The translations under genes were made by a program, and so were the position numbers. Below, in pieces: positions 1 to 64,000 of a stretch of DNA of 64,000 bases. This DNA comes from Oxalicibacterium flavum (GTDB taxonomy: Bacteria; Pseudomonadota; Gammaproteobacteria; Burkholderiales; Burkholderiaceae_D), in NCBI RefSeq assembly GCF_014635065.1, contig NZ_BMCG01000004.1:1-64000 (forward strand). Direction: 5' to 3'. The notes under the pieces are model-generated. The model was not told where the DNA came from and made no database searches. It saw only the letters and a list, made by a program, of their open reading frames with translations. Position 1 is the first letter of the stretch. The number at the start of each line of letters is the position of its first letter.

Positions 1-1860
1 GGCGGCCTGGTGTCGTCGCGCTGCACCAACGAGGAAGGCTATCTGGTGCAGAAGCTGGTGCGTGCTGCCTTCGGCAACAACAACGTCGACACCTGCGCAC
101 GCGTCTGCCACTCGCCGACGGGTTATGGCCTGAAGGTCACCATGGGTGAATCGGCCGGTACGCAGACTTTCGATTCCGTCATGAAATCGGACTGCGTGCT
201 GATCATCGGTGCCAACCCTGCAGCAGGTCACCCTGTGTTCGCCTCGATCATGAAGCGTCGCCTGCGTCAGGGCGCCAAGCTGATCGTCGTCGATCCGCGT
301 ACCACCGAAATGGTCAAGTCGCCGCACATCCAGGCCGACTACCACCTGAAACTGAAGCCGGGTGCCAACGTTGCCATCGTCAACGCGCTGGCGCACGTCA
401 TCATCACCGAAAACCTGCACAAGCCGGACTTCATCAAGGAACGTTGCGAAGTCGATTCCTTCGAGGAATGGGCAGAGTTCGTCTCGCTGCCGGAAAACTC
501 GCCGGAAGCGCTGGAGTCCGCAACCGGTGTGCCTGCAGCCGACATCCGCGGCGCCGCCCGCATGTTCGCGAGCGCCAAGAACTCGGCCATCTACTATGGC
601 CTGGGTGTGACCGAACACGCACAAGGTTCGACCACCGTGATCGGCATCGCCAACCTGGCGATGGCAACCGGTAACGTCGGCCGCGAAGGCGTGGGCGTCA
701 ACCCGCTGCGTGGCCAGAACAACGTGCAGGGTTCGTGCGACATGGGTTCGTTCCCGCACGAGCTGCCGGGCTATCGTCACGTGTCCGACTCGACCGCACG
801 CGCCGAATTCGAAGCGGTCTGGGGCTGCACGCTCGAATCCGAACCTGGCCTGCGCATCCCGAACATGTTCGACGCCGCGCTCGAAGGCACCTTCAAGGGC
901 CTGTACTGCGAAGGCGAGGACGTGGTCCAGTCCGACCCGAACACCCAGCACGTCACCGCTGCGCTGGAAGCCATGGAGTGCGTGATCGTCCAGGACATCT
1001 TCCTGAACGAAACCGCCAAGTACGCACACGTGTTCCTGCCGGGCGCATCGTTCCTGGAAAAAGACGGCACCTTCACCAACGCCGAACGCCGTATCTCGCG
1101 CGTGCGTAAAGTGATGCCGCCGAAAGCCGGTTACGCCGACTGGGAAGTCACCATGATGCTGTCGAACGCATTGGGTTACCCAATGAACTACAAGCATCCG
1201 CGCGAAATCATGGACGAGATCGCCGCACTGACGCCGACCTTCACCGGTGTGAGCTTCAAGCGCATCGACGAACTCGGCGGCAGCATCCAGTGGCCATGCA
1301 ACGACGAGGCACCGGAAGGCACCCCGACCATGCACATCAACGAATTCGTGCGCGGCAAGGGCCGCTTCATCCCGACCAAGTTCTACGGCAGCGGCGAGCG
1401 TCCGAGCAAGGACTACCCGTTCATCCTCACCACGGGTCGCATCCTGTCGCAGTACAACGTCGGCGCGCAAACCCGTCGTACGTTCAACAACATGTGGCAC
1501 AGCGAGGATCGCCTGGAAATCCATCCGGACGATGCCGCTGAAAAAGGCATCAAGCAGAACGACTGGGTCGGTATCAAGTCGTCTGCCGGTGAAACCGTGC
1601 TGCGTGCCGACATCACCGAGCGCATCCAGCCGGGCGTGGTTTACACCACGTTCCACTTCCCGGAATCGGGTGCCAACGTGATCACGACGAACTCGTCCGA
1701 CTGGGCCACCAACTGCCCAGAGTACAAGGTGACGGCCGTTCAGATCACGCCGGTGAACCAGCCGTCGGAATGGCAGCGTACGTACAACCGCTTCAACACG
1801 CAGCAGGAACGCTTTGCGACCACCGACATGGTGCCGCGCGAGCCTGCCGCCACGAAGTAA
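1..1860 (+). CDS. fdsA: NAD-dependent formate dehydrogenase alpha subunit, 3' part
   Basis: C-terminal 619 residues of the molybdenum-containing catalytic subunit of the soluble NAD+-dependent formate dehydrogenase, which oxidises formate to CO2 in the cytoplasm. The reading frame is open to base 1, so the start and the N-terminal Fe-S domains lie outside the window. Fragment residues 32-36 (CARVC, followed by HSPTGYG) contain the cysteine expected to ligate Mo. The bis-MGD-binding domain follows (GANPAAGHP, VVDPRTTE, NPLRGQNNVQG), then the C-terminal molydopterin-dinucleotide-binding domain (LTTGRILSQYN). It is followed after 21 bases by fdhD and then fdsD, which matches the fdsGBACD order of Cupriavidus and relatives. 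Identification is confident from these motifs and neighbours. Confidence 0.96.
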   Translation, partial: GGLVSSRCTNEEGYLVQKLVRAAFGNNNVDTCARVCHSPTGYGLKVTMGESAGTQTFDSVMKSDCVLIIGANPAAGHPVFASIMKRRLRQGAKLIVVDPRTTEMVKSPHIQADYHLKLKPGANVAIVNALAHVIITENLHKPDFIKERCEVDSFEEWAEFVSLPENSPEALESATGVPAADIRGAARMFASAKNSAIYYGLGVTEHAQGSTTVIGIANLAMATGNVGREGVGVNPLRGQNNVQGSCDMGSFPHELPGYRHVSDSTARAEFEAVWGCTLESEPGLRIPNMFDAALEGTFKGLYCEGEDVVQSDPNTQHVTAALEAMECVIVQDIFLNETAKYAHVFLPGASFLEKDGTFTNAERRISRVRKVMPPKAGYADWEVTMMLSNALGYPMNYKHPREIMDEIAALTPTFTGVSFKRIDELGGSIQWPCNDEAPEGTPTMHINEFVRGKGRFIPTKFYGSGERPSKDYPFILTTGRILSQYNVGAQTRRTFNNMWHSEDRLEIHPDDAAEKGIKQNDWVGIKSSAGETVLRADITERIQPGVVYTTFHFPESGANVITTNSSDWATNCPEYKVTAVQITPVNQPSEWQRTYNRFNTQQERFATTDMVPREPAATK

Positions 1861-1881
1861 GGTTGGCGTTCGCCCTGTGCG

Positions 1882-2706
1882 ATGAATGCCGTCATTGACG
1901 ATGAACGCAGTGCACTGGTCCGCGTCCCGGTAGAAAAATGGGACGTGGACAACCGCACCGTCTGCGAAGACGATGTGGCCGAGGAAGTGCCTGTGGCATT
2001 GGAATACAACGGCATCTCGCACGCGGTGATGATGGCATCGCCCTACGATCTGGAAGACTTCGCGCTGGGCTTTTCGCTCAGCGAAGGCATTCTGGAAAAC
2101 AAATCCGAGCTGTATGACTGCGAAGTAGTGCCCGGCTGCGATGGCATCCAGGTTCAACTGGACATCGCCACCGAGCGCTTCGTCGCGCTGAAGGACAAGC
2201 GTCGCAACCTGACCGGACGTACCGGTTGCGGCCTGTGCGGCGCCGAAACGCTGGAACAGGCGATTCGGCATCCGCAGGCAGCCAGCGGCAACGCCATGTT
2301 CAGCGCCGCGCAGATCCATGCCGGCATGCGCGCCATGCGTGCGCAGCAGCGCCTGCAGAAATATACGGGCGCCACGCATGCAGCGGCCTGGATGGATTTG
2401 AGCGGAGAGGTGGTGCTGGTACGCGAGGACGTGGGGCGTCATAACGCACTCGACAAGCTGATCGGCGCCATGGCCAACCGCCAGCTCGATTTTTCGGCGG
2501 GCGCCGTGCTGATCACCAGCCGCGCCAGCTACGAGATGGTGCAGAAGTCGGCCACGATGGGCATCGGACTGATCGCCGCCATTTCGGCGCCGACCAGCCT
2601 GGCGATCAAGATGGCCAACGACACCAATGTCACGCTGATCGGCTTTGTTCGCGATCACAGTCACGTGGTGTATGCGCAGCCGCATCGGTTGAAGCACGAT
2701 AATTGA
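1882..2706 (+). CDS. fdhD: Formate dehydrogenase accessory sulfurtransferase FdhD
   Basis: 274-residue FdhD (FdsC position in fds operons). The family carries sulfur from a cysteine desulfurase to the molybdenum cofactor of formate dehydrogenase, and without it the enzyme is inactive. The conserved CxxC is visible as TGCGLCG (Cys116 and Cys119). The C-terminal half has the family's nucleotide-fold motifs (REDVGRHNALDKLIG, LITSRASYEMVQK). It starts 21 bases after fdsA and is followed 29 bases later by fdsD, so it is cotranscribed. Length and motifs are normal. Confidence 0.95.
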   Translation: MNAVIDDERSALVRVPVEKWDVDNRTVCEDDVAEEVPVALEYNGISHAVMMASPYDLEDFALGFSLSEGILENKSELYDCEVVPGCDGIQVQLDIATERFVALKDKRRNLTGRTGCGLCGAETLEQAIRHPQAASGNAMFSAAQIHAGMRAMRAQQRLQKYTGATHAAAWMDLSGEVVLVREDVGRHNALDKLIGAMANRQLDFSAGAVLITSRASYEMVQKSATMGIGLIAAISAPTSLAIKMANDTNVTLIGFVRDHSHVVYAQPHRLKHDN

Positions 2707-2735
2707 AATAGTTATTCTTTCGAAGGAAGACAGGA

Positions 2736-2963
2736 ATGAGCGGCAATAACATTGATACGCTGATCAAGATGGCAAACCAGATCGGCGATTTTTTCGTGGC
2801 GATGCGCGACCGCAATCAGTCGATTGACGAATTTATCGGTCATCTCAAGCGTTCGTGGGATCCACGCATGCGCAAGGCGCTGATGGCGCATGTCGAGGAA
2901 CACGACGGCGAAGGCCTCAGCGAGTTCGCACTGGAAGCCGTGCGTTCGCGCAAGCTGCTCTGA
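2736..2963 (+). CDS. fdsD: Formate dehydrogenase delta subunit
   Basis: 75-residue small subunit of the NAD-dependent formate dehydrogenase. It matches the FdsD family by size, by its position as last gene of the fds operon, and by its pattern: an N-terminal segment LIKMANQIGDFF, a central HLKRSWDPRMRKAL stretch, and a C-terminal helix ending EAVRSRKLL. In characterised systems FdsD is needed for full activity and probably helps insert or protect the cofactor. A strong ribosome-binding site (AAGGAAGA) precedes the ATG, and an intrinsic terminator starts about 40 bases after the stop. Confidence 0.93.
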   Translation: MSGNNIDTLIKMANQIGDFFVAMRDRNQSIDEFIGHLKRSWDPRMRKALMAHVEEHDGEGLSEFALEAVRSRKLL

Positions 2964-3002
2964 TTTAAGCAGACGGGCATCATGCCCGCCGCCGAAAACA
3001 AG

Positions 3003-3039
3003 GACTGCATGGCCGTATCAGCGGCATGCAGTCTTTTTT
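3003..3039 (+). terminator. Intrinsic terminator of the fds operon
   Basis: Nine-base perfect stem GACTGCATG / CATGCAGTC followed directly by six T. It ends the fdsA-fdhD-fdsD transcript. Confidence 0.9.
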
Positions 3040-3132
3040 ATGGCGATTTCAGACACAGCAACGACTTTTACCAAGATGGCTTGGTCAGCCGCGAAGGAAA
3101 CGAAGAGGAATGAAGAAATGTCTCCGGCATGA

Positions 3133-3160
3133 AAAAAGCGCGGTCAATGCCGCGCTTTTT
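3133..3160 (-). terminator. Intrinsic terminator, bidirectional in form
   Basis: AAAAAGCGCGG, six-base loop, CCGCGCTTTTT. It lies exactly at the stop codon of the small minus-strand gene and could also act as a second terminator for the fds operon. Confidence 0.85.
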
Positions 3161-3342
3161 CATTCTTCGGCAAAACGATCCTCGCTGGCCGTTTTCAATT
3201 CCTTCGCTTCCTCTACCATCCTGCGATGCGCAATGCGCTTGCGCATGATTTCCGCATGCTGTTCTGCTGTCATCGGCGGTGCCGTCATCAATTCCTTCAG
3301 CAAGGCGTCATTGGCGTAATTGTTTCGGATAATGCGACCCAA
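3160..3342 (-). CDS. Small hypothetical protein, charged and helical
   Basis: A short gene of about 60 residues, translated from a TTG at 3342 that has GGAG six bases upstream. A longer TTG start at 3363 is also open (67 residues), and no ATG is available. The product is soluble, highly charged and predicted helical (AEIMRKRIAHRRMVEEAKELK), with an N-terminal segment like LGRIIRNNYANDALLKELM. The stop codon sits in a good intrinsic terminator, which supports a real transcript. No family is recognised. The start choice rests only on the ribosome-binding site. Confidence 0.6.
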   Translation of the reverse strand: MGRIIRNNYANDALLKELMTAPPMTAEQHAEIMRKRIAHRRMVEEAKELKTASEDRFAEE

Positions 3343-3363
3343 ATGCTTCTCCTGCAATAGCAA

Positions 3364-3895
3364 CTCTCGTGGAAACTACGGGACACGCATATTTTGCACC
3401 CAAACCACTTTGCGTGCCGTCATTCCTCAAAATCGCGTGTCAATGCGCAACAGGCATGGTATGAGCATACTTCCAAGCACCCTTTAATCTTCTGTTTGCG
3501 GATTCCGTTTCGGAACTCTACGTCTCCACTCGCTGATCCACGGATAGAACGCTAGTCGGCAGGATTTATCCATCAGCGATCAGGCAACCCCTACGAAAAC
3601 CTGCCACCGTGGTTACGCATGGCCAGGACAAGACGGCCAAGCTGCAGCCGGTGGTCATGCATTCTGACGAATCGACTTGCCAATAACACCCTCATAACGG
3701 ACAAAAAAAAGCCCCGCGGCAGTCGGCACGCTGGGGCTTGAACCTTCCTTGAGAGGGAGGAGGAGACACGGCTGGATGGCGCTTCTGACCGGCAGAGCCG
3801 CCATCCTGAATCAATTTCGATATTTCGTTCTGTTGCCATGCTTGCAAATCCGGAAACCGGCTCTATCTGAGCCGAATACCGGATCGCCAGCGGAC
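3364..3895. other. Gene-free stretch, with the 3' untranslated region of the next minus-strand gene
   Basis: About 530 bases without a convincing gene. It contains the terminator at 3700-3738, a hairpin GGATGGCG / CGCCATCC (3774-3806), and a spaced inverted repeat with GCTGAT and ATCAGC arms near 3531-3580. The last two could be RNA structures. No tRNA was found. Confidence 0.5.
3700..3738 (-). terminator. Intrinsic terminator on the minus strand
   Basis: Read on the minus strand: AAGCCCC, loop, GGGGCTT, then eight T. It would end the transcript of the 80-residue gene at 3896-4138, giving a 3' untranslated region of about 160 bases. Confidence 0.8.
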
Positions 3896-4138
3896 TCAGG
3901 CAAAAATACGTGGGGTGCGGACTTCGGCGTGCGGCTGCAGATTCGATACAGCGGGGGCCGCGCTGCTTGCCTTGGTACCGCTGGTGCGGGTCTGCTTCTT
4001 GCTGCCATATGCGGCGAGCATGCGCAGCTGGATCGCCAGTTCGGGCTGCGACTGGGCAATCTGGTTGGCGCGGCGATTCAATGCAAAAGGCGACTGCACG
4101 GACTGGCTGGAAGAAGCGCGGCGGAAGAAGTTGAACAT
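3896..4138 (-). CDS. Small hypothetical protein
   Basis: 80 residues, starting MFNFFRRASSSQSVQSPFAL and rich in Ser, Ala, Gln and Arg. There is no signal peptide or membrane segment. The ATG has a good AAGGA site six bases upstream (reading AAGGAATCGTC-ATG), and the gene is divergent from the LysR gene at 4290. No domain is recognised. A terminator downstream at 3700-3738 and the clean ribosome-binding site argue for a real gene. The function is unknown. Confidence 0.6.
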   Translation of the reverse strand: MFNFFRRASSSQSVQSPFALNRRANQIAQSQPELAIQLRMLAAYGSKKQTRTSGTKASSAAPAVSNLQPHAEVRTPRIFA

Positions 4139-4289
4139 GACGATTCCTTGAAGTTGAAGCGATATGCTTTATCGTTGAATGCAGTATAGGTACACTAGAG
4201 ATATAAATCTAATTTCAAGTTAGGATAGCTGTCATAACTCTCGTGAATGATTTAAATACCCACTTTTACATTTTAGAAACCCGAACAAA

Positions 4290-5249
4290 ATGAGCTTTCT
4301 GACCTTGGATCTGAACCTGTTGCGCGTCTTCGATGCCGTGATGACGGAACAGAACCTGACCCGCGCCGCCAACCTGCTCGCCATGACCCAGCCGGCCGTG
4401 TCGAATGCCCTGCGCCGATTGCGCGATACCCTGGGCGATGAACTCGTCATCCGCACCGCCCACGGCGTCAAGCCGACCTCGCGCGCGGTCGAACTGTGGC
4501 CGATCGTGCGGCGCGCGCTGTCCGACCTCGAGGCGGCAGTGACGCCCGACACCTTCGATGTGTCACGTGCCAACACCACCTTCCGCATGGCCATGGCCGA
4601 CGCTACCGCAGCGCTGTGGCTGCCGTTCCTGGTGCGCGCCATCGAACGCGACGCGCCGGGCCTGAACGTGCGCATGGTACCGCTGACAACGCGCGAACCG
4701 CGGCCGATGCTGCTGCGCGGCGACATCGACTTGGCGATCGGCTTTTTCCCGGGCGTGGCGGCGCAGCTCGCGAGCGGACAGAACACCGCGGTGTCGCAGA
4801 TCCGTCACGAACGCCTCTATACCGGCGAGTACGTGTGCGTGATGCGCAAGAACCATCCATTGGCGAAGGAAGAGCTGAACCTGGACAATTACTGCGAAGC
4901 GCACCATCTGCTCGTCAGTTTTTCGGGCCGCGCCAAGGGTCTGATGGACGATGCGCTCAGCGAGCTCGGCCGCGAGCGTCGCATCCTGCTGACGGTCAAT
5001 CAGTTTTTCACCGCCGGCAAGGTGGTCGCGAGCTCCGATCTGATCACGGTTCTGCCACGCCACCTGATTGCCGCTACCGGCATGGAGGAAGCCTTGGTTG
5101 CCAAGAGCCTTCCTTTCGAACTGCCGGACGTACACGTCGATATGCTGTGGCACGAGCGCGACGCACGTAATCCGGCGCACAAGTGGCTGCGCGAGCAATT
5201 GAGCGCCAGTACCGAAGAAGGCGTAAGTCGCATCAAGAAACGCAAGTAA
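4290..5249 (+). CDS. LysR-family transcriptional regulator
   Basis: 319-residue LysR-type regulator. The winged helix-turn-helix is at about residues 6-66 (LNLLRVFDAVMTEQNLTRAA, then TQPAVSNALRRLRDTLGDEL), followed by a periplasmic-binding-protein-like effector domain (about 95-300). The N-terminus and the PTSRAVEL motif resemble the NodD/NahR/LeuO branch. It is divergent from a small hypothetical gene and followed by a strong terminator, so it is a single-gene unit. No target operon can be assigned: the fds operon is separated from it by two terminators. No clear ribosome-binding site is seen before this ATG. Confidence 0.92.
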   Translation: MSFLTLDLNLLRVFDAVMTEQNLTRAANLLAMTQPAVSNALRRLRDTLGDELVIRTAHGVKPTSRAVELWPIVRRALSDLEAAVTPDTFDVSRANTTFRMAMADATAALWLPFLVRAIERDAPGLNVRMVPLTTREPRPMLLRGDIDLAIGFFPGVAAQLASGQNTAVSQIRHERLYTGEYVCVMRKNHPLAKEELNLDNYCEAHHLLVSFSGRAKGLMDDALSELGRERRILLTVNQFFTAGKVVASSDLITVLPRHLIAATGMEEALVAKSLPFELPDVHVDMLWHERDARNPAHKWLREQLSASTEEGVSRIKKRK

Positions 5250-5264
5250 CCCTGCTGCATGCAT

Positions 5265-5290
5265 CCCGCCCCGACGGCGGGTTTTTTTTT
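5265..5290 (+). terminator. Intrinsic terminator after the LysR gene
   Basis: CCCGCC / GGCGGG stem followed by nine T. Confidence 0.92.
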
Positions 5291-5435
5291 GCCTGTATCG
5301 GACCAAATTCCGGTTTTCCGACAACATTCCTTTCTCCCCTTCTTCCTGTCTGACAGCGCACAGGCTCTTATTGAACTCGCAACGACACGTGCGGGTCCCA
5401 TCGTTTCAGGCACTCAAGAAAAAGAGAGAAGAGAG

Positions 5436-7457
5436 ATGGCTATGTCGCGCGCAAGAAAAATAACCATGTGGAGCGGTCTGACAGTGCTGGCGCTACTGAT
5501 CATTCTGGTCATCGTACTGGTTACGTTCGACTGGAACAGGGTCAAGCCATGGCTCAATGAAAAGGTCAGCGATGCCACCGGACGTCCCTTTGCCATCAAC
5601 GGCGACCTGTCGCTGACCTGGCAGCGTGCCACGCCGCGTACCGACACCTGGCGCGACTGGATACCGGCACCGCGTTTGAGCGCCCATGATGTGGTCATGG
5701 GCCAACCCGACTGGTCTAGGCAGGAAGGCAATATGGCGGAAGTAGGGCACATCACCTTCTCGATCAATCCTCTGCCGCTACTCGCAAAGAACATCGTGAT
5801 TCCGCGCCTGCAGCTCGACGATCCGAAGATCGTGCTGGAACGCATCAAGGATGGCCGCAACAACTGGACCTTCAAGCAGGACGACGATGACGCTCCCTCG
5901 CCGTGGACGCTGGATCTGCAGCGCCTGGTGTTCTACAAGGGTGAAATCCGTCTGAAGGACGAGATCAAGAACATCGATGCCAAGGCCGACATCGATACGC
6001 TGGAACCGTCAACCGACAATGACTACGTGATGGGCTGGAAGCTCTCCGGCTCCTTCAATGGCGCGCGCATAGGTGGCGACGGCAAGGCTGGCGAACTGCT
6101 GGCACTGCGCAACGTGGAGAAGCCATTCCCGCTGCAGGCGAGCCTGACGGTCGGCAAGACGGCAATTTCCGTGTCCGGCACCGTGACCAAGCCGCAGGAA
6201 CTGGCAGCGATCGACATGCGACTCAAGCTGTCCGGACCGAGCATGGCCGATCTGTACCAGCTGACCGGCCTCACGCTGCCCAAGACGCCCGAGTATTCGA
6301 CCGAAGGGCGGCTGCGCGGTATCACCAACGATCTCGGCGGCAAGTGGACCTACGAAAACTTCAAGGGCCGCATGGGCGAGAGCGACATCGGCGGCACGCT
6401 GACCTACGAAGGCAAGAAGCCGCGCCCGCTGCTGTCTGGCGAAGTGGTATCCAACCTGCTCAAGTTCGAGGATCTGGGTCCGATCGTCGGTGCCGATTCC
6501 AATGAAAGCAAGCGCGAGCGCGGCGTCGCTACCAAGCAGCCGGAAGACAAGGTGCTGCCGGTCGAGAAATTCACCACCGACCGCTGGGGCAGCATCGATG
6601 CCGACGTCAAACTGACCGGCCGCAAGATCCGCAAGGACGAGGCGCTGCCGATCGACGACCTCTACACGCATCTGAAACTGCAGGACAGCGTGGTCACGCT
6701 GACGCCGCTGAAATTCGGCATGGCCGGCGGCACGCTGACATCGAACATCAAGATGGATGGCCGCAATCCGACCATCAAGGCAGAAGCCAAGGTCGCGGCA
6801 CGCGGTCTCAAGCTCAAGCAGCTGTTCCCGACCTTCCAGCCGATGCAGGCGAGCTTCGGTGAAGTCAATGCCGACACTTCATTGTCGGCCACCGGCGATT
6901 CGATTGCGACCTTCCTTGCCAAGTCCAACGGCGAGATCAAGGCCCTGGTCAACGACGGTACCATCAGCAAGCTGCTGCTCGAGCAGATCGGTCTCAACGT
7001 CGGCAACATCGTGCTCAACATGCTGTTCGGCGACAAGCAGGTGCAGCTCAACTGCATGGCGACCGATCTCGCCGTCACCGATGGCCTGATCCGTACGCGT
7101 ACGCTGCTGGTCGATACCGAGGATGCCGTCATGCATGTGGACGGTACCATCAACCTCGCCACCGAACAGCTCGAGCTCACGATTCGCCCTGTCACCAAGG
7201 GCCTGCGCATCGTCTCGCTGCGCGCACCGATCTACGTGCGAGGCACCTTCAAGAAACCGGACGTGGATATCGACAAGGGTGTACTGGCACTCAAGGCGGG
7301 CAGTGCCATTGCGCTGGGTGCGGTGGCACCGGTGACGGCACTGCTGCCACTGATCAATGTCGGTGGCGAAGAAGAAAGCAAATGCGCTGCACTGCTCAAG
7401 GAAGCGCAGGCCAAACCGGTGGCACCGCCACCTGGCAAGACCATGAAGAAGAAATAA
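5436..7457 (+). CDS. AsmA family protein
   Basis: 673-residue AsmA-like protein, a family of very large periplasmic-facing proteins anchored in the inner membrane and linked to outer-membrane assembly and phospholipid transport. One N-terminal membrane segment is seen at about residues 11-33 (LTVLALLIILVIVLV). It is followed by the AsmA N-terminal signature (FDWNRVKPWLNEKVSDATGR) and a long beta-rich body. The C-terminal AsmA domain ends with PIYVRGTFKKPDVDIDKG. The ATG at 5436 was chosen because it follows a GAGAGAAGAG purine tract and begins just before the membrane anchor. The open frame runs further upstream to 5259, but across a terminator. Confidence 0.92.
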   Translation: MAMSRARKITMWSGLTVLALLIILVIVLVTFDWNRVKPWLNEKVSDATGRPFAINGDLSLTWQRATPRTDTWRDWIPAPRLSAHDVVMGQPDWSRQEGNMAEVGHITFSINPLPLLAKNIVIPRLQLDDPKIVLERIKDGRNNWTFKQDDDDAPSPWTLDLQRLVFYKGEIRLKDEIKNIDAKADIDTLEPSTDNDYVMGWKLSGSFNGARIGGDGKAGELLALRNVEKPFPLQASLTVGKTAISVSGTVTKPQELAAIDMRLKLSGPSMADLYQLTGLTLPKTPEYSTEGRLRGITNDLGGKWTYENFKGRMGESDIGGTLTYEGKKPRPLLSGEVVSNLLKFEDLGPIVGADSNESKRERGVATKQPEDKVLPVEKFTTDRWGSIDADVKLTGRKIRKDEALPIDDLYTHLKLQDSVVTLTPLKFGMAGGTLTSNIKMDGRNPTIKAEAKVAARGLKLKQLFPTFQPMQASFGEVNADTSLSATGDSIATFLAKSNGEIKALVNDGTISKLLLEQIGLNVGNIVLNMLFGDKQVQLNCMATDLAVTDGLIRTRTLLVDTEDAVMHVDGTINLATEQLELTIRPVTKGLRIVSLRAPIYVRGTFKKPDVDIDKGVLALKAGSAIALGAVAPVTALLPLINVGGEEESKCAALLKEAQAKPVAPPPGKTMKKK

Positions 7458-7474
7458 AACCGTTAATCGTTTCT

Positions 7475-7930
7475 TTAATCGCTTGCATCCCTGGCTTCGC
7501 CAGGACAGGCATACAGCCGCCATTCGGTTCGGCCCGGCAGGAACCATTGCGTGCCATTGCGCGCAATGTCCTGGCTGTAATAGCAGATCACCGGATCGGA
7601 GCCATCGAGCTTCATGGAAATGGTCCAGTTGTGCGGCCCGCAATTATGCGCCTCGCATCCCCAGGAATGGATGCGCTCCTGCTTGATCCAGATCGGCGTT
7701 TTCGGTCCTGCCGAATTGAGCAGCCAGCGTCGAATATCCGTAAGGGGGACAGTCTGCTCGACAGCCTGGACAACGAGTGGATGTTCGAGGAAAGAGACTG
7801 GCAACGAGGAGTCGGCTGGATACTTGCCTTCATACACGGACAGAGATGAGGGTTGTCCATTTTGCGCAGATGCGGGAAAAGCCGTTGCAGCGGCAATCAA
7901 CAGAAATCTCCCAAGTGCCAAGGCATTCAT
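7475..7930 (-). CDS. Secreted protein resembling the lysozyme inhibitor Ivy
   Basis: 151 residues with a signal peptide (about 1-22, ending FPASA). The only informative motif is C92-E-A-H-N-C97-G, which matches the disulfide loop CKPHDCG through which Ivy plugs the active site of c-type lysozymes. The surrounding strands (WTISMKLDG, DPVICYYS) are consistent with that small alpha/beta fold, and the mature length of about 130 matches. It therefore probably acts in the periplasm against lysozyme or controls lytic transglycosylases. This is a motif-level call. It is convergent with the AsmA gene and has an AAGGAC site before its ATG. Confidence 0.6.
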   Translation of the reverse strand: MNALALGRFLLIAAATAFPASAQNGQPSSLSVYEGKYPADSSLPVSFLEHPLVVQAVEQTVPLTDIRRWLLNSAGPKTPIWIKQERIHSWGCEAHNCGPHNWTISMKLDGSDPVICYYSQDIARNGTQWFLPGRTEWRLYACPGEARDASD

Positions 7931-8021
7931 TTTTGTCCTTTTGTCTATTCCAGCTATTCAACGGATCAGGATGTGCTGCATGCATCGCACGGTAGCGCCG
8001 TTCTTCTTTTATTTCTTCTGG

Positions 8022-8074
8022 TTTGTATATATAGATAGTAGTAATGGTTAACGCAGGCCTGTTTCTGTGGATAA
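8022..8074 (+). repeat. Direct repeat copy 1 carrying a DnaA box
   Basis: 53-base unit: TATATATAGATAGTAGTAAT, then GTTAAC, ending CTGTTTCTGTGGATAA. It matches 46 of 53 bases with copy 2, which lies 392 bases downstream. Confidence 0.9.
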
Positions 8075-8318
8075 GTCAGTTAACAGTTTGCAGATCAATA
8101 CCTTATCGATTTCATAGCTGGTTGGAAAAGACCTGTATGCGATCAGGATAAATTCTGTACAAGAATTCTCTTCACTGCTTTGAGATGGATATCCACCAAG
8201 ACTGGTTCCTGTTGTCCAAAGGCTTATCCACAATCGTTGTTTGTATTACTGGCAGATGAATCGTGAAATTCCTTTTTCAACAGTAAAGATGTTTATTTTT
8301 CCATAAGATAAATGTGTC

Positions 8319-8336
8319 GAAATGACATGTCATTTC
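8319..8336. repeat. 18-base perfect palindrome
   Basis: GAAATGACATGTCATTTC equals its own complement. It lies in the middle of the DnaA-box region and is a candidate protein-binding site. Confidence 0.75.
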
Positions 8337-8413
8337 CCATTCTTTTTTGGAACGTTCACGCGATCTTTTTCATGCCGTGTGTGCAGAGAGAGGAAGGGGG
8401 TTTTAATCTGTTG

Positions 8414-8466
8414 TTTATATATATGGATAGTAGTAATAGTTAACATATGGCTGTTTCTGTGGATAA
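8414..8466 (+). repeat. Direct repeat copy 2 carrying a DnaA box
   Basis: Second copy of the 53-base unit. It keeps the TATATATA tract, GATAGTAGTAAT, GTTAAC and the terminal TGTGGATAA box. Confidence 0.9.
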
Positions 8467-8729
8467 GCAGGGAAATGCAATTGAAATCAATGACTTGAAG
8501 AATTCATAAATCCTGCATAAGAGGTGTATGGCGGCAGGACAGATTTTGCATAAGATCAGTGCTTCACTCTACCTATCGTTTATCCACACACTATCCACGG
8601 CTTGACCAAAACCTTATCCACATGATGACCAATGTCCGTTGTGCGGAGCCACTGCTTGTTTCGCATGCGTGGTGGTAATCTTGATGCCTTCATTACCCAG
8701 GGCGAGCGCCATCAAAAGAGGGAGACATC

Positions 8730-10247
8730 ATGAGCAATGACAGCACGGAGCTGGGACACCATATCGGAGGTCGCCGCGTCAGTCCCACAGGAAGAGAACG
8801 GCAACCAGTCTATAACCCGGCTACCGGAGAAGTGGGCACGCACGTCATTCTGGCGGATGATTCGGATGTGCAGAGCGTGGTAGCGACGGCGAAGGCAGCA
8901 GCGCCGGCCTGGGCTGAGACTCCACCGCCAAAGCGGGCGCGCGTGTTGTTCCGGTTCAAGGAGTTGATAGAAAAGCATCATAATGAACTGGCTGCTGCAA
9001 TCACGCGCGAACATGGCAAGGTGTTTTCGGATGCCTACGGCGAGGTGACGCGCGGGCTGGAAGTGGTGGAGTTTGCCTGCGGGGTGCCGCAACTTCTGAA
9101 GACCGCATTCACCGACAATATCGGCGGCGGGATCGACAACTGGAACATGCGTCAGCCGCTCGGGGTGACGGTCGGTATCACGCCGTTCAATTTTCCTTTC
9201 ATGGTGCCGATGTGGATGGCGCCATTGGCCCTGGCGACCGGCAATACCTTCATTCTCAAACCGTCGGAACGCGACCCCTCGCCATCGTTGATGGTGGCCG
9301 ATCTGCTGCAGCAGGCAGGTTTGCCCGATGGCGTATTCAATGTGCTGCAGGGCGACAAGTGTGCCGTCAATGGCCTGCTTACCCACCCTGATGTAAGGGC
9401 GGTGTCCTTTGTCGGGTCAACGCCGATTGCAGAGCATGTCTATACGACAGGTACTGCACGCAAAGGGCCTTATCCATTGCGGGTACAGGCGTTGGGTGGT
9501 GCAAAGAATCATCTGGTGGTGATGCCGGATGCCAATCTGGAACAGGCGGTCGATGCCTTGATGGGTGCAGCCTATGGTTCTGCCGGAGAACGCTGCATGG
9601 CGATCTCGGTGGCGGTAGCGGTCGGTTCGGTTGCGGACGATCTGGTCGCAGCGCTGGTGGCAAGAGTGAAGACCTTGAAGGTTCGTAACGGCATGGAAAA
9701 AGATGCCGAGATGGGACCGGTGGTCAGTGCAGCACACAAGGCAAGAATCGAGCAGTATATCGAGGATGGCAAGCAGGCCGGAGCAAAGCTGCTGGTTGAT
9801 GGACGAGGGCTGCAGGTGGCGGGGCACGAAAAGGGATTCTTCCTTGGCGGAACCCTGTTCGATCATGTGACGCCGGACATGACTATTTATAAGGACGAGA
9901 TTTTTGGTCCGGTATTGTGCGTGGTGCGGGTGCCGGATCTGGGGGCGGCGATCGATCTCATCAACGGGCATGAATTCGGTAACGGTGTGGCGTTGTTCAC
10001 GGCAGATGGCAATACCGCGCGCGAGTTTTCGAGAAGAGTGGAGATCGGCATGGTTGGCATCAATGTACCGCTGCCGGTTCCCATGGCCTGGCATTCCTTC
10101 GGCGGCTGGAAACGATCGATGTTTGGCGACCTGCATGCATACGGAGAAGAAGGTGTGCATTTCTATACGCGTTATAAGTCCGTCATGCAGAGGTGGTCGT
10201 CGTCGATAGGGAAGGGTGCTGAATTCTCGATGCCGGTCAACAAGTAG
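8730..10247 (+). CDS. mmsA: CoA-acylating methylmalonate-semialdehyde dehydrogenase
   Basis: 505-residue aldehyde-dehydrogenase superfamily enzyme of the MmsA type. It converts (methyl)malonate semialdehyde plus CoA and NAD+ to propionyl- or acetyl-CoA in valine, inositol or beta-alanine breakdown. The catalytic Cys289 lies in GERCMAIS, the MmsA version of the active-site motif. Other family motifs include [31 protein letters not shown] and the C-terminal [16 protein letters not shown]. The start has a strong AGAGGGAGA site. It is a single gene here, and its terminator hairpin contains parS. Confidence 0.95.
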
Positions 10248-10275
10248 TGTTCATTGGTAATATTATTTGGCAACA

Positions 10276-10316
10276 AGGACTGGATGTTTCACGTGAAACA
10301 TCCAGTCCTCTTTTTT
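10276..10316 (+). terminator. Intrinsic terminator of mmsA built around a parS palindrome
   Basis: A 34-base perfect inverted repeat (10276-10309) is followed by CTTTTTT. The outer arms are AGGACTGGA / TCCAGTCCT and the apex is the 16-base parS sequence. Confidence 0.85.
10285..10300. other. parS: parS centromere site 1
   Basis: TGTTTCACGTGAAACA, an exact match to the conserved bacterial parS. It is bound by ParB, whose gene lies 4.4 kb downstream. Confidence 0.96.
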
Positions 10317-10324
10317 AGAATCAG

Positions 10325-11089
10325 ATGGATGAAATAGTCTTGCTGCTGGCACTGGCTGCTTTTTGTGCCGGCATGATCGATGCGGTGGTCGGAGGCGGAG
10401 GGCTGATCCAGGTGCCCGCGCTTTTCTCTGCCTTGCCCCAGGCCGTGCCGGCTACATTGCTAGGCACCAACAAGCTCGCCAGTGTATGGGGAACGGCCGC
10501 TGCTGCGCATGGTTATGCGCGCAGAATCCGCGTGCATTGGAACACTGCGTTGCCGGCAGCACTTGCGGCATTCGCGCTTTCATTCATGGGTGCATTGACG
10601 GTCACGCATATTCCTGCTGACTTCATTCGCAAATTTCTGCCCGTTATCCTGATCCTTGTTGCTGTCTATACTTTCATCAAGAAAGACTTCGGCAAGCATC
10701 ATGCGCCGGCGCATACCGGCCGCAAGGAGCAGCTGATGGCGATCCTGGTTGGCGGCAGCATCGGTTTCTATGATGGGTTCTTCGGCCCGGGGACCGGGAG
10801 TTTCCTGGTATTCCTGTTCATCCGCTTCTTCGGTTTCGACTTCCTGGCTGCCTCGGCCGTCGCCAAGGTCGTGAACGTTGCCTGCAATGTGGCGGCATTG
10901 CTTTGGTTCGGCTACAGCGGCCATCTTCTCTGGCAGCTGGGTTTGCTGATGGCAGTGTGCAATGTGGCGGGTTCGCTGATTGGCATCAGACTGGCAATCC
11001 GATATGGCACCGGATTCGTGCGCATACTGTTCCTGATCGTGGTATCGGGTTTGATTCTGAAGACCACCCATGACGCTTTCTTCATGTAG
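10325..11089 (+). CDS. TauE/SafE (TSUP) family membrane transporter
   Basis: 254-residue integral membrane protein of the sulfite-exporter TauE/SafE family (formerly DUF81). The family moves small, often sulfur-containing, organic or inorganic anions. About eight hydrophobic segments are visible. The two family repeats appear as GMIDAVVGGGGLIQVPAL near the N-terminus and GFYDGFFGPGTGSFLVFLF in the middle. The substrate is unknown. The ATG follows 8 bases after the T-run of the parS/terminator hairpin and no clear ribosome-binding site is seen. The gene is bracketed by the two parS sites. Confidence 0.93.
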   Translation: MDEIVLLLALAAFCAGMIDAVVGGGGLIQVPALFSALPQAVPATLLGTNKLASVWGTAAAAHGYARRIRVHWNTALPAALAAFALSFMGALTVTHIPADFIRKFLPVILILVAVYTFIKKDFGKHHAPAHTGRKEQLMAILVGGSIGFYDGFFGPGTGSFLVFLFIRFFGFDFLAASAVAKVVNVACNVAALLWFGYSGHLLWQLGLLMAVCNVAGSLIGIRLAIRYGTGFVRILFLIVVSGLILKTTHDAFFM

Positions 11090-11097
11090 GCGCTAAG

Positions 11098-11113
11098 TGT
11101 TTCACGTGAAACA
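11098..11113. other. parS: parS centromere site 2
   Basis: Second exact TGTTTCACGTGAAACA, extended to a 20-base palindrome (11096-11115). It lies in the mnmG upstream region, 813 bases from site 1. Confidence 0.96.
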
Positions 11114-11181
11114 CTCGGGGCTGTTTGCCACACTTTTTAGTTGCATTCGCCCCGCGAGGGGAAATCCTCCGGCAAAGCGTT

Positions 11182-11187
11182 TATAAT
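11182..11187 (+). promoter_or_regulatory. Possible -10 element of the mnmG promoter
   Basis: TATAAT 37 bases before the mnmG ATG. No good -35 is found at 17 bases, so this is tentative. Confidence 0.4.
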
Positions 11188-11223
11188 TTCGCCTCTTGTT
11201 CACTTGCCGCCTCGAGGCGCACC

Positions 11224-13155
11224 ATGCTCTTTCCAACCACATTCGATGTCATCGTTGTCGGCGGCGGTCATGCCGGCACGGAAGCCGCGCTGGCTTCCGC
11301 CCGCATGGGACAGGCCACGCTGCTGCTGACGCACAATATCGAGACCCTCGGTCAGATGTCGTGCAACCCGTCCATCGGCGGGATCGGCAAGGGGCACCTG
11401 GTCAAGGAAGTCGATGCGATGGGCGGGGCGATGGCGATCGCCACCGACGAGGCCGGCATCCAGTTCCGCATCCTCAATTCTTCCAAGGGACCGGCGGTGC
11501 GTGCCACGCGTGCCCAGGCCGACCGTCTGCTCTACAAGCAGGCGATCCGTTCGCGGCTCGAAAACCAGCCCAACCTCTGGCTGTTCCAGCAGGCAGTTGA
11601 CGACCTGATCGTTGACGGCAATCGCGTGGTGGGTGCAGTGACGCAGGTCGGCATCCGTTTCCAGGCAAGGGCGGTGGTACTGACGGCCGGTACCTTCCTC
11701 GATGGAAAAATCCACGTCGGGTTGAACAACTACGCGGCAGGCCGCGCGGGCGATCCGCCGGCGGTTTCCCTGTCGGCGCGCCTGAAGGAATTGCAGCTGC
11801 CGCAGGGCCGGCTGAAAACCGGTACGCCGCCGCGCATCGACGGGCGCACCATCGATTACTCGGTGATGGAAGAGCAGCCGGGCGATCTTGATCCGGTGCC
11901 GGTCTTTTCGGTCATGGGCAATGCGTCCATGCATCCGAAGCAGCTGCCGTGCTGGATCACGCATACCAACGAGCAGACCCACGACATCATCCGCAGCGGA
12001 CTCGACCGCAGCCCGATGTACACCGGCAAGATCGAGGGTGTGGGTCCGCGCTATTGCCCGTCCATCGAGGACAAGATCCATCGCTTCGCAAGCAAGGAAT
12101 CGCACCAGATCTTCCTCGAGCCGGAAGGGCTGACCACCAACGAGTTCTATCCGAACGGCATTTCGACCAGTCTTCCGTTCGACGTGCAATTGCAGCTCGT
12201 GCATTCGATGCGCGGCCTCGAGAATGCGCACATCCTGCGTCCGGGCTACGCGATCGAATACGACTACTTCGATCCGCGCGGCCTCAAGGCCTCGCTGGAA
12301 ACCAAGGCCATCGAAGGCCTGTTCTTCGCGGGCCAGATCAACGGCACCACCGGTTACGAGGAAGCGGCGGCACAAGGCATGCTGGCCGGCCTGAATGCCG
12401 CGCTTCATACGCAGGAACGCGAAGCGTGGACGCCGCGCCGCGACGAAGCCTATCTGGGTGTGTTGGTTGACGATCTGATAACCAAAGGCGTGCTCGAACC
12501 CTACCGCATGTTCACCAGCCGCGCCGAATACCGCCTGAGCCTGCGCGAGGACAATGCCGACATGCGCCTGACCGAGATCGGTCGCAAGCTCGGCTGCGTC
12601 GGCGATGCGCAATGGGAAGTCTTCGAGTGCAAGCGCGAAGCCGTGGCGCGCGAACTCGAGCGCCTGCGCTCGACCTGGGTCAATCCGCGCATTCTGGCGC
12701 AGGCCGAAGCGGAACGCGTGCTGGGCAAAGCGATAGAGCGAGAGTATGCGCTCGCTGACCTTCTGCGCCGGCCAAACGTCAACTACGCATCCCTGCTGAC
12801 GCTGACCGGCATCGATGGCCAGGCGCTGGCGGCACCGGGCGTGGAGGACGACAGCGTGCGCGAACAGGTCGAAATCCAGATCAAGTATGCGGGCTACATC
12901 GAACGCCAGGCACGCGAGGTCGAACGTCACGACCATTACGAAAACCTCAAGCTGCCGGCCGAATTCGACTACATGGAAGTCAAGGGCCTATCGATCGAGG
13001 TGCGCCAGAAGCTCAACAAGCAACGCCCGGAAACGCTGGGCCAGGCATCGCGCATCTCGGGCGTGACGCCGGCCGCGATCTCGCTGCTGTTGGTGCATCT
13101 GAAAAAGGGTGGTTTCAAGGAATTCCTGGCGGCGCAGTCCGAAGCCGCCGCATGA
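11224..13155 (+). CDS. mnmG: tRNA uridine-5-carboxymethylaminomethyl modification enzyme MnmG
   Basis: 643-residue GidA/MnmG, which with MnmE adds the (carboxymethyl)aminomethyl group to the wobble uridine of several tRNAs, using FAD, NADH and methylene-tetrahydrofolate. The FAD-binding motif is at residues 13-18 (GGGHAG), followed by [20 protein letters not shown]. Other signatures are [11 protein letters not shown] and [19 protein letters not shown]. The C-terminal helical MnmE-binding domain ends with [15 protein letters not shown]. The ATG at 11224 aligns with the family N-terminus ([16 protein letters not shown]); an upstream in-frame extension is unlikely. The stop overlaps the rsmG start. 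Confidence 0.97.
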
Positions 13156-13817
13156 AGGGCGCCTTCGACCGCGCCGCGCTGACCGCGCAGCTGCAGGCCG
13201 GCGCGCAGGCGATGGCGCTCGATCTCGGCGCGCGCCAGCTGGAAAAGCTGATCGACTACCTGGCGCTGATGGTCAAGTGGAACAAGGTCTATAACCTGAC
13301 CGCGGTGCGCGACCCGGCGCAGATGGTGGTGCAGCACCTGCTCGATTCGCTGGCTGCCGTGACCGCCTTCGACGGCGCGCGGCAGGTGCTGGACGTGGGC
13401 GCCGGCGGCGGCCTGCCGGGCATCGTGCTGGCGATCTGGGCGGCCGAGGCGCAGCCGGACCTGCGGCTGACGATGATCGATACCGTACACAAGAAGACCG
13501 CCTTCCTGACGCAGGTGAAGGCCGAACTCGCGCTGCACAACGTCAGCGTGCAGACCGGACGCGTCGAGCAGTGGCAGGCGCCGCATGCCTTCGACGTCAT
13601 CACCTCGCGCGCTTTCGCGGAGCTTGCGGATTTCGTCGCGTGGACCCAGCATCTGCTGGAAGAGGGCGGTCATTTCATCGCGCTCAAGGGCGTTGCGCCC
13701 GACGACGAAGTGGCGCACCTGCCGGCCGGCTGGCGGGTTACCGAAGTGCGTCGGCTGCAAGTGCCGATGCTCGAAGCGGAGCGCCATCTGGTGTTCGTCG
13801 AAAGAGCGATGGCGTGA
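13152..13817 (+). CDS. rsmG: 16S rRNA (guanine527-N7)-methyltransferase RsmG
   Basis: 221-residue RsmG (GidB), which methylates N7 of G527 in 16S rRNA using SAM. Its loss gives low-level streptomycin resistance. The SAM-binding motif [16 protein letters not shown] is at about residues 79-94. The family motifs [14 protein letters not shown] and [10 protein letters not shown] are present. It overlaps mnmG by ATGA, so the two are translationally coupled, and parA follows after about 100 bases. Confidence 0.96.
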
Positions 13818-13916
13818 TTCATCCGCCGGCGATCAGGCAACAGGGAGCAGTCATTTTCAGCGAGCGGCAGATGTCGCACCGAACAACAAGCAGCGATCAC
13901 CAACCAGAACGAGAAC

Positions 13917-14687
13917 ATGGCAAAAATCTTTTGCGTCGCCAACCAGAAGGGCGGCGTCGGTAAAACCACCACGGCAGTCAATCTGGCAGCAGGCCTGGCA
14001 CGGCTCGAACAGCGCGTGCTGCTGGTCGATCTCGATCCGCAGGGCAATGCCACCATGGGCGCCGGCATCAACAAGGCCGAACTCGACGCCTCGATCTACG
14101 AAGTCATGCTCGGCCTGGCCGATGTGCGCGCCGCGCGCGTGCGCTCGGAAACCGGGCACTTCGACGTGCTGCCGGCCAATCGCGAACTGGCCGGCGCGGA
14201 AGTGGAAATGGTCGAACTCGACAACCGCGAAAAGCGCCTCAAGGATGCATTGGCCGCGGTCGACGACGAATACGATTTCATGCTGATCGACTGCCCGCCG
14301 GCGCTGTCGATGCTGACGCTCAACGGCCTGTGCGCCGCGCATGGCGTCATCATCCCGATGCAGTGCGAATACTATGCGCTCGAAGGCCTGTCGGATCTGG
14401 TCAACACCATCAAGAAGGTGCACGCCAAGCTGAACCCGGATCTGAAGATCATCGGCCTCTTGCGCGTGATGTTCGATCCGCGCATGACGCTGTCGCAGCA
14501 GGTGTCGTCGCAACTCGAGCAGCATTTCGGCGACAAGGTGTTCCGCTCCATCATCCCGCGCAACGTGCGGCTGGCCGAGGCGCCGTCCTACGGCATGCCC
14601 GGCATCAACTTCGATCCCTCGTCCAAGGGCGCACAAGCCTATCTGGCATTCGGCGCGGAAATGGTCGAGCGCATCAAGACGCTCTGA
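13917..14687 (+). CDS. parA: Chromosome-partitioning ATPase ParA (Soj)
   Basis: 256-residue Walker-type ParA that drives origin segregation with ParB bound at parS. The deviant Walker A motif is KGGVGKTT (residues 11-18), and Walker B is near FMLIDCPPALSMLTLNGL. It lacks the long N-terminal DNA-binding domain of plasmid type Ia proteins, as expected for a chromosomal Soj. It is followed by parB 47 bases later. Both parS sites lie 2.8-3.6 kb upstream. Confidence 0.97.
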   Translation: MAKIFCVANQKGGVGKTTTAVNLAAGLARLEQRVLLVDLDPQGNATMGAGINKAELDASIYEVMLGLADVRAARVRSETGHFDVLPANRELAGAEVEMVELDNREKRLKDALAAVDDEYDFMLIDCPPALSMLTLNGLCAAHGVIIPMQCEYYALEGLSDLVNTIKKVHAKLNPDLKIIGLLRVMFDPRMTLSQQVSSQLEQHFGDKVFRSIIPRNVRLAEAPSYGMPGINFDPSSKGAQAYLAFGAEMVERIKTL

Positions 14688-14734
14688 AGAGAATCAAGGC
14701 GTCCCTCGAAACAAACGGAAAGCAGAAAAGAGAT

Positions 14735-15625
14735 ATGGTCACGAAAAAACAGAAGGGACTCGGACGCGGCCTCGACGCCCTGCTCGGCGGCGGCAGCGAT
14801 TTCACCGAAGCGGTTGCCACCGTGCCGGGTGCGCCGACCACGTTGTCGGTCGGCGACATGCAGGCCGGCAAATACCAGCCGCGCACACGCATGGACGAAG
14901 GCGCGCTCAACGAACTGGCGGCCTCGATCAAGGCGCAGGGCCTGCTGCAGGCGATCCTGGTTCGCCCGATCGCATCCAGCGGTGGCCGCCAGCGCTACGA
15001 GATCATCGCCGGCGAGCGCCGCTTCCGTGCCGCCCAGCTGGCCGGCCTGACCGAGGTGCCGGTGCTGGTCAAGGAAGTCGACGACGAAGCCACCGCCGCC
15101 ATGGCGCTGATCGAGAACATCCAGCGCGAGGACCTGAATCCGCTCGAAGAAGCACAGGGCATCCATCGCCTGATCACCGATTTCAACTTCACGCACGAAC
15201 AGGCCGCCACCGCGGTCGGTCGTTCGCGCAGCGCGGTCTCCAACCTGCTGCGCCTGCTGAACCTGGCCAAGCCGGTGCAGACCATGCTGATGGCCGGCGA
15301 CATCGACATGGGTCATGCGCGCGCGCTGCTGGCAGCCGACTCCGCGACCCAGATCACGCTGGCCAACCAGATCGTCGCCAAGCGCATGTCGGTGCGCGAC
15401 GCCGAAAAACTGGTCACGCGCGCCACGGTCGAGCAGGGCAGCAGCCCCTCGCGCGTCAGGGAGAAGTCGCGCGACATCGCCCGGCTGGAAGAGGAGTTGT
15501 CGGACACCCTGGCCACCGCGGTGTCGATCAAGCTCGGCGCGCGCAACAAGGGTCAGTTGCTGATCGACTTTGCCAACCTGGACGCGCTGGATGGCATCAT
15601 TGCCCGCCTGCGCGACAGGGAATGA
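14735..15625 (+). CDS. parB: Chromosome-partitioning protein ParB (Spo0J)
   Basis: 296-residue ParB, a CTP-dependent DNA clamp that loads at parS and spreads. The N-terminal peptide LGRGLDALLG (ParA-stimulating region) is present, then the ParB/Srx domain with YQPRTRMDE and GERRFRAAQ. The helix-turn-helix that reads parS includes THEQAATAVGRSRSAVSNLLRLL, and a C-terminal dimerisation segment ends the protein. The ATG at 14735 was chosen because it opens directly with KKQKGLGRGL, the family N-terminus. The frame continues upstream without a better start. Confidence 0.97.
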   Translation: MVTKKQKGLGRGLDALLGGGSDFTEAVATVPGAPTTLSVGDMQAGKYQPRTRMDEGALNELAASIKAQGLLQAILVRPIASSGGRQRYEIIAGERRFRAAQLAGLTEVPVLVKEVDDEATAAMALIENIQREDLNPLEEAQGIHRLITDFNFTHEQAATAVGRSRSAVSNLLRLLNLAKPVQTMLMAGDIDMGHARALLAADSATQITLANQIVAKRMSVRDAEKLVTRATVEQGSSPSRVREKSRDIARLEEELSDTLATAVSIKLGARNKGQLLIDFANLDALDGIIARLRDRE

Positions 15626-15733
15626 TGCGGTCCTGAAATCCGGGGCTTCTGCACCAAAAACGGGCCGGAATGGATGCCGGCGTTGTACCGGTGCAATAAC
15701 CGCCATGAACTTGATTCATTGCAGCGCAAACGT

Positions 15734-15763
15734 TTGACGCTATCCTGAGAATCCACTTATAAT
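15734..15763 (+). promoter_or_regulatory. Sigma-70 promoter of the ATP synthase operon
   Basis: TTGACG, 18-base spacer, TATAAT. It lies about 95 bases upstream of atpI, with no other strong candidate between parB and atpI. Confidence 0.8.
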
Positions 15764-15856
15764 CCCGTGGCTTCACGGAACGCAAGAGTTTGCATTAATT
15801 TCAACTCGGTAAGCGGCCAGTAGTTTTGCCGCCGAACTGCACCATCTGGACCTGTA

Positions 15857-16195
15857 ATGCTGCCCGTCGTCCTTACGCAACTTGCGACTACGGTCATCAC
15901 CAGTGTCATAGCCGGCCTGATTGCCGGCTTGCCCGGATTCTTTTCTGCGCTGTTGGGTGGTTTGTGCTGCGTGGTGCCAAACGGCTTGTTTGCCTTGCGC
16001 TTGTATATCGCGGCGCAAATGACCAAATCCGTTAGCCCGATGACATTTTTCTTCGGGGAATTTATAAAGATCGGCGTGACGATTGCCGCACTGGCAGCAG
16101 TCGTCTGGTTGTACCGCGATGTGAATGTGCTGGCGCTGGTCGCTGCCTTCATCGTGGCACTGAAAAGTTACATCATCTTATTGTTTAGGCACTGA
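15857..16195 (+). CDS. atpI: ATP synthase protein I
   Basis: 112-residue membrane protein with four hydrophobic segments (for example [23 protein letters not shown]). It is the first gene of the atp operon. AtpI is not part of the finished enzyme; it helps assemble the c-ring and may affect magnesium uptake. Residues [20 protein letters not shown] match the conserved C-terminal region. The gene ends one base before the atpB ATG. Confidence 0.92.
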
Positions 16196-16196
16196 C

Positions 16197-17039
16197 ATGG
16201 CGACTGAAATGGCAACAGCAGGAGCGGCGCATCACGCACCAACCGCTTCCGAATATATCGTTCACCATCTGGGGCACTTTTCGACCAAGCACCAGGACAA
16301 GATCGTCGATTTTTCGGTCATCAACATGGACACGATTTTCTGGGCCGTGTTTGCCGGTGTGGTTGGCTGCCTGTTGATGTGGGCCGCAGCACGCAAGGCA
16401 ACCTCGGGCGTGCCGGGTCGCTTCCAGGCTGCCATCGAGATGATCGTCGAGATGGTTGACGGCCAAGCCAAGTCGATCGTGCATGGCGACCGCACCTTTA
16501 TCGCCCCATTGGCGCTGACCGTGTTTGTCTGGGTTGCGTTGATGAACTCGCTGGATTTCCTGCCGGTCGATATGTTTTCGTCCTTTTTCCACTGGGTCGG
16601 TATCGATCACATCATCCCTTATCACCGCGTCGTGCCTACCGCCGATCTGAACGGCACCATGGGCATCGCCCTCGGCGTGTTCGCGCTGATGATCTACTAC
16701 AGCTTCAAGATCAAGGGCGCCGGCGGCTTCATCCACGAATTGTTCGCCGCTCCGTTCGGCATCTGGCTGGCACCGTTCAACCTGCTGTTGAACATCATCG
16801 AATTCGCGGCCAAGACCGTTTCCCTCGCGATGCGGTTGTTCGGCAACATGTACGCCGGCGAATTGCTGTTCCTGCTCATCGCATTGCTGGGTTCGACCGC
16901 GACCGCGTTCGGCTTCCTCGGCCATGTCGTGGCGGGTTCGCTGTGGGCCATCTTCCATATTCTGATCGTGCTGCTGCAGGCATTCATTTTCATGATGCTG
17001 ACGCTGGTCTATATCGGTCAGGCGCACGAGGCTCACTAA
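16197..17039 (+). CDS. atpB: F1Fo ATP synthase subunit a
   Basis: 280-residue Fo subunit a, an inner-membrane protein that forms the two proton half-channels next to the c-ring. The essential arginine is R213 in [14 protein letters not shown]. Several hydrophobic helices and the C-terminal [20 protein letters not shown] are normal for the family. It starts one base after the atpI stop. Confidence 0.97.
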
Positions 17040-17075
17040 ACCTGGTTTGAAATTGCAGTATCGGCAGGATCCGTT

Positions 17076-17364
<289 letters not shown>

Positions 17365-17437
17365 TTCGGTTCTCGTTACCGGTCATCATGCTGAAACATC
17401 TGGTTTCAGCAGACGTTAATTTGAGAAGGAAATTACT

Positions 17438-17908
17438 GTGAACTTAAATGCAACCTTGTTTGCACAGTTCGTGGTCTTTTTCATCCTGGCGCTGTTCACG
17501 ATGAAATTCGTGTGGCCGCCACTGATGAAGGCACTCGATGAGCGTGCCGCAAAGATCGCGGACGGTCTGGCTGCAGCAGAGCGCGGCAAATCTGACCTCG
17601 CCATGGCTGAGAAGCGTGTCCAGGCAGAACTGGCATCGGCACAAGAAGCTGGTCAGAAGCGTATCAACGATGCTGAGAAGCGCGGTCAATCGATTGTTGA
17701 TGGAGCCAAGAAAACGGCAGAGGAAGAGGCAGCGCGCATCATCGCTGCCGCCAAGGCCGAAGCCGAGCAGCAGATCACCCAGGCGCGCGAAGCCCTGCGC
17801 GATCAGGTTGCCACGCTGGCCGTCAAGGGCGCCGAGCAGATCCTCAAGCGCGAAGTCAACGCAGCGGCTCACGCCGACCTGCTGAACCAACTGAAGACCG
17901 AGCTGTAA
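17438..17908 (+). CDS. atpF: F1Fo ATP synthase subunit b
   Basis: 156-residue peripheral-stalk subunit with an N-terminal membrane helix (about residues 5-25) and a long Ala/Glu/Lys-rich coiled coil (such as [20 protein letters not shown]). Translation starts at GTG (17438) with GAGAAGGA upstream. It is followed two bases later by atpH. Confidence 0.96.
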
Positions 17909-17910
17909 TC

Positions 17911-18444
17911 ATGGCTGAACTCGCAACGATTGCCCGTCCTTACGCCGAAGCCCTGTTCCGTGTGGCGAAAGCCGCCGATCTGAACAACTGGTCCGCTCTG
18001 GTTTCCGAAATGGCCCAGGTGGCGGCGAATCCGGATCTTCGTGAACTGGCGCACAACCCGAAAGTGTCGGACGCCGACATCGCTGCCGTCTTTACCGCGG
18101 CATTGAAGTCTCCGGTCGGCAACGAAGCGAAAAACTTCATCGCCATGCTGGTCGAAAACGATCGCCTGACGCTGTTGCCCGAGATCGCCGAGCAGTTCTT
18201 CGAACTGAAGAACGCGGAGCAGGGTTCGGCCGATGCGCAGATCGTCAGTGCGTTCGAACTGTCGTCGGCGCAGGTTGCCGAGTTGGTCGCCACGCTGGAA
18301 AAGAAATTCGGCCGCAAGCTCAACCCGATCGTGACCGTGGATAGCGCCCTGATCGGCGGTGTACGCGTCGTCGTCGGCGACGAAGTGCTCGATACCTCGG
18401 TACGCGCCAAGCTGCAGCAGATGCAGATTGCACTGACCGCCTGA
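17911..18444 (+). CDS. atpH: F1Fo ATP synthase subunit delta
   Basis: 177-residue delta subunit that joins F1 to the b-subunit stalk. The family pattern is visible: [15 protein letters not shown] at the N-terminus, [17 protein letters not shown] in the middle, and [20 protein letters not shown] near the end. It lies between atpF and atpA. Confidence 0.96.
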
Positions 18445-18482
18445 TCGTCGTCCAAGCCAAAGAGAAAATTTTAGGAGTTAAC

Positions 18483-20018
<1,536 letters not shown>

Positions 20019-20045
20019 TCTCACTGTAGCGAAGGAGTAACTCTC

Positions 20046-20921
20046 ATGGCTGCAGGCAAAGAGATACGTGGCAAGATCAAGAGCGTAGAAAATACGAAGA
20101 AGATCACCAAGGCGATGGAAATGGTCGCGGCATCGAAAATGCGCAAGGCGCAGGATCGCATGCTGTCGGCCCGTCCGTACGCGGACAAGATCCGCAACAT
20201 CACGGCCAACCTGTCGCAGGCGAATCCCGAGTACTCGCATCCTTTCCTCGTGCAGTCGGAAGGCGCGAAGACCGTTGGCTTCATCGTCGTCACGACCGAC
20301 AAGGGTCTGTGCGGCGGCATGAACACCAACGTGCTGCGTGCCGTGACGAACAAGCTGCGCGAGCTCGAGAAGGAAGGCAAGAAATTCGAGATCGCTGCCA
20401 TCGGCAACAAGGGTCTGGGTTTCCTGAACCGTATCGGCGCGCCGATCGTGTCGCAGGTTACGCAGATCGGCGATACGCCGCATCTGGAAAAGCTGATCGG
20501 CACCATCAAGGTGCTGCTCGATGCGTACGAGGAAGGCCGTCTTGACGCCGTCTATCTCGTGTACACCAAGTTCATCAACACGATGAAACAGGAACCGCGC
20601 CTCGAGCAGTTGCTGCCGCTGTCCTCGGACAGACTGCAGGCCGATGAAGGTTCGAATGCGCTGTCGTGGGAATACATTTACGAACCGGATGCGCAGACCG
20701 TCATCGACGATCTGCTGATGCGTTATGTCGAGGCCCTGGTATTCCAGGCAGTTGCCGAGAACATCGCATCCGAGCAATCGGCCCGTATGGTGGCAATGAA
20801 AGCGGCGAGCGACAACGCCGGTAGCGTGATCAGCGAACTGAAGCTCGTCTATAACAAGACGCGTCAGGCAGCGATCACGAAGGAACTGTCGGAAATCGTC
20901 GCGGGTGCCGCAGCGGTTTAA
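20046..20921 (+). CDS. atpG: F1Fo ATP synthase subunit gamma
   Basis: 291-residue central rotor shaft. The N-terminal helix [20 protein letters not shown] and [13 protein letters not shown], and the C-terminal helix with [20 protein letters not shown], are the family's coiled-coil signatures. An AAGGAG site lies 12 bases upstream of the ATG. Confidence 0.97.
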
Positions 20922-20975
20922 CACGATTGATGTGCGGCGCCGGCGATCCGGTGCCGCATTCGAACCAGACTTTAA

Positions 20976-22400
<1,425 letters not shown>

Positions 22401-22487
22401 TCGTTGACGCCGGCGCGGTGATGCTCATTGCGCCGGCATTCGTATCGATCTCCGGATCGATTCCAGCACGAATAAAAAGGTTCTCAC

Positions 22488-22910
22488 ATGGCACACACAA
22501 TGCGCGTAGAAGTCGTCTCCGCCGAAGAAGAAATCTTCTCCGGCCAGGCGGAATTCGTTGCGCTGCCGGGTGAAGCGGGCGAACTCGGCATTCTGCCGGG
22601 CCACACGCCGCTGATCTCTCGCATCCGTCCGGGTGCGGTGCGCATCAAGGTTTCCGGCAAGGCAGACGAAGAGTTCGTGTTCGTCGCCGGCGGTATCCTC
22701 GAAGTGCAGCCGGAAGTGGTGACGGTTCTGGCCGACACCGCCATCCGTGGCGGCGATCTCGACGAAGCCAAGGCGGCAGAAGCAAAACGACTGGCCGAGG
22801 AAAGTCTGGCCAACAAGGAATCGACGATCGACTATGCGCAGGCGCAGGCGGAACTCGCCAGCGCGGTGGCACAGTTGGCGGCGATCCAGCGTCTGCGTCA
22901 GAAACGCTGA
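22488..22910 (+). CDS. atpC: F1Fo ATP synthase subunit epsilon
   Basis: 140-residue epsilon subunit of the central stalk. It has the N-terminal beta sandwich ([32 protein letters not shown]) and a C-terminal helical hairpin rich in Ala and Glu, which can inhibit ATP hydrolysis. It is the last gene of the operon and is followed by a terminator. Confidence 0.97.
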
Positions 22911-22942
22911 TCGCGCGAACCGTCCGGTTCCCGCATACAATG

Positions 22943-22967
22943 AAGGGCAGCTCAGGCTGCCCTTTTT
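22943..22967 (+). terminator. Intrinsic terminator of the atp operon
   Basis: GGGCAGC / GCTGCCC stem with a four-base loop, followed by TTTTTG. Confidence 0.92.
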
Positions 22968-23016
22968 GTTTGTGCGTGGCATTCGTCTTCACTGCAGGAA
23001 ATCAAGCAAGGAAATC

Positions 23017-23451
23017 ATGTACCAGGACCCTGACGTCATTACCGCCCTGCTGGCCGAATCGCGCGTGATCGCGGTGGTCGGCCTGTCGCCCAAACCCGAT
23101 CGGCCGAGCCACGAGGTCGCCGCCTATCTGCAGCGCCACGGCTACCGCATCATTCCCGTCAATCCGGCTGCTGCCGGCACCCAGATCCTCGGCGAGCACT
23201 GCTACGCGACGCTGACGCTGGCCGCCGCTGCGCTGGCCGAACAGGGCACGCGCATCGATCTGGTCGATGTGTTCCGCAAGCCCGATCAGGTCGAGCCTGT
23301 GGCCGACGAGGCGATCGCGATCCGCGCCAAGGGTCTGTGGCTGCAGCTTGGCATCGTCAACCAGGCCGCCATCGACAAGGCGCTGGCAGCGGGGCTGGCG
23401 GTGGTGGCGGACCGCTGTACCAAGATCGATCACGCCATCCGCCACCGCTAG
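23017..23451 (+). CDS. CoA-binding domain protein (YccU family)
   Basis: 144-residue single-domain protein with the Rossmann-like CoA-binding fold of succinyl-CoA synthetase alpha. Visible motifs are IAVVGLSPKPDRPSHEVA at about residues 16-33, the substrate-like segment YRIIPVNPAA, DLVDVFRKPDQ, and GLWLQLGIVNQ near the C-terminus. The family (YccU in E. coli) binds CoA but its cellular role is unknown. The ATG at 23017 has AAGGAA upstream and follows the atp terminator. The gene ends 16 bases before the PPK2 gene, so the two are probably cotranscribed. Confidence 0.88.
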   Translation: MYQDPDVITALLAESRVIAVVGLSPKPDRPSHEVAAYLQRHGYRIIPVNPAAAGTQILGEHCYATLTLAAAALAEQGTRIDLVDVFRKPDQVEPVADEAIAIRAKGLWLQLGIVNQAAIDKALAAGLAVVADRCTKIDHAIRHR

Positions 23452-23467
23452 CCAGGAAAGGAGTCCC

Positions 23468-24277
23468 ATGCCGAACATCCGCAAGCTGCTGCGTGCCTCC
23501 CCGAATCTGAAGGTGGCGGACGAGGATGCCGCGCGCAAGCCGCTGTCGAGCGGCGACAAGGCTGCCGACAAGCAGCTCGTCGAGGATCTCGCACGGCAGA
23601 TTTCCGACCTGCAGGACATCCTCTATGCGCAGTGCAAGCACAAGGTGCTGGTCGTGCTGCAGGGCATGGATACCTCGGGCAAGGATGGCACCGTGCGCGG
23701 CGTGTTCGGCCGCATTGATCCGCTCGGCGTGCGCAGCGTGCCTTTCAAGGCGCCGACCGAGCCGGAAAAGAGCCGCGATTTCTTGTGGCGCATCCACCAG
23801 CAGGTGCCGGCCGTGGGTGAACTGGTGATCTTCAACCGCAGCCATTACGAGGACGTGCTGATCACGCGCGTGCACGACTGGATCGACGAGGCCGAATGCA
23901 AGCGCCGCCTCGCGCACATCCGCGATTTCGAACGCATGCTGAGCGAGACCGGCACCGTCATCGTCAAGTGCTTCCTGCACATCTCGGCCAAGGAACAGAA
24001 GGCGCGGCTCGAGGAACGCATCGCCGATCCGAACAAGCACTGGAAGCTGCAGCCGGACGACCTCAAGGAAAGAAAATTCTGGGACGACTACCAGAAGCAG
24101 TACGAGACGGCGATCCGCGCCACCGATGCCGATCACGCGCCGTGGTATGTCGTACCGGCGGATTCCAAGACCCACCGCAACCTGGCCATCGCCAATATCG
24201 TGCTTGAAACCCTGCAGGATCTCAAGCTGGCATATCCACCCGCCAATCCGGCCTATGCCGACCTGAAAGTAGATTGA
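23468..24277 (+). CDS. ppk2: Polyphosphate:nucleotide phosphotransferase, PPK2 family
   Basis: 269-residue PPK2, which transfers phosphate between inorganic polyphosphate and nucleotides in the cytoplasm. Walker A is QGMDTSGKDGTVRGV, Walker B is FNRSHYEDVL, and the lid region contains RLEERIADPNKHWK. The N-terminal features fit the PPK2 class that can phosphorylate AMP and ADP, but the class cannot be fixed by eye. It starts 16 bases after the CoA-binding protein gene with AAAGGAG upstream. Confidence 0.92.
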   Translation: MPNIRKLLRASPNLKVADEDAARKPLSSGDKAADKQLVEDLARQISDLQDILYAQCKHKVLVVLQGMDTSGKDGTVRGVFGRIDPLGVRSVPFKAPTEPEKSRDFLWRIHQQVPAVGELVIFNRSHYEDVLITRVHDWIDEAECKRRLAHIRDFERMLSETGTVIVKCFLHISAKEQKARLEERIADPNKHWKLQPDDLKERKFWDDYQKQYETAIRATDADHAPWYVVPADSKTHRNLAIANIVLETLQDLKLAYPPANPAYADLKVD

Positions 24278-24310
24278 CGCATTCGACCGACAAACGGCAG
24301 CCGGCAGGCA

Positions 24311-25678
24311 TCAATAGACGTCGCGTCGATAGCGTCCTTCCTCGATCAGGCGTGCGGCGCCTTCTCCTCCGGTGATTTGCCTGAGCGCTGCATCGACGCC
24401 GCCGGCCATGCCCTGCAGGCTGCCGCAGACATAGATGGCGGCGCCGTCCGCCAGCCATGCGCGTACCACCTCGGCCGATGCCAGCAGGCGATCCTGTACA
24501 TATTCGCGGCGCTCGCCGTCGCGCGAAAACACGATGTCGGCGCGTTCCAGCACGCCCGAACTCTGCCATTGCAGAATCTCGTCGCGATGGAAGAAATCGT
24601 GTTCGGCATTGCGTTCGCCGAAGATCAGCCAGTTGCGGCCTGGCTGACCAGCCGCAGCACGCGCCTTCAGATGGCTGCGCAGGCCGGCCAGGCCGGTACC
24701 GTTGCCGATCAGGATCAGCGGACGCGCGGCATTGTCGCCGAGGCGGAAGTTGGCATGCGCGCGCAAGCGCAGATCGACGATGGCGCCGAGCGGCGCTGTT
24801 TGCGTCAGCCAGCCCGAGGCGATGCCGAGCGAACCGTCGGTACGCCGTTCCTGCCGCACCAGCAGATGCAGGCTGCCGTCGGATGGAATCGAGGCGATCG
24901 AATAATCGCGCGGGCGGTGCAGGTCGGCCGGCACCAGAATCTGCACCAGGTCGCCGGCTTCCCAGTGCACGGTTTCGTCATGCGGCGCCTGCAGTTCGAG
25001 GTGAAAGGCGGGGTTGCCGGCACTGTCCGGGTTGAGTTCGCGCCGCGCGGTCAGGACCCATTGCTGATAGGTCGGTCCTTCCCAGTCGGGCGCATCGTTG
25101 GTGCCGGCGATGTGGCTCAGGTGATGGCGCCATGCCTCGAGCGATTTCCTGGTTTCGCCGCCGCTGTTGACGGCGATGTTGTCGAACAGCGGTTGCGCGC
25201 CGCGTGCCTTGAGCCAGGTCGTCAGGTCGCGGCCGAAGCCGCAGAATTGCGGATACTGCGTGTCGCCCAGCATCAGCATGCCGAAGTGCAGGTGCGCGAG
25301 CGATGGCTGGCCGGAGCTCATGACCTTGCTGGCGAAGGCGGCACCGTTGTCGGGCGCGGCGCCTTCGCCGTAGGTGCTGACCACGAACAGCGCGCGCTCG
25401 ACATTGGCGAGGTGCATGGCGTCAACGTCGGACAGCACGCACAGATGCGCCTGCACGCCGCCGGTTTTCAGGATCTCGACGGTCTTCTGCGCGAGCTGCT
25501 CGGCAAAGCCGGTCTGGCTCGCGTAGGCGACCAGCCACGATTGCCGATCGCCGGACGCGAGTTGTGCACGCTGCGCGCGCTGGCGACGTTGCGACCACCA
25601 GATGAAGCCGCACATTAGCAGGTAGCCGACGATGAAGAGGGCGGCGACGATCATGCGTGTGGATTGATCCCAGTTCAT
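24311..25678 (-). CDS. Membrane-anchored flavodoxin/NADPH-ferrihemoprotein-type reductase (CysJ-like)
   Basis: 455 residues. One N-terminal membrane segment (about 8-28, MIVAALFIVGYLLMCGFIWW) is followed by a basic stretch. A flavodoxin domain spans about 48-190 (YASQTGFAEQLAQ, STYGEGAAPDNG, LGDTQYPQFCGFG). A ferredoxin-NADP+ reductase module spans about 205-455 (RPRDYSIASIPS for FAD, LIGNGTGLAGLRSHL for NADPH, and a C-terminal YRRDVY). It should take electrons from NADPH at the inner face of the membrane. It is the last gene of the ApbE/DUF2271/PepSY operon and overlaps apbE by four bases, so it is the likely electron source of that system. Sulfite reduction is unlikely because no cysI is present. 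Confidence 0.88.
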   Translation of the reverse strand: MNWDQSTRMIVAALFIVGYLLMCGFIWWSQRRQRAQRAQLASGDRQSWLVAYASQTGFAEQLAQKTVEILKTGGVQAHLCVLSDVDAMHLANVERALFVVSTYGEGAAPDNGAAFASKVMSSGQPSLAHLHFGMLMLGDTQYPQFCGFGRDLTTWLKARGAQPLFDNIAVNSGGETRKSLEAWRHHLSHIAGTNDAPDWEGPTYQQWVLTARRELNPDSAGNPAFHLELQAPHDETVHWEAGDLVQILVPADLHRPRDYSIASIPSDGSLHLLVRQERRTDGSLGIASGWLTQTAPLGAIVDLRLRAHANFRLGDNAARPLILIGNGTGLAGLRSHLKARAAAGQPGRNWLIFGERNAEHDFFHRDEILQWQSSGVLERADIVFSRDGERREYVQDRLLASAEVVRAWLADGAAIYVCGSLQGMAGGVDAALRQITGGEGAARLIEEGRYRRDVY

Positions 25679-26700
25679 TGCAGCATCTCTTTCATCGAGC
25701 GGCTTTGCGTCTCGCGCAACGCGTCGCCCTCGCGCGTGAGGAACAGCGCCGCCAGGCCGAGCCGGTCGGCGCAGGCCAGACCTTCTTCGGCGCCCAGCAC
25801 GCCGAGCGCGGTGGACCAGGCGTCGGCCAGCATGCATTCGGTGTGGATCACGGTCACCGATGCCAGCGTGCGCGCGAGCGGCCGGCCGCTGCGCGGATCG
25901 ATGGTGTGTGCATAGCGCGTCGCGCCCTGCATGAAGTAGCGGCGGTAGTCGCCGGAGGTGGCGATGGCGCGGCGGTAGAGCGCGGCCACATAATCATCGG
26001 CCATTGCGCCGGCCATCGCCTGCCCGTCGGCCGGTTGCTCGATGGCGACCCACCACGGTTGTCCGTCGGGCCGGATGCCGCTGCCGCGCAGTTCGCCGCC
26101 GATCTCGACGAGGAAACTGTCGAAGCCGTGCGCCTCCAGGCACTGCGCGACCAGATCGACGGCAAAGCCCTTGGCGATGGCGGAAAAATCGAGCACGAGT
26201 CCGCCGGGCTGGCCCACGCGGCGTGTTTCGCGGTCGAGCGCGATGCGTTGCCAGCCGCAAAGCGCGCGTGCATGTTCCAGTTCCGCATCGGTCGGCGGCA
26301 CGAAGCCCGGCTGGTCGTAGCGCCGTTCGGGACCGAAGCCCCACAGGTTGACCAGCAGGCCGGCACCCGGATCGTAGGCGCCGTCGCTGGCCTGCGCCAC
26401 GTGCAGCGCGCAGTCGAGCACGGTGTAGAAGGCGTCGGGCAGCGCATGCCAGGTGCCGGGCGCGGCGCGGTTGTAGAGAGACAGGTCGGAGTCGGCTTCC
26501 CAGGTGCTCATCTGCGCGATCACGAGGTCAAGCTGCCGTTCGATCGCCGCGCGCACGTCATCCAGCGGCCGGCCGGCGCGCGTGACGAGCCTGACGCTCC
26601 AGGTGGTGCCCATGGTCTGTCCCTGCAGCGATTGCACGACCGTTCCCAGCACCGGTGCGGCGGGTGGAACGTCGATCAGGGGAACGAAGGCGTGGCGCAT
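25675..26700 (-). CDS. apbE: FAD:protein FMN transferase (ApbE)
   Basis: 341-residue ApbE, which attaches FMN covalently to threonine or serine in SGAT-type motifs of redox proteins. Family motifs: GQTMGTTWSV (27-36), LDFSAIAKGFAVD (170-182), VEIGGELRGSG (198-208), HTIDPRSGRPL (265-275) and CMLADAWSTALGVLG (289-303), where Asp292 and Thr298 fit the metal site. No signal peptide or lipobox is visible at the chosen start, and no upstream start adds one, although ApbE usually works outside the cytoplasm. Both DUF2271 proteins of the cluster carry an ApbE target motif. It overlaps the reductase gene and follows DUF4198-B by 58 bases. Confidence 0.93.
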   Translation of the reverse strand: MRHAFVPLIDVPPAAPVLGTVVQSLQGQTMGTTWSVRLVTRAGRPLDDVRAAIERQLDLVIAQMSTWEADSDLSLYNRAAPGTWHALPDAFYTVLDCALHVAQASDGAYDPGAGLLVNLWGFGPERRYDQPGFVPPTDAELEHARALCGWQRIALDRETRRVGQPGGLVLDFSAIAKGFAVDLVAQCLEAHGFDSFLVEIGGELRGSGIRPDGQPWWVAIEQPADGQAMAGAMADDYVAALYRRAIATSGDYRRYFMQGATRYAHTIDPRSGRPLARTLASVTVIHTECMLADAWSTALGVLGAEEGLACADRLGLAALFLTREGDALRETQSRSMKEMLQ

Positions 26701-26758
26701 GGGGAATATTCGGGGAGCTGCCGCCGGACGGTGCCGGCGGCAGTCGTCGTGACGCAGA

Positions 26759-27646
26759 TTACGGTTGCAGGACTTCCAGTGTAGCGGTGTAGCTGGCGCG
26801 GCGCGTCGGCTTGTCGATGGTGCCGACCGGCAGCGCATGCGATGGCTTGATCGGCACGGCCGAGCCGGGGCCCGACACCTGCAGTTCGCCGTTGTCCTCG
26901 GCGGCGTTGAGCCAGACCATGCCGGCATCCGCCCACGTCACGCTGAACTTGCCGTTGGCGTCCGTGCGCAGGCGCATGTCGCCGAGCTTGTCGCGATAGC
27001 GCGCATTGCCCGGGATGACGGTGACGTCGAGATCAGGCGCGGGCTTGCCGTCGAGCAGGAACTGGAACTGGGTGGTGTCGCCCGCGTACAGGTCGTTGGG
27101 GTGCGACAGCGGCACCAGTTCCAGGCCGGTATTGGCGGGCTTCAATACCGCGTCGCTCGGTTTGCCGACCGTGATGAAGGTTTCGTAGCGCGCCTGCGCG
27201 AGCGAGACGTTCACATTGGTCGCATCGGCCGGAATCTCCCTGGCGAAGTTTTCCGCCTTGCCGCGCCAGCGCTTGTTGGCCTTGCCGAGCGTATAGGTGG
27301 CGACCAGCGTTTCGTTGGTCACGACGGTCTTGTAGGTGCCGTTGGCGACGGGCTTGAATTCGAAGCTGTTGCGCAGCTTGCCGTTGTTCAGGTTTTCCGG
27401 TGCCAGTTCCTTGCCGTCGGGGCCGAGGATGTGCAGGTTGTTGAGCGCCAGCGGACCGAGCTTCAGGTGGAACAGGTCGTTGGAGACGGCGGCATCGACC
27501 GTCACCCACTCGGAACCGGACAGCACGGTGGCCGACGGCAGCAGCCAGCCGCGATGTGCGTGCGCCGCCATCGGCAGCGCGAGCGAGAGCGTGGTGATGA
27601 GAGCAGTGGCGACGAGGGTGGGGCGCAGCAGGGAAGCGTTCTTCAT
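26759..27646 (-). CDS. DUF4198 family periplasmic protein (copy B)
   Basis: 295 residues with a Sec signal peptide (about 1-26, ending MAAHAHRG). The mature N-terminus has the DUF4198 signature HRGWLLPSATVLSG and VDAAVSNDLFH. The rest is beta-rich with a nickel/CobW-associated Ig-like domain pattern (DLDVTVIPGNARYR, TDANGKFSVTWADAG). The family is found beside TonB receptors and PepSY proteins in metal-related loci; its function is not established. It is clearly similar to copy A at 29009-29890. It sits between DUF2271-B and apbE. Confidence 0.88.
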   Translation of the reverse strand: MKNASLLRPTLVATALITTLSLALPMAAHAHRGWLLPSATVLSGSEWVTVDAAVSNDLFHLKLGPLALNNLHILGPDGKELAPENLNNGKLRNSFEFKPVANGTYKTVVTNETLVATYTLGKANKRWRGKAENFAREIPADATNVNVSLAQARYETFITVGKPSDAVLKPANTGLELVPLSHPNDLYAGDTTQFQFLLDGKPAPDLDVTVIPGNARYRDKLGDMRLRTDANGKFSVTWADAGMVWLNAAEDNGELQVSGPGSAVPIKPSHALPVGTIDKPTRRASYTATLEVLQP

Positions 27647-27657
27647 GGTCGTTGTCC

Positions 27658-28170
27658 TCATGGTTTGACGGTGACGGAGACGCTGCCCAGTTCGCTGTCG
27701 CCCTTGGCTTGCGCGGTCTGCGCGGACTTGGTCGGCCACTGGAACGGCACGCGCAGCAGTTCACGGCCACCGGCTTCGCGCGCGGCTTCCACCACCAACT
27801 GATATTCGCCGGCCGGCAGCTTATCGAGCCCGGCCTTGGCGCCGTTGAAGTTCAGCGTATGCGTGCCGGGCGCGCGCGTGGCGCCGCTCAGGCCGTCGAG
27901 CGGCATCTGCAGGTCGCGGCCGCTCTTGCGCCACCACTGGCGCAGGTCCTTGATGTACTTGTCGCCTTCGTTGTTCTTCGATTTGAGCTGGTGCCAGACC
28001 GCCAGGTTCTGCGCGAACTTCTGGTCCTTGTCCTCGATCCAGAAGGCGACATAGGGCCGGTGATAGGCGGCGACGTTGAGCAGCGGAATCTCGACCGACA
28101 CATTGAGGTCGGCGGCGACGGCGGGTGCGGTCAAAGCCGTGCCGAGCAGGAAGGAATAACGCAGTTGCAT
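27658..28170 (-). CDS. DUF2271 periplasmic protein with flavinylation motif (copy B)
   Basis: 170 residues with a short signal peptide (about 1-20, ending APAVAA). The mature start DLNVSVEIP is shared with copy A. Residues 92-98 read DGLSGAT, the D-x-x-S-G-A-T consensus for covalent FMN attachment by ApbE, so Thr98 is the predicted flavin site. The preceding RQWWRKSGRDL and HRPYVAFWIED are also conserved between the two copies. It is inferred to be a periplasmic one-flavin electron carrier served by the adjacent apbE. Confidence 0.88.
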   Translation of the reverse strand: MQLRYSFLLGTALTAPAVAADLNVSVEIPLLNVAAYHRPYVAFWIEDKDQKFAQNLAVWHQLKSKNNEGDKYIKDLRQWWRKSGRDLQMPLDGLSGATRAPGTHTLNFNGAKAGLDKLPAGEYQLVVEAAREAGGRELLRVPFQWPTKSAQTAQAKGDSELGSVSVTVKP

Positions 28171-28212
28171 GGAAGAAGTCTCGTGGATGGGAAGGAAATC
28201 GGTGGACGAATA

Positions 28213-28875
28213 TCAATGAACGAAGATCAGTGCCAGCACCACCGGGATCAGCACGCCAAGGCCGAACAGCGGCCAGGTCTTGGGCCGGTTGGCGGCGTGC
28301 ATCTTCAGGATGAACAGGCCGGTCAGTGCGAACAGCAGGCAGGCCCCGGCAAAGACGTCGATCAGCCAGCTCCAGGCCTTGCCGGTGTGGCGGCCCTTGT
28401 GCAGGTCGTTCAGGTAGGCGATCCAGCCGCGGCTGGTGGTTTCGTATTCGATCTCGCCGCTGGCGCGGTCGATGCGCAGCCAGCCGTCGCCGCCGGGGCG
28501 CGGCAGATTGATATAGACCTCGTCCGGCGACCAGTCGACTTCGCGCTGGCGCACGTCGGCCGAGAGCTTGTCGCGCAGCCAGTCGGAGACGGCGGTCGGC
28601 AGCGCCAGATTCTCGCCCTTGGCCGGCTTGCGCGCATCCCAGTCGGCCAGCAGCGCGTTCAATTGCGGCGGCAATTGCGCCTCGCGCATCTCGACCCTGG
28701 GCGTGGCCTCGATGTGCGCCGCGTTGTTGAGCGTGATGCCGGTCGCCGCATACAGCAGCATCAGCAGCAGGCTCAGGGCTGCGCTGATCCAGTGCCATTG
28801 ATACAGTGTCTTGAGCCACCAGGCTCTGCGCTGGTTGGGAATGTGCGCTTGCGGAGATGATGCGGAGGAATTCAT
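28213..28875 (-). CDS. PepSY-associated transmembrane protein
   Basis: 220 residues with three predicted membrane helices: about 26-46 (WISAALSLLLMLLYAATGI), 165-185 (LIDVFAGACLLFALTGLFIL) and 200-219 (GLGVLIPVVLALIFVH). The periplasmic domain lies between the first two. The pattern matches the short PepSY_TM family found in ferric reductase and siderophore reduction loci. It heads the five-gene unit PepSY, DUF2271-B, DUF4198-B, apbE, reductase, and could pass electrons across the membrane to the flavinylated DUF2271 protein. The ATG at 28875 was preferred over a TTG ten codons upstream. A Fur-like half site lies about 30 bases upstream. Confidence 0.85.
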   Translation of the reverse strand: MNSSASSPQAHIPNQRRAWWLKTLYQWHWISAALSLLLMLLYAATGITLNNAAHIEATPRVEMREAQLPPQLNALLADWDARKPAKGENLALPTAVSDWLRDKLSADVRQREVDWSPDEVYINLPRPGGDGWLRIDRASGEIEYETTSRGWIAYLNDLHKGRHTGKAWSWLIDVFAGACLLFALTGLFILKMHAANRPKTWPLFGLGVLIPVVLALIFVH

Positions 28876-28900
28876 ATCGAGCGCTATTCTATCAGTAAAT

Positions 28901-28915
28901 AGCAATTATTCTCAT
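28901..28915. promoter_or_regulatory. Fur-box-like site upstream of the PepSY operon
   Basis: AGCAATTATTCTCAT: one perfect ATTCTC half site and a degenerate partner half. It lies 26-40 bases upstream of the PepSY gene start. Confidence 0.45.
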
Positions 28916-28959
28916 CTGTGTCTTGGCCAGGTGCCGGCCGCAATGGCGGTCCACCATGG

Positions 28960-28992
28960 AAAACGCCCGTCACCGGGATGGCGACGGGCGTG
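28960..28992 (-). terminator. Intrinsic terminator after DUF4198-A
   Basis: On the minus strand: ACGCCCGTC, 11-base loop, GACGGGCGT, then TTT. It separates the DUF2271-A/DUF4198-A unit from the PepSY unit. Confidence 0.75.
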
Positions 28993-29008
28993 CAGCGTTG
29001 CGCAGCGA

Positions 29009-29890
29009 TCAGGGTTGCAGGACTTCCAGCGTGGCGCTGTAGCTGTTGCGGCGGATCGGCTTGTCGATGGTACCGACCGGCTGCGGCTTGCGCACGGCTT
29101 CCGAGGCCGGCGCGTTCGGCGCCGGCCGCTGCATGCGCGGCGCGCCGCCCTGGCTGGCGCTCAGCCAGTACATGCCGGGCTGCGGCCACTTGATGCTGAA
29201 CTTGCCGTCCTTGTCGGTCTTGACCTTGATCTCGCCAAGCTGGTCGCGGTAGCGGATGCCGCCCTGGATCACCGTCACGTCGATGTCGGCCGCCGGCTTG
29301 CCGTCGAGCAGGAAACGGAAGCTGGCGCTCTCGCCGGCGAACAGATCGTTGGGATGCGTGATCGGCGCCAGTTCGAGGCCGCTGTTGGTCGGCTTGAGCA
29401 CGGTGTCGCTCGGCTTGCCCGAGGTCACGAACACTTCCATGCGGCTCACCGTGCGCGAGACGTTGACGTCGGTGGCGCCGGCCGGCACTTCCTTGGCGAA
29501 GTCCTCGGCCTTGCCGCGCCAGCGCTTGGTTTCGCTGCCGACCTTGTAGGACGCCATCAGGCCGTCGTTGACCACGGCCAGCTTGTAGGTGCCGGGCTCG
29601 GCCAGCTTGACGTCGAAGGTGCTGCGGTACTTGCCGCTGTGCTGGTTCTCCGCCGTGCGGGGTTTGCCGTCGGGACCGGTCACCTGCAGGTTGTCGAGGC
29701 GCAGCGGAAAGTGGTCGAAGTAGAACAGGTCGTTGGAAACGGCGGCATCGACCGTGACCCAGGGCTCGTTGCCGGCGAAGACGGTGGCCGAAGGCAGCAT
29801 CCACGCGCGGTGGGCGTGCGCCGCCATCGGCAGGGCGACGGACAGCAAGAGGGCCAGGGTGGCCGCGCGCAGCAGGGAGGTTTTTTTCAT
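29009..29890 (-). CDS. DUF4198 family periplasmic protein (copy A)
   Basis: 293 residues with a signal peptide ending MAAHAHRA and the DUF4198 pattern HRAWMLPSATVFAG and VDAAVSNDLFY. It is a close paralogue of copy B (shared RWRGKAE, LLDGKPA, GTIDKP, ATLEVLQP). It differs by a Pro/Ala/Arg-rich insertion before the C-terminus (about residues 249-272, MQRPAPNAPASEAVRKP). It follows DUF2271-A by nine bases, so the pair is one transcriptional unit. Function is unknown; a metal-linked periplasmic role is inferred from context. Confidence 0.87.
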   Translation of the reverse strand: MKKTSLLRAATLALLLSVALPMAAHAHRAWMLPSATVFAGNEPWVTVDAAVSNDLFYFDHFPLRLDNLQVTGPDGKPRTAENQHSGKYRSTFDVKLAEPGTYKLAVVNDGLMASYKVGSETKRWRGKAEDFAKEVPAGATDVNVSRTVSRMEVFVTSGKPSDTVLKPTNSGLELAPITHPNDLFAGESASFRFLLDGKPAADIDVTVIQGGIRYRDQLGEIKVKTDKDGKFSIKWPQPGMYWLSASQGGAPRMQRPAPNAPASEAVRKPQPVGTIDKPIRRNSYSATLEVLQP

Positions 29891-29899
29891 TGTCGATCC

Positions 29900-30412
29900 T
29901 CAGGGTTTCAGTTGAAGGGAGACGGTGCCGAGCTCGTGCTCGCCCTTGGTCTGCGCACGCTGGCCGGCTTTCAGCGGCCACTGGAAGGGCACGCGCACGA
30001 GTTCGCGGCCGCCGACTTCACGCGCGGCCTCGACCACCAGTTCGTACTGGCCGGCCGGCAGCTTGTCGAGTCCGGTTTTTGCCGTGTCGAAGGACAGCGC
30101 GTGTTCGCCTGGCGCGCGCGTGGCGCCGCTGATGCCGTCGACCGGCAGCGTCAGTTCGCGGCCGCTCTTGCGCCACCACTGGCGCATGTCCTTGAGCCAC
30201 TTGGTGCCGCCGCTGTCCTTGAGCTTGAGGTCGTACCAGACCGCGAGGTTCTGCACGAAGGCCTGGCTGGTGTCTTCGACCCAGATCGCGACATAGGGGC
30301 GGTGGTATTCGGCCACCGTCAGGCGCGGAATCTCGACCGACACGTTGAGATCGGCGGCAACGGCCGGCGTCGCGAACGCGGCGCCGAGCAGGAAGGAAGT
30401 GCGAACTTGCAT
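29900..30412 (-). CDS. DUF2271 periplasmic protein with flavinylation motif (copy A)
   Basis: 170 residues, the same length as copy B and colinear with it throughout. The signal peptide ends TPAVAA. Residues 92-98 are DGISGAT, again the ApbE flavinylation consensus, with Thr98 as predicted FMN site. RQWWRKSGREL just before it is conserved. It is the first gene of a two-gene unit with its own Fur-like site about 150 bases upstream. The pair is inferred to be a duplicate of the DUF2271/DUF4198 core, relying on the apbE of the neighbouring operon. Confidence 0.88.
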   Translation of the reverse strand: MQVRTSFLLGAAFATPAVAADLNVSVEIPRLTVAEYHRPYVAIWVEDTSQAFVQNLAVWYDLKLKDSGGTKWLKDMRQWWRKSGRELTLPVDGISGATRAPGEHALSFDTAKTGLDKLPAGQYELVVEAAREVGGRELVRVPFQWPLKAGQRAQTKGEHELGTVSLQLKP

Positions 30413-30561
30413 CAGACAGGCTCCTTGTAATCAATCTGTGAATGACGACGTATGCGTCCGTGGCTGTCGTCAATGCGGCCGGGCCGGCGGCGTCTGTCGA
30501 TGGCGGGGACTTCGGGGGATTCTTCGTATTCCACTGGTGCAGGGGCGGAAACAATGCACCA

Positions 30562-30580
30562 AATGGAAATGATTCTCATC
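30562..30580. promoter_or_regulatory. Fur-box-like site upstream of DUF2271-A
   Basis: AATGGAAATGATTCTCATC: GGAAAT-G-ATTCTC core, close to the perfect GAGAAT-G-ATTCTC palindrome at 58404. Confidence 0.6.
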
Positions 30581-30713
30581 TGAATTGTCCGTGATCGGAT
30601 TCCTGCGTGCAACAGCTTTTGTGTAAAGAAGTTTAAAGATGGCCGCCTGCCAGAGTTTGGCAAATTGTGTCCGCGCTGCGGATGCGAACCGAAACGCGAT
30701 CATTGGAAGGGGT

Positions 30714-30741
30714 CTTGAAAAGGATGGGCCACGCCCTATAT
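30714..30741 (+). promoter_or_regulatory. Sigma-32-type heat-shock promoter of the hsp20 gene
   Basis: CTTGAAA, 13-base spacer, CCCTATAT. This fits the RpoH consensus CTTGAAA-N11-16-CCCCATNT and lies 63 bases before the hsp20 ATG. Confidence 0.75.
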
Positions 30742-30779
30742 CGGATTCAGCGGACGCTCATCGGAGGTCCGCCTGACTT

Positions 30780-30804
30780 TATCGCTTGAAACATTGAAAG
30801 GATA
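30780..30804 (+). promoter_or_regulatory. ROSE-like RNA thermometer hairpin sequestering the hsp20 ribosome-binding site
   Basis: TATC-G-CTT (30780-30787) pairs with AAGGATA (30798-30804) around a ten-base loop, leaving one bulged G opposite the Shine-Dalgarno. The bulged-G pairing of UCGCU with AGGA is the hallmark of ROSE elements. The helix also covers the A of the start codon. A second hairpin, GCGGAC / GTCCGC, lies just upstream (about 30750-30772). Confidence 0.7.
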
Positions 30805-31268
30805 TGACCATGAGAACCTTTGACTTTACCCCTCTCTACCGTTCCGCCATCGGCTTCGATCGCCTGGCCCAGTTGTTCGACGACGCGCAACGCGACGCGC
30901 AGCCGAGTTATCCGCCGTACAACATCGAGCTCGTGGGCGAGGACCAGTACCGCATCACGATGGCAGTGGCCGGTTTCGACCGTTCGGAGATCGACATCGA
31001 GACCGAACGCGACACGCTGAAGATCACCGGCCGCAAACAGGCCGAGCAGGCCGCGCGCAATTTCCTGCACCGCGGCATCGCCTCGCGCAACTTCGAGCAC
31101 ACCTTCCAACTGGCCGACCATGTGCACGTCGTCGGTGCCAAGCTGGACAATGGCTTGCTCAACATCGAGCTGAAGCGCGAGATTCCGGAAGCGCTGAAGC
31201 CGCGCAAGATCGCGATCGATGGCGATGTGCCCGGCAACGTGCAGGTGCTGGAACAGAAGGCGGCCTGA
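30804..31268 (+). CDS. Small heat-shock protein, Hsp20/IbpA family
   Basis: 154-residue alpha-crystallin-type chaperone that holds unfolding proteins for later refolding. The alpha-crystallin domain spans about residues 37-130 (YNIELVGEDQYRITMAVAGF, then the conserved LDNGLLNIELKREIP). The N-terminus MTMRTFDFTPLYRSAIGFDR and the C-terminal part RKIAIDG match IbpA. The ATG at 30804 has AAGGAT directly upstream, inside a temperature-sensitive-looking hairpin; a second ATG two codons later is possible. It is preceded by a sigma-32 promoter and followed by a terminator. Confidence 0.94.
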   Translation: MTMRTFDFTPLYRSAIGFDRLAQLFDDAQRDAQPSYPPYNIELVGEDQYRITMAVAGFDRSEIDIETERDTLKITGRKQAEQAARNFLHRGIASRNFEHTFQLADHVHVVGAKLDNGLLNIELKREIPEALKPRKIAIDGDVPGNVQVLEQKAA

Positions 31269-31285
31269 TTCAGGTTGGCTGGATG

Positions 31286-31315
31286 AAAAACGCGGGCCAG
31301 GTGCCCGCGTTTTTC
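31286..31315. terminator. Bidirectional terminator between hsp20 and the LysR gene
   Basis: AAAAACGCGGGC, five-base loop, GCCCGCGTTTTT. It serves both convergent genes. Confidence 0.92.
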
Positions 31316-31344
31316 ATGGTCCATCCGGTTTGCTTTGCACAGGG

Positions 31345-32208
31345 TTATGGCGTGAATTCCCAGTGCTCGGTCCAGTCGGCTTCGTCGGCGACGACACGAC
31401 GCAGCGTTTCGAACGCCTGCTGCAGCACCTCCGGATTACGGTCGCGCGAATAGACGAGATAGACCGGGTACGAGAATTCCGGCGCCGCGTTGTTGATGCG
31501 TATGCGTCCTTCGGCCAGCGCGCGCCGTGTCACGCGCGTGCGGAAGTAGCCGGTGCCGCCGCACTGCAGCAGATATTGCAGCGCCAGCGGCCCCAGGTTG
31601 AACGACAGCGTGTTCTTCGCTTTCTCCGGCAAGGCCGCGTCGTGCTCCTTGCGGAAGTCCGGTCCCCAATCGACGAAGACATACGGTTCCGGATTGCGTG
31701 TCGATGAAATCTGGATCAGTTTTTCTTCCAGCAACTGCTCGACCTGCATGCCGGCCCAGTACTGCGGCCGATAGACCAGCGCCGCGTCGAGCAGGCCGCG
31801 TTCCAGCCTGGATTGCAGGTCGGCTCCTTCCCCCACTTCCACGCGGATCGCATGCGACGGCATGCTGCGGCGCAACTGCATGGCCCATTGCAGCAGCAAG
31901 GGGTTCGACAGGCTGACTTCCGCTCCCAGCGTCAATGAATGACCCATGCCGTCCGGCAATGGCAGGTCGCGGCGTGCGGCGTCCCACGCCTGCACCAGCT
32001 GGCTCGCATAGCGCACGAAGCGCTCGCCGTCGTCTGTCAGCCGTGCGCCGCCACGATTGCGGATGAACAGCGTGCAGCCAAGCTGCGCTTCGAGGTTTTG
32101 CACGCGTGCCGTGACGGCAGTCTGCGTCACGTGCAGCCGCGTGGCGGCGGCGACGAAGCTGCCGGAATGGGCAATGGTGAGAAAGGTGCGCGCGAGTTCT
32201 ATGTCCAT
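31345..32208 (-). CDS. LysR-family transcriptional regulator
   Basis: 287 residues. The N-terminal helix-turn-helix spans about 1-60 (IELARTFLTIAHSGSFVAAA, TQTAVTARVQNLEAQLG), followed by an effector-binding domain. It is divergent from the cyclopropane-fatty-acid synthase gene, and the AT-rich space between them (32209-32361) contains imperfect T-N11-A-type repeats around ATATGCATAATTTATACAT. It may therefore control that gene, though this is only positional. The effector is unknown. Confidence 0.9.
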   Translation of the reverse strand: MDIELARTFLTIAHSGSFVAAATRLHVTQTAVTARVQNLEAQLGCTLFIRNRGGARLTDDGERFVRYASQLVQAWDAARRDLPLPDGMGHSLTLGAEVSLSNPLLLQWAMQLRRSMPSHAIRVEVGEGADLQSRLERGLLDAALVYRPQYWAGMQVEQLLEEKLIQISSTRNPEPYVFVDWGPDFRKEHDAALPEKAKNTLSFNLGPLALQYLLQCGGTGYFRTRVTRRALAEGRIRINNAAPEFSYPVYLVYSRDRNPEVLQQAFETLRRVVADEADWTEHWEFTP

Positions 32209-32361
32209 TTTTTACTGCAAGTCTTTTGATAATAAATCCGCGCATGTTTCATTTTTCATGCAGATTTTTAATATGCATAATTTATACATGTTTACGGGAG
32301 TGGTGTCGAACGACAACGTGTTTTCGACATCGTGTGTGACGGATGCAAAGGGAGGGTTCGC

Positions 32362-33519
32362 GTGTCTTCTCCGGCTTGTTCGAAAACGGTTCCAGTGCTG
32401 GTGTCGGAAACTTCGCGTGCACATCGCGTGGCAGCCGACCTGCTGTGTGCGGCGGGCATCCGCATCAACGGCTCGCGGCCATGGGACATGCAGCTGAAGG
32501 AAACCGGCGTGCCGGAACGTGCCCTGGCGCACGGCAATCTGGGTCTCGGCGAAGCCTATATGGACGGCGCCTGGGAAGCCGAAGCGCTCGACGACTTCTT
32601 TGCGCGCCTGCTCGGCACGCGCATGACGGACAACATCCAGCCCTGGCGCCTGTTCGGCCACGTGTTCGCGGCCAGGCTGCTCAATCGCCAGAATGTGCGG
32701 CGCGCCAGACAGGTCGGCGAACAGCACTACGACCTTGGCAACGCGTTCTATGCGGCGATGCTCGATGCGCGCATGACTTACACCTGCGGCTACTGGGAAG
32801 GCGCATCGACGCTGGAGCAGGCGCAGGAAGCCAAGCTCGAGATGATCTGCCGCAAGCTGCAGTTACGGCCCGGCATGCGCCTGCTCGACATCGGTTGCGG
32901 CTGGGGCAGCCTGATGGCCTATGCCGCAGAACACTACGGTGTGCAGTGCGTGGGCGTCAGCATTTCGAAGGAACAGGTCGAATGGGCGCGGCAGCGCCAT
33001 GCACACCTGCCGCTGGAATTCCGTCTGCAGGATTATCGCGACCTCGATGAGCCGTTCGATGCGATCGCCAGTGTCGGCATGTTCGAGCACGTGGGGCGCC
33101 GCAACCATCGCGCCTACATGGAAGTCGCGCATCGCTGCCTGCGCGGCAACGGCCTGTTCCTGCTGCACACGATCGGCAAGAATGCGCGCCGCTCGGCGCC
33201 CGATCCCTGGATAGACAAATACATTTTCCCGAACGGCGATCTGCCGTCGATCGGCCAGATCGGCGATGCGGCGGACGGTCTGTTCGTGGTGGAAGACCTG
33301 CACAACTTTGGTGCCGATTACGACAAGACGCTGATGGCCTGGTACCGCAACTTCGAGGCGGCCTGGCCGCGCTTCGAGCAGGAACTCGGGCCGCGTTTTT
33401 ACCGCATGTGGCGTTACTACCTGCTGTCGTGCGCGGGCGCGTTTCGCGCGCGCGACATACAGCTCTGGCAATGGGTACTTTCAAAGGAAGGCGTTCCCGG
33501 CGGATATCGCAGGCCCTGA
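32362..33519 (+). CDS. cfa: Cyclopropane-fatty-acyl-phospholipid synthase
   Basis: 385-residue Cfa, which methylenates unsaturated acyl chains of membrane phospholipids with SAM and gives acid and stress resistance. The SAM-binding motif LLDIGCGWGSLMAYAA lies at about residues 175-190. Other signatures are GEQHYDLGNAFYAAML, MTYTCGYW, and FDAIASVGMFEHVG. The GTG at 32362 was chosen because GGGAGG lies six bases upstream; the frame is open ten more codons. It is divergent from a LysR gene. Confidence 0.93.
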   Translation: MSSPACSKTVPVLVSETSRAHRVAADLLCAAGIRINGSRPWDMQLKETGVPERALAHGNLGLGEAYMDGAWEAEALDDFFARLLGTRMTDNIQPWRLFGHVFAARLLNRQNVRRARQVGEQHYDLGNAFYAAMLDARMTYTCGYWEGASTLEQAQEAKLEMICRKLQLRPGMRLLDIGCGWGSLMAYAAEHYGVQCVGVSISKEQVEWARQRHAHLPLEFRLQDYRDLDEPFDAIASVGMFEHVGRRNHRAYMEVAHRCLRGNGLFLLHTIGKNARRSAPDPWIDKYIFPNGDLPSIGQIGDAADGLFVVEDLHNFGADYDKTLMAWYRNFEAAWPRFEQELGPRFYRMWRYYLLSCAGAFRARDIQLWQWVLSKEGVPGGYRRP

Positions 33520-33600
33520 AGGCTGCGACGAAGGCGGGAGGTGGAGACGTCCGTGCAGTGTGCCCTGTGCGGACAGATAAATAAAAAGGCACGCATGGCG

Positions 33601-33631
33601 TCGTTGCGGGCGGTTACTTGGCCCGCAACGA
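33601..33631 (+). other. Strong hairpin in the leader of the 72-residue gene
   Basis: TCGTTGCGGGC, nine-base loop, GCCCGCAACGA: an 11-base perfect stem. There is no T-run, so it is not a standard terminator. It may be a leader RNA structure or the end of the cfa transcript. Confidence 0.7.
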
Positions 33632-33665
33632 CGGAGTAAGCGAATCAACCATACAGGAGGTCAAA

Positions 33666-33884
33666 ATGAGAGTCGCCGACGAATTCAGAATCCGCAGTGC
33701 GGAAGGCCATGTCGTCATTCTGCAGAAGGTCGCCAAGGGCATCAGCTATCTCGATTTCGGGATGACGCATCTGCCGCGCGACTTCGAGGGGTATCGCGTC
33801 AAATACACGGACCGTATCGCCGTGGAGGAGGGCGACGGCGCGTTCAGGCTGTCGGGCACGGACAAGGTATATCACCGTGTATAA
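33666..33884 (+). CDS. Small hypothetical protein
   Basis: 72 residues (MRVADEFRIRSAEGHVVILQ...). There is no signal peptide or membrane segment, and a mixed alpha/beta pattern with many charged residues. The ATG is preceded at five bases by a perfect AGGAGG, implying strong translation, and a good terminator follows. No family is recognised. The leader carries an 11-base-pair hairpin. Confidence 0.75.
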   Translation: MRVADEFRIRSAEGHVVILQKVAKGISYLDFGMTHLPRDFEGYRVKYTDRIAVEEGDGAFRLSGTDKVYHRV

Positions 33885-33928
33885 GGATTAGCATCTCGCA
33901 GTACGTTCCGGGACGGCACGGAATCGAC

Positions 33929-33958
33929 AAACCCCGACTTCATCGAAGCGGGGTTTTT
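33929..33958 (+). terminator. Intrinsic terminator
   Basis: AAACCCCG-A-CTTC, ATC loop, GAAG-CGGGGTTT, then TT. It ends the 72-residue gene. Confidence 0.9.
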
Positions 33959-33988
33959 ATCATTGGAAGAAAGATTGTCGCAGCCAAC

Positions 33989-34011
33989 AAAAACGCGGGA
34001 CCCGCGTTTTT
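33989..34011. terminator. Bidirectional terminator
   Basis: AAAAACGCGGG-A-CCCGCGTTTTT: a perfect 11-base inverted repeat. On the minus strand it serves the acidic-protein gene. Confidence 0.8.
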
Positions 34012-34046
34012 GGGTGGCCTTCGGAATGGCCGTTGATTGTCAATAC

Positions 34047-34376
34047 TCAGACTTCCACTTCCGGACGCGGCTTTGGCCGGCCGTCCGGAACCGCGTCGTC
34101 GGCATCGTCATCGGACCGGTTCGATGGATCAAGTTCCACGCCTTCGTCGATGCGGTCGGCGTCGATGTCTTCGGCCTGGCCGGTGTTGCGCATATCGACG
34201 CTGGCGCGTTCACCGGTGCCGGTGGAATCGGTATCGCTGTCGAAGTCGGTCAGTCCGACCATGTCGCTGCCGCTATCGGAGCGGTCGCTCGGGCCCAATG
34301 CATCGGTGCCGTGCCCGCGCCCGATGGAGCGATCGGCCAGCATAGCCTTGTCCAGATCCAGGGTTTCCTTTGCCAT
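34047..34376 (-). CDS. Acidic, low-complexity hypothetical protein
   Basis: 109 residues, very rich in Asp, Ser and Gly (GPSDRSDSGSDMVG, FDSDTDSTGTGERASVD), with no predicted globular domain and a proline-rich end (GRPKPRPEVEV). Similar DSDTDSxGTGER proteins occur in Burkholderiales, where they are sometimes mis-annotated as chemotaxis proteins. The start is one of two adjacent ATGs (34376 or 34379), with AAGGAG upstream. Probably intrinsically disordered; the function is unknown. Confidence 0.7.
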   Translation of the reverse strand: MAKETLDLDKAMLADRSIGRGHGTDALGPSDRSDSGSDMVGLTDFDSDTDSTGTGERASVDMRNTGQAEDIDADRIDEGVELDPSNRSDDDADDAVPDGRPKPRPEVEV

Positions 34377-34518
34377 CATGGTCTCCTTGCGTCCAATGTA
34401 CATGGGACCATGTTAGGCAGCGCTGGCAGGCCGCCCAATCAGATAATGGACGCAATGCATGTAGGAATATGGCTGGCCCGTGCGGTTGCGCACGCTGGTT
34501 GCCGCGTGTCCAATCGTT

Positions 34519-35973
34519 TCAATACTGGCCGAATTCGTGACGTACCAGATAATCGGTTTCCGCCGCGAACACGCCGGGCGCGGTTTCAATTCCGAGTTCC
34601 TGCATCGATTGCCTGCCGGCGAGCAGGACATGGATGCGCGTGCCGTACCTGTGCACATACCGTTCGACCAGCGTCGGCGGCAGCCAGTCGTAACGCGCCT
34701 GCATCTGCGCGACGAACTCCGCGAAGCCGAGCACGTTGCGGTTGTCGGGCCGTGCGCCGAACAGGTCGCCGCCCGGCAGGCAGGCGTCGGCGGTCCAGTG
34801 ACCGTGGCGATTGTCCAGATGCGAGGCCAGCCGATCGACGGCTTCCTCCGCCAGCTTGCGATAGGTGGTGAGCTTGCCGCCGAACACGGTGAGCAGCGGC
34901 GCACCTTCGGTATCGAGCGCGAGCCGGTAATCGCGCGTGGCGGCGGAGGCGGTGTCGCGCTGGTGTGCCTCGTCATTGACCAGCGGACGCACGCCGGAGA
35001 ACGAGGCGATGACGTCGTGCCGATCGATGGCTTGCCGGAAGTAGCGGTTGATGAGCGCGCACAGGTAGTCGATTTCGTCATCGGTGATCGCCACTGTGGC
35101 CGGATCGCCATGGTATTCGACATCGGTGGTGCCGATCAGCGTGGTGTCGTCACGATAGGGAATGGCGAAGACGATGCGGCCATCCGGGTGCTGGAAGATG
35201 TAGGCATCCTCATGATCGAACAGCTTGCGCACCACGATATGGCTGCCCTTGACCAGCCGCAGCGACTGGCGCGCGCCCGCATGTGCCACATCGTGCAGAA
35301 AGCCGGCCGCCCACGGACCGGTCGCATTGACCAGCATGCGCGCCTTGACGGTGAAGGATTGCGCCTCGTTGCGTGTGTCGTGCAGGGTGGCCAACCAGTG
35401 ATTGCCATGGCGCTCGGTGGAGGTGCAGCGTGTATGCGTAAAGATGGCGGCGCCCTTTTCCCTGGCATCCAGCGCATTGAGTTCGACCAGGCGACGATCG
35501 TCCACGGCGGCATCGGAGTAGGCAAAGCCGCGCTCGAACATGGGCTTGAGCGGCAAGCCGGCTGCATGGCGACGCAGATCGACGGCTGCGGAAGCAGGCA
35601 GCAGTTCGCGCCTGGCCAGATGATCGTACAGAAAAAGGCCGAGACGGATCAGCCAGCCGGGCCGCTGGCCGCGATCGTGCGGCATGACGAAGCGCAGTGG
35701 ATGGATGACGTGCGGTGCGATGCGCATGAGCACCTCGCGTTCGCGCAGCGCCTTGCGTACCAGGCCGAATTCGTAATGCTCGAGATAACGCAGCCCGCCG
35801 TGGATCAGCTTGGTCGACGCCGACGAGGTATGCGCGGCCAGCGCATCCTGTTCGCACAGCACGACCGACAGGCCGCGCCCGGTCGCGTCGCGCGCGATGC
35901 CGGCGCCGTTGATGCCGCCGCCGACGATCAGCAGATCGCATTCACGTGGCGGGGATGGCATGGTCTTGCTCAT
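34519..35973 (-). CDS. glpD: Aerobic glycerol-3-phosphate dehydrogenase, C-terminally shortened
   Basis: 484-residue FAD enzyme that oxidises glycerol-3-phosphate to dihydroxyacetone phosphate at the membrane and feeds electrons to quinone. The FAD motif is IVGGGINGAGIARDATGRG near the N-terminus. HTSSASTKLIHGGLRYLEHYEFGLVRKAL, LIGTTDVEYHGDP and FSGVRPL are typical, and the C-terminal domain begins normally (LLTVFGGKLTTYRKLAEEAV). The protein stops at YLVRHEFGQY, just where other GlpDs continue with about 40 residues including the conserved WRRTK motif. The missing tail is not found in the other two frames. The ATG at 35973 has GGAGGA nine bases upstream. Confidence 0.9.
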   Translation of the reverse strand: MSKTMPSPPRECDLLIVGGGINGAGIARDATGRGLSVVLCEQDALAAHTSSASTKLIHGGLRYLEHYEFGLVRKALREREVLMRIAPHVIHPLRFVMPHDRGQRPGWLIRLGLFLYDHLARRELLPASAAVDLRRHAAGLPLKPMFERGFAYSDAAVDDRRLVELNALDAREKGAAIFTHTRCTSTERHGNHWLATLHDTRNEAQSFTVKARMLVNATGPWAAGFLHDVAHAGARQSLRLVKGSHIVVRKLFDHEDAYIFQHPDGRIVFAIPYRDDTTLIGTTDVEYHGDPATVAITDDEIDYLCALINRYFRQAIDRHDVIASFSGVRPLVNDEAHQRDTASAATRDYRLALDTEGAPLLTVFGGKLTTYRKLAEEAVDRLASHLDNRHGHWTADACLPGGDLFGARPDNRNVLGFAEFVAQMQARYDWLPPTLVERYVHRYGTRIHVLLAGRQSMQELGIETAPGVFAAETDYLVRHEFGQY

Positions 35974-36206
35974 TGCAATGATTCCTCCGTGCTTGGCCAT
36001 ATTCCTGTTGCCATGCTTTCCGGCTTTCCTACATCACGATTGGAAATCCGCCGATAGCGGACGATGCGAACGCTTCGTACAATCGCTTCAACATCACCGG
36101 AGCCGGCGGTTCGAAAATATACCGGCACCAATTCTGCGGCGCAGCCTGCTGCTGCGCCTCGCACCGGACGGTCTTCTACCGTCATTCCGGATTCTGCCGG
36201 AACCCG

Positions 36207-36746
36207 ATGGACGCAGTTACACTGTACCGTCATCTTTCATTTTCATCTCCCATGTTTTTTCTTGATGCCGCCTTCTGGGAAGTGGCGAGCTACGTCGTGG
36301 CGACGCTGGCGCTGCCGTTTGCGATCTTTCTGTTTCTGCACGAGCAGCGCAAGGAGCGCGACGCCGAGGACGAGGAAGCGTATCAATTGCTGCAGGATGC
36401 CTACAACGATTTTCTGAAGATCGTGCTCGACAATCCCGACCTGCGACTGCGCAGCGCCAAGGCACGCGACGATCTGACCGACGATCAGCGCGAACGCACC
36501 CTGATCATCTTCGAAATGCTGATCGCGCTGTTCGAGCGCGCCTACATTGTGGCCTACGCGCCCGACCTGAGCGGCGTGGCGCGCAAGCGCTGGCATTCGT
36601 GGGATGACTACATGCGCGAATGGTGCCGGCGCGAAGATTTCCATTACCTGCTGCCGCAACTGCTGCGTGGCGAGGATGAAGAGTTCGCCGCCTATATCCG
36701 CAGGCTGGCAGAAGAAGAACGTCCGGGCCTTGCCGCATCCATGTAG
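36207..36746 (+). CDS. Hypothetical inner-membrane protein
   Basis: 179 residues with one clear membrane helix at about 24-46 (FWEVASYVVATLALPFAIFLFL). A cytoplasmic, highly charged helical region follows (EQRKERDAEDEEAYQLL, KARDDLTDDQRERTL), with WHSWDDYMREWC and FHYLLPQLLRGEDEEF near the end. A start at 36252 (MFFLDAAFWEV) is equally possible, since neither has a clear ribosome-binding site. No family is recognised. It lies alone between the divergent glpD and hemE. Confidence 0.75.
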   Translation: MDAVTLYRHLSFSSPMFFLDAAFWEVASYVVATLALPFAIFLFLHEQRKERDAEDEEAYQLLQDAYNDFLKIVLDNPDLRLRSAKARDDLTDDQRERTLIIFEMLIALFERAYIVAYAPDLSGVARKRWHSWDDYMREWCRREDFHYLLPQLLRGEDEEFAAYIRRLAEEERPGLAASM

Positions 36747-36869
36747 CCGCCGGCTTTTACCGTGGCGTCGTGCCGATGACCTCGCATCGGCGCGGACGAT
36801 TGCATGGCGACGCACACCTCTTGGGCGATAATAGAGGCTCACTCACCTGTCGCGAGCACGATTCGTCCG

Positions 36870-37967
36870 ATGCCTACCTTCCCCCCGCTGCAAAACGATA
36901 CCTTCCTGCGCGCGCTGCTGCGCCAACCCGTTGACTACACGCCCCTGTGGCTGATGCGCCAAGCTGGCCGCTATCTGCCCGAATACCGCGCCACGCGCGC
37001 GCGCGCCGGCTCCTTTCTGGGGTTGGCGAAGAGTCCCGATTTCGCTACCGAAGTCACGTTGCAGCCGCTGGATCGTTATGCGCTCGATGCCGCCATCCTG
37101 TTCTCCGACATTCTGACGGTGCCTGATGCCATGGGGCTGGGTTTGTATTTCGTTGACGGCGAAGGACCGCGCTTCGAACGCCCCTTGCGCGACGAGGCGC
37201 AGGTGCGCGCGCTGGCGGTGCCGGACATGGACTCGCTGCAATATGTATTCGATGCCGTCACGCAGATCCGTACCGGACTGGCAGGGCGCGTGCCGCTGAT
37301 CGGCTTTTCCGGCAGCCCGTGGACGCTGGCCTGCTACATGGTCGAAGGCGGCGGCTCGGACGACTTCCGCACCGTCAAGTCGATGCTCTACAACCGTCCC
37401 GACCTCATGCGCCACATCCTCGAGACCAACGCGGCGACCGTGGCGGCCTACCTGAATGCGCAGATCGATGCCGGCGCGCAGGCCGTGATGATCTTCGACA
37501 CCTGGGGCGGCGCGCTGGCCGACGGCGTCTATCAGGAGTACTCGCTCAAATATATCCGCGACGTGATCGCGGCATTGCAGACCGAGAAGGACGGGCAGCG
37601 CATTCCGAGCATCGTCTTCACCAAGGGCGGCGGCCTGTGGCTGGCCGAGATTGCCGACAGCGGCGCCGATGCGGTCGGGCTCGACTGGACCGTCAACCTC
37701 GGCGCGGCGCGTGCCGCGGTCGGCGGCAAGGTGGCGCTGCAAGGCAATCTGGACCCGACCGTGCTGTTTGCCCAGCCCGAACAGATCCGGCGCGAGGTCG
37801 CGCGCGTGCTGGAAACCTTCGGTGCGCACACGCCGGGTTCCGGCCATGTCTTCAACCTGGGCCATGGCATTTCCCAGTTCACGCCGCCGGAAGCGGTGTC
37901 GATACTGGTGGATGCCGTGCACGAATTCAGCCGGCCCCTGCATGCAGGCGCAAATCGCGGCAATTAA
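36870..37967 (+). CDS. hemE: Uroporphyrinogen decarboxylase
   Basis: 365-residue HemE, which removes four carboxyl groups from uroporphyrinogen III in haem synthesis. Signatures: [17 protein letters not shown] at the N-terminus, [17 protein letters not shown] and [11 protein letters not shown] in the middle, and [16 protein letters not shown] at the end. The ATG at 36870 opens with [16 protein letters not shown], the normal N-terminus; the longer open frame is not needed. Its 3' side borders the second DnaA-box array. Confidence 0.96.
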
Positions 37968-38202
37968 GTGCTGATAACGGTCCGTTGGGCTGGAAAAGGG
38001 AGGCATCAAGTCGTGCTTATGCACAGCAAAGGGGAGTGGGCAAGCACTTCGGTGGATAAGATGGTGTGTGGCATATCGTACAAAAGCGTTTTTGCAAGTG
38101 CTTGATTTTATTGGATAAAAAATCTGCTTTTTGTTTTGGCATTTTATTGAAACCCGCATCAGATCAAGCGTTTGCGAATGGAAGAGGCGGTTACCCACAA
38201 AG

Positions 38203-38225
38203 TTATCCACAGGATTTGTGGATAG
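38203..38225. repeat. Inverted DnaA-box pair, module 1
   Basis: TTATCCACA-ggatt-TGTGGATAG, preceded by CACAAAG and followed by a purine-rich GAAAAAAG tract. Confidence 0.9.
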
Positions 38226-38545
38226 CAGAAAAAAGTGCTTAAGAATCGAATGCTTAGCGGGATTGCTCAGAATTTACATGAAGTCACAATTTCGCTTGTC
38301 GGAGAGCACCGACAAAAAACCATGAGCCAAAAATGGCTGTCCATGCGCAAACGGCAGATGCTTATTCACAAAATGGTGCAAGCGCCCAATGAGAAGGGTT
38401 AGCATTGGCAAAAATCGGTCCCAAGGCAAGGTGATTGCAAGTAATTGATTTTTATGAGGATTTATTCTGACCAAAAATCGGGCAGGACTTGCAGAGCCAA
38501 AGCTGGCATGGCTTGGTGACGTATTGCAGGCGGTTGTTCACAAAG

Positions 38546-38568
38546 TTATCCACAGCATGTGTGGATAG
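38546..38568. repeat. Inverted DnaA-box pair, module 2
   Basis: TTATCCACA-gcatg-TGTGGATAG with the same flanks as module 1 (GGCGGTT upstream, GAAAAAG and CTTAGCG downstream). Confidence 0.9.
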
Positions 38569-38938
38569 CTGAAAAAGTGTTTATGAAACCGTCGCTTAGC
38601 GCGTTTTGTGAGAAATACGGTAAGCAGAATGTGCGATTGCAGCAGCGGATGGCTTCACCGACTTTCCATCATGTAATTCAATCGCACCATCGAAAAGCAT
38701 TCATTGTGGAAATGTTATGAAGAGGAAAGAATAGTTGCATGTGACGCGCATACTTATTCACAAAAACAAACTATTGCGCAGCAACATCAAATTTTTAACA
38801 AATATTTTCTCGAAGCAGAGGCGTATTTTCAAGTTGTTGATTTCAAAGAGAATTTTTTCTGCCTTGGTTTTGGGCAAATTGTTGAAACCCGCATCATTCC
38901 TTGCAGTGCCGGCTGTCAAGAGCAGCTTGTACACAAAG

Positions 38939-38961
38939 TTATCCACATCAGGTGTGGATAG
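38939..38961. repeat. Inverted DnaA-box pair, module 3
   Basis: TTATCCACA-tcagg-TGTGGATAG with the same flanks; it ends 60 bases before the priA start. Confidence 0.9.
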
Positions 38962-39021
38962 TTGAAAAAGCGCTTATGAAACGAGTAGTTACAACATTTC
39001 TTCAGGATTTACCTTAACTCC

Positions 39022-41067
<2,046 letters not shown>

Positions 41068-41116
41068 ACCGCAGGCTCATGCCCGCCAGTCCTGGGCGCG
41101 GCGCCGTACGCAAAAA

Positions 41117-41162
41117 GGCCGGCAAACCGGTGGCCGGCAAACCCGTGGTCCGGCAAACCGGG
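41117..41162. repeat. Three-copy 15-base tandem repeat
   Basis: GGCCGGCAAACC[G/C]GT repeated about three times just after priA. It can form alternative CCGG-type hairpins. Confidence 0.7.
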
Positions 41163-41196
41163 TAAGCTGCCCGCACGTGTTCCATTCGGAGAAGCC

Positions 41197-41619
41197 ATGA
41201 AAAACATCGTCCAGGCCATCGTCCTGACCGCCGGCATGCTGCTGGCGTCCGGCGCGCAGGCCGGCGCCGCACCGGACGCCGCCATGCAGGAGGCGCTGCA
41301 GGATTGCGACCGCAACCAGATGAACATGAACCTGTGCGCCGCGCATCGCCACCAGCAAGCGGATCAGGCACTGAACCGGCAATACCGCGAGACGCTGGCG
41401 AAGCAGTCCGATGACGCCGCGCGTCAGCGCGTGCGCGTGGCACAACGCGCATGGATCGTGTTCCGCGACAAGGATTGCCTGGCAAGCAATGGTCCGCGCG
41501 AAGAGTCGGGTTCGATCTGGCCATTGCTGCAGGCGGACTGCCTGGCGCGCCATACCGAACGCCGCACCGAGGATCTGAAGCTGCAGGCCTGCGGCATGGA
41601 AGGCTGCGCCGAGCGATGA
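41197..41619 (+). CDS. LprI-like lysozyme-inhibitor family protein (DUF1311)
   Basis: 140 residues with a signal peptide (about 1-22, ending ASGAQA). The mature part matches the LprI N-terminal/DUF1311 pattern: spaced cysteines and a helical core with DQALNRQYRETLAK, RVRVAQRAWIVFRDKDC and a C-terminal TERRTEDLK. Mycobacterial LprI inhibits lysozyme, but many DUF1311 proteins have no proven role. The stop overlaps the next gene's ATG, so they are translationally coupled. Confidence 0.82.
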   Translation: MKNIVQAIVLTAGMLLASGAQAGAAPDAAMQEALQDCDRNQMNMNLCAAHRHQQADQALNRQYRETLAKQSDDAARQRVRVAQRAWIVFRDKDCLASNGPREESGSIWPLLQADCLARHTERRTEDLKLQACGMEGCAER

Positions 41620-42074
41620 TGGCCGTGCGCTGGCAGTGGGCGCCGTTCGCGGCACTCGACGGTGCGGCCGTGCATGCGATGCTGGAAGCGCGCCAACAGG
41701 TGTTCGTGCTCGAGCAGCGCTGCCTGTACCCGGACATCGATGCCCTTGACCGCGATGCGCATCACCTGCTGGGCTGGTGCGAGCGGGATGGCGCGCCGGT
41801 ACTGGCTGCCTATCTGCGCTGTCTCGCGCCCGGCGCCCATGCGCCGGAAACCGTGCTCGGGCGCGTGCTGACGACGGCCGCGTGGCGCGGGCAGGGACTG
41901 GGCCGGCAACTCATGGACGAAGGCATACGCCGCGCCGAAGCCGCCCATCCCGGTCATCGCATCCGCCTGTCGGCGCAGGCGCATCTCGAACGTTTCTATG
42001 CCGGCTTCGGCTTCCGGCGTGTCTCCGACGTCTATCTGGAAGATGATATTCCGCACCTCGCGATGTTGCGCTGA
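41616..42074 (+). CDS. GNAT acetyltransferase, ElaA family
   Basis: 152 residues of the ElaA-type GNAT fold, probably transferring an acetyl group from acetyl-CoA to an unknown acceptor. Motifs: LEARQQVFVLEQRCLYPDIDALD and the acetyl-CoA-binding GRVLTTAAWRGQGLGRQLM. The C-terminal part AHLERFYAGFGFRRVSDVYLEDDIPH is diagnostic for ElaA. The start at 41616 overlaps the previous stop; a second ATG directly follows. Confidence 0.9.
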   Translation: MMAVRWQWAPFAALDGAAVHAMLEARQQVFVLEQRCLYPDIDALDRDAHHLLGWCERDGAPVLAAYLRCLAPGAHAPETVLGRVLTTAAWRGQGLGRQLMDEGIRRAEAAHPGHRIRLSAQAHLERFYAGFGFRRVSDVYLEDDIPHLAMLR

Positions 42075-42148
42075 ACCTGCGCGCGGAGCGCCCTGCCTCG
42101 ACCCCCGCAGCCGCTGTTGTCCCTCCGCGTATTCGTTTCATTCATATT

Positions 42149-42164
42149 CATTTGAATTCGAATG
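42149..42164. promoter_or_regulatory. Palindrome next to the ectR promoter; operator candidate
   Basis: CATTTGAATTCGAATG, a near-perfect 16-base palindrome ending two bases before the -35 box. Two further TTCAT elements lie to its left. It suits a dimeric MarR-type regulator. Confidence 0.5.
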
Positions 42165-42166
42165 AT

Positions 42167-42195
42167 TTGACATGAATGGATGGGTCCGTTATAAT
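42167..42195 (+). promoter_or_regulatory. Consensus sigma-70 promoter of ectR
   Basis: TTGACA, 17-base spacer, TATAAT: all twelve consensus bases and the optimal spacing. Confidence 0.9.
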
Positions 42196-42252
42196 AGTTG
42201 CTCTTTTATAAACAGGGACATCAGAAAAACAGGAAAATGTGAGGTTGTTGTG

Positions 42253-42768
42253 ATGCGGCGCGACACAGAAATTACGGATGTCGCTACACTCGCGGTCATG
42301 AATGACATTCCTCAACTTGTTGCCGTCAATGATTCGATTCGTATTCTGCAAAGCGTTCGTCGCATTGCGCAGTGTGTTGAGCATCATTCGAAACGCCTGG
42401 CTGTCACCCACAACATCACATCGCCGCAACTTGTGGCGCTTCTTGCCATTGCCCAGACCGGGCCCAGCACGCTCAAGGCCATAGGACGGGCGATCCAGCT
42501 CAGTCCCAGCACGGTGGTCGGCATCGTCGATCGCCTCGAGGAAAAGGGGCTGGTGAGCCGTCAGCGCGATACGCGCGATCGCCGCAATGTATTCGTCGCC
42601 GTCACGGCGGCGGGCCAGACCGTGCTGGCGAATGCGCCGCCGGCGTTGCCGAACGGTTTCAGCAGTGCGCTTGGCGGCCTGTCGGAAGCCGATCGTCAGG
42701 CGCTGGTGGTAACGCTGGAGCAATTCGCCACCTTGCTGGAAGCAAAGATTCCTGTCGAACCTGCCTGA
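42253..42768 (+). CDS. ectR: MarR-family regulator of ectoine genes (EctR-like)
   Basis: 171-residue MarR-type winged-helix protein. The DNA-binding core runs from ITSPQLVALLAIAQ through GRAIQLSPSTVVGIVDRLEEKGLVSRQRDTRDRRNVFVAVT, with flanking dimerisation helices. MarR proteins just upstream of ectABC (EctR1 of methylotrophs) repress the ectoine operon at low salt; the same role is inferred from position. The ATG at 42253 was chosen because GAGG lies eight bases upstream; the frame is open further up. It is expressed from a full-consensus promoter next to a palindromic operator candidate, which suggests autoregulation. Confidence 0.82.
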   Translation: MRRDTEITDVATLAVMNDIPQLVAVNDSIRILQSVRRIAQCVEHHSKRLAVTHNITSPQLVALLAIAQTGPSTLKAIGRAIQLSPSTVVGIVDRLEEKGLVSRQRDTRDRRNVFVAVTAAGQTVLANAPPALPNGFSSALGGLSEADRQALVVTLEQFATLLEAKIPVEPA

Positions 42769-42889
42769 CTGGCGGTTCCGTTCTGCAGCAGTCGGTCACG
42801 CCTCTGCGGCGCTTTCTGATTCCCTTTTAGACGAGTGTAACTGCGGCAACTTTGTCGCGGGGATCGCTTTTCTCAACCAAGGAGAAAGC

Positions 42890-45229
<2,340 letters not shown>

Positions 45230-45241
45230 AGGAGGTTCTAC

Positions 45242-46156
45242 ATGCTTTCCCAGGATGCCTACCCCACCCGTGTTTCCAACAGCGCCGCCATCCTCGCGCG
45301 CAACGAACCGGTCATTCACGACACGCTTGCCAGCCAGGCCGGACAGCTGAGCGCGCAGCAGCGCGCCAACTACGAGCAGGACGGTTTCCTGCTGGTGCCT
45401 GACCTGTTCAATGCCGAGGAAACCGGTTTTCTGTTCGATGCGATGCAGGGCATGCGCGAGGAATTCACGCATGCAGGCCGGCCCGAGGTGATTGCGGAGC
45501 CGGGTAGCGGCGAAGTGCGTTCCATCTTCAACGTGCATCGTCTGAACGACGTGTTCGCCAACCTCGTGCGCGATCCGCGCGTACTGAACGTGGCGCGTGA
45601 AATTCTGGGCAGCGACGTTTATATCCACCAGTCGCGCATCAACTACAAGCCCGGTTTCAACGGCAAGGAGTTCTACTGGCACTCGGACTTCGAGACCTGG
45701 CACAGCGAGGACGGCATGCCTGCCATGCGCGCGCTGAGCTGCTCGATCCTGCTGACCGACAACAGCGAAGCCAACGGCCCGCTGATGCTGATTCCGGGTT
45801 CGCACCGCCACTACGTGTCGTGCATGGGCGAGACACCGGACGAGAACTACAAGAAGTCGCTCAAGAAGCAGGAAGTCGGCGTGCCCGACGACATCCTGCT
45901 GCGCTACCTGGCCGATCTGGGCGGCATCCGTACCTGCACCGGCAAGGCCGGCTCGGTGATCTTCTTCGACTGCAACACCATGCACGGCTCGAACAGCAAC
46001 ATCTCGCCGTTCCCGCGCAGCAATGTGTTCTTCGTCTATAACAGCATCGCCAACCAGCTCGAGGCACCGCGCGGCGGTCTCGCACCGCGACCGGAATTCG
46101 TGGCGGCGCGCGAGGGCATCAAGGCGTTGACGCCGGCACCGCTCGAGATCGATTGA
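45242..46156 (+). CDS. ectD: Ectoine 5-hydroxylase
   Basis: 304-residue non-haem iron(II)/2-oxoglutarate dioxygenase converting ectoine to 5-hydroxyectoine. The EctD signature starting at Phe144 (F-Y-WHSDFETWHSEDGMP) is intact. The iron ligands are His147, Asp149 and His248 (TMHGSNSN). GGAGG lies before the ATG, 12 bases after ectC. Last gene of the cluster, followed by a terminator. The strain should make both ectoines. Confidence 0.96.
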   Translation: MLSQDAYPTRVSNSAAILARNEPVIHDTLASQAGQLSAQQRANYEQDGFLLVPDLFNAEETGFLFDAMQGMREEFTHAGRPEVIAEPGSGEVRSIFNVHRLNDVFANLVRDPRVLNVAREILGSDVYIHQSRINYKPGFNGKEFYWHSDFETWHSEDGMPAMRALSCSILLTDNSEANGPLMLIPGSHRHYVSCMGETPDENYKKSLKKQEVGVPDDILLRYLADLGGIRTCTGKAGSVIFFDCNTMHGSNSNISPFPRSNVFFVYNSIANQLEAPRGGLAPRPEFVAAREGIKALTPAPLEID

Positions 46157-46179
46157 GTGGGGTTTGCGGAGTGATCAGG

Positions 46180-46204
46180 CCGGCGCCTTCGGGCGGCGGT
46201 TTTC
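46180..46204 (+). terminator. Intrinsic terminator of the ect operon
   Basis: CCGGCGCC / GGCGGCGG stem (one mismatch) closed by a stable TTCG tetraloop and followed by TTTT. Confidence 0.75.
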
Positions 46205-46267
46205 TTGAGGCGAGCAAAAAGCGGATGCGATTGCTTGTAGGTGTTGTCTCTTCGGACAAGCGGCATT

Positions 46268-46382
46268 CTGGATTCCCGCCTGCACGGGAATGACGGTTCT
46301 ATGTTGGCTACCATATGGGACCGGTTTGGCGCTAAATACGTATCTAGTTTTCTGCGTCATTCCCGCGCAGGCGGGAATCCAG
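46268..46382. repeat. Pair of inverted 28-base repeats (REP/dRS3-like element)
   Basis: CTGGATTCCCGCCTGCACGG... (46268-46295) faces CGTCATTCCCGCGCAGGCGG... (46355-46382), 59 bases apart. Each arm is itself a palindrome around ATTCCCGC / GCGGGAAT. This repeat type is scattered in many proteobacterial genomes. Confidence 0.85.
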
Positions 46383-46464
46383 TTGGCGTCTCACGAATCA
46401 CTTACGCTCGATTATTCCTTGCCGGAAGTGCAGAAAGACACGCAAGTGCGGAACGCTCCCAACC

Positions 46465-46998
46465 CTAGGCCTTCTCCCCAATAAACTCCGGCGTCGACAA
46501 GGGATCGAAATCCCCCCAGTCCCCCTCCACGATCTGTCCCTGCGCCCGCTCCAGGCAGGTACCGCCCGCCTGCCGCAGCACGTCGATCGCACGCCGCTCT
46601 TCGTCCGGCGTGGAAACCGACACTGCCACCAGCATGCCGGCCTGGCGGATCGGCGGGATGTCCTTGTCTTCGTCGGTCTGCGACAGCGAGCCGAACAGCG
46701 AGCCTACGTGGGCGCCGACCAGGCCGCCGACGATGGCGCCCAGCGGACCGGCTGGCGCACCTGCGGCGGCACCGGCCACGCCACCGGCGCCGATGCCGGC
46801 AGCGCTGCCCTTATCGACATCCTCGGCGCCCGGCGATTCGTCGCGGTCGCCGCCGACCGGATACAGGTCGTGCTGGCCCGGCGGGTTGACATAGAACGAC
46901 GTGATCTGCGCCGCCGGCGCGCCGGCCTGCTGCAGCGCGGCGATGGCGTGCTGCACCTCCTCCTGCTGGGCGAAGCGCCCGGCGATGATGGTAGCCAT
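46465..46998 (-). CDS. Glycine-zipper protein of unknown function
   Basis: 177 residues with no signal peptide. An N-terminal alpha/beta segment (MATIIAGRFAQQEEVQHAIAALQQAG) resembles a small ferredoxin-like domain. An acidic linker (GDRDESPGAEDVDKGS) is followed by a Gly/Ala-rich stretch at about 65-102 with GxxxG spacing (AGIGAGGVAGAAAGAPAGPL), likely membrane-inserting. A C-terminal half (GMLVAVSVSTPDEERRAIDVL) repeats the first fold. Similar proteins occur in Burkholderiales as stress-type hypotheticals. A GGAGAGGCAGAC site precedes the ATG. Confidence 0.75.
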   Translation of the reverse strand: MATIIAGRFAQQEEVQHAIAALQQAGAPAAQITSFYVNPPGQHDLYPVGGDRDESPGAEDVDKGSAAGIGAGGVAGAAAGAPAGPLGAIVGGLVGAHVGSLFGSLSQTDEDKDIPPIRQAGMLVAVSVSTPDEERRAIDVLRQAGGTCLERAQGQIVEGDWGDFDPLSTPEFIGEKA

Positions 46999-47310
46999 GT
47001 CTGCCTCTCCAAAGTGGTGTGAGGGAACGCATGCGGCGGCACGTCCCAGGGCCGCATGGGCGCACCATACGTCGGGCGGTGGCGGCGGATCGGTACGCTA
47101 CCGCACCCGCATGGGTAATGTTGCAGCCAGGCGACACGCGTTCGACGGGCTTGCCTCTGACGCATGAAAAACCGGCTTGCCGGCAGCAAATATTTGATGA
47201 CAGGTAACGCCTTTTTAACCTGCCTTGTGAAATACTCGTTTGCGGAAACGGTCCATCGTTTCCGTTAAAAAACTCAACAAAAAACGACACCCCTTTGATG
47301 GAGGAGACTC
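46999..47310. other. Intergenic space with an inverted repeat
   Basis: About 310 bases between divergent genes. The only notable structure is the perfect repeat CGGAAACG-gtccat-CGTTTCCG (47243-47264), 46 bases before the BON gene. No gene or RNA seen. Confidence 0.5.
47243..47264. promoter_or_regulatory. Inverted repeat upstream of the BON lipoprotein gene
   Basis: CGGAAACG, six-base spacer, CGTTTCCG, followed by TTAAAAAA. It could be an operator for a dimeric regulator or an RNA hairpin. Confidence 0.5.
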
Positions 47311-47637
47311 ATGAAGCAGATTCATCGCGCTTGTGCATTGGCATTGTGTGCGGCGGTACTGGGCGGTTGCGCCAGCACTGCGCCCGAGGCCAATAAGGAG
47401 ACCACCGCTGCCGCCGCGCCTTCCAGCGCGGATGCGGCACTTCGCAAGGATGTGGAAAAGGCGATTGCCGCCGAAAGCCAGCTCGACGGCAGCAAGATCG
47501 CCGTGGCGGCCAAGGATGGCGAGGTCACGCTGAGCGGCCAGGTCAAGAACGACTGGCTCAAGTATCTGGCCGAAACCACGGCCAAGGGCGTGAAGTCGGT
47601 CAAATCGGTCAAGAACAGCATCAAGGTTCCGGACTGA
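47311..47637 (+). CDS. BON-domain lipoprotein
   Basis: 108 residues. A lipoprotein signal ends at VLGGC (lipidated Cys20), followed by an Ala/Thr/Ser-rich linker and one BON domain at about 42-108 (LRKDVEKAIAAESQLDGSKI, VTLSGQVKNDWLKYLAETTA). BON proteins (OsmY type) bind membranes or phospholipids in the periplasm and are often stress-induced. GGAGGAG precedes the ATG. Confidence 0.88.
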   Translation: MKQIHRACALALCAAVLGGCASTAPEANKETTAAAAPSSADAALRKDVEKAIAAESQLDGSKIAVAAKDGEVTLSGQVKNDWLKYLAETTAKGVKSVKSVKNSIKVPD

Positions 47638-47655
47638 AGAGACTGCGCCACCATG

Positions 47656-47685
47656 AAAAACGCCGGCTCGAAGCCGGCGTTTTTT
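47656..47685. terminator. Bidirectional terminator
   Basis: AAAAACGCCGGCT-cga-AGCCGGCGTTTTTT between the convergent BON and SRPBCC genes. Confidence 0.92.
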
Positions 47686-47700
47686 GTTCTTCGATGCCGA

Positions 47701-48192
47701 TCAGACCGGCGGCTGCAGCCGGCCCTGCGCTGCCAGTTCGCGGATCATCTTGATGGTGTCGATATCGGCTTCCTGGTAGGCCGAGCGGCGGAATTCGTTG
47801 TAGAAGGCATCCATGCTGTCGTCCTCGGAACGGCCGTCGTCATAGACGAAGCGCACGAACAGCGCGCCTTCCTGCGGCTCCTCGATCGTCACCACCAGGC
47901 TGGAGGTCGGAATCTCTCCCTGCGCTGGCACGTCGTAGCGCACGTTCTGCTGCGGCGTGAAGGTCACGGTATCGCGGATGCGCAGCGCGTCGTAGCGCAG
48001 TTCGCGCGTCAAGGTGTCGCGTTCCTGGGCATCGGTTTCCCGCGCCAGATGCGTGCATTCGTCCAGATACGAGACGAACAGCATCGGCTGTTCGGCCCGC
48101 AACACCAGTCCGCGCCAGAGCTGGTCGCGCGTCAGCGCATCGATCAGCGGGTTGAGACGGTCGTTGATTTCAATCAGATGTTCGAATTGCAT
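47701..48192 (-). CDS. SRPBCC family protein (DUF1857)
   Basis: 163 residues opening MQFEHLIEINDRLNPLIDAL, then LTRDQLWRGLVLRAEQPMLF, which is the DUF1857 branch of the START/SRPBCC fold. The rest is beta-rich, ending in a long helix (FYNEFRRSAYQEADIDTIKMI) as expected for that hydrophobic-ligand-binding fold. The ligand is unknown. It is divergent from rep. Confidence 0.85.
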   Translation of the reverse strand: MQFEHLIEINDRLNPLIDALTRDQLWRGLVLRAEQPMLFVSYLDECTHLARETDAQERDTLTRELRYDALRIRDTVTFTPQQNVRYDVPAQGEIPTSSLVVTIEEPQEGALFVRFVYDDGRSEDDSMDAFYNEFRRSAYQEADIDTIKMIRELAAQGRLQPPV

Positions 48193-48384
48193 GCAGTGAC
48201 AAAAATGAAAGAGTCGGTGAAGAATCGGTGAACGTGCGCAGCCACCATGACCCTTATTGTACTGTGCCGAACGCGGTGCCAACGCGTGCAAGCGCACGCA
48301 GTGACCATATGCGGGGCCGATGCGGATGCCGGCGGCCGGGTGCGCTGCTACAATGAAACGCTTTGTCGTCCCTCCGGTCTTCCG

Positions 48385-50439
48385 ATGTCTGCCTCCCCCC
48401 AAGCTTCTACCCATGGCCTGAACGCGCCGCAGCGCGAAGCCATCCATTACATGGATGGGCCGTGCCTGGTGCTGGCCGGCGCCGGCTCGGGCAAGACGCG
48501 CGTGATCACGACCAAGATCGCGAAGCTGATCGAGGAATACGGCTACGAGGCACGGAACATCGCGGCGCTGACTTTCACCAACAAGGCCGCGCTCGAAATG
48601 CAGGAGCGCATCGCCAAGCTGCTCAAGGAACCCAAGCAGGCCAAGCAGCTGACGGTCAGCACCTTCCATTCGCTCGGCGTCAAGATCCTGCGGCAGGAAG
48701 CGCAGGCGCTGGGTTTGAAGGACCGCTTCTCGATCATGGACAGCGACGACTGTTTCTCGCTGGTGCAGGAGATGGCGGTCACCACCGACAAGCAGCTGAT
48801 CCGCCGCATCCAGACCGCGATCTCGCTGTGGAAGAACGGCCTGATCGATCCCGACACGGCGCTCAACCGCGCGCAGGACGAGGACGAGGCACAGGCCGCA
48901 CGCATCTATCGCAGTTACGTCGCCACGCTGTCGGCCTACCAGGCGGTTGATTTCGACGACCTGATCCGGCTGCCGGTCGAACTGCTCCGCCACAACGAAC
49001 AGGTACGCGACCGCTGGCAGCGCAAGCTGCGCTATCTGCTGGTTGACGAATACCAGGACACCAACACCTGCCAGTACGAACTGGTCAAGCTGCTGGTCAC
49101 CGGCCTCGGCAAGAAGCCGATGTTCACGGCGGTCGGCGACGACGACCAGGCGATCTATGCGTGGCGTGGCGCGACCATCGAAAACCTCAAGCAGCTGCAG
49201 GTCGATTTCCCCGACCTGAAGGTCATCAAGCTCGAACAGAACTACCGCTCGAGCACGCGCATCCTGCAGGCGGCCAATGCCGTCATCGGCAACAATCCCA
49301 AGCTGTTCGAGAAATCGCTGTGGTCCGAGCATGGCCTCGGCGATCCGGTCAAGGTGATGGCCATGGACGACGACGAGCAGGAAGCCGAGCAGGTCGCCAT
49401 CCTGCTGTCGGCGCACAAGTTCGAGCGGCGCGCCAAGTTTTCCGACTACGCGATTCTTTATCGCGGCAACCATCAGGCGCGCGTGATCGAACAGGCGCTG
49501 CGGCGCGAGCGCATTCCGTACACGATCTCGGGTGGCCAGAGCTTCTTCGACCGCGCCGAGATCAAGGACATCATCGCCTACCTGCGCCTGATCGCAAACC
49601 AGGACGACGACCCGGCCTTCATCCGCGCGGTGACCACGCCGCGCCGCGGCGTCGGGCAATCGACGCTGGAAACGCTGGGCGCCTTCGCCGGCCAGTGGCA
49701 GTGCTCGCTGTTCGAGGCGGTCTTCAAGGGCGGTCTCGAAGCCAAGCTGGCCGAACGCCAGCTCGCGCCGCTGCGCGAATTCTGCACTTTCATCAACAAC
49801 CTCGAGACGCATGCGCATCGCGAGGGCCATGCGGCCGGCTTGCTCGACGACATGATGAAGGCGATCGATTACGAAGCCTATCTGTACGACACCTTCGACG
49901 ACCGCCAGGCGCAGTCCAAGTGGCAGAACGTGATCGACTTCACGACCTGGCTCAAGGAAAAGGGCAGCGGCGGCAAGGACGGCACCGACGACGAGCGCAG
50001 CCTGCTCGACCTGACGCAGATGGTGGCGCTGATGTCCATGCTCGAAGGCAAGGACGAGGAGCCCGATGCGGTGCGCATGTCCACGCTGCACGCCTCCAAG
50101 GGACTCGAGTTCCCGCACGTGTTCCTGGTCGGCGTGGAAGAGGGCATCCTGCCGCACAAGGGCGATCCCGATGCGCCGGCCGACACGCTGGGCGCGCGCA
50201 TCGAGGAAGAGCGGCGCCTGATGTACGTCGGCATCACGCGTGCGCAGCGCTCGCTGCACGTGACGTGGTGCAAGCGCCGCAAGCGCGCGCGCGAATACGT
50301 GCACTGCGACGTCTCGCGCTTCATCAAGGAAATGAAGCTCGACGAGGGCGACGCGGTGCCGACCGAAGAAGAAACCATCACGCCGCAGAACCGGCTCGCC
50401 AACCTCAAGGCGCTGCTGCAAAAGCCGCGCGCGGCGTGA
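48385..50439 (+). CDS. rep: ATP-dependent DNA helicase Rep
   Basis: 684-residue UvrD-family 3'-to-5' helicase that clears proteins ahead of replication forks. Walker A is AGAGSGKTR (about 31-39), with LTFTNKAALEM, Walker B YLLVDEYQDTN, VGDDDQAIYAWRGA, and the C-terminal motif MSTLHASKGLEFPHVFLVGVEEGILPH. The EEGILPHK form and the length match Rep rather than UvrD. The ATG at 48385 was chosen; upstream frame has no support. Confidence 0.95.
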   Translation: MSASPQASTHGLNAPQREAIHYMDGPCLVLAGAGSGKTRVITTKIAKLIEEYGYEARNIAALTFTNKAALEMQERIAKLLKEPKQAKQLTVSTFHSLGVKILRQEAQALGLKDRFSIMDSDDCFSLVQEMAVTTDKQLIRRIQTAISLWKNGLIDPDTALNRAQDEDEAQAARIYRSYVATLSAYQAVDFDDLIRLPVELLRHNEQVRDRWQRKLRYLLVDEYQDTNTCQYELVKLLVTGLGKKPMFTAVGDDDQAIYAWRGATIENLKQLQVDFPDLKVIKLEQNYRSSTRILQAANAVIGNNPKLFEKSLWSEHGLGDPVKVMAMDDDEQEAEQVAILLSAHKFERRAKFSDYAILYRGNHQARVIEQALRRERIPYTISGGQSFFDRAEIKDIIAYLRLIANQDDDPAFIRAVTTPRRGVGQSTLETLGAFAGQWQCSLFEAVFKGGLEAKLAERQLAPLREFCTFINNLETHAHREGHAAGLLDDMMKAIDYEAYLYDTFDDRQAQSKWQNVIDFTTWLKEKGSGGKDGTDDERSLLDLTQMVALMSMLEGKDEEPDAVRMSTLHASKGLEFPHVFLVGVEEGILPHKGDPDAPADTLGARIEEERRLMYVGITRAQRSLHVTWCKRRKRAREYVHCDVSRFIKEMKLDEGDAVPTEEETITPQNRLANLKALLQKPRAA

Positions 50440-50511
50440 CGGGCAGACGGCCGATGGCATGGATCATGCGTGACGGCGGCTCGTCCTTCTCTTCGTCGTC
50501 GCACTAGATCC

Positions 50512-51900
50512 ATGACCGATTCCGTCGTCCGTCCCGCCCTCGGAAAACGCGCGCGCCATAAACGCCATACGCGCCGCGTGTCCCGCCACTCGTGGCGCAT
50601 CGCCGTCTTCCTCGGCGGCGCGGCGATCGTCGCGCTGTTCTCGCTCGGCTTTGCATGGCTGGCCGAAACCATGCTGCACTGGAACCGCCACATCACGCAT
50701 GCGCACTGGTGGAGCGCGCTGCTGATGCTGCCGCCGGCATTCGCCGCGATCCGCTGGCTCACCTTGCGCTACGCACCCGAGGCACGCGGCAGCGGCATTC
50801 CGCAGGTGATCGCGGCGATGTCCATGCCGGCCGGGAGCGCGCAGACCACGCTGGTGTCGCTGCGCCAGTCGCTGTGGAAGATCGTGCTGACTGCCGCCGG
50901 CCTGCTGGCCGGTGCGTCGATCGGGCGCGAGGGACCGTCGGTGCAGGTTGGCGCGGCCGCCATGCTGGCCTGGGGCAACTGGTGGCAGAAGCGGCGCCGC
51001 TTCGCAGTCGGTTTCCGGCCCGACGCCTTGATCGCGGCCGGTGCCGCCGGCGGGCTTGCGGCTGCCTTCAACACGCCGCTGGCGGGCGTGGTGTTCGCCA
51101 TCGAGGAGCTCGGGCGCGGCAGCGTGGTGCGCTGGGACCGGCTGGTGATCGCGGCGGTACTGAGCGCGGGCTTCATCGCACTGGCGCTGGTCGGCAACAA
51201 TCCGTATTTCCAGATTCTCGAATCGATGCTGGCGGTGCAGGCCGCATGGGGCGCGGTTCTGCTGTGCGCGCTGTGCAATGGCGTGCTCGGCGGCCTGTTC
51301 GCCAAGGCCCTGCTGGCCGGCCCCGCCGCATGGCTGCCGTCGCGCCTGCGCACATGGCCGCAACGCCGTCCGATCCTGCTGGCGGCGATCTGCGGGCTGT
51401 TGGTGGCGCTGCTGGGCCTGCTGACGGCGGGCACCACCTACGGCACCGGCTACGAGCAGTCGGCGGCGCTGCTGAACGGCCATCCGGTCGACAGCATGCT
51501 GTTCGGGCTGGCCAAGCTGGGCGCGACCATCCTCTCGTATTTCGCCGGCATCCCGGGCGGCATCTTCACGCCTTCGCTGGCGATCGGCGCCGGCATCGGC
51601 GACAATATCGCGCAGTTCCTGCCGGGCCTGGCCGACGGCAGGCTGATCGTGCTGCTGTCGATGGCGGGCTTCCTGGCCGCCGCCACGCAGTCGCCGATCA
51701 CCGCCGCCGTGATCGTGATGGAAATGACGCGCAGCCAGGAAATCACGCTGTTGCTGCTGGCGACCACGCTGCTGGCTTCCTTCGTTTCGCGCCAGTTCTG
51801 CCCGCGGCCGTTCTATCACATGGCCGCACGCAACTTCCGGCGCGAAGCCATGCACCGGCACCAGGCCGAACAGGCGCAAACCACATCGGAAAAGACATGA
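50512..51900 (+). CDS. ClC-type chloride channel/antiporter
   Basis: 462-residue membrane protein of the ClC family. Selectivity-filter motifs: GSGIPQV (93-99), GREGPSVQ (138-145, with gating glutamate Glu140) and GIPGGIFTPSLAIGAGIG near the C-terminus. AAFNTPLAGVVFAIEE is also family-specific. The N-terminus is very basic (GKRARHKRHTRRVSRHSWR). Family members exchange chloride for protons or conduct it and help acid tolerance. The stop overlaps the slyX start. Confidence 0.94.
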   Translation: MTDSVVRPALGKRARHKRHTRRVSRHSWRIAVFLGGAAIVALFSLGFAWLAETMLHWNRHITHAHWWSALLMLPPAFAAIRWLTLRYAPEARGSGIPQVIAAMSMPAGSAQTTLVSLRQSLWKIVLTAAGLLAGASIGREGPSVQVGAAAMLAWGNWWQKRRRFAVGFRPDALIAAGAAGGLAAAFNTPLAGVVFAIEELGRGSVVRWDRLVIAAVLSAGFIALALVGNNPYFQILESMLAVQAAWGAVLLCALCNGVLGGLFAKALLAGPAAWLPSRLRTWPQRRPILLAAICGLLVALLGLLTAGTTYGTGYEQSAALLNGHPVDSMLFGLAKLGATILSYFAGIPGGIFTPSLAIGAGIGDNIAQFLPGLADGRLIVLLSMAGFLAAATQSPITAAVIVMEMTRSQEITLLLLATTLLASFVSRQFCPRPFYHMAARNFRREAMHRHQAEQAQTTSEKT

Positions 51901-52100
51901 ACGAAGAACGCATCGCCGATCTCGAAATCAAGCTGGCGGCGCAGGAAGACCTGCTCGATACGCTGAACCGCACGATCTATGAACAGCAGAAGAAGCTCGA
52001 CGAACTGGAAGCGGTATGCGCCGGTCTCGCGCGGCGCCTGGTCGAGGTGCGCGAGGAAGCGCAGCAGAAGCCGCTCAACGAGCCGCCGCCGCATTACTAG
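51897..52100 (+). CDS. slyX: SlyX family protein
   Basis: 67 residues forming one coiled coil (ERIADLEIKLAAQEDLLDTL, NRTIYEQQKKLDELEAV) and ending PLNEPPPHY, the SlyX C-terminal signature. Function is unknown. It overlaps the ClC gene by four bases and is followed 12 bases later by the DUF2288 gene, forming a three-gene unit. Confidence 0.9.
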   Translation: MNEERIADLEIKLAAQEDLLDTLNRTIYEQQKKLDELEAVCAGLARRLVEVREEAQQKPLNEPPPHY

Positions 52101-52112
52101 GATGAACAACGC

Positions 52113-52442
52113 ATGAACGACGAACAGGAACGCCAGCTGCTGCACACCAAGCTGAACCTCGAAACCTCGCAGATCGCATGGGAAGAACTGCAGCGCTTCT
52201 TCGCCGGCGGCCACGTGGTGGTGGTCAGCAACGAACTCGACCTCGTCGATGTGGCGGCGCGCGTCTCGATCGACGACAAGACGAGCATCGAGCAATGGAT
52301 CAACGAAGGCCGCATCGTGCGCGCCAACGACGAGCACGCGCTGGCGTGGAGCGCCAGCAATCCGCTGCTGTGGACGGTGGTGGCGCGGCCCTGGGTGCTG
52401 GTGCAGGAGAGGAAGCCGGAGCCGGGCAAGTCCGTGCATTGA
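52113..52442 (+). CDS. DUF2288 family protein
   Basis: 109 residues matching DUF2288: LLHTKLNLETSQIAWEELQRFFAGG, VVVVSNELDLVDVAARVSIDD, and a C-terminal LLWTVVARPWVLVQE. A soluble cytoplasmic protein of unknown role, conserved in proteobacteria. Last gene of the ClC-slyX unit. Confidence 0.88.
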   Translation: MNDEQERQLLHTKLNLETSQIAWEELQRFFAGGHVVVVSNELDLVDVAARVSIDDKTSIEQWINEGRIVRANDEHALAWSASNPLLWTVVARPWVLVQERKPEPGKSVH

Positions 52443-52479
52443 GATGCCGCGCCGGCCGCGCGCGCTTCTTCGGTTCTCT

Positions 52480-53010
52480 TCAGTTCAGGATGGAAGCGGC
52501 CGGGCGCAGGCGCTGTTCGTTGTCGCCGAGCCGCGCGACGATGGCGAGCAGGAAGGCCTTGGCCAGGCTGCCGTCCTTGATCTGCCGCGTCGCTTCGTGG
52601 AGCGGAAACCAGACCGCCTTGCTGATCTCGTAGTTGAGGCGGCTGACGTCTTCCGAGTCGGCGACGCACACGAAGTTGAGCATCAGCGTATTGGTGCGCG
52701 CGAAATAGCGGCTGCGCATGTATTCGAAGGCCGTCACGTTCAGGCCGACTTCCTCGCGCACTTCGCGCACCAGCGTGTTCTCCGCATCCTCGCCTTTCTT
52801 CACGTAGCCGGCCAGCAGGATGAAGTCGTCGCGGTTGGTCTGGCGGATCAGCAGCACCCGGTCCATCGCCGGGTTCAGAATGGCGGTGCTGACCGCCGTG
52901 CTGAAGACCGGAAAGCGGAACGCTGCGCACGGCGTGCAGTATGGGACGTCGCCTTCTTCGGGGAAGGGGCGCAACGTGAGTCGATGGCCGCATTCGTGGC
53001 AGTGGTTCAT
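52480..53010 (-). CDS. Nudix hydrolase with zinc ribbon (NudC-like)
   Basis: 176 residues. An N-terminal zinc ribbon with Cys4, Cys7, Cys25 and Cys28 is followed by a Nudix domain. The Nudix box fits G-x5-E-x7-REVxEExGL (starting GYVKKGEDAEN and ending REVREEVGL). NudC-type enzymes hydrolyse NAD(H) or remove NAD caps from RNA, but this protein lacks the long N-terminal domain of NudC, so the substrate is open. The ATG at 53010 begins just before the zinc ribbon; no good ribosome-binding site is seen. Confidence 0.85.
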   Translation of the reverse strand: MNHCHECGHRLTLRPFPEEGDVPYCTPCAAFRFPVFSTAVSTAILNPAMDRVLLIRQTNRDDFILLAGYVKKGEDAENTLVREVREEVGLNVTAFEYMRSRYFARTNTLMLNFVCVADSEDVSRLNYEISKAVWFPLHEATRQIKDGSLAKAFLLAIVARLGDNEQRLRPAASILN

Positions 53011-53239
53011 GGAGGCAATCGGTTGAATGACGATGCTTGCATGGTGAATCCGATGGAAGGCGATATCCAATCGTTTGCATGAATTTCGCGATAGCCGAGA
53101 CTTATGGAATCGTCTTCACCCACGTGCCGGCGGCGGGCATCGGGCCGGGCATGTTCTTGCCTTGCATCCACGGCTTGTTTATCATCCGACGACCTGCCGT
53201 CGGGCAATTTTCCAGTCGATGTCTTCGCGTTCCTCTCTT

Positions 53240-54388
53240 ATGCATACCGGTACCCGCATCCCCGATGGTTACGATTTTCTCGGACATCTTTACGATGCGG
53301 TGCTGGCGCCGGACGGTTTTCGTCTGTTTGTCGACAAGCTGGTGGAGGTGCTGGACCTGAGGGCGGTGACCATGATCATCCGCCATTGCGATACCCACGA
53401 GGTGAAGGCGCTGTGGCTGGCCGGTGCCATCACCCAGGCATGGGCCGAATCCTATGCGCTTGAATATGCGCGCGATGACGTGTTGGCGAGCCATATCATG
53501 CAGGCGCCGATTGCGCACTTCTATGCCAGCAACCTCGACGTCAGCTACCCGGACGGTTTTTCACGGACGCGTTTCTATACCGAATGGCTGGCGCCGCAAG
53601 GCGTGGCTTATGCGGCGGGCGCCATCGTGCTGCAGGAAGGGCCGTGGCTGACGCAGCTGATCCTGCAGCGCCGCCGCGACCAGCCGCCGTTTGCGCGAGA
53701 TGAGATGGATCTCCTCAATCGGCTGGTGCCGCACCTGCAACGGGCGATCCAGATGCGCCAGCGACTCGACGAATCGCGCATCGATCGGCAACTGCTGGCT
53801 GCAGGGTTGGATGCGCTGGCCATGCCGGTCTTCCTGTTCAACGAGCGCATGCGCGTCGCGCATTGCAATCGCAGTGCGGAAAGATTAATCGAGGAAGGTG
53901 TGCTGTATTTGCAGGATGGTCATCTGCAGGCGCGCAATGGCGCGCTGACACGCCGTCTGGGATTCGACGTCTCGCTCGCAGTGGCGGCAAGCAGGCGTGA
54001 CGGTATCAGTCACGAATCCGTTACCCGATTGCCGCGTGAAGGACATCCGCCGTTGCTGCTGTTGATGGTGCCTCTGCATGCCGGCGATGCGGCACTGCCT
54101 CACGGCGCGGCGCTGATGTTCGTGTTCGATCCGGAGCAGCAGCCGCAACCGGTGCTCGCTACGGTGCAGGCGCTGTTCGGCTTGTCTGCGGTGGAGGCGC
54201 AATTGGCGGTTGCGCTGTGTTGCGGACGGACACTGGGCGAATTCGCGGAAGAACGCGGGACTTCGCTGCATACCGTCAAATCGCAACTGAAGAATATCTA
54301 TCTCAAGACCGGGACGCGGCGTCAGCCGGATCTGGTGTCGATGTTGCTGGCGAGTCCCGCCTTCTTTGTCGTTCCTCCCGTGTCGTGA
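53240..54388 (+). CDS. LuxR-family transcriptional regulator
   Basis: About 382 residues (389 if the ATG at 53219 is used). A C-terminal LuxR-type helix-turn-helix is at about 315-375 (LSAVEAQLAVALCCGRTLGEFA, then TSLHTVKSQLKNIYLKTGTRRQ). The long N-terminal part has no clear receiver or autoinducer domain; a PAS-like segment with FLFNERMRVAHCNRSAERLIEEG is present around residue 200. Such stand-alone regulators occur widely in Burkholderiales. The target is unknown. Confidence 0.85.
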   Translation: MHTGTRIPDGYDFLGHLYDAVLAPDGFRLFVDKLVEVLDLRAVTMIIRHCDTHEVKALWLAGAITQAWAESYALEYARDDVLASHIMQAPIAHFYASNLDVSYPDGFSRTRFYTEWLAPQGVAYAAGAIVLQEGPWLTQLILQRRRDQPPFARDEMDLLNRLVPHLQRAIQMRQRLDESRIDRQLLAAGLDALAMPVFLFNERMRVAHCNRSAERLIEEGVLYLQDGHLQARNGALTRRLGFDVSLAVAASRRDGISHESVTRLPREGHPPLLLLMVPLHAGDAALPHGAALMFVFDPEQQPQPVLATVQALFGLSAVEAQLAVALCCGRTLGEFAEERGTSLHTVKSQLKNIYLKTGTRRQPDLVSMLLASPAFFVVPPVS

Positions 54389-54411
54389 CGCCGGGCAGGT
54401 GCGCCCGGCGT
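54388..54411. terminator. Hairpin between convergent genes
   Basis: ACGCCGGGC, six-base loop, GCCCGGCGT at the stop of the LuxR gene. It has no T-run, so terminator strength is uncertain. Confidence 0.5.
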
Positions 54412-54424
54412 ATCGCGCGTGCGA

Positions 54425-55000
54425 TTAGAAGGCGTAGCGCAGACCGATCGATACCAGGTTGGCTTTCAGTTTGACGTCGCTGAACTTCACATTGCCGTAA
54501 TTCTCGTATTCGAGGACCGCTGCCAGATTCCTGGAAAAGTGGAAGCTGGCACCGACGCCGAACAGGCCAGTGGTGCGGCTCTTCGAGGCGGAAGCGAAGT
54601 TTCCGTTTTCGACGATGCTGGCCTTGACCCGGTTCTGGGTCACGCCCAGTTTGCCGAACAGCGAGAACTGCTCGCTCAATGGCAAGGTGCCGGTGGCGGC
54701 GACGTAGAGCGCACGGCCCTTGATCGTCTCGCTGCCGGAGTCGCCGGCGCCGTCGTCCCAGCTGTCGCTGTATTTGCCCAGGTGGGTGTAGCCACCCTCG
54801 ACGCCGAAGTTCTGGTTGAAATTGTAGCCGGCATACAGCTTGTAACCGGTTGCGTTGTCCTTGGCGGATTCGCCGTCGTCGAAATGAACCTTATGATTGG
54901 CGCGTCCGGCATTGACGCCGACATAGGCGCCTTCTGCGAAGGCCGAAAGCGGCAGGGCGGTGGCAATGCCGAATGCGAGGAGGGAGAGTTGTTTTTTCAT
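54425..55000 (-). CDS. Outer-membrane beta-barrel protein (OmpX/opacity-type porin family)
   Basis: 191 residues with a signal peptide (about 1-22, ending PLSAFA). The mature part is eight-strand beta-barrel-like (GAYVGVNAGRANHK, LYAGYNFNQNFGVEGGYTHLG, FGVGASFHFSRNLAAVLEYE). It ends with an aromatic-terminated strand VSIGLRYAF, the usual Bam signal. The start at 55000 was chosen as MKKQLSLLAFG opens the signal peptide. Precise function is unknown. Confidence 0.88.
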   Translation of the reverse strand: MKKQLSLLAFGIATALPLSAFAEGAYVGVNAGRANHKVHFDDGESAKDNATGYKLYAGYNFNQNFGVEGGYTHLGKYSDSWDDGAGDSGSETIKGRALYVAATGTLPLSEQFSLFGKLGVTQNRVKASIVENGNFASASKSRTTGLFGVGASFHFSRNLAAVLEYENYGNVKFSDVKLKANLVSIGLRYAF

Positions 55001-55115
55001 GTCTGCCTTTATGCGGGAATGAGCAAAATTGCTATCCGGCATGATAGGGAGGCAGCTGTACGCCCGCTATCCCTCATGCGAGGGATGCGGCGTTACATGA
55101 TGAAGGGGGGCTGTC

Positions 55116-55823
55116 TTACAGTTTGGACTGGTGATGCAGCGCGACGAACAGCGTGGCGAGTGCGGTCAGCACGGCGGAGAAATGTTCGTCCGGTTCGGTG
55201 TTGTCCCAGATGTAGTGCGCCATCACGGCTTCGAATTCCTTGCTTTTCTTTTTCGCCGTCACGCTGTGCGCGCGCGTGATCGCCTTCAGGAACTGGCGGC
55301 GCATGCTGGGCAGGACCGGGATGTGTTCGCTGTCGTCGAGGAATTCGAAACCGTTCGGCAGACGGCCGCCCTTGATCTGGAATTCCAGGCGCTCATAGAC
55401 GGCCGGCGGCAGGTTCTTGGCGAGTTCGCAGGCGCTCTCGTTGAGTTTGAGCACCATGCTGAAGCCGGGCGGATAGATCACGTCCTCGTCCTCGCGTTCC
55501 GACAGGAACACCGCGAGCCGCAGCGCGTATTCGGCATGGAAGGCATCCTCGCGCGTACTGGTCTCGCTGGTGCGCGTGGGCGGCCAGAAGATCAGCGTGC
55601 CGGGCGTGCTCTCGTCGTCGGGATCGGGGAAGAATTCGACGCTGATCTCGTCGGCGATGCCGGCTGCCTCGAGCAGCTGCAATACGGGTTCGGAGAGCTG
55701 GCCGAGGATGGAGGCTGCCAGCTTGCCGGTGGCGGCGATGTCGGCGTTGCTCAGGTCTTCGACGATGTAGGCGTCGAGCGGCTTCAATAGTGCGTGAGGA
55801 TCGGGCATGGAAACGGGATTCAT
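55116..55823 (-). CDS. Hypothetical protein
   Basis: About 235 residues from the ATG at 55823 (MNPVSMPDPHALLKPLDAYI). Earlier ATGs at 55853 and the TTG/ATG region near 55892 are possible. Soluble, acidic, mixed alpha/beta (ISVEFFPDPDDESTPGTLIF, FPAEYALRL-like segments, FEFLDDSEHIPVLPSMRRQF), without signal peptide or membrane helix. No family is recognised. Codon use matches the neighbourhood. Confidence 0.7.
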   Translation of the reverse strand: MNPVSMPDPHALLKPLDAYIVEDLSNADIAATGKLAASILGQLSEPVLQLLEAAGIADEISVEFFPDPDDESTPGTLIFWPPTRTSETSTREDAFHAEYALRLAVFLSEREDEDVIYPPGFSMVLKLNESACELAKNLPPAVYERLEFQIKGGRLPNGFEFLDDSEHIPVLPSMRRQFLKAITRAHSVTAKKKSKEFEAVMAHYIWDNTEPDEHFSAVLTALATLFVALHHQSKL

Positions 55824-56066
55824 TTTTGTGGAGGCGGAGGCATGGAAAGTCATGCCGTCGAAGTGCGAGCAATATAACTTAAAAAGACGCACAGGATTGC
55901 GTTAAAACCATGGCGAATCATTGCGCAGGGAGGGCCAATGATCTCGGCATGGCCGGCGCGCAATCCGAATGCAACGTATGCTTGCGCCGGCAGTCAATAA
56001 ACTGCAGGCCTGCGGTTTCGACACGGATCGCCTGCCTTCATTCACTCCTCGACAAGGATTTTCATC

Positions 56067-56399
56067 ATGTATGCATGGCTGTTGCCCACGATCAAGGCGA
56101 TTCTTCCCCATGTCGGCACCATCATCACGGCGGCGCAACCGATCTTCAAGAGCCGCAAGATCGACCGCTCCGCCGGCAGCGATGAACTGCTGCTGCAGGA
56201 TCAGATCAGCGAGTTGCAGGAAGCCGCCTCGCAGAATGCGACCAATATCCGCGAACTGGCCGAGCAGTTGCAGAAAACCGTGATGACGCTGGAACGCGCC
56301 GCGCTGGAAAACCAGCAGCGCAGTCGCCGCATGATGGTCATGGCAACGACCGCGCTGGCCTGCTCGGTGGTCTCGCTGGCGATCGTGCTGACGCGATGA
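56067..56399 (+). CDS. Small hypothetical protein with C-terminal membrane anchor
   Basis: 110 residues. An N-terminal amphipathic segment (YAWLLPTIKAILPHVGTIIT), a central coiled coil (about 43-85, ISELQEAASQNATNIRELAEQ) and one membrane helix at the C-terminus (about 88-108, VMATTALACSVVSLAIVL). AAGGA lies upstream of the ATG. No family is known; the tail-anchored coiled-coil layout suggests a scaffold or sensor accessory, but this is only layout. Confidence 0.7.
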   Translation: MYAWLLPTIKAILPHVGTIITAAQPIFKSRKIDRSAGSDELLLQDQISELQEAASQNATNIRELAEQLQKTVMTLERAALENQQRSRRMMVMATTALACSVVSLAIVLTR

Positions 56400-56617
56400 A
56401 TCCCTGCATTGCGCTTTTATGTTGGTCATCGTACAGAGCAGGGCCGATGACGCATGCTTGAATGCAGTTCGCCTGAACTCTGCGCTGCCACCGAGGTCTC
56501 TCGGTACAAGCGCACACTGTGTGCGATCCGATGGCCGCATGAAACATGTGCCGAAGCGTTCAGCATTCGGCTGCCGTTTCGTCGGTTTTTGATCAAAGTA
56601 AAAGAACAGGAGTCGAT

Positions 56618-57049
56618 ATGACCAAGCTCAAACCCATTCTGGCCGGTGCCGCCGTCGCCATGTTCTCGCAATTCGCCGCCGCTCAGTCGGCCCCGGCGAC
56701 CGCGCCTGCGCAGATCGTGGTGCCTGCGGAATCCGCCCCTGCGAACCCGAACGATCCGGCATACACCGATCAGTCGCGCCTGAACTACACGAACGATCCG
56801 TACGTGAAAAAACGCGTGGCCACTGCCGAGGCACGCGCTGACTACAAGGCCGAAAAAGGTGCTGCAAAAGACGAATACAAGGCTGAAAAGAAAGCTGCCA
56901 AGGAAGAGTACAGGGCCGAGAAGCGCGAAGCCCGTCAGGAACGTCGCGAAGAAGTAAGACAGATGAACCAGGGTCAGCCGCCTGTCGATCCCGTGACCGG
57001 CAAGCCGTCCACCCCATCCGATCCGGTGGTGCCCGCTACCACGCGCTGA
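56618..57049 (+). CDS. Secreted Lys/Glu/Ala-rich hypothetical protein
   Basis: 143 residues with a signal peptide (about 1-22, ending SQFAAA). A Pro/Ala-rich segment is followed by a highly charged helical repeat region with the heptad-like units DYKAEKGAAKDEYKAEKKAA and EEYRAEKREARQERREEV. The tail is a Pro-rich disordered sequence. It is likely a periplasmic coiled coil. No family is recognised. ACAGGAG precedes the ATG. Confidence 0.75.
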   Translation: MTKLKPILAGAAVAMFSQFAAAQSAPATAPAQIVVPAESAPANPNDPAYTDQSRLNYTNDPYVKKRVATAEARADYKAEKGAAKDEYKAEKKAAKEEYRAEKREARQERREEVRQMNQGQPPVDPVTGKPSTPSDPVVPATTR

Positions 57050-57071
57050 TCGGGTGATTCCATCGTGCGCC

Positions 57072-57102
57072 AGGGCGGAACCATGCAAGTGGTTCCGCCC
57101 TT
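57072..57102 (+). terminator. Intrinsic terminator with weak T-run
   Basis: GGGCGGAACCA, six-base loop, TGGTTCCGCCC, then TT. Eleven perfect base pairs after the Lys/Glu-rich protein gene. Confidence 0.7.
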
Positions 57103-57132
57103 GTCGTTGGCAGACGCGGTGCGAGATCATGA

Positions 57133-57148
57133 CTGTATGCATGTACAG
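57133..57148. promoter_or_regulatory. LexA (SOS) box of dinB
   Basis: CTGTATGCATGTACAG fits CTGT-N8-ACAG exactly, with an extended GA...TA frame. It lies 50 bases before the dinB start. Confidence 0.85.
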
Positions 57149-57198
57149 TAAAGGTGCTATGCTTGCGCCTGCCTTTTTGCCTCGCCAGCCTATTCCTC

Positions 57199-58356
57199 AT
57201 GTCTTCCGTTTCCGGTCCGATCGCGCATCTCGACATGGATGCCTTCTATGCATCGGTCGAACTGCTGCGCTACCCGGAACTGCGCGGACAGCCGGTGGTG
57301 ATCGGCGGCGGTTCGGCTTCGGCGCCGGTCGAACAGGCCGACGGCAGCTTCTGTTACCGGCGCCTGCGCGACTACGCGGGCCGCGGCGTGGTCACTACCT
57401 CGACCTATGAAGCGCGTGCGCTCGGCGTGTTCTCGGCCATGGGTTTGATGAAGGCCGCCAAGCTCGCGCCCGATGCGATCCTGCTGCCGACCGACTTCAA
57501 CGCCTATCGTCATTACTCGCGCCTGTTCAAGGCGGCGGTGGCGGCAATCGCGCCGCAGATCGAGGATCGCGGCATCGACGAAATCTACATCGACCTGCAG
57601 GCGTTCGGTACCGAGGCCGATGACGTCGCGCGCCGCATCAAGCAGGCCGTGCGCGAGGCGACCGGATTGTCGTGCTCGATCGGCCTCGCGCCCAACAAGC
57701 TGCTCGCCAAGATCTGCTCCGACCTCGACAAGCCGGACGGTCTGACCATCCTCACCGAGGCCGACATCCCGACGCGCATCTGGCCGCTTCCGGTGCGGAA
57801 GATCAACGGCATTGGTCCCAAGGCCGCGCAGAAACTGGCGACACTGAACATCCATACCATCGCCGAACTGGCCGCCTGCGACGCCGGCGTGCTGCAGGCG
57901 AACTTCGGCCGCAGCTACAGCGCGTGGCTGGTGCGCGTGGCGCAGGGGCGCGACGAACGGCAGGTCGTCACCCATTCCGAACCCAAGTCGGTCAGCCGCG
58001 AAACCACCTTCGAGCGCGACCTGCATGCGAAGCAGGACCGTGCCGAACTGTCGGCGCTGTTCACGCAGCTCTGCGAACGCGTGGCGGGCGACCTGCAGCG
58101 CAAGAAGGTGGTCGGCCGCACGGTCGGCATCAAGCTGCGCTACGCCGATTTCAGCACCGTCACGCGCGACCTCACGCTGCCCGAGGCGACGGCCGACGCC
58201 GCCGTGATCCGCCAGGCCGCCGGCGAATGCCTGCGGCGCGTCAAGCTCGAACAGCGCTTGCGCCTGCTCGGCGTGCGCATCGGCACGCTGACACCCAGCG
58301 ACGGCATGCCGGCCAGCAGCGCGCAGCAGGGCAGCCTGTTCGATCTGCACGCCTGA
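57199..58356 (+). CDS. dinB: DNA polymerase IV
   Basis: 385-residue Y-family translesion polymerase. The catalytic aspartates are in IAHLDMDAFYASVELLR (Asp12 and Asp14) and RGIDEIYIDLQ. Helix-hairpin-helix residues INGIGPKAAQKLATLNI and the little-finger domain (SVSRETTFERDL) follow. The C-terminus ends QQGSLFDLHA, a clear beta-clamp-binding motif (QGSLF). An SOS box lies just upstream. Confidence 0.95.
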   Translation: MSSVSGPIAHLDMDAFYASVELLRYPELRGQPVVIGGGSASAPVEQADGSFCYRRLRDYAGRGVVTTSTYEARALGVFSAMGLMKAAKLAPDAILLPTDFNAYRHYSRLFKAAVAAIAPQIEDRGIDEIYIDLQAFGTEADDVARRIKQAVREATGLSCSIGLAPNKLLAKICSDLDKPDGLTILTEADIPTRIWPLPVRKINGIGPKAAQKLATLNIHTIAELAACDAGVLQANFGRSYSAWLVRVAQGRDERQVVTHSEPKSVSRETTFERDLHAKQDRAELSALFTQLCERVAGDLQRKKVVGRTVGIKLRYADFSTVTRDLTLPEATADAAVIRQAAGECLRRVKLEQRLRLLGVRIGTLTPSDGMPASSAQQGSLFDLHA

Positions 58357-58401
58357 GGTGTCGTGTATAGCCAACGGCCGCGACGACTTTGCTTTGCCAA
58401 G

Positions 58402-58419
58402 AAGAGAATGATTCTCGTT
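58402..58419. promoter_or_regulatory. Fur box upstream of the ECF sigma gene
   Basis: GAGAATGATTCTC (58404-58416) is a perfect palindrome around a central G and a strong Fur-box match, 48 bases before the sigma gene. Confidence 0.8.
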
Positions 58420-58463
58420 ATGGTCTATACTTGGCGTCCTTTGCCGTTGTCTTCCCGCACGAA

Positions 58464-59018
58464 ATGCTTTCCAAGGACGTTCCTTCTCCATTGCTCGCCA
58501 GGCTGGTCCAGCACTACGAAGAGCTGGTCGGCTACGTCTGCCGTGCCGCCGGTGCGTTCCAGAGCGATCGTCATCAGGTGCGCGACACCGCGCGCGAAGC
58601 CGTGCACGAAGTCTGCCTGCAACTGCTCAAGGGCGAGCAGGGCGGCGAAGAGGTCAAGGTGCCGCTGGCCTTCCTGCGCACGCTCAGCAAGCGCCGCGCC
58701 ATCGACAACCTGCGGCAGGAAAACGGCTGGCGCCAGCTCGCCACCTCGTTCGACGATCATCCCGAACTGCAACACCTGTGCGCAGGCCAGGCCAGCGAAC
58801 CGGAATACCGCCATGCGATGCGCCAGCAGTTGATGTTGCTCGCGCAATCCATCGACTCCCTGCCGCCACGCTGCCGCGACGTCTTCGTGCTGCACAAGAT
58901 CCATGAGTGGCCGCAGGCCGAGGTCGCGCGCCATCTCGGCATTTCGCTCAAGACGGTGGAAAAACATCTGCGCATCGGCGTCGCCTGCTGCCGCTTTGCC
59001 TTGCAGTCCGCCGCATGA
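58464..59018 (+). CDS. FecI-type ECF sigma factor
   Basis: 184 residues. Region 2 includes LARLVQHYEELVGYVCRAAG and FLRTLSKRRAIDNLR; region 4 is LPPRCRDVFVLHKIHEWPQAEVARHLGISLKTVEKHLRIG. It should direct RNA polymerase to the receptor gene when the ferric siderophore is bound outside. It is Fur-boxed and followed by fecR and the receptor with a four-base overlap to fecR. Confidence 0.92.
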   Translation: MLSKDVPSPLLARLVQHYEELVGYVCRAAGAFQSDRHQVRDTAREAVHEVCLQLLKGEQGGEEVKVPLAFLRTLSKRRAIDNLRQENGWRQLATSFDDHPELQHLCAGQASEPEYRHAMRQQLMLLAQSIDSLPPRCRDVFVLHKIHEWPQAEVARHLGISLKTVEKHLRIGVACCRFALQSAA

Positions 59019-59905
59019 AGATCAGCACCGCTCATGAGCCTGAAGACAGGCAGCCCGAGACCGCTGCCGGCCATGCGACGCGCAAACAGCGCGATGCCGA
59101 AAAAGTAGGCGCAGCTCTCGATACGCATCGCGATGCGCTGAAGACGATGTTCCCGGTACCGTCGTCCCGCGCGCCGCGCCGCAAACGCACGGCCGCAGCC
59201 GGCACCGCATTGGCGGCGTTGCTGGCAGCAGGTCTGTGGGGGATCGACCCGGCCTATCGCAGCGAGCATTTCGTCACGCAGATCGGAGAGCGCAGCACGG
59301 TCGAGCTTGCGGACGGCAGCCGGCTGGTGCTGGATACCGCCACCGAATTGACGGTGCAATGGCATCTGCGTTCGCGCCGCGTGGTCCTGGCCGATGGCCG
59401 CGCGCATTTCGACGTGGCAGCGGCCATCTGGCGGCCATTCACCGTGGATGCGGGGCAGACGCAGGTGCGCGTGGTCGGCACGCGCTTCGACGTCTGGCGG
59501 CGGCCGGACGGCACCAGCGTATCGGTCTACGAAGGCAAGGTGGCCGTCTGGCGCAAGGATCGCAAGAATGCGCAGATCGTGCTGCTTCCAGGACAGCAGG
59601 CCGAGGTATCCGATGTCGACGAGGCGCAAGCGTTGTCCCGCGCGGACATCGCCGGAGACACGCAAGGCGCGTGGAAAGACGGGCGGCTGGTCTTCCTCGA
59701 CACGCCGCTGACGGAAGCCCTTGCCGTCATCCAGCGCTATCACCGCGCGCCCATCCGGCTGGCGGACGCGCAAACCGGCCGTCTGACCGTTTCCGGCGTG
59801 TTCGACAGCCGCAATACCGACCAACTTCTCAGGCTGTTGCCGGGCATCCTGCCGCTACAGGTCGAGCGCAAGGCGGACGGCAGCACCGAACTTGGCGCCA
59901 GATAA
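59015..59905 (+). CDS. FecR-family anti-sigma/sigma regulator
   Basis: 296 residues. A short basic N-terminal region precedes a membrane helix at about 60-77 (AAAGTALAALLAAGLWGI). The periplasmic FecR domain follows (VTQIGERSTVELADGSRLVLDTAT, VVGTRFDVWRRPDG, YEGKVAVWR), ending in an STN-binding C-terminal domain (RLTVSGVFDSRNTDQLLRLL). The usual cytoplasmic DUF4880 anti-sigma domain is not recognisable in residues 1-59, so sigma control may be unusual. Overlaps the sigma gene by four bases. Confidence 0.9.
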   Translation: MKISTAHEPEDRQPETAAGHATRKQRDAEKVGAALDTHRDALKTMFPVPSSRAPRRKRTAAAGTALAALLAAGLWGIDPAYRSEHFVTQIGERSTVELADGSRLVLDTATELTVQWHLRSRRVVLADGRAHFDVAAAIWRPFTVDAGQTQVRVVGTRFDVWRRPDGTSVSVYEGKVAVWRKDRKNAQIVLLPGQQAEVSDVDEAQALSRADIAGDTQGAWKDGRLVFLDTPLTEALAVIQRYHRAPIRLADAQTGRLTVSGVFDSRNTDQLLRLLPGILPLQVERKADGSTELGAR

Positions 59906-59987
59906 AAATTATTTTCATTTGCAGGTAGGGTCGGGCATACCCTCGAACGACAAGCTTCCTCGAAACCATCTACAACTTGAGGAAACC

Positions 59988-62453
59988 ATGTCCCGACCCA
60001 CGCAATCCCGTTCTCTTTCCCTGCCAAGGTGCCATGCGATGACCATCAGCCTCGCACTCGCCGTGGCAACCGGCGCCTTCGTCTCTCCGACAGATGGCCA
60101 TGCGCAGTCGTCACAAGTATCAGCCGGCACAACGGCGCACGCCATCGATCTCGCGGCAGGCCCGTTGGGGCAGGCGCTCAACACTCTGGCGCAGCAAACA
60201 GGAATCCAGGTCATCTTTTCCGGCAGCCTGACCGAAGGCAAACAGGCTTCGGCCCTGCGTGGCAGTTACACGGCGGCGGATGCGTTGAGAGCCTTGTTGA
60301 CGGGCAGCGGCCTGACAGCCACGGCGCGCGATGCGAAGACGTTTACGGTGACGAACGGGCCGGGCGCTGATGTGGAGAGCGGAGTGTTGCCGGCAGTGAC
60401 GGTCAATGCGGGGCTTGATGCAATCACCGAGAATACGGGGGCCTATACGACCGGTGTGACGAGCACGGCAACCAAGATGAATCTGTCGCTGCGTGAAACG
60501 CCGCAGAGTATCAGCGTCATCACACGCCAGCGTATCGATGATCAGCAGATAAACAGCATGACCGAAGTGCTCAATCAGGTACCTGGCATCACGATGTCGC
60601 AGGATGGCTTGGAGCGTTACAGCATTTCTTCACGTGGCAGTGCGTTGGATACCTATCAATTGGACGGAGTGACGACTACTCAGCAAAGCCAGACACGCAA
60701 CATGCCGAGCACATTGCTTGATATGGCCTTGTACGATCATGTCGAGGTGGTGCGAGGCGCAACTGGCTTGATGACAGGTGCAGGTGAACCGAGTGGCGTT
60801 GTGAATTTGGTGCGGAAGCGTCCTGTCAAGGGATTTCAAGCACATGCACAGGCAGGTATCGGATCGTGGGATTTCTATCGTGCGGAAGCGGATGTCTCCG
60901 GGTCATTGAATCAAGCCGGAAACGTACGAGGTCGATTGGTTGCGGCAACACAGAAAAGCAATAGCTTCATGGATTGGTACGGTCTGGATAAAGATATCCT
61001 GTATGGCGTCATTGAGGCCGATCTGACCGACACGACTTTACTTCGTTTTGGTGTCGATTATCAGAAGTATCAAACGTCCGGCGCCCCTGGTGTGCCATTG
61101 ATTTTCAATAACGGTGTGCAAACCAACTTTCCTCGTTCGGTCAGCTCCGGAGCGCGCTGGAACACTGAAAATATCGAGACATACAACTATGCATTTGGTC
61201 TGGAACAAAAACTGCCGAACGACTGGTTGCTGAAACTTGCCGCAAATTATATGGATGCAGATCGATCGGCGGTGTCCGGTGCATACCGTACGTCAGGTGG
61301 GCGATCCTATATTGATCAGGCGACCGGTAGCGCACAGATGCTTCATTACAGAGCGGGCGCTGATCAGGTACAGAAAGGCATGGACGTCACTCTCCAAGGG
61401 CCTTTTGATCTGCTGGGGCGCAAGCATGAATTTGCCGCCGGCCTCAACTATGCATCCTACGACAACAAGCACATTGGTTATGACGCAGGATTGTCAACGG
61501 TCAATTTTTATACCTGGAATAATGAATTGGCGATGCCGGTAGACACGGGAGCGGTAGCCGAAATATTCAATATAGCGACTCGTCAGCGAGGGGCTTTTGC
61601 AGCGACCAAATTCAATCTGGCAGATGAGGTAAAAGTTTTTGTTGGCGCAAGGGTGTCTGATTACGACTATGACTACTTTTACGAAAGTCCCCCGGATAAC
61701 TGGGTGCAGCGTATTTCCATGAGAGAGCGTAGCCAGATTACTCCCTATGCGGCGCTGGTCTACGATCTGACACGGGAACAATCCCTGTATGCCAGCTATA
61801 CCGATATTTTCAAGCCGCAATCCGCTCAGGATCGTACAGGGCAAGTCTTGGATCCCATAGTGGGCAAGAACTACGAACTGGGTTGGAAAGGTGAATTCTA
61901 TGGCGGGCGTTTAAATGGCAGCGCAGCAATCTATCGAATTGACCGCGACAACGTGGCTGAATTGGATACAGGCTACACGGTTCCCGGAACCACTAACAAT
62001 GCGTACCGTGCCATTAAAGGAGCGCGTACGGAAGGCATTGATCTTGAGCTGACTGGCGAGATTGCCCGTAACTGGAATGTCCAAACGAGTTTCTCCAGAT
62101 CCACAACCAAAAATGCTCAAGGGATTAGGTCACTTACATATGTACCGTCCAATACCTTCCGTCTTTGGACAACCTATGCGCTTTCCGGCGAGTGGAATAA
62201 CTTGATGCTGGGCGGAGGCATTAATTGGAATTCCGACAGTTCACTTTATTTCAGCAGTTACGGAGCGACTGTGCATCAGGAGTCTTATGCCGTGGTGAAT
62301 CTGTTGGCACGATATCGGTTCACTAAGCAGTTGGTTGCTACCTTGAATGTGAACAATCTGTTTGATAAGACATACTATGCGGGCATGGGTGGAAGTTACG
62401 GGCACTATGGTTCCCCTCGCAATGCCGTGCTCACCGTACGTTACGACTTCTAA
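59988..62453 (+). CDS. TonB-dependent siderophore receptor (FpvA/FecA transducer type)
   Basis: 821-residue outer-membrane receptor. Signal peptide about 1-40; an N-terminal STN signalling domain at about 50-110 (FTALIDLAAGPLGQALNTLA-like HAIDLAAGPLGQALNTLAQQ) that talks to FecR. The plug begins near 150 (LRETPQSISVITRQRIDDQQ), and the 22-strand barrel ends with AVLTVRYDF. The siderophore is not known. From about 60.4 kb on, base use is visibly AT-richer than in neighbouring genes. The ATG has GAGGAAACC upstream. Confidence 0.93.
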   Translation: MSRPTQSRSLSLPRCHAMTISLALAVATGAFVSPTDGHAQSSQVSAGTTAHAIDLAAGPLGQALNTLAQQTGIQVIFSGSLTEGKQASALRGSYTAADALRALLTGSGLTATARDAKTFTVTNGPGADVESGVLPAVTVNAGLDAITENTGAYTTGVTSTATKMNLSLRETPQSISVITRQRIDDQQINSMTEVLNQVPGITMSQDGLERYSISSRGSALDTYQLDGVTTTQQSQTRNMPSTLLDMALYDHVEVVRGATGLMTGAGEPSGVVNLVRKRPVKGFQAHAQAGIGSWDFYRAEADVSGSLNQAGNVRGRLVAATQKSNSFMDWYGLDKDILYGVIEADLTDTTLLRFGVDYQKYQTSGAPGVPLIFNNGVQTNFPRSVSSGARWNTENIETYNYAFGLEQKLPNDWLLKLAANYMDADRSAVSGAYRTSGGRSYIDQATGSAQMLHYRAGADQVQKGMDVTLQGPFDLLGRKHEFAAGLNYASYDNKHIGYDAGLSTVNFYTWNNELAMPVDTGAVAEIFNIATRQRGAFAATKFNLADEVKVFVGARVSDYDYDYFYESPPDNWVQRISMRERSQITPYAALVYDLTREQSLYASYTDIFKPQSAQDRTGQVLDPIVGKNYELGWKGEFYGGRLNGSAAIYRIDRDNVAELDTGYTVPGTTNNAYRAIKGARTEGIDLELTGEIARNWNVQTSFSRSTTKNAQGIRSLTYVPSNTFRLWTTYALSGEWNNLMLGGGINWNSDSSLYFSSYGATVHQESYAVVNLLARYRFTKQLVATLNVNNLFDKTYYAGMGGSYGHYGSPRNAVLTVRYDF

Positions 62454-62470
62454 GTGGTCTTGCAGAAAAA

Positions 62471-62496
62471 ATGGCACTGCAAGCAGTGCCATTTTT
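62471..62496 (+). terminator. Intrinsic terminator of the receptor gene
   Basis: TGGCACTGC / GCAGTGCCA separated by AA, then five T. The effective loop is probably larger. Confidence 0.88.
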
Positions 62497-62520
62497 TGTT
62501 TGTAAGCTGCGGTACGTTTT

Positions 62521-64000
62521 CTACAACGCCTGCAACTCCCGATTGATGTGATCCTCCACCGGCGGATTCTCGACTGGCACCGGACCGCTTGCCGCCGGCT
62601 GGCCGTTCTCCGGCACCTGCAGGTACGGCAGCTTGAGCGTCTCGCTGGTGTAGCGGCGGATCTGGTTGGTCAGTGCCGGGCTGTCGTTGAGTTTCTTGCC
62701 GTAGGACGGGATGATTTCCTTCAGGCGCGATTCCCAGCGCGCGGCCATCTCTTGCGGGAAGGTCTTCGACAGCACGGTCAGCATGATCGGTGGCGAGGTC
62801 GAGGCGCCGGGCGAGGCGCCGAGCAGGGCGGCGATCGTGCCGTCCTTGTCGGTCACGATCTCGGTACCGAACTGCAGCACCGTGCCTTTTTCGGGATCAC
62901 GCTTGATGACCTGCACGCGCTGGCCGGCGGTGACGAGCTTCCAGTCTTCCTGCCTGGCCTGCGGGAAGTACTTGACCAGTTCGGCCTGACGGTCCTTGTC
63001 GTTGAGCGTGGCCTGCTGCACCAGGTATTTCACGAGGTCGAGGTTGTCCTTGCCCACGCGCAGCATGCCGGTGAAGTTGTCGTGGTTGACCGACGAGAAC
63101 AGGTCGAACCATGAGCCGTCCTTGAGGAACTTGGTGCTTTGCAGCGCGAACGGGCCGAACAGCACGACCGGCTTGCCGTCGAGCTTGCGCGCATCGAGGT
63201 GCGGCACTGACATCGGCGGCGAACCGGTTTCCGCCATGCCGTAGGCCTTCACGCCATGACGGCCGGCGATGGCGGGCGATTCGAAGGCGAGGAACTGGCC
63301 GCCGACCGGGAAGCCCGCGTAATCCTTGGCTTCCGGAATGCCCGACAGCTGCAGCAGCTTGAGCGCTGCGCCGCCGGCGCCGATGAAGACGAAGCGCGAC
63401 TTGATCGTGCGGTCCTTGTTGGCCTTCAGGTCATGAACGGTGACGTTCCAAGTTTTGTCCTCGTTCTGGTGCAGGCCACGCACTTCATGACTGAGTTCGA
63501 GGTGGAAGTTGGGATTGCGTTGCAGCGACTGCATCAGCTGGTTGGTGATGACGCCGAAGTTGACGTCGGTACCCAGCGGCATGTAGGTGGCGGCGATCTT
63601 CTGCTGCGGATCGCGGCCTTCCATCATGAGCGGTGCCCACTGGTGGATTTGCTGCGGGTCTTCCGAATACTGCATGCCGTAGAACAGCGGATTCTTCACC
63701 AGCGCCTCGTGGCGCTTGCGCAGGTAGGTGATGTTGTCGTCGCCCCAGACGAAACTCATGTGCGGCGTCGGGTTGATGAAATCCGATGGCACGTTGAGTC
63801 GGCCCTGCTTGACCTGATGCGCCCAGAACTGGCGCGAGACTTCGAACTGTTCGGCGATGCCGACCGCGCGCTTGGTCTCGATGGTGCCGTCCGGTAGTTC
63901 CGGCGTGTAGTTGAGCTCGGCGAAGGCGGAGTGACCGGTGCCGGCGTTGTTCCAGCCGTTCGAGCTTTCGAGCGCGACGCCGTCCATGCGCTCGAACACG
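62521..64000 (-). CDS. mqo: Malate:quinone oxidoreductase, 5' end outside the window
   Basis: About 493 residues of Mqo, the membrane-associated FAD enzyme that oxidises malate to oxaloacetate and reduces quinone in the citric acid cycle. The N-terminal FAD motif lies beyond base 64000. Visible family motifs are [55 protein letters not shown] and [17 protein letters not shown] near the C-terminus. It is convergent with the siderophore receptor gene. Confidence 0.96.

Follow-up and report, generated by a model that had tools for sequence, protein, structure and literature searches.

A candidate tandem array of three DARS-type DnaA-reactivating modules with a datA-like arm between hemE and priA in Oxalicibacterium flavum

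Introduction

The DnaA-regulating loci DARS and datA have been characterised mainly in E. coli, where DARS stimulates the release of ADP from DnaA, datA stimulates the hydrolysis of ATP bound to it, and DARS activity requires DnaA boxes I and II. The accessible text of PMC5742627 gives as the common feature of DARS1 and DARS2 an equal spacing of the boxes, with box I opposite in orientation to boxes II and III, and describes the essential boxes of datA as all pointing one way. According to a review, the DnaA molecules on boxes I and II of DARS are in head-to-head contact. For DARS2, a shift of the IHF sites by 5 or 10 bp is reported to lower activity in E. coli, IHF being a protein that bends DNA by about 180 degrees (both from the accessible part of PMC4245941).

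The extent of conservation is worded differently from source to source. In the passages available to us, the DARS2 core is described as conserved among gamma-proteobacteria related to E. coli (PMC4245941), while DARS conservation is stated for beta- or gamma-proteobacteria (PMC5742627) or for many proteobacteria (PMC10380432). DARS-like sequences outside E. coli are already known. For the composite geometry presented below, the portions of the literature covered by our search gave no mention of an 84-bp IHF arm, box IV, a link to priA or a tandem array, part of which Fujimitsu 2009, Kasho 2013, Kasho 2017 and Nozaki 2009 may hold. Here we describe a locus in a stretch of 64,000 nucleotides of the O. 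flavum genome (contig NZ_BMCG01000004.1, positions 1 to 64,000, hereafter the window, to which all positions refer unless a contig is named).

Layout of the hemE-priA gap

The gap between hemE and priA and its three modules are organised as follows:

36804..37967, plus strand: hemE, uroporphyrinogen decarboxylase, left flank (TIGR01464, E 1.5e-122)
37968..39021, no strand assigned: gene-free hemE-priA gap with the three-module array (from the sequence, the ORF list and the flank profiles)
38017..38225, minus strand: module 1, with box IV 38017-38025 (TTATGCACA), IHF site 38095-38107, box III 38191-38199 (TTACCCACA), box II 38203-38211 and box I 38217-38225, inverted
38362..38568, minus strand: module 2, with box IV 38362-38370 (TTATTCACA), IHF site 38438-38450, box III 38534-38542 (TTGTTCACA), box II 38546-38554 and box I 38560-38568, inverted
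38754..38961, minus strand: module 3, with box IV 38754-38762 (TTATTCACA), IHF site 38830-38842, box III 38927-38935 (TTGTACACA), box II 38939-38947 and box I 38953-38961, inverted
39022..41067, plus strand: priA, primosomal protein N', right flank, GTG start at 39022 (NF004067, E 8.2e-294)

A preliminary description had placed three DnaA-box modules of about 150 bases here, in AT-rich DNA free of genes. The modules are real and lie where it had put them, and their setting is as described: GC content is 42% at 38001-39000 against 61% for the whole window, and the gap holds no ORF of its own of at least 100 aa, all listed frames that reach into it overlapping hemE or priA. The unit is indeed repeated, but it measures 207-209 bp, a third and a fourth box having been missed earlier. 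The pair TTATCCACA-N5-TGTGGATAG occupies 38203-38225, 38546-38568 and 38939-38961, and CAAGTNNTTGATTT starts at 38095, 38438 and 38830, which is 108, 108 and 109 bases before the pair, start to start. Each module has one extra box at a distance of 3 bp from this pair and another beyond the CAAGT motif. Read along the plus strand, the order is therefore box IV, 69, 67 or 67 bp (modules 1-3), the IHF site, 83, 83 or 84 bp, box III, 3 bp, box II (TTATCCACA), 5 bp and box I, inverted (CTATCCACA). On the other strand, CAAGTNNTTGATTT agrees at every position with the IHF consensus WATCAANNNNTTR, taken, like the DnaA box consensus TTWTNCACA, from the accessible text of PMC4585315.

The arrangement is confined to the gap. 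The pattern TTATCCACA-N5-TGTGGATA, with up to two mismatches, occurs at three places in the genome of 3,216,396 bases, all of them in the gap, and a reversed-pattern control gave no match genome-wide. A scan for the three-box core found it three times in the gap and nowhere in the remaining window, and none of 1000 dinucleotide shuffles of the gap contained it. An RNA element was rejected, as no Rfam match up to E = 1 fell within 37900-39100, and so was a plasmid relative, the gap giving no match in the plasmid collection.

Comparison with E. coli DARS1, DARS2 and datA

The E. coli K-12 regions of DARS1, DARS2 and datA, at the places we take to be theirs, served as yardsticks and were analysed together with the three window modules by a single script. 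The arrangement boxI-N5-boxII-N3-boxIII was present in DARS1 (TTATCCACT / TTATCCACA / TAATACACA), in DARS2 (TTATTCACC / CTATCCACA / TTCTTCACA) and in all three modules, and absent from the E. coli datA stretch. The modules thus have what defines DARS, a three-box core with box I opposite to II and III and spacers of 5 and 3.

Beyond the core, each E. coli locus differs from the modules in its own way. DARS1, between bioD and uvrB, has the core in identical orientations but as a single copy, and the intergenic stretch scanned holds no IHF consensus site at up to one mismatch. DARS2, in the region with rppH-mutH, also has one core only; like the modules it has its IHF sites on the box III side, but these have a mismatch apiece and stand 58 and 74 bp away from box III, whereas the window sites are perfect and lie at 83, 83 and 84 bp, about one helical turn further than the second DARS2 site. 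DARS2 is moreover described, in the source text available, as needing Fis sites, FBS2-3, where the window modules have a phased box IV. The datA locus, in the stretch from glyV-X-Y to queG, reads box 2 - 56 bp - IHF - 84 bp - box 3. It shares with the modules the succession box, IHF, 84 bp, box in matching orientations, boxes 2 and 3 pointing in one direction, and differs in the other arm, which is 67-69 bp in the window (57-60 bp in some relatives). Unlike the modules, datA has an inverted box 3 bp further on and lacks a boxII-N5-boxI pair. Among the boxes that datA needs is box 7, which is of low affinity.

Judged by its sites, each module is a DARS core combined with a datA-like skeleton through a common box III, because III-II-I matches DARS and IV-IHF-III matches datA. 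The likeness to datA, box IV itself and the distance classes of box IV reported below were all spotted post hoc. The suggestion in the preliminary description of a new type of DnaA-binding locus holds in part, each module joining the anatomy of two known E. coli locus types.

Conservation at hemE in Burkholderiales and relatives

Relatives were collected by a HemE search, and the best 80 loci, from Burkholderiales and their kin, were analysed; the closest HemE match among them was that of Keguizhuia sedimenti (83%). A strict rule found 45 cores in 33 of the 80 loci, all between hemE and priA and in one orientation, with no further one in 1.47 Mb. Together with the three of the window they form a set of 48 cores, whose counts are not p-values because the lineages are related and not independent. 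Each of the 48 carries, at 83-87 bp from box III and always in one orientation, an IHF consensus site (42 perfect, 6 with one mismatch), and the 3-bp spacer between III and II is CTT throughout. No further perfect IHF site occurs in any of them on either strand 0-164 bp from box III.

Beyond the IHF site, a perfect TTWTNCACA box IV oriented as II and III is present in 46 of the 48 cores. Its distance to the IHF site is 47-48 bp (8 cores), 57-60 bp (21) or 66-70 bp (17), classes separated by roughly a helical turn. Of the nine periods compared, 10.5 bp concentrated the distances most (0.841), barely above 10 (0.826) and 11 (0.818), and this in related lineages.

With a relaxed rule, the module was found within 1.1 kb after hemE in 63 of the 80 loci, with no match elsewhere. 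It was absent from the other 17, nine of which are titled Paraburkholderia and some of which are cut by a contig end. The 30 module loci found by the relaxed rule only have a box I with 2-8 mismatches. Some of these divergent boxes still resemble a weak box (CTATCCACC, CTGTCCACC), and box I is gone in several Cupriavidus, Paraburkholderia, Caballeronia and Thiomonas loci, in which II, III, the IHF site and mostly box IV remain.

Wider distribution and the link to priA

The window modules together with DARS1 and DARS2 of E. coli supplied a core pattern, which was searched with up to two mismatches. Matches were present in 249 of the 300 order genomes and in 233 of 398 genomes sampled from the phylum, the reversed control giving none in any of the entries listed. 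Beyond the class, the well-sampled families f78, f84, f85, f88, f91 and f95 had few or no core matches. In the phylum families f79, f83 and f87, also outside the class, matches were frequent, with up to 9 in one genome, so that DARS-like cores may reach beyond the class.

An exact search was made for the composite, boxes II and III plus an IHF site allowed anywhere at 58-88 bp. Of the genomes searched, 99 of the 300 in the order and 101 of the 369 in the class had it, and the control gave none. Within the distance allowed, 234 of the 241 counted matches of order and class placed the IHF site at 81-88 bp from box III: 81-87 bp in 123 of 124 in the order (the window's three counted) and 82-88 bp in 111 of 117 in the class outside it. 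Forty loci were fetched from the class list, for which box I had been no part of the search pattern. Box I with at most one mismatch stood at spacer 5 in 32 of them, against 0 or 1 at each of spacers 1-4 and 6-11. Box IV was perfect in 25 of the 40, at 60, 68-72 or 79-81 bp, and never inverted. Comparison with relatives, proposed in the preliminary description as a check, found the module conserved both at the HemE loci and among class loci; on anatomy and conservation together, the DnaA-organised structure which that description had read here appears well supported.

The start of priA lay within ~0.5 kb of the module in 11 of the 40 class loci and ~2.3 kb off in one more. The box I side points towards priA in 11 of these 12, as it does in the window array, and in the twelfth box I falls at the estimated priA start codon. 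The fetched stretch held no priA match in the remaining 28, a few of these stretches being cut by a contig end. Upstream of priA in E. coli, one box with one mismatch was found and no module. The position upstream of priA suggests an old location of the module. Scattered modules also occur, and two single class genomes (G1091 and G933) carry five and four composite modules, respectively.

Tandem copies

Exact composites were present in all 13 genomes of the genus, with three copies in 5 genomes, two in 7 and one in 1. In the two-copy genomes the copies are spaced at 770-808 bp, a distance that would follow if a middle copy deviated from the exact pattern. For Collimonas and for the Duganella/Rugamonas/Pseudoduganella group, copies one and two cluster according to position rather than genome, with SH-aLRT values of 95-99 for the main branches, and these copies are therefore old. 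The placement of the window's three copies in the tree is not firm.

Two other genomes of the same family also carry repeated boxes. At G014:C28:699734-700738, five inverted box pairs recur every 245-246 bp, and this array exceeds that of the window in both length and regularity. At G018:C1:249535-250579, five core matches with mostly weaker boxes lie within ~0.8 kb, with a composite just after them.

Proposed function of the array

We consider it somewhat more probable than all contrary readings taken together that the gap holds three DARS-type DnaA-reactivating modules in tandem, ~30 kb from the likely oriC, with an added datA-like arm. DnaA would bind head-to-head on boxes I and II and also on box III, forming the kind of complex through which E. 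coli DARS causes DnaA to give up ADP and thereby frees it to take up ATP. IHF bound 83-84 bp beyond box III would turn the DNA back on itself so that DnaA on box IV meets the core, box IV taking the role that Fis has at E. coli DARS2. Situated 84 bp from box III, and close to an integral number of helical turns from box IV, the bend would produce this contact.

Sites, orientation, spacing and conservation are the directly observed part of the DARS reading. It is supported because DARS1, DARS2 and the modules have one core geometry that datA lacks, because box I is kept at spacer 5 in 32 of the 40 class loci, and because an IHF site at 83-87 bp accompanies all 48 cores and a perfect box IV 46 of them. 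From these features we infer DnaA and IHF binding, looping, and reactivation rather than inactivation. IhfA is encoded in the genome. A second frame with a DnaA domain, of 248 aa on contig C3, may be Hda, a guess from its size; if so, inactivation by RIDA would already exist, and a reactivating site would make sense. The DARS reading is weakened because the IHF distance differs from that of DARS2 and because IV-IHF-III fits datA no less well, and our confidence in it is held at its present, modest level because box I is lost in some relatives.

That loss fits a datA-like or other use in those relatives, and a datA-type locus is the first alternative to be considered for the window as well, although we judge it unlikely. 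Here the IHF bend would join DnaA-ATP on box IV and on III-II, ATP would be hydrolysed, and active DnaA would be lowered after the origin has fired. The datA spacing and orientations, boxes IV, III and II all running in one direction as do the essential datA boxes, and the retention of the IV-IHF-III skeleton where box I is lost all speak for it, and early duplication near oriC would suit an inactivator. This reading nevertheless leaves box I at exactly spacer 5 in the class loci unexplained; its other arm is 67-69 bp instead of 56, with 57-60 bp in relatives only, and the likeness was noticed after the fact.

The DARS and datA readings could also be joined. The module might be an ancestral dual DnaA switch of gamma- and beta-proteobacteria, a datA skeleton and a DARS core between which IHF sets the direction, with E. 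coli datA and DARS2 as derived halves and the copy upstream of priA as the ancestral locus; we offer this as speculation, a touch less credible than a datA-type locus.

A titration site, at which the array would merely hold DnaA near oriC and leave its nucleotide unchanged, is rather doubtful. The gap holds six of the twelve TTWTNCACA boxes in the window, and a high box density near the origin has been proposed as a titration trait for E. coli in the source text available. For titration alone, however, the conserved IHF distance, phasing and orientation would be unnecessary.

An operator through which DnaA controls priA transcription is very doubtful. The last box I of the window ends 60 bp before the priA start, and the class loci with priA within ~0.5 kb mostly turn the box I side towards it; against this, the core can lie ~500 bp from priA in single-core relatives, and this variable distance, together with the 28 of 40 class loci lacking a priA match, weakens the operator reading.

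A fixed-geometry module of this frequency in order and class, often upstream of priA, would make IHF-gated DnaA control old and general, and the design would possibly be Fis-free, a fourth DnaA box replacing Fis. A natural experiment is provided by relatives that differ in copy number (one, two or three) and in the presence of box I, some at known positions close to oriC, and the modules may help to show how E. coli-related bacteria time chromosome copying.

Probable replication origin in the window

The likely origin is elsewhere in the window:

8000..8625, no strand assigned: likely oriC (five perfect DnaA boxes, IHF site, skew, nearby parS)

Its perfect TTATCCACA boxes, at 8066 (minus), 8224 (plus), 8458 (minus), 8580 (plus) and 8614 (plus), are five of the 15 in the genome, and a perfect IHF site lies at 8485-8497. 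Perfect parS sites at 10285 and 11098, 1.7-2.5 kb to its right, are the only parS-like sites of the genome at up to two mismatches from what we take to be the consensus, and mnmG is at 11125-13155. The cumulative GC skew has its minimum at 6-8 kb of the window, the skews being weak and only 8 kb of the left side visible, as the window begins at a contig end. In ~20-kb samples, all 11 on contig C1 are negative and all 6 on contig C4 beyond the window are positive.

The preliminary description had considered that the gap may be the true origin. Its DnaA boxes, IHF sites and AT-rich gene-free DNA speak for this idea, to which we give hardly any credence: the gap is very unlikely to be oriC, given that a region ~30 kb away, at 6-13 kb, has the skew minimum, parS, five perfect boxes and mnmG, the skew switch and parS expected close to an oriC both falling at 6-11 kb, and that the module stands at several scattered places in some genomes.

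The dnaA gene does not appear close to the likely oriC. It is at 692 kb on contig C1 (G000:C1:692285-692764), a different contig from oriC and parS, and two perfect boxes lie less than 2 kb from it. Around dnaA the skew per 2 kb switches sign at least twice, so that, as far as skew goes, this region may have a role.

Within the likely oriC, two AT-rich repeats each run into a DnaA box. These copies, ~390 bp apart at 8000-8470, carry GATAGTAGTAAT and GTTAAC followed by CTGTTTCTGTGGATAA, and their TAGTAGTAA runs resemble DnaA-trios; the origin may therefore contain two unwinding units.
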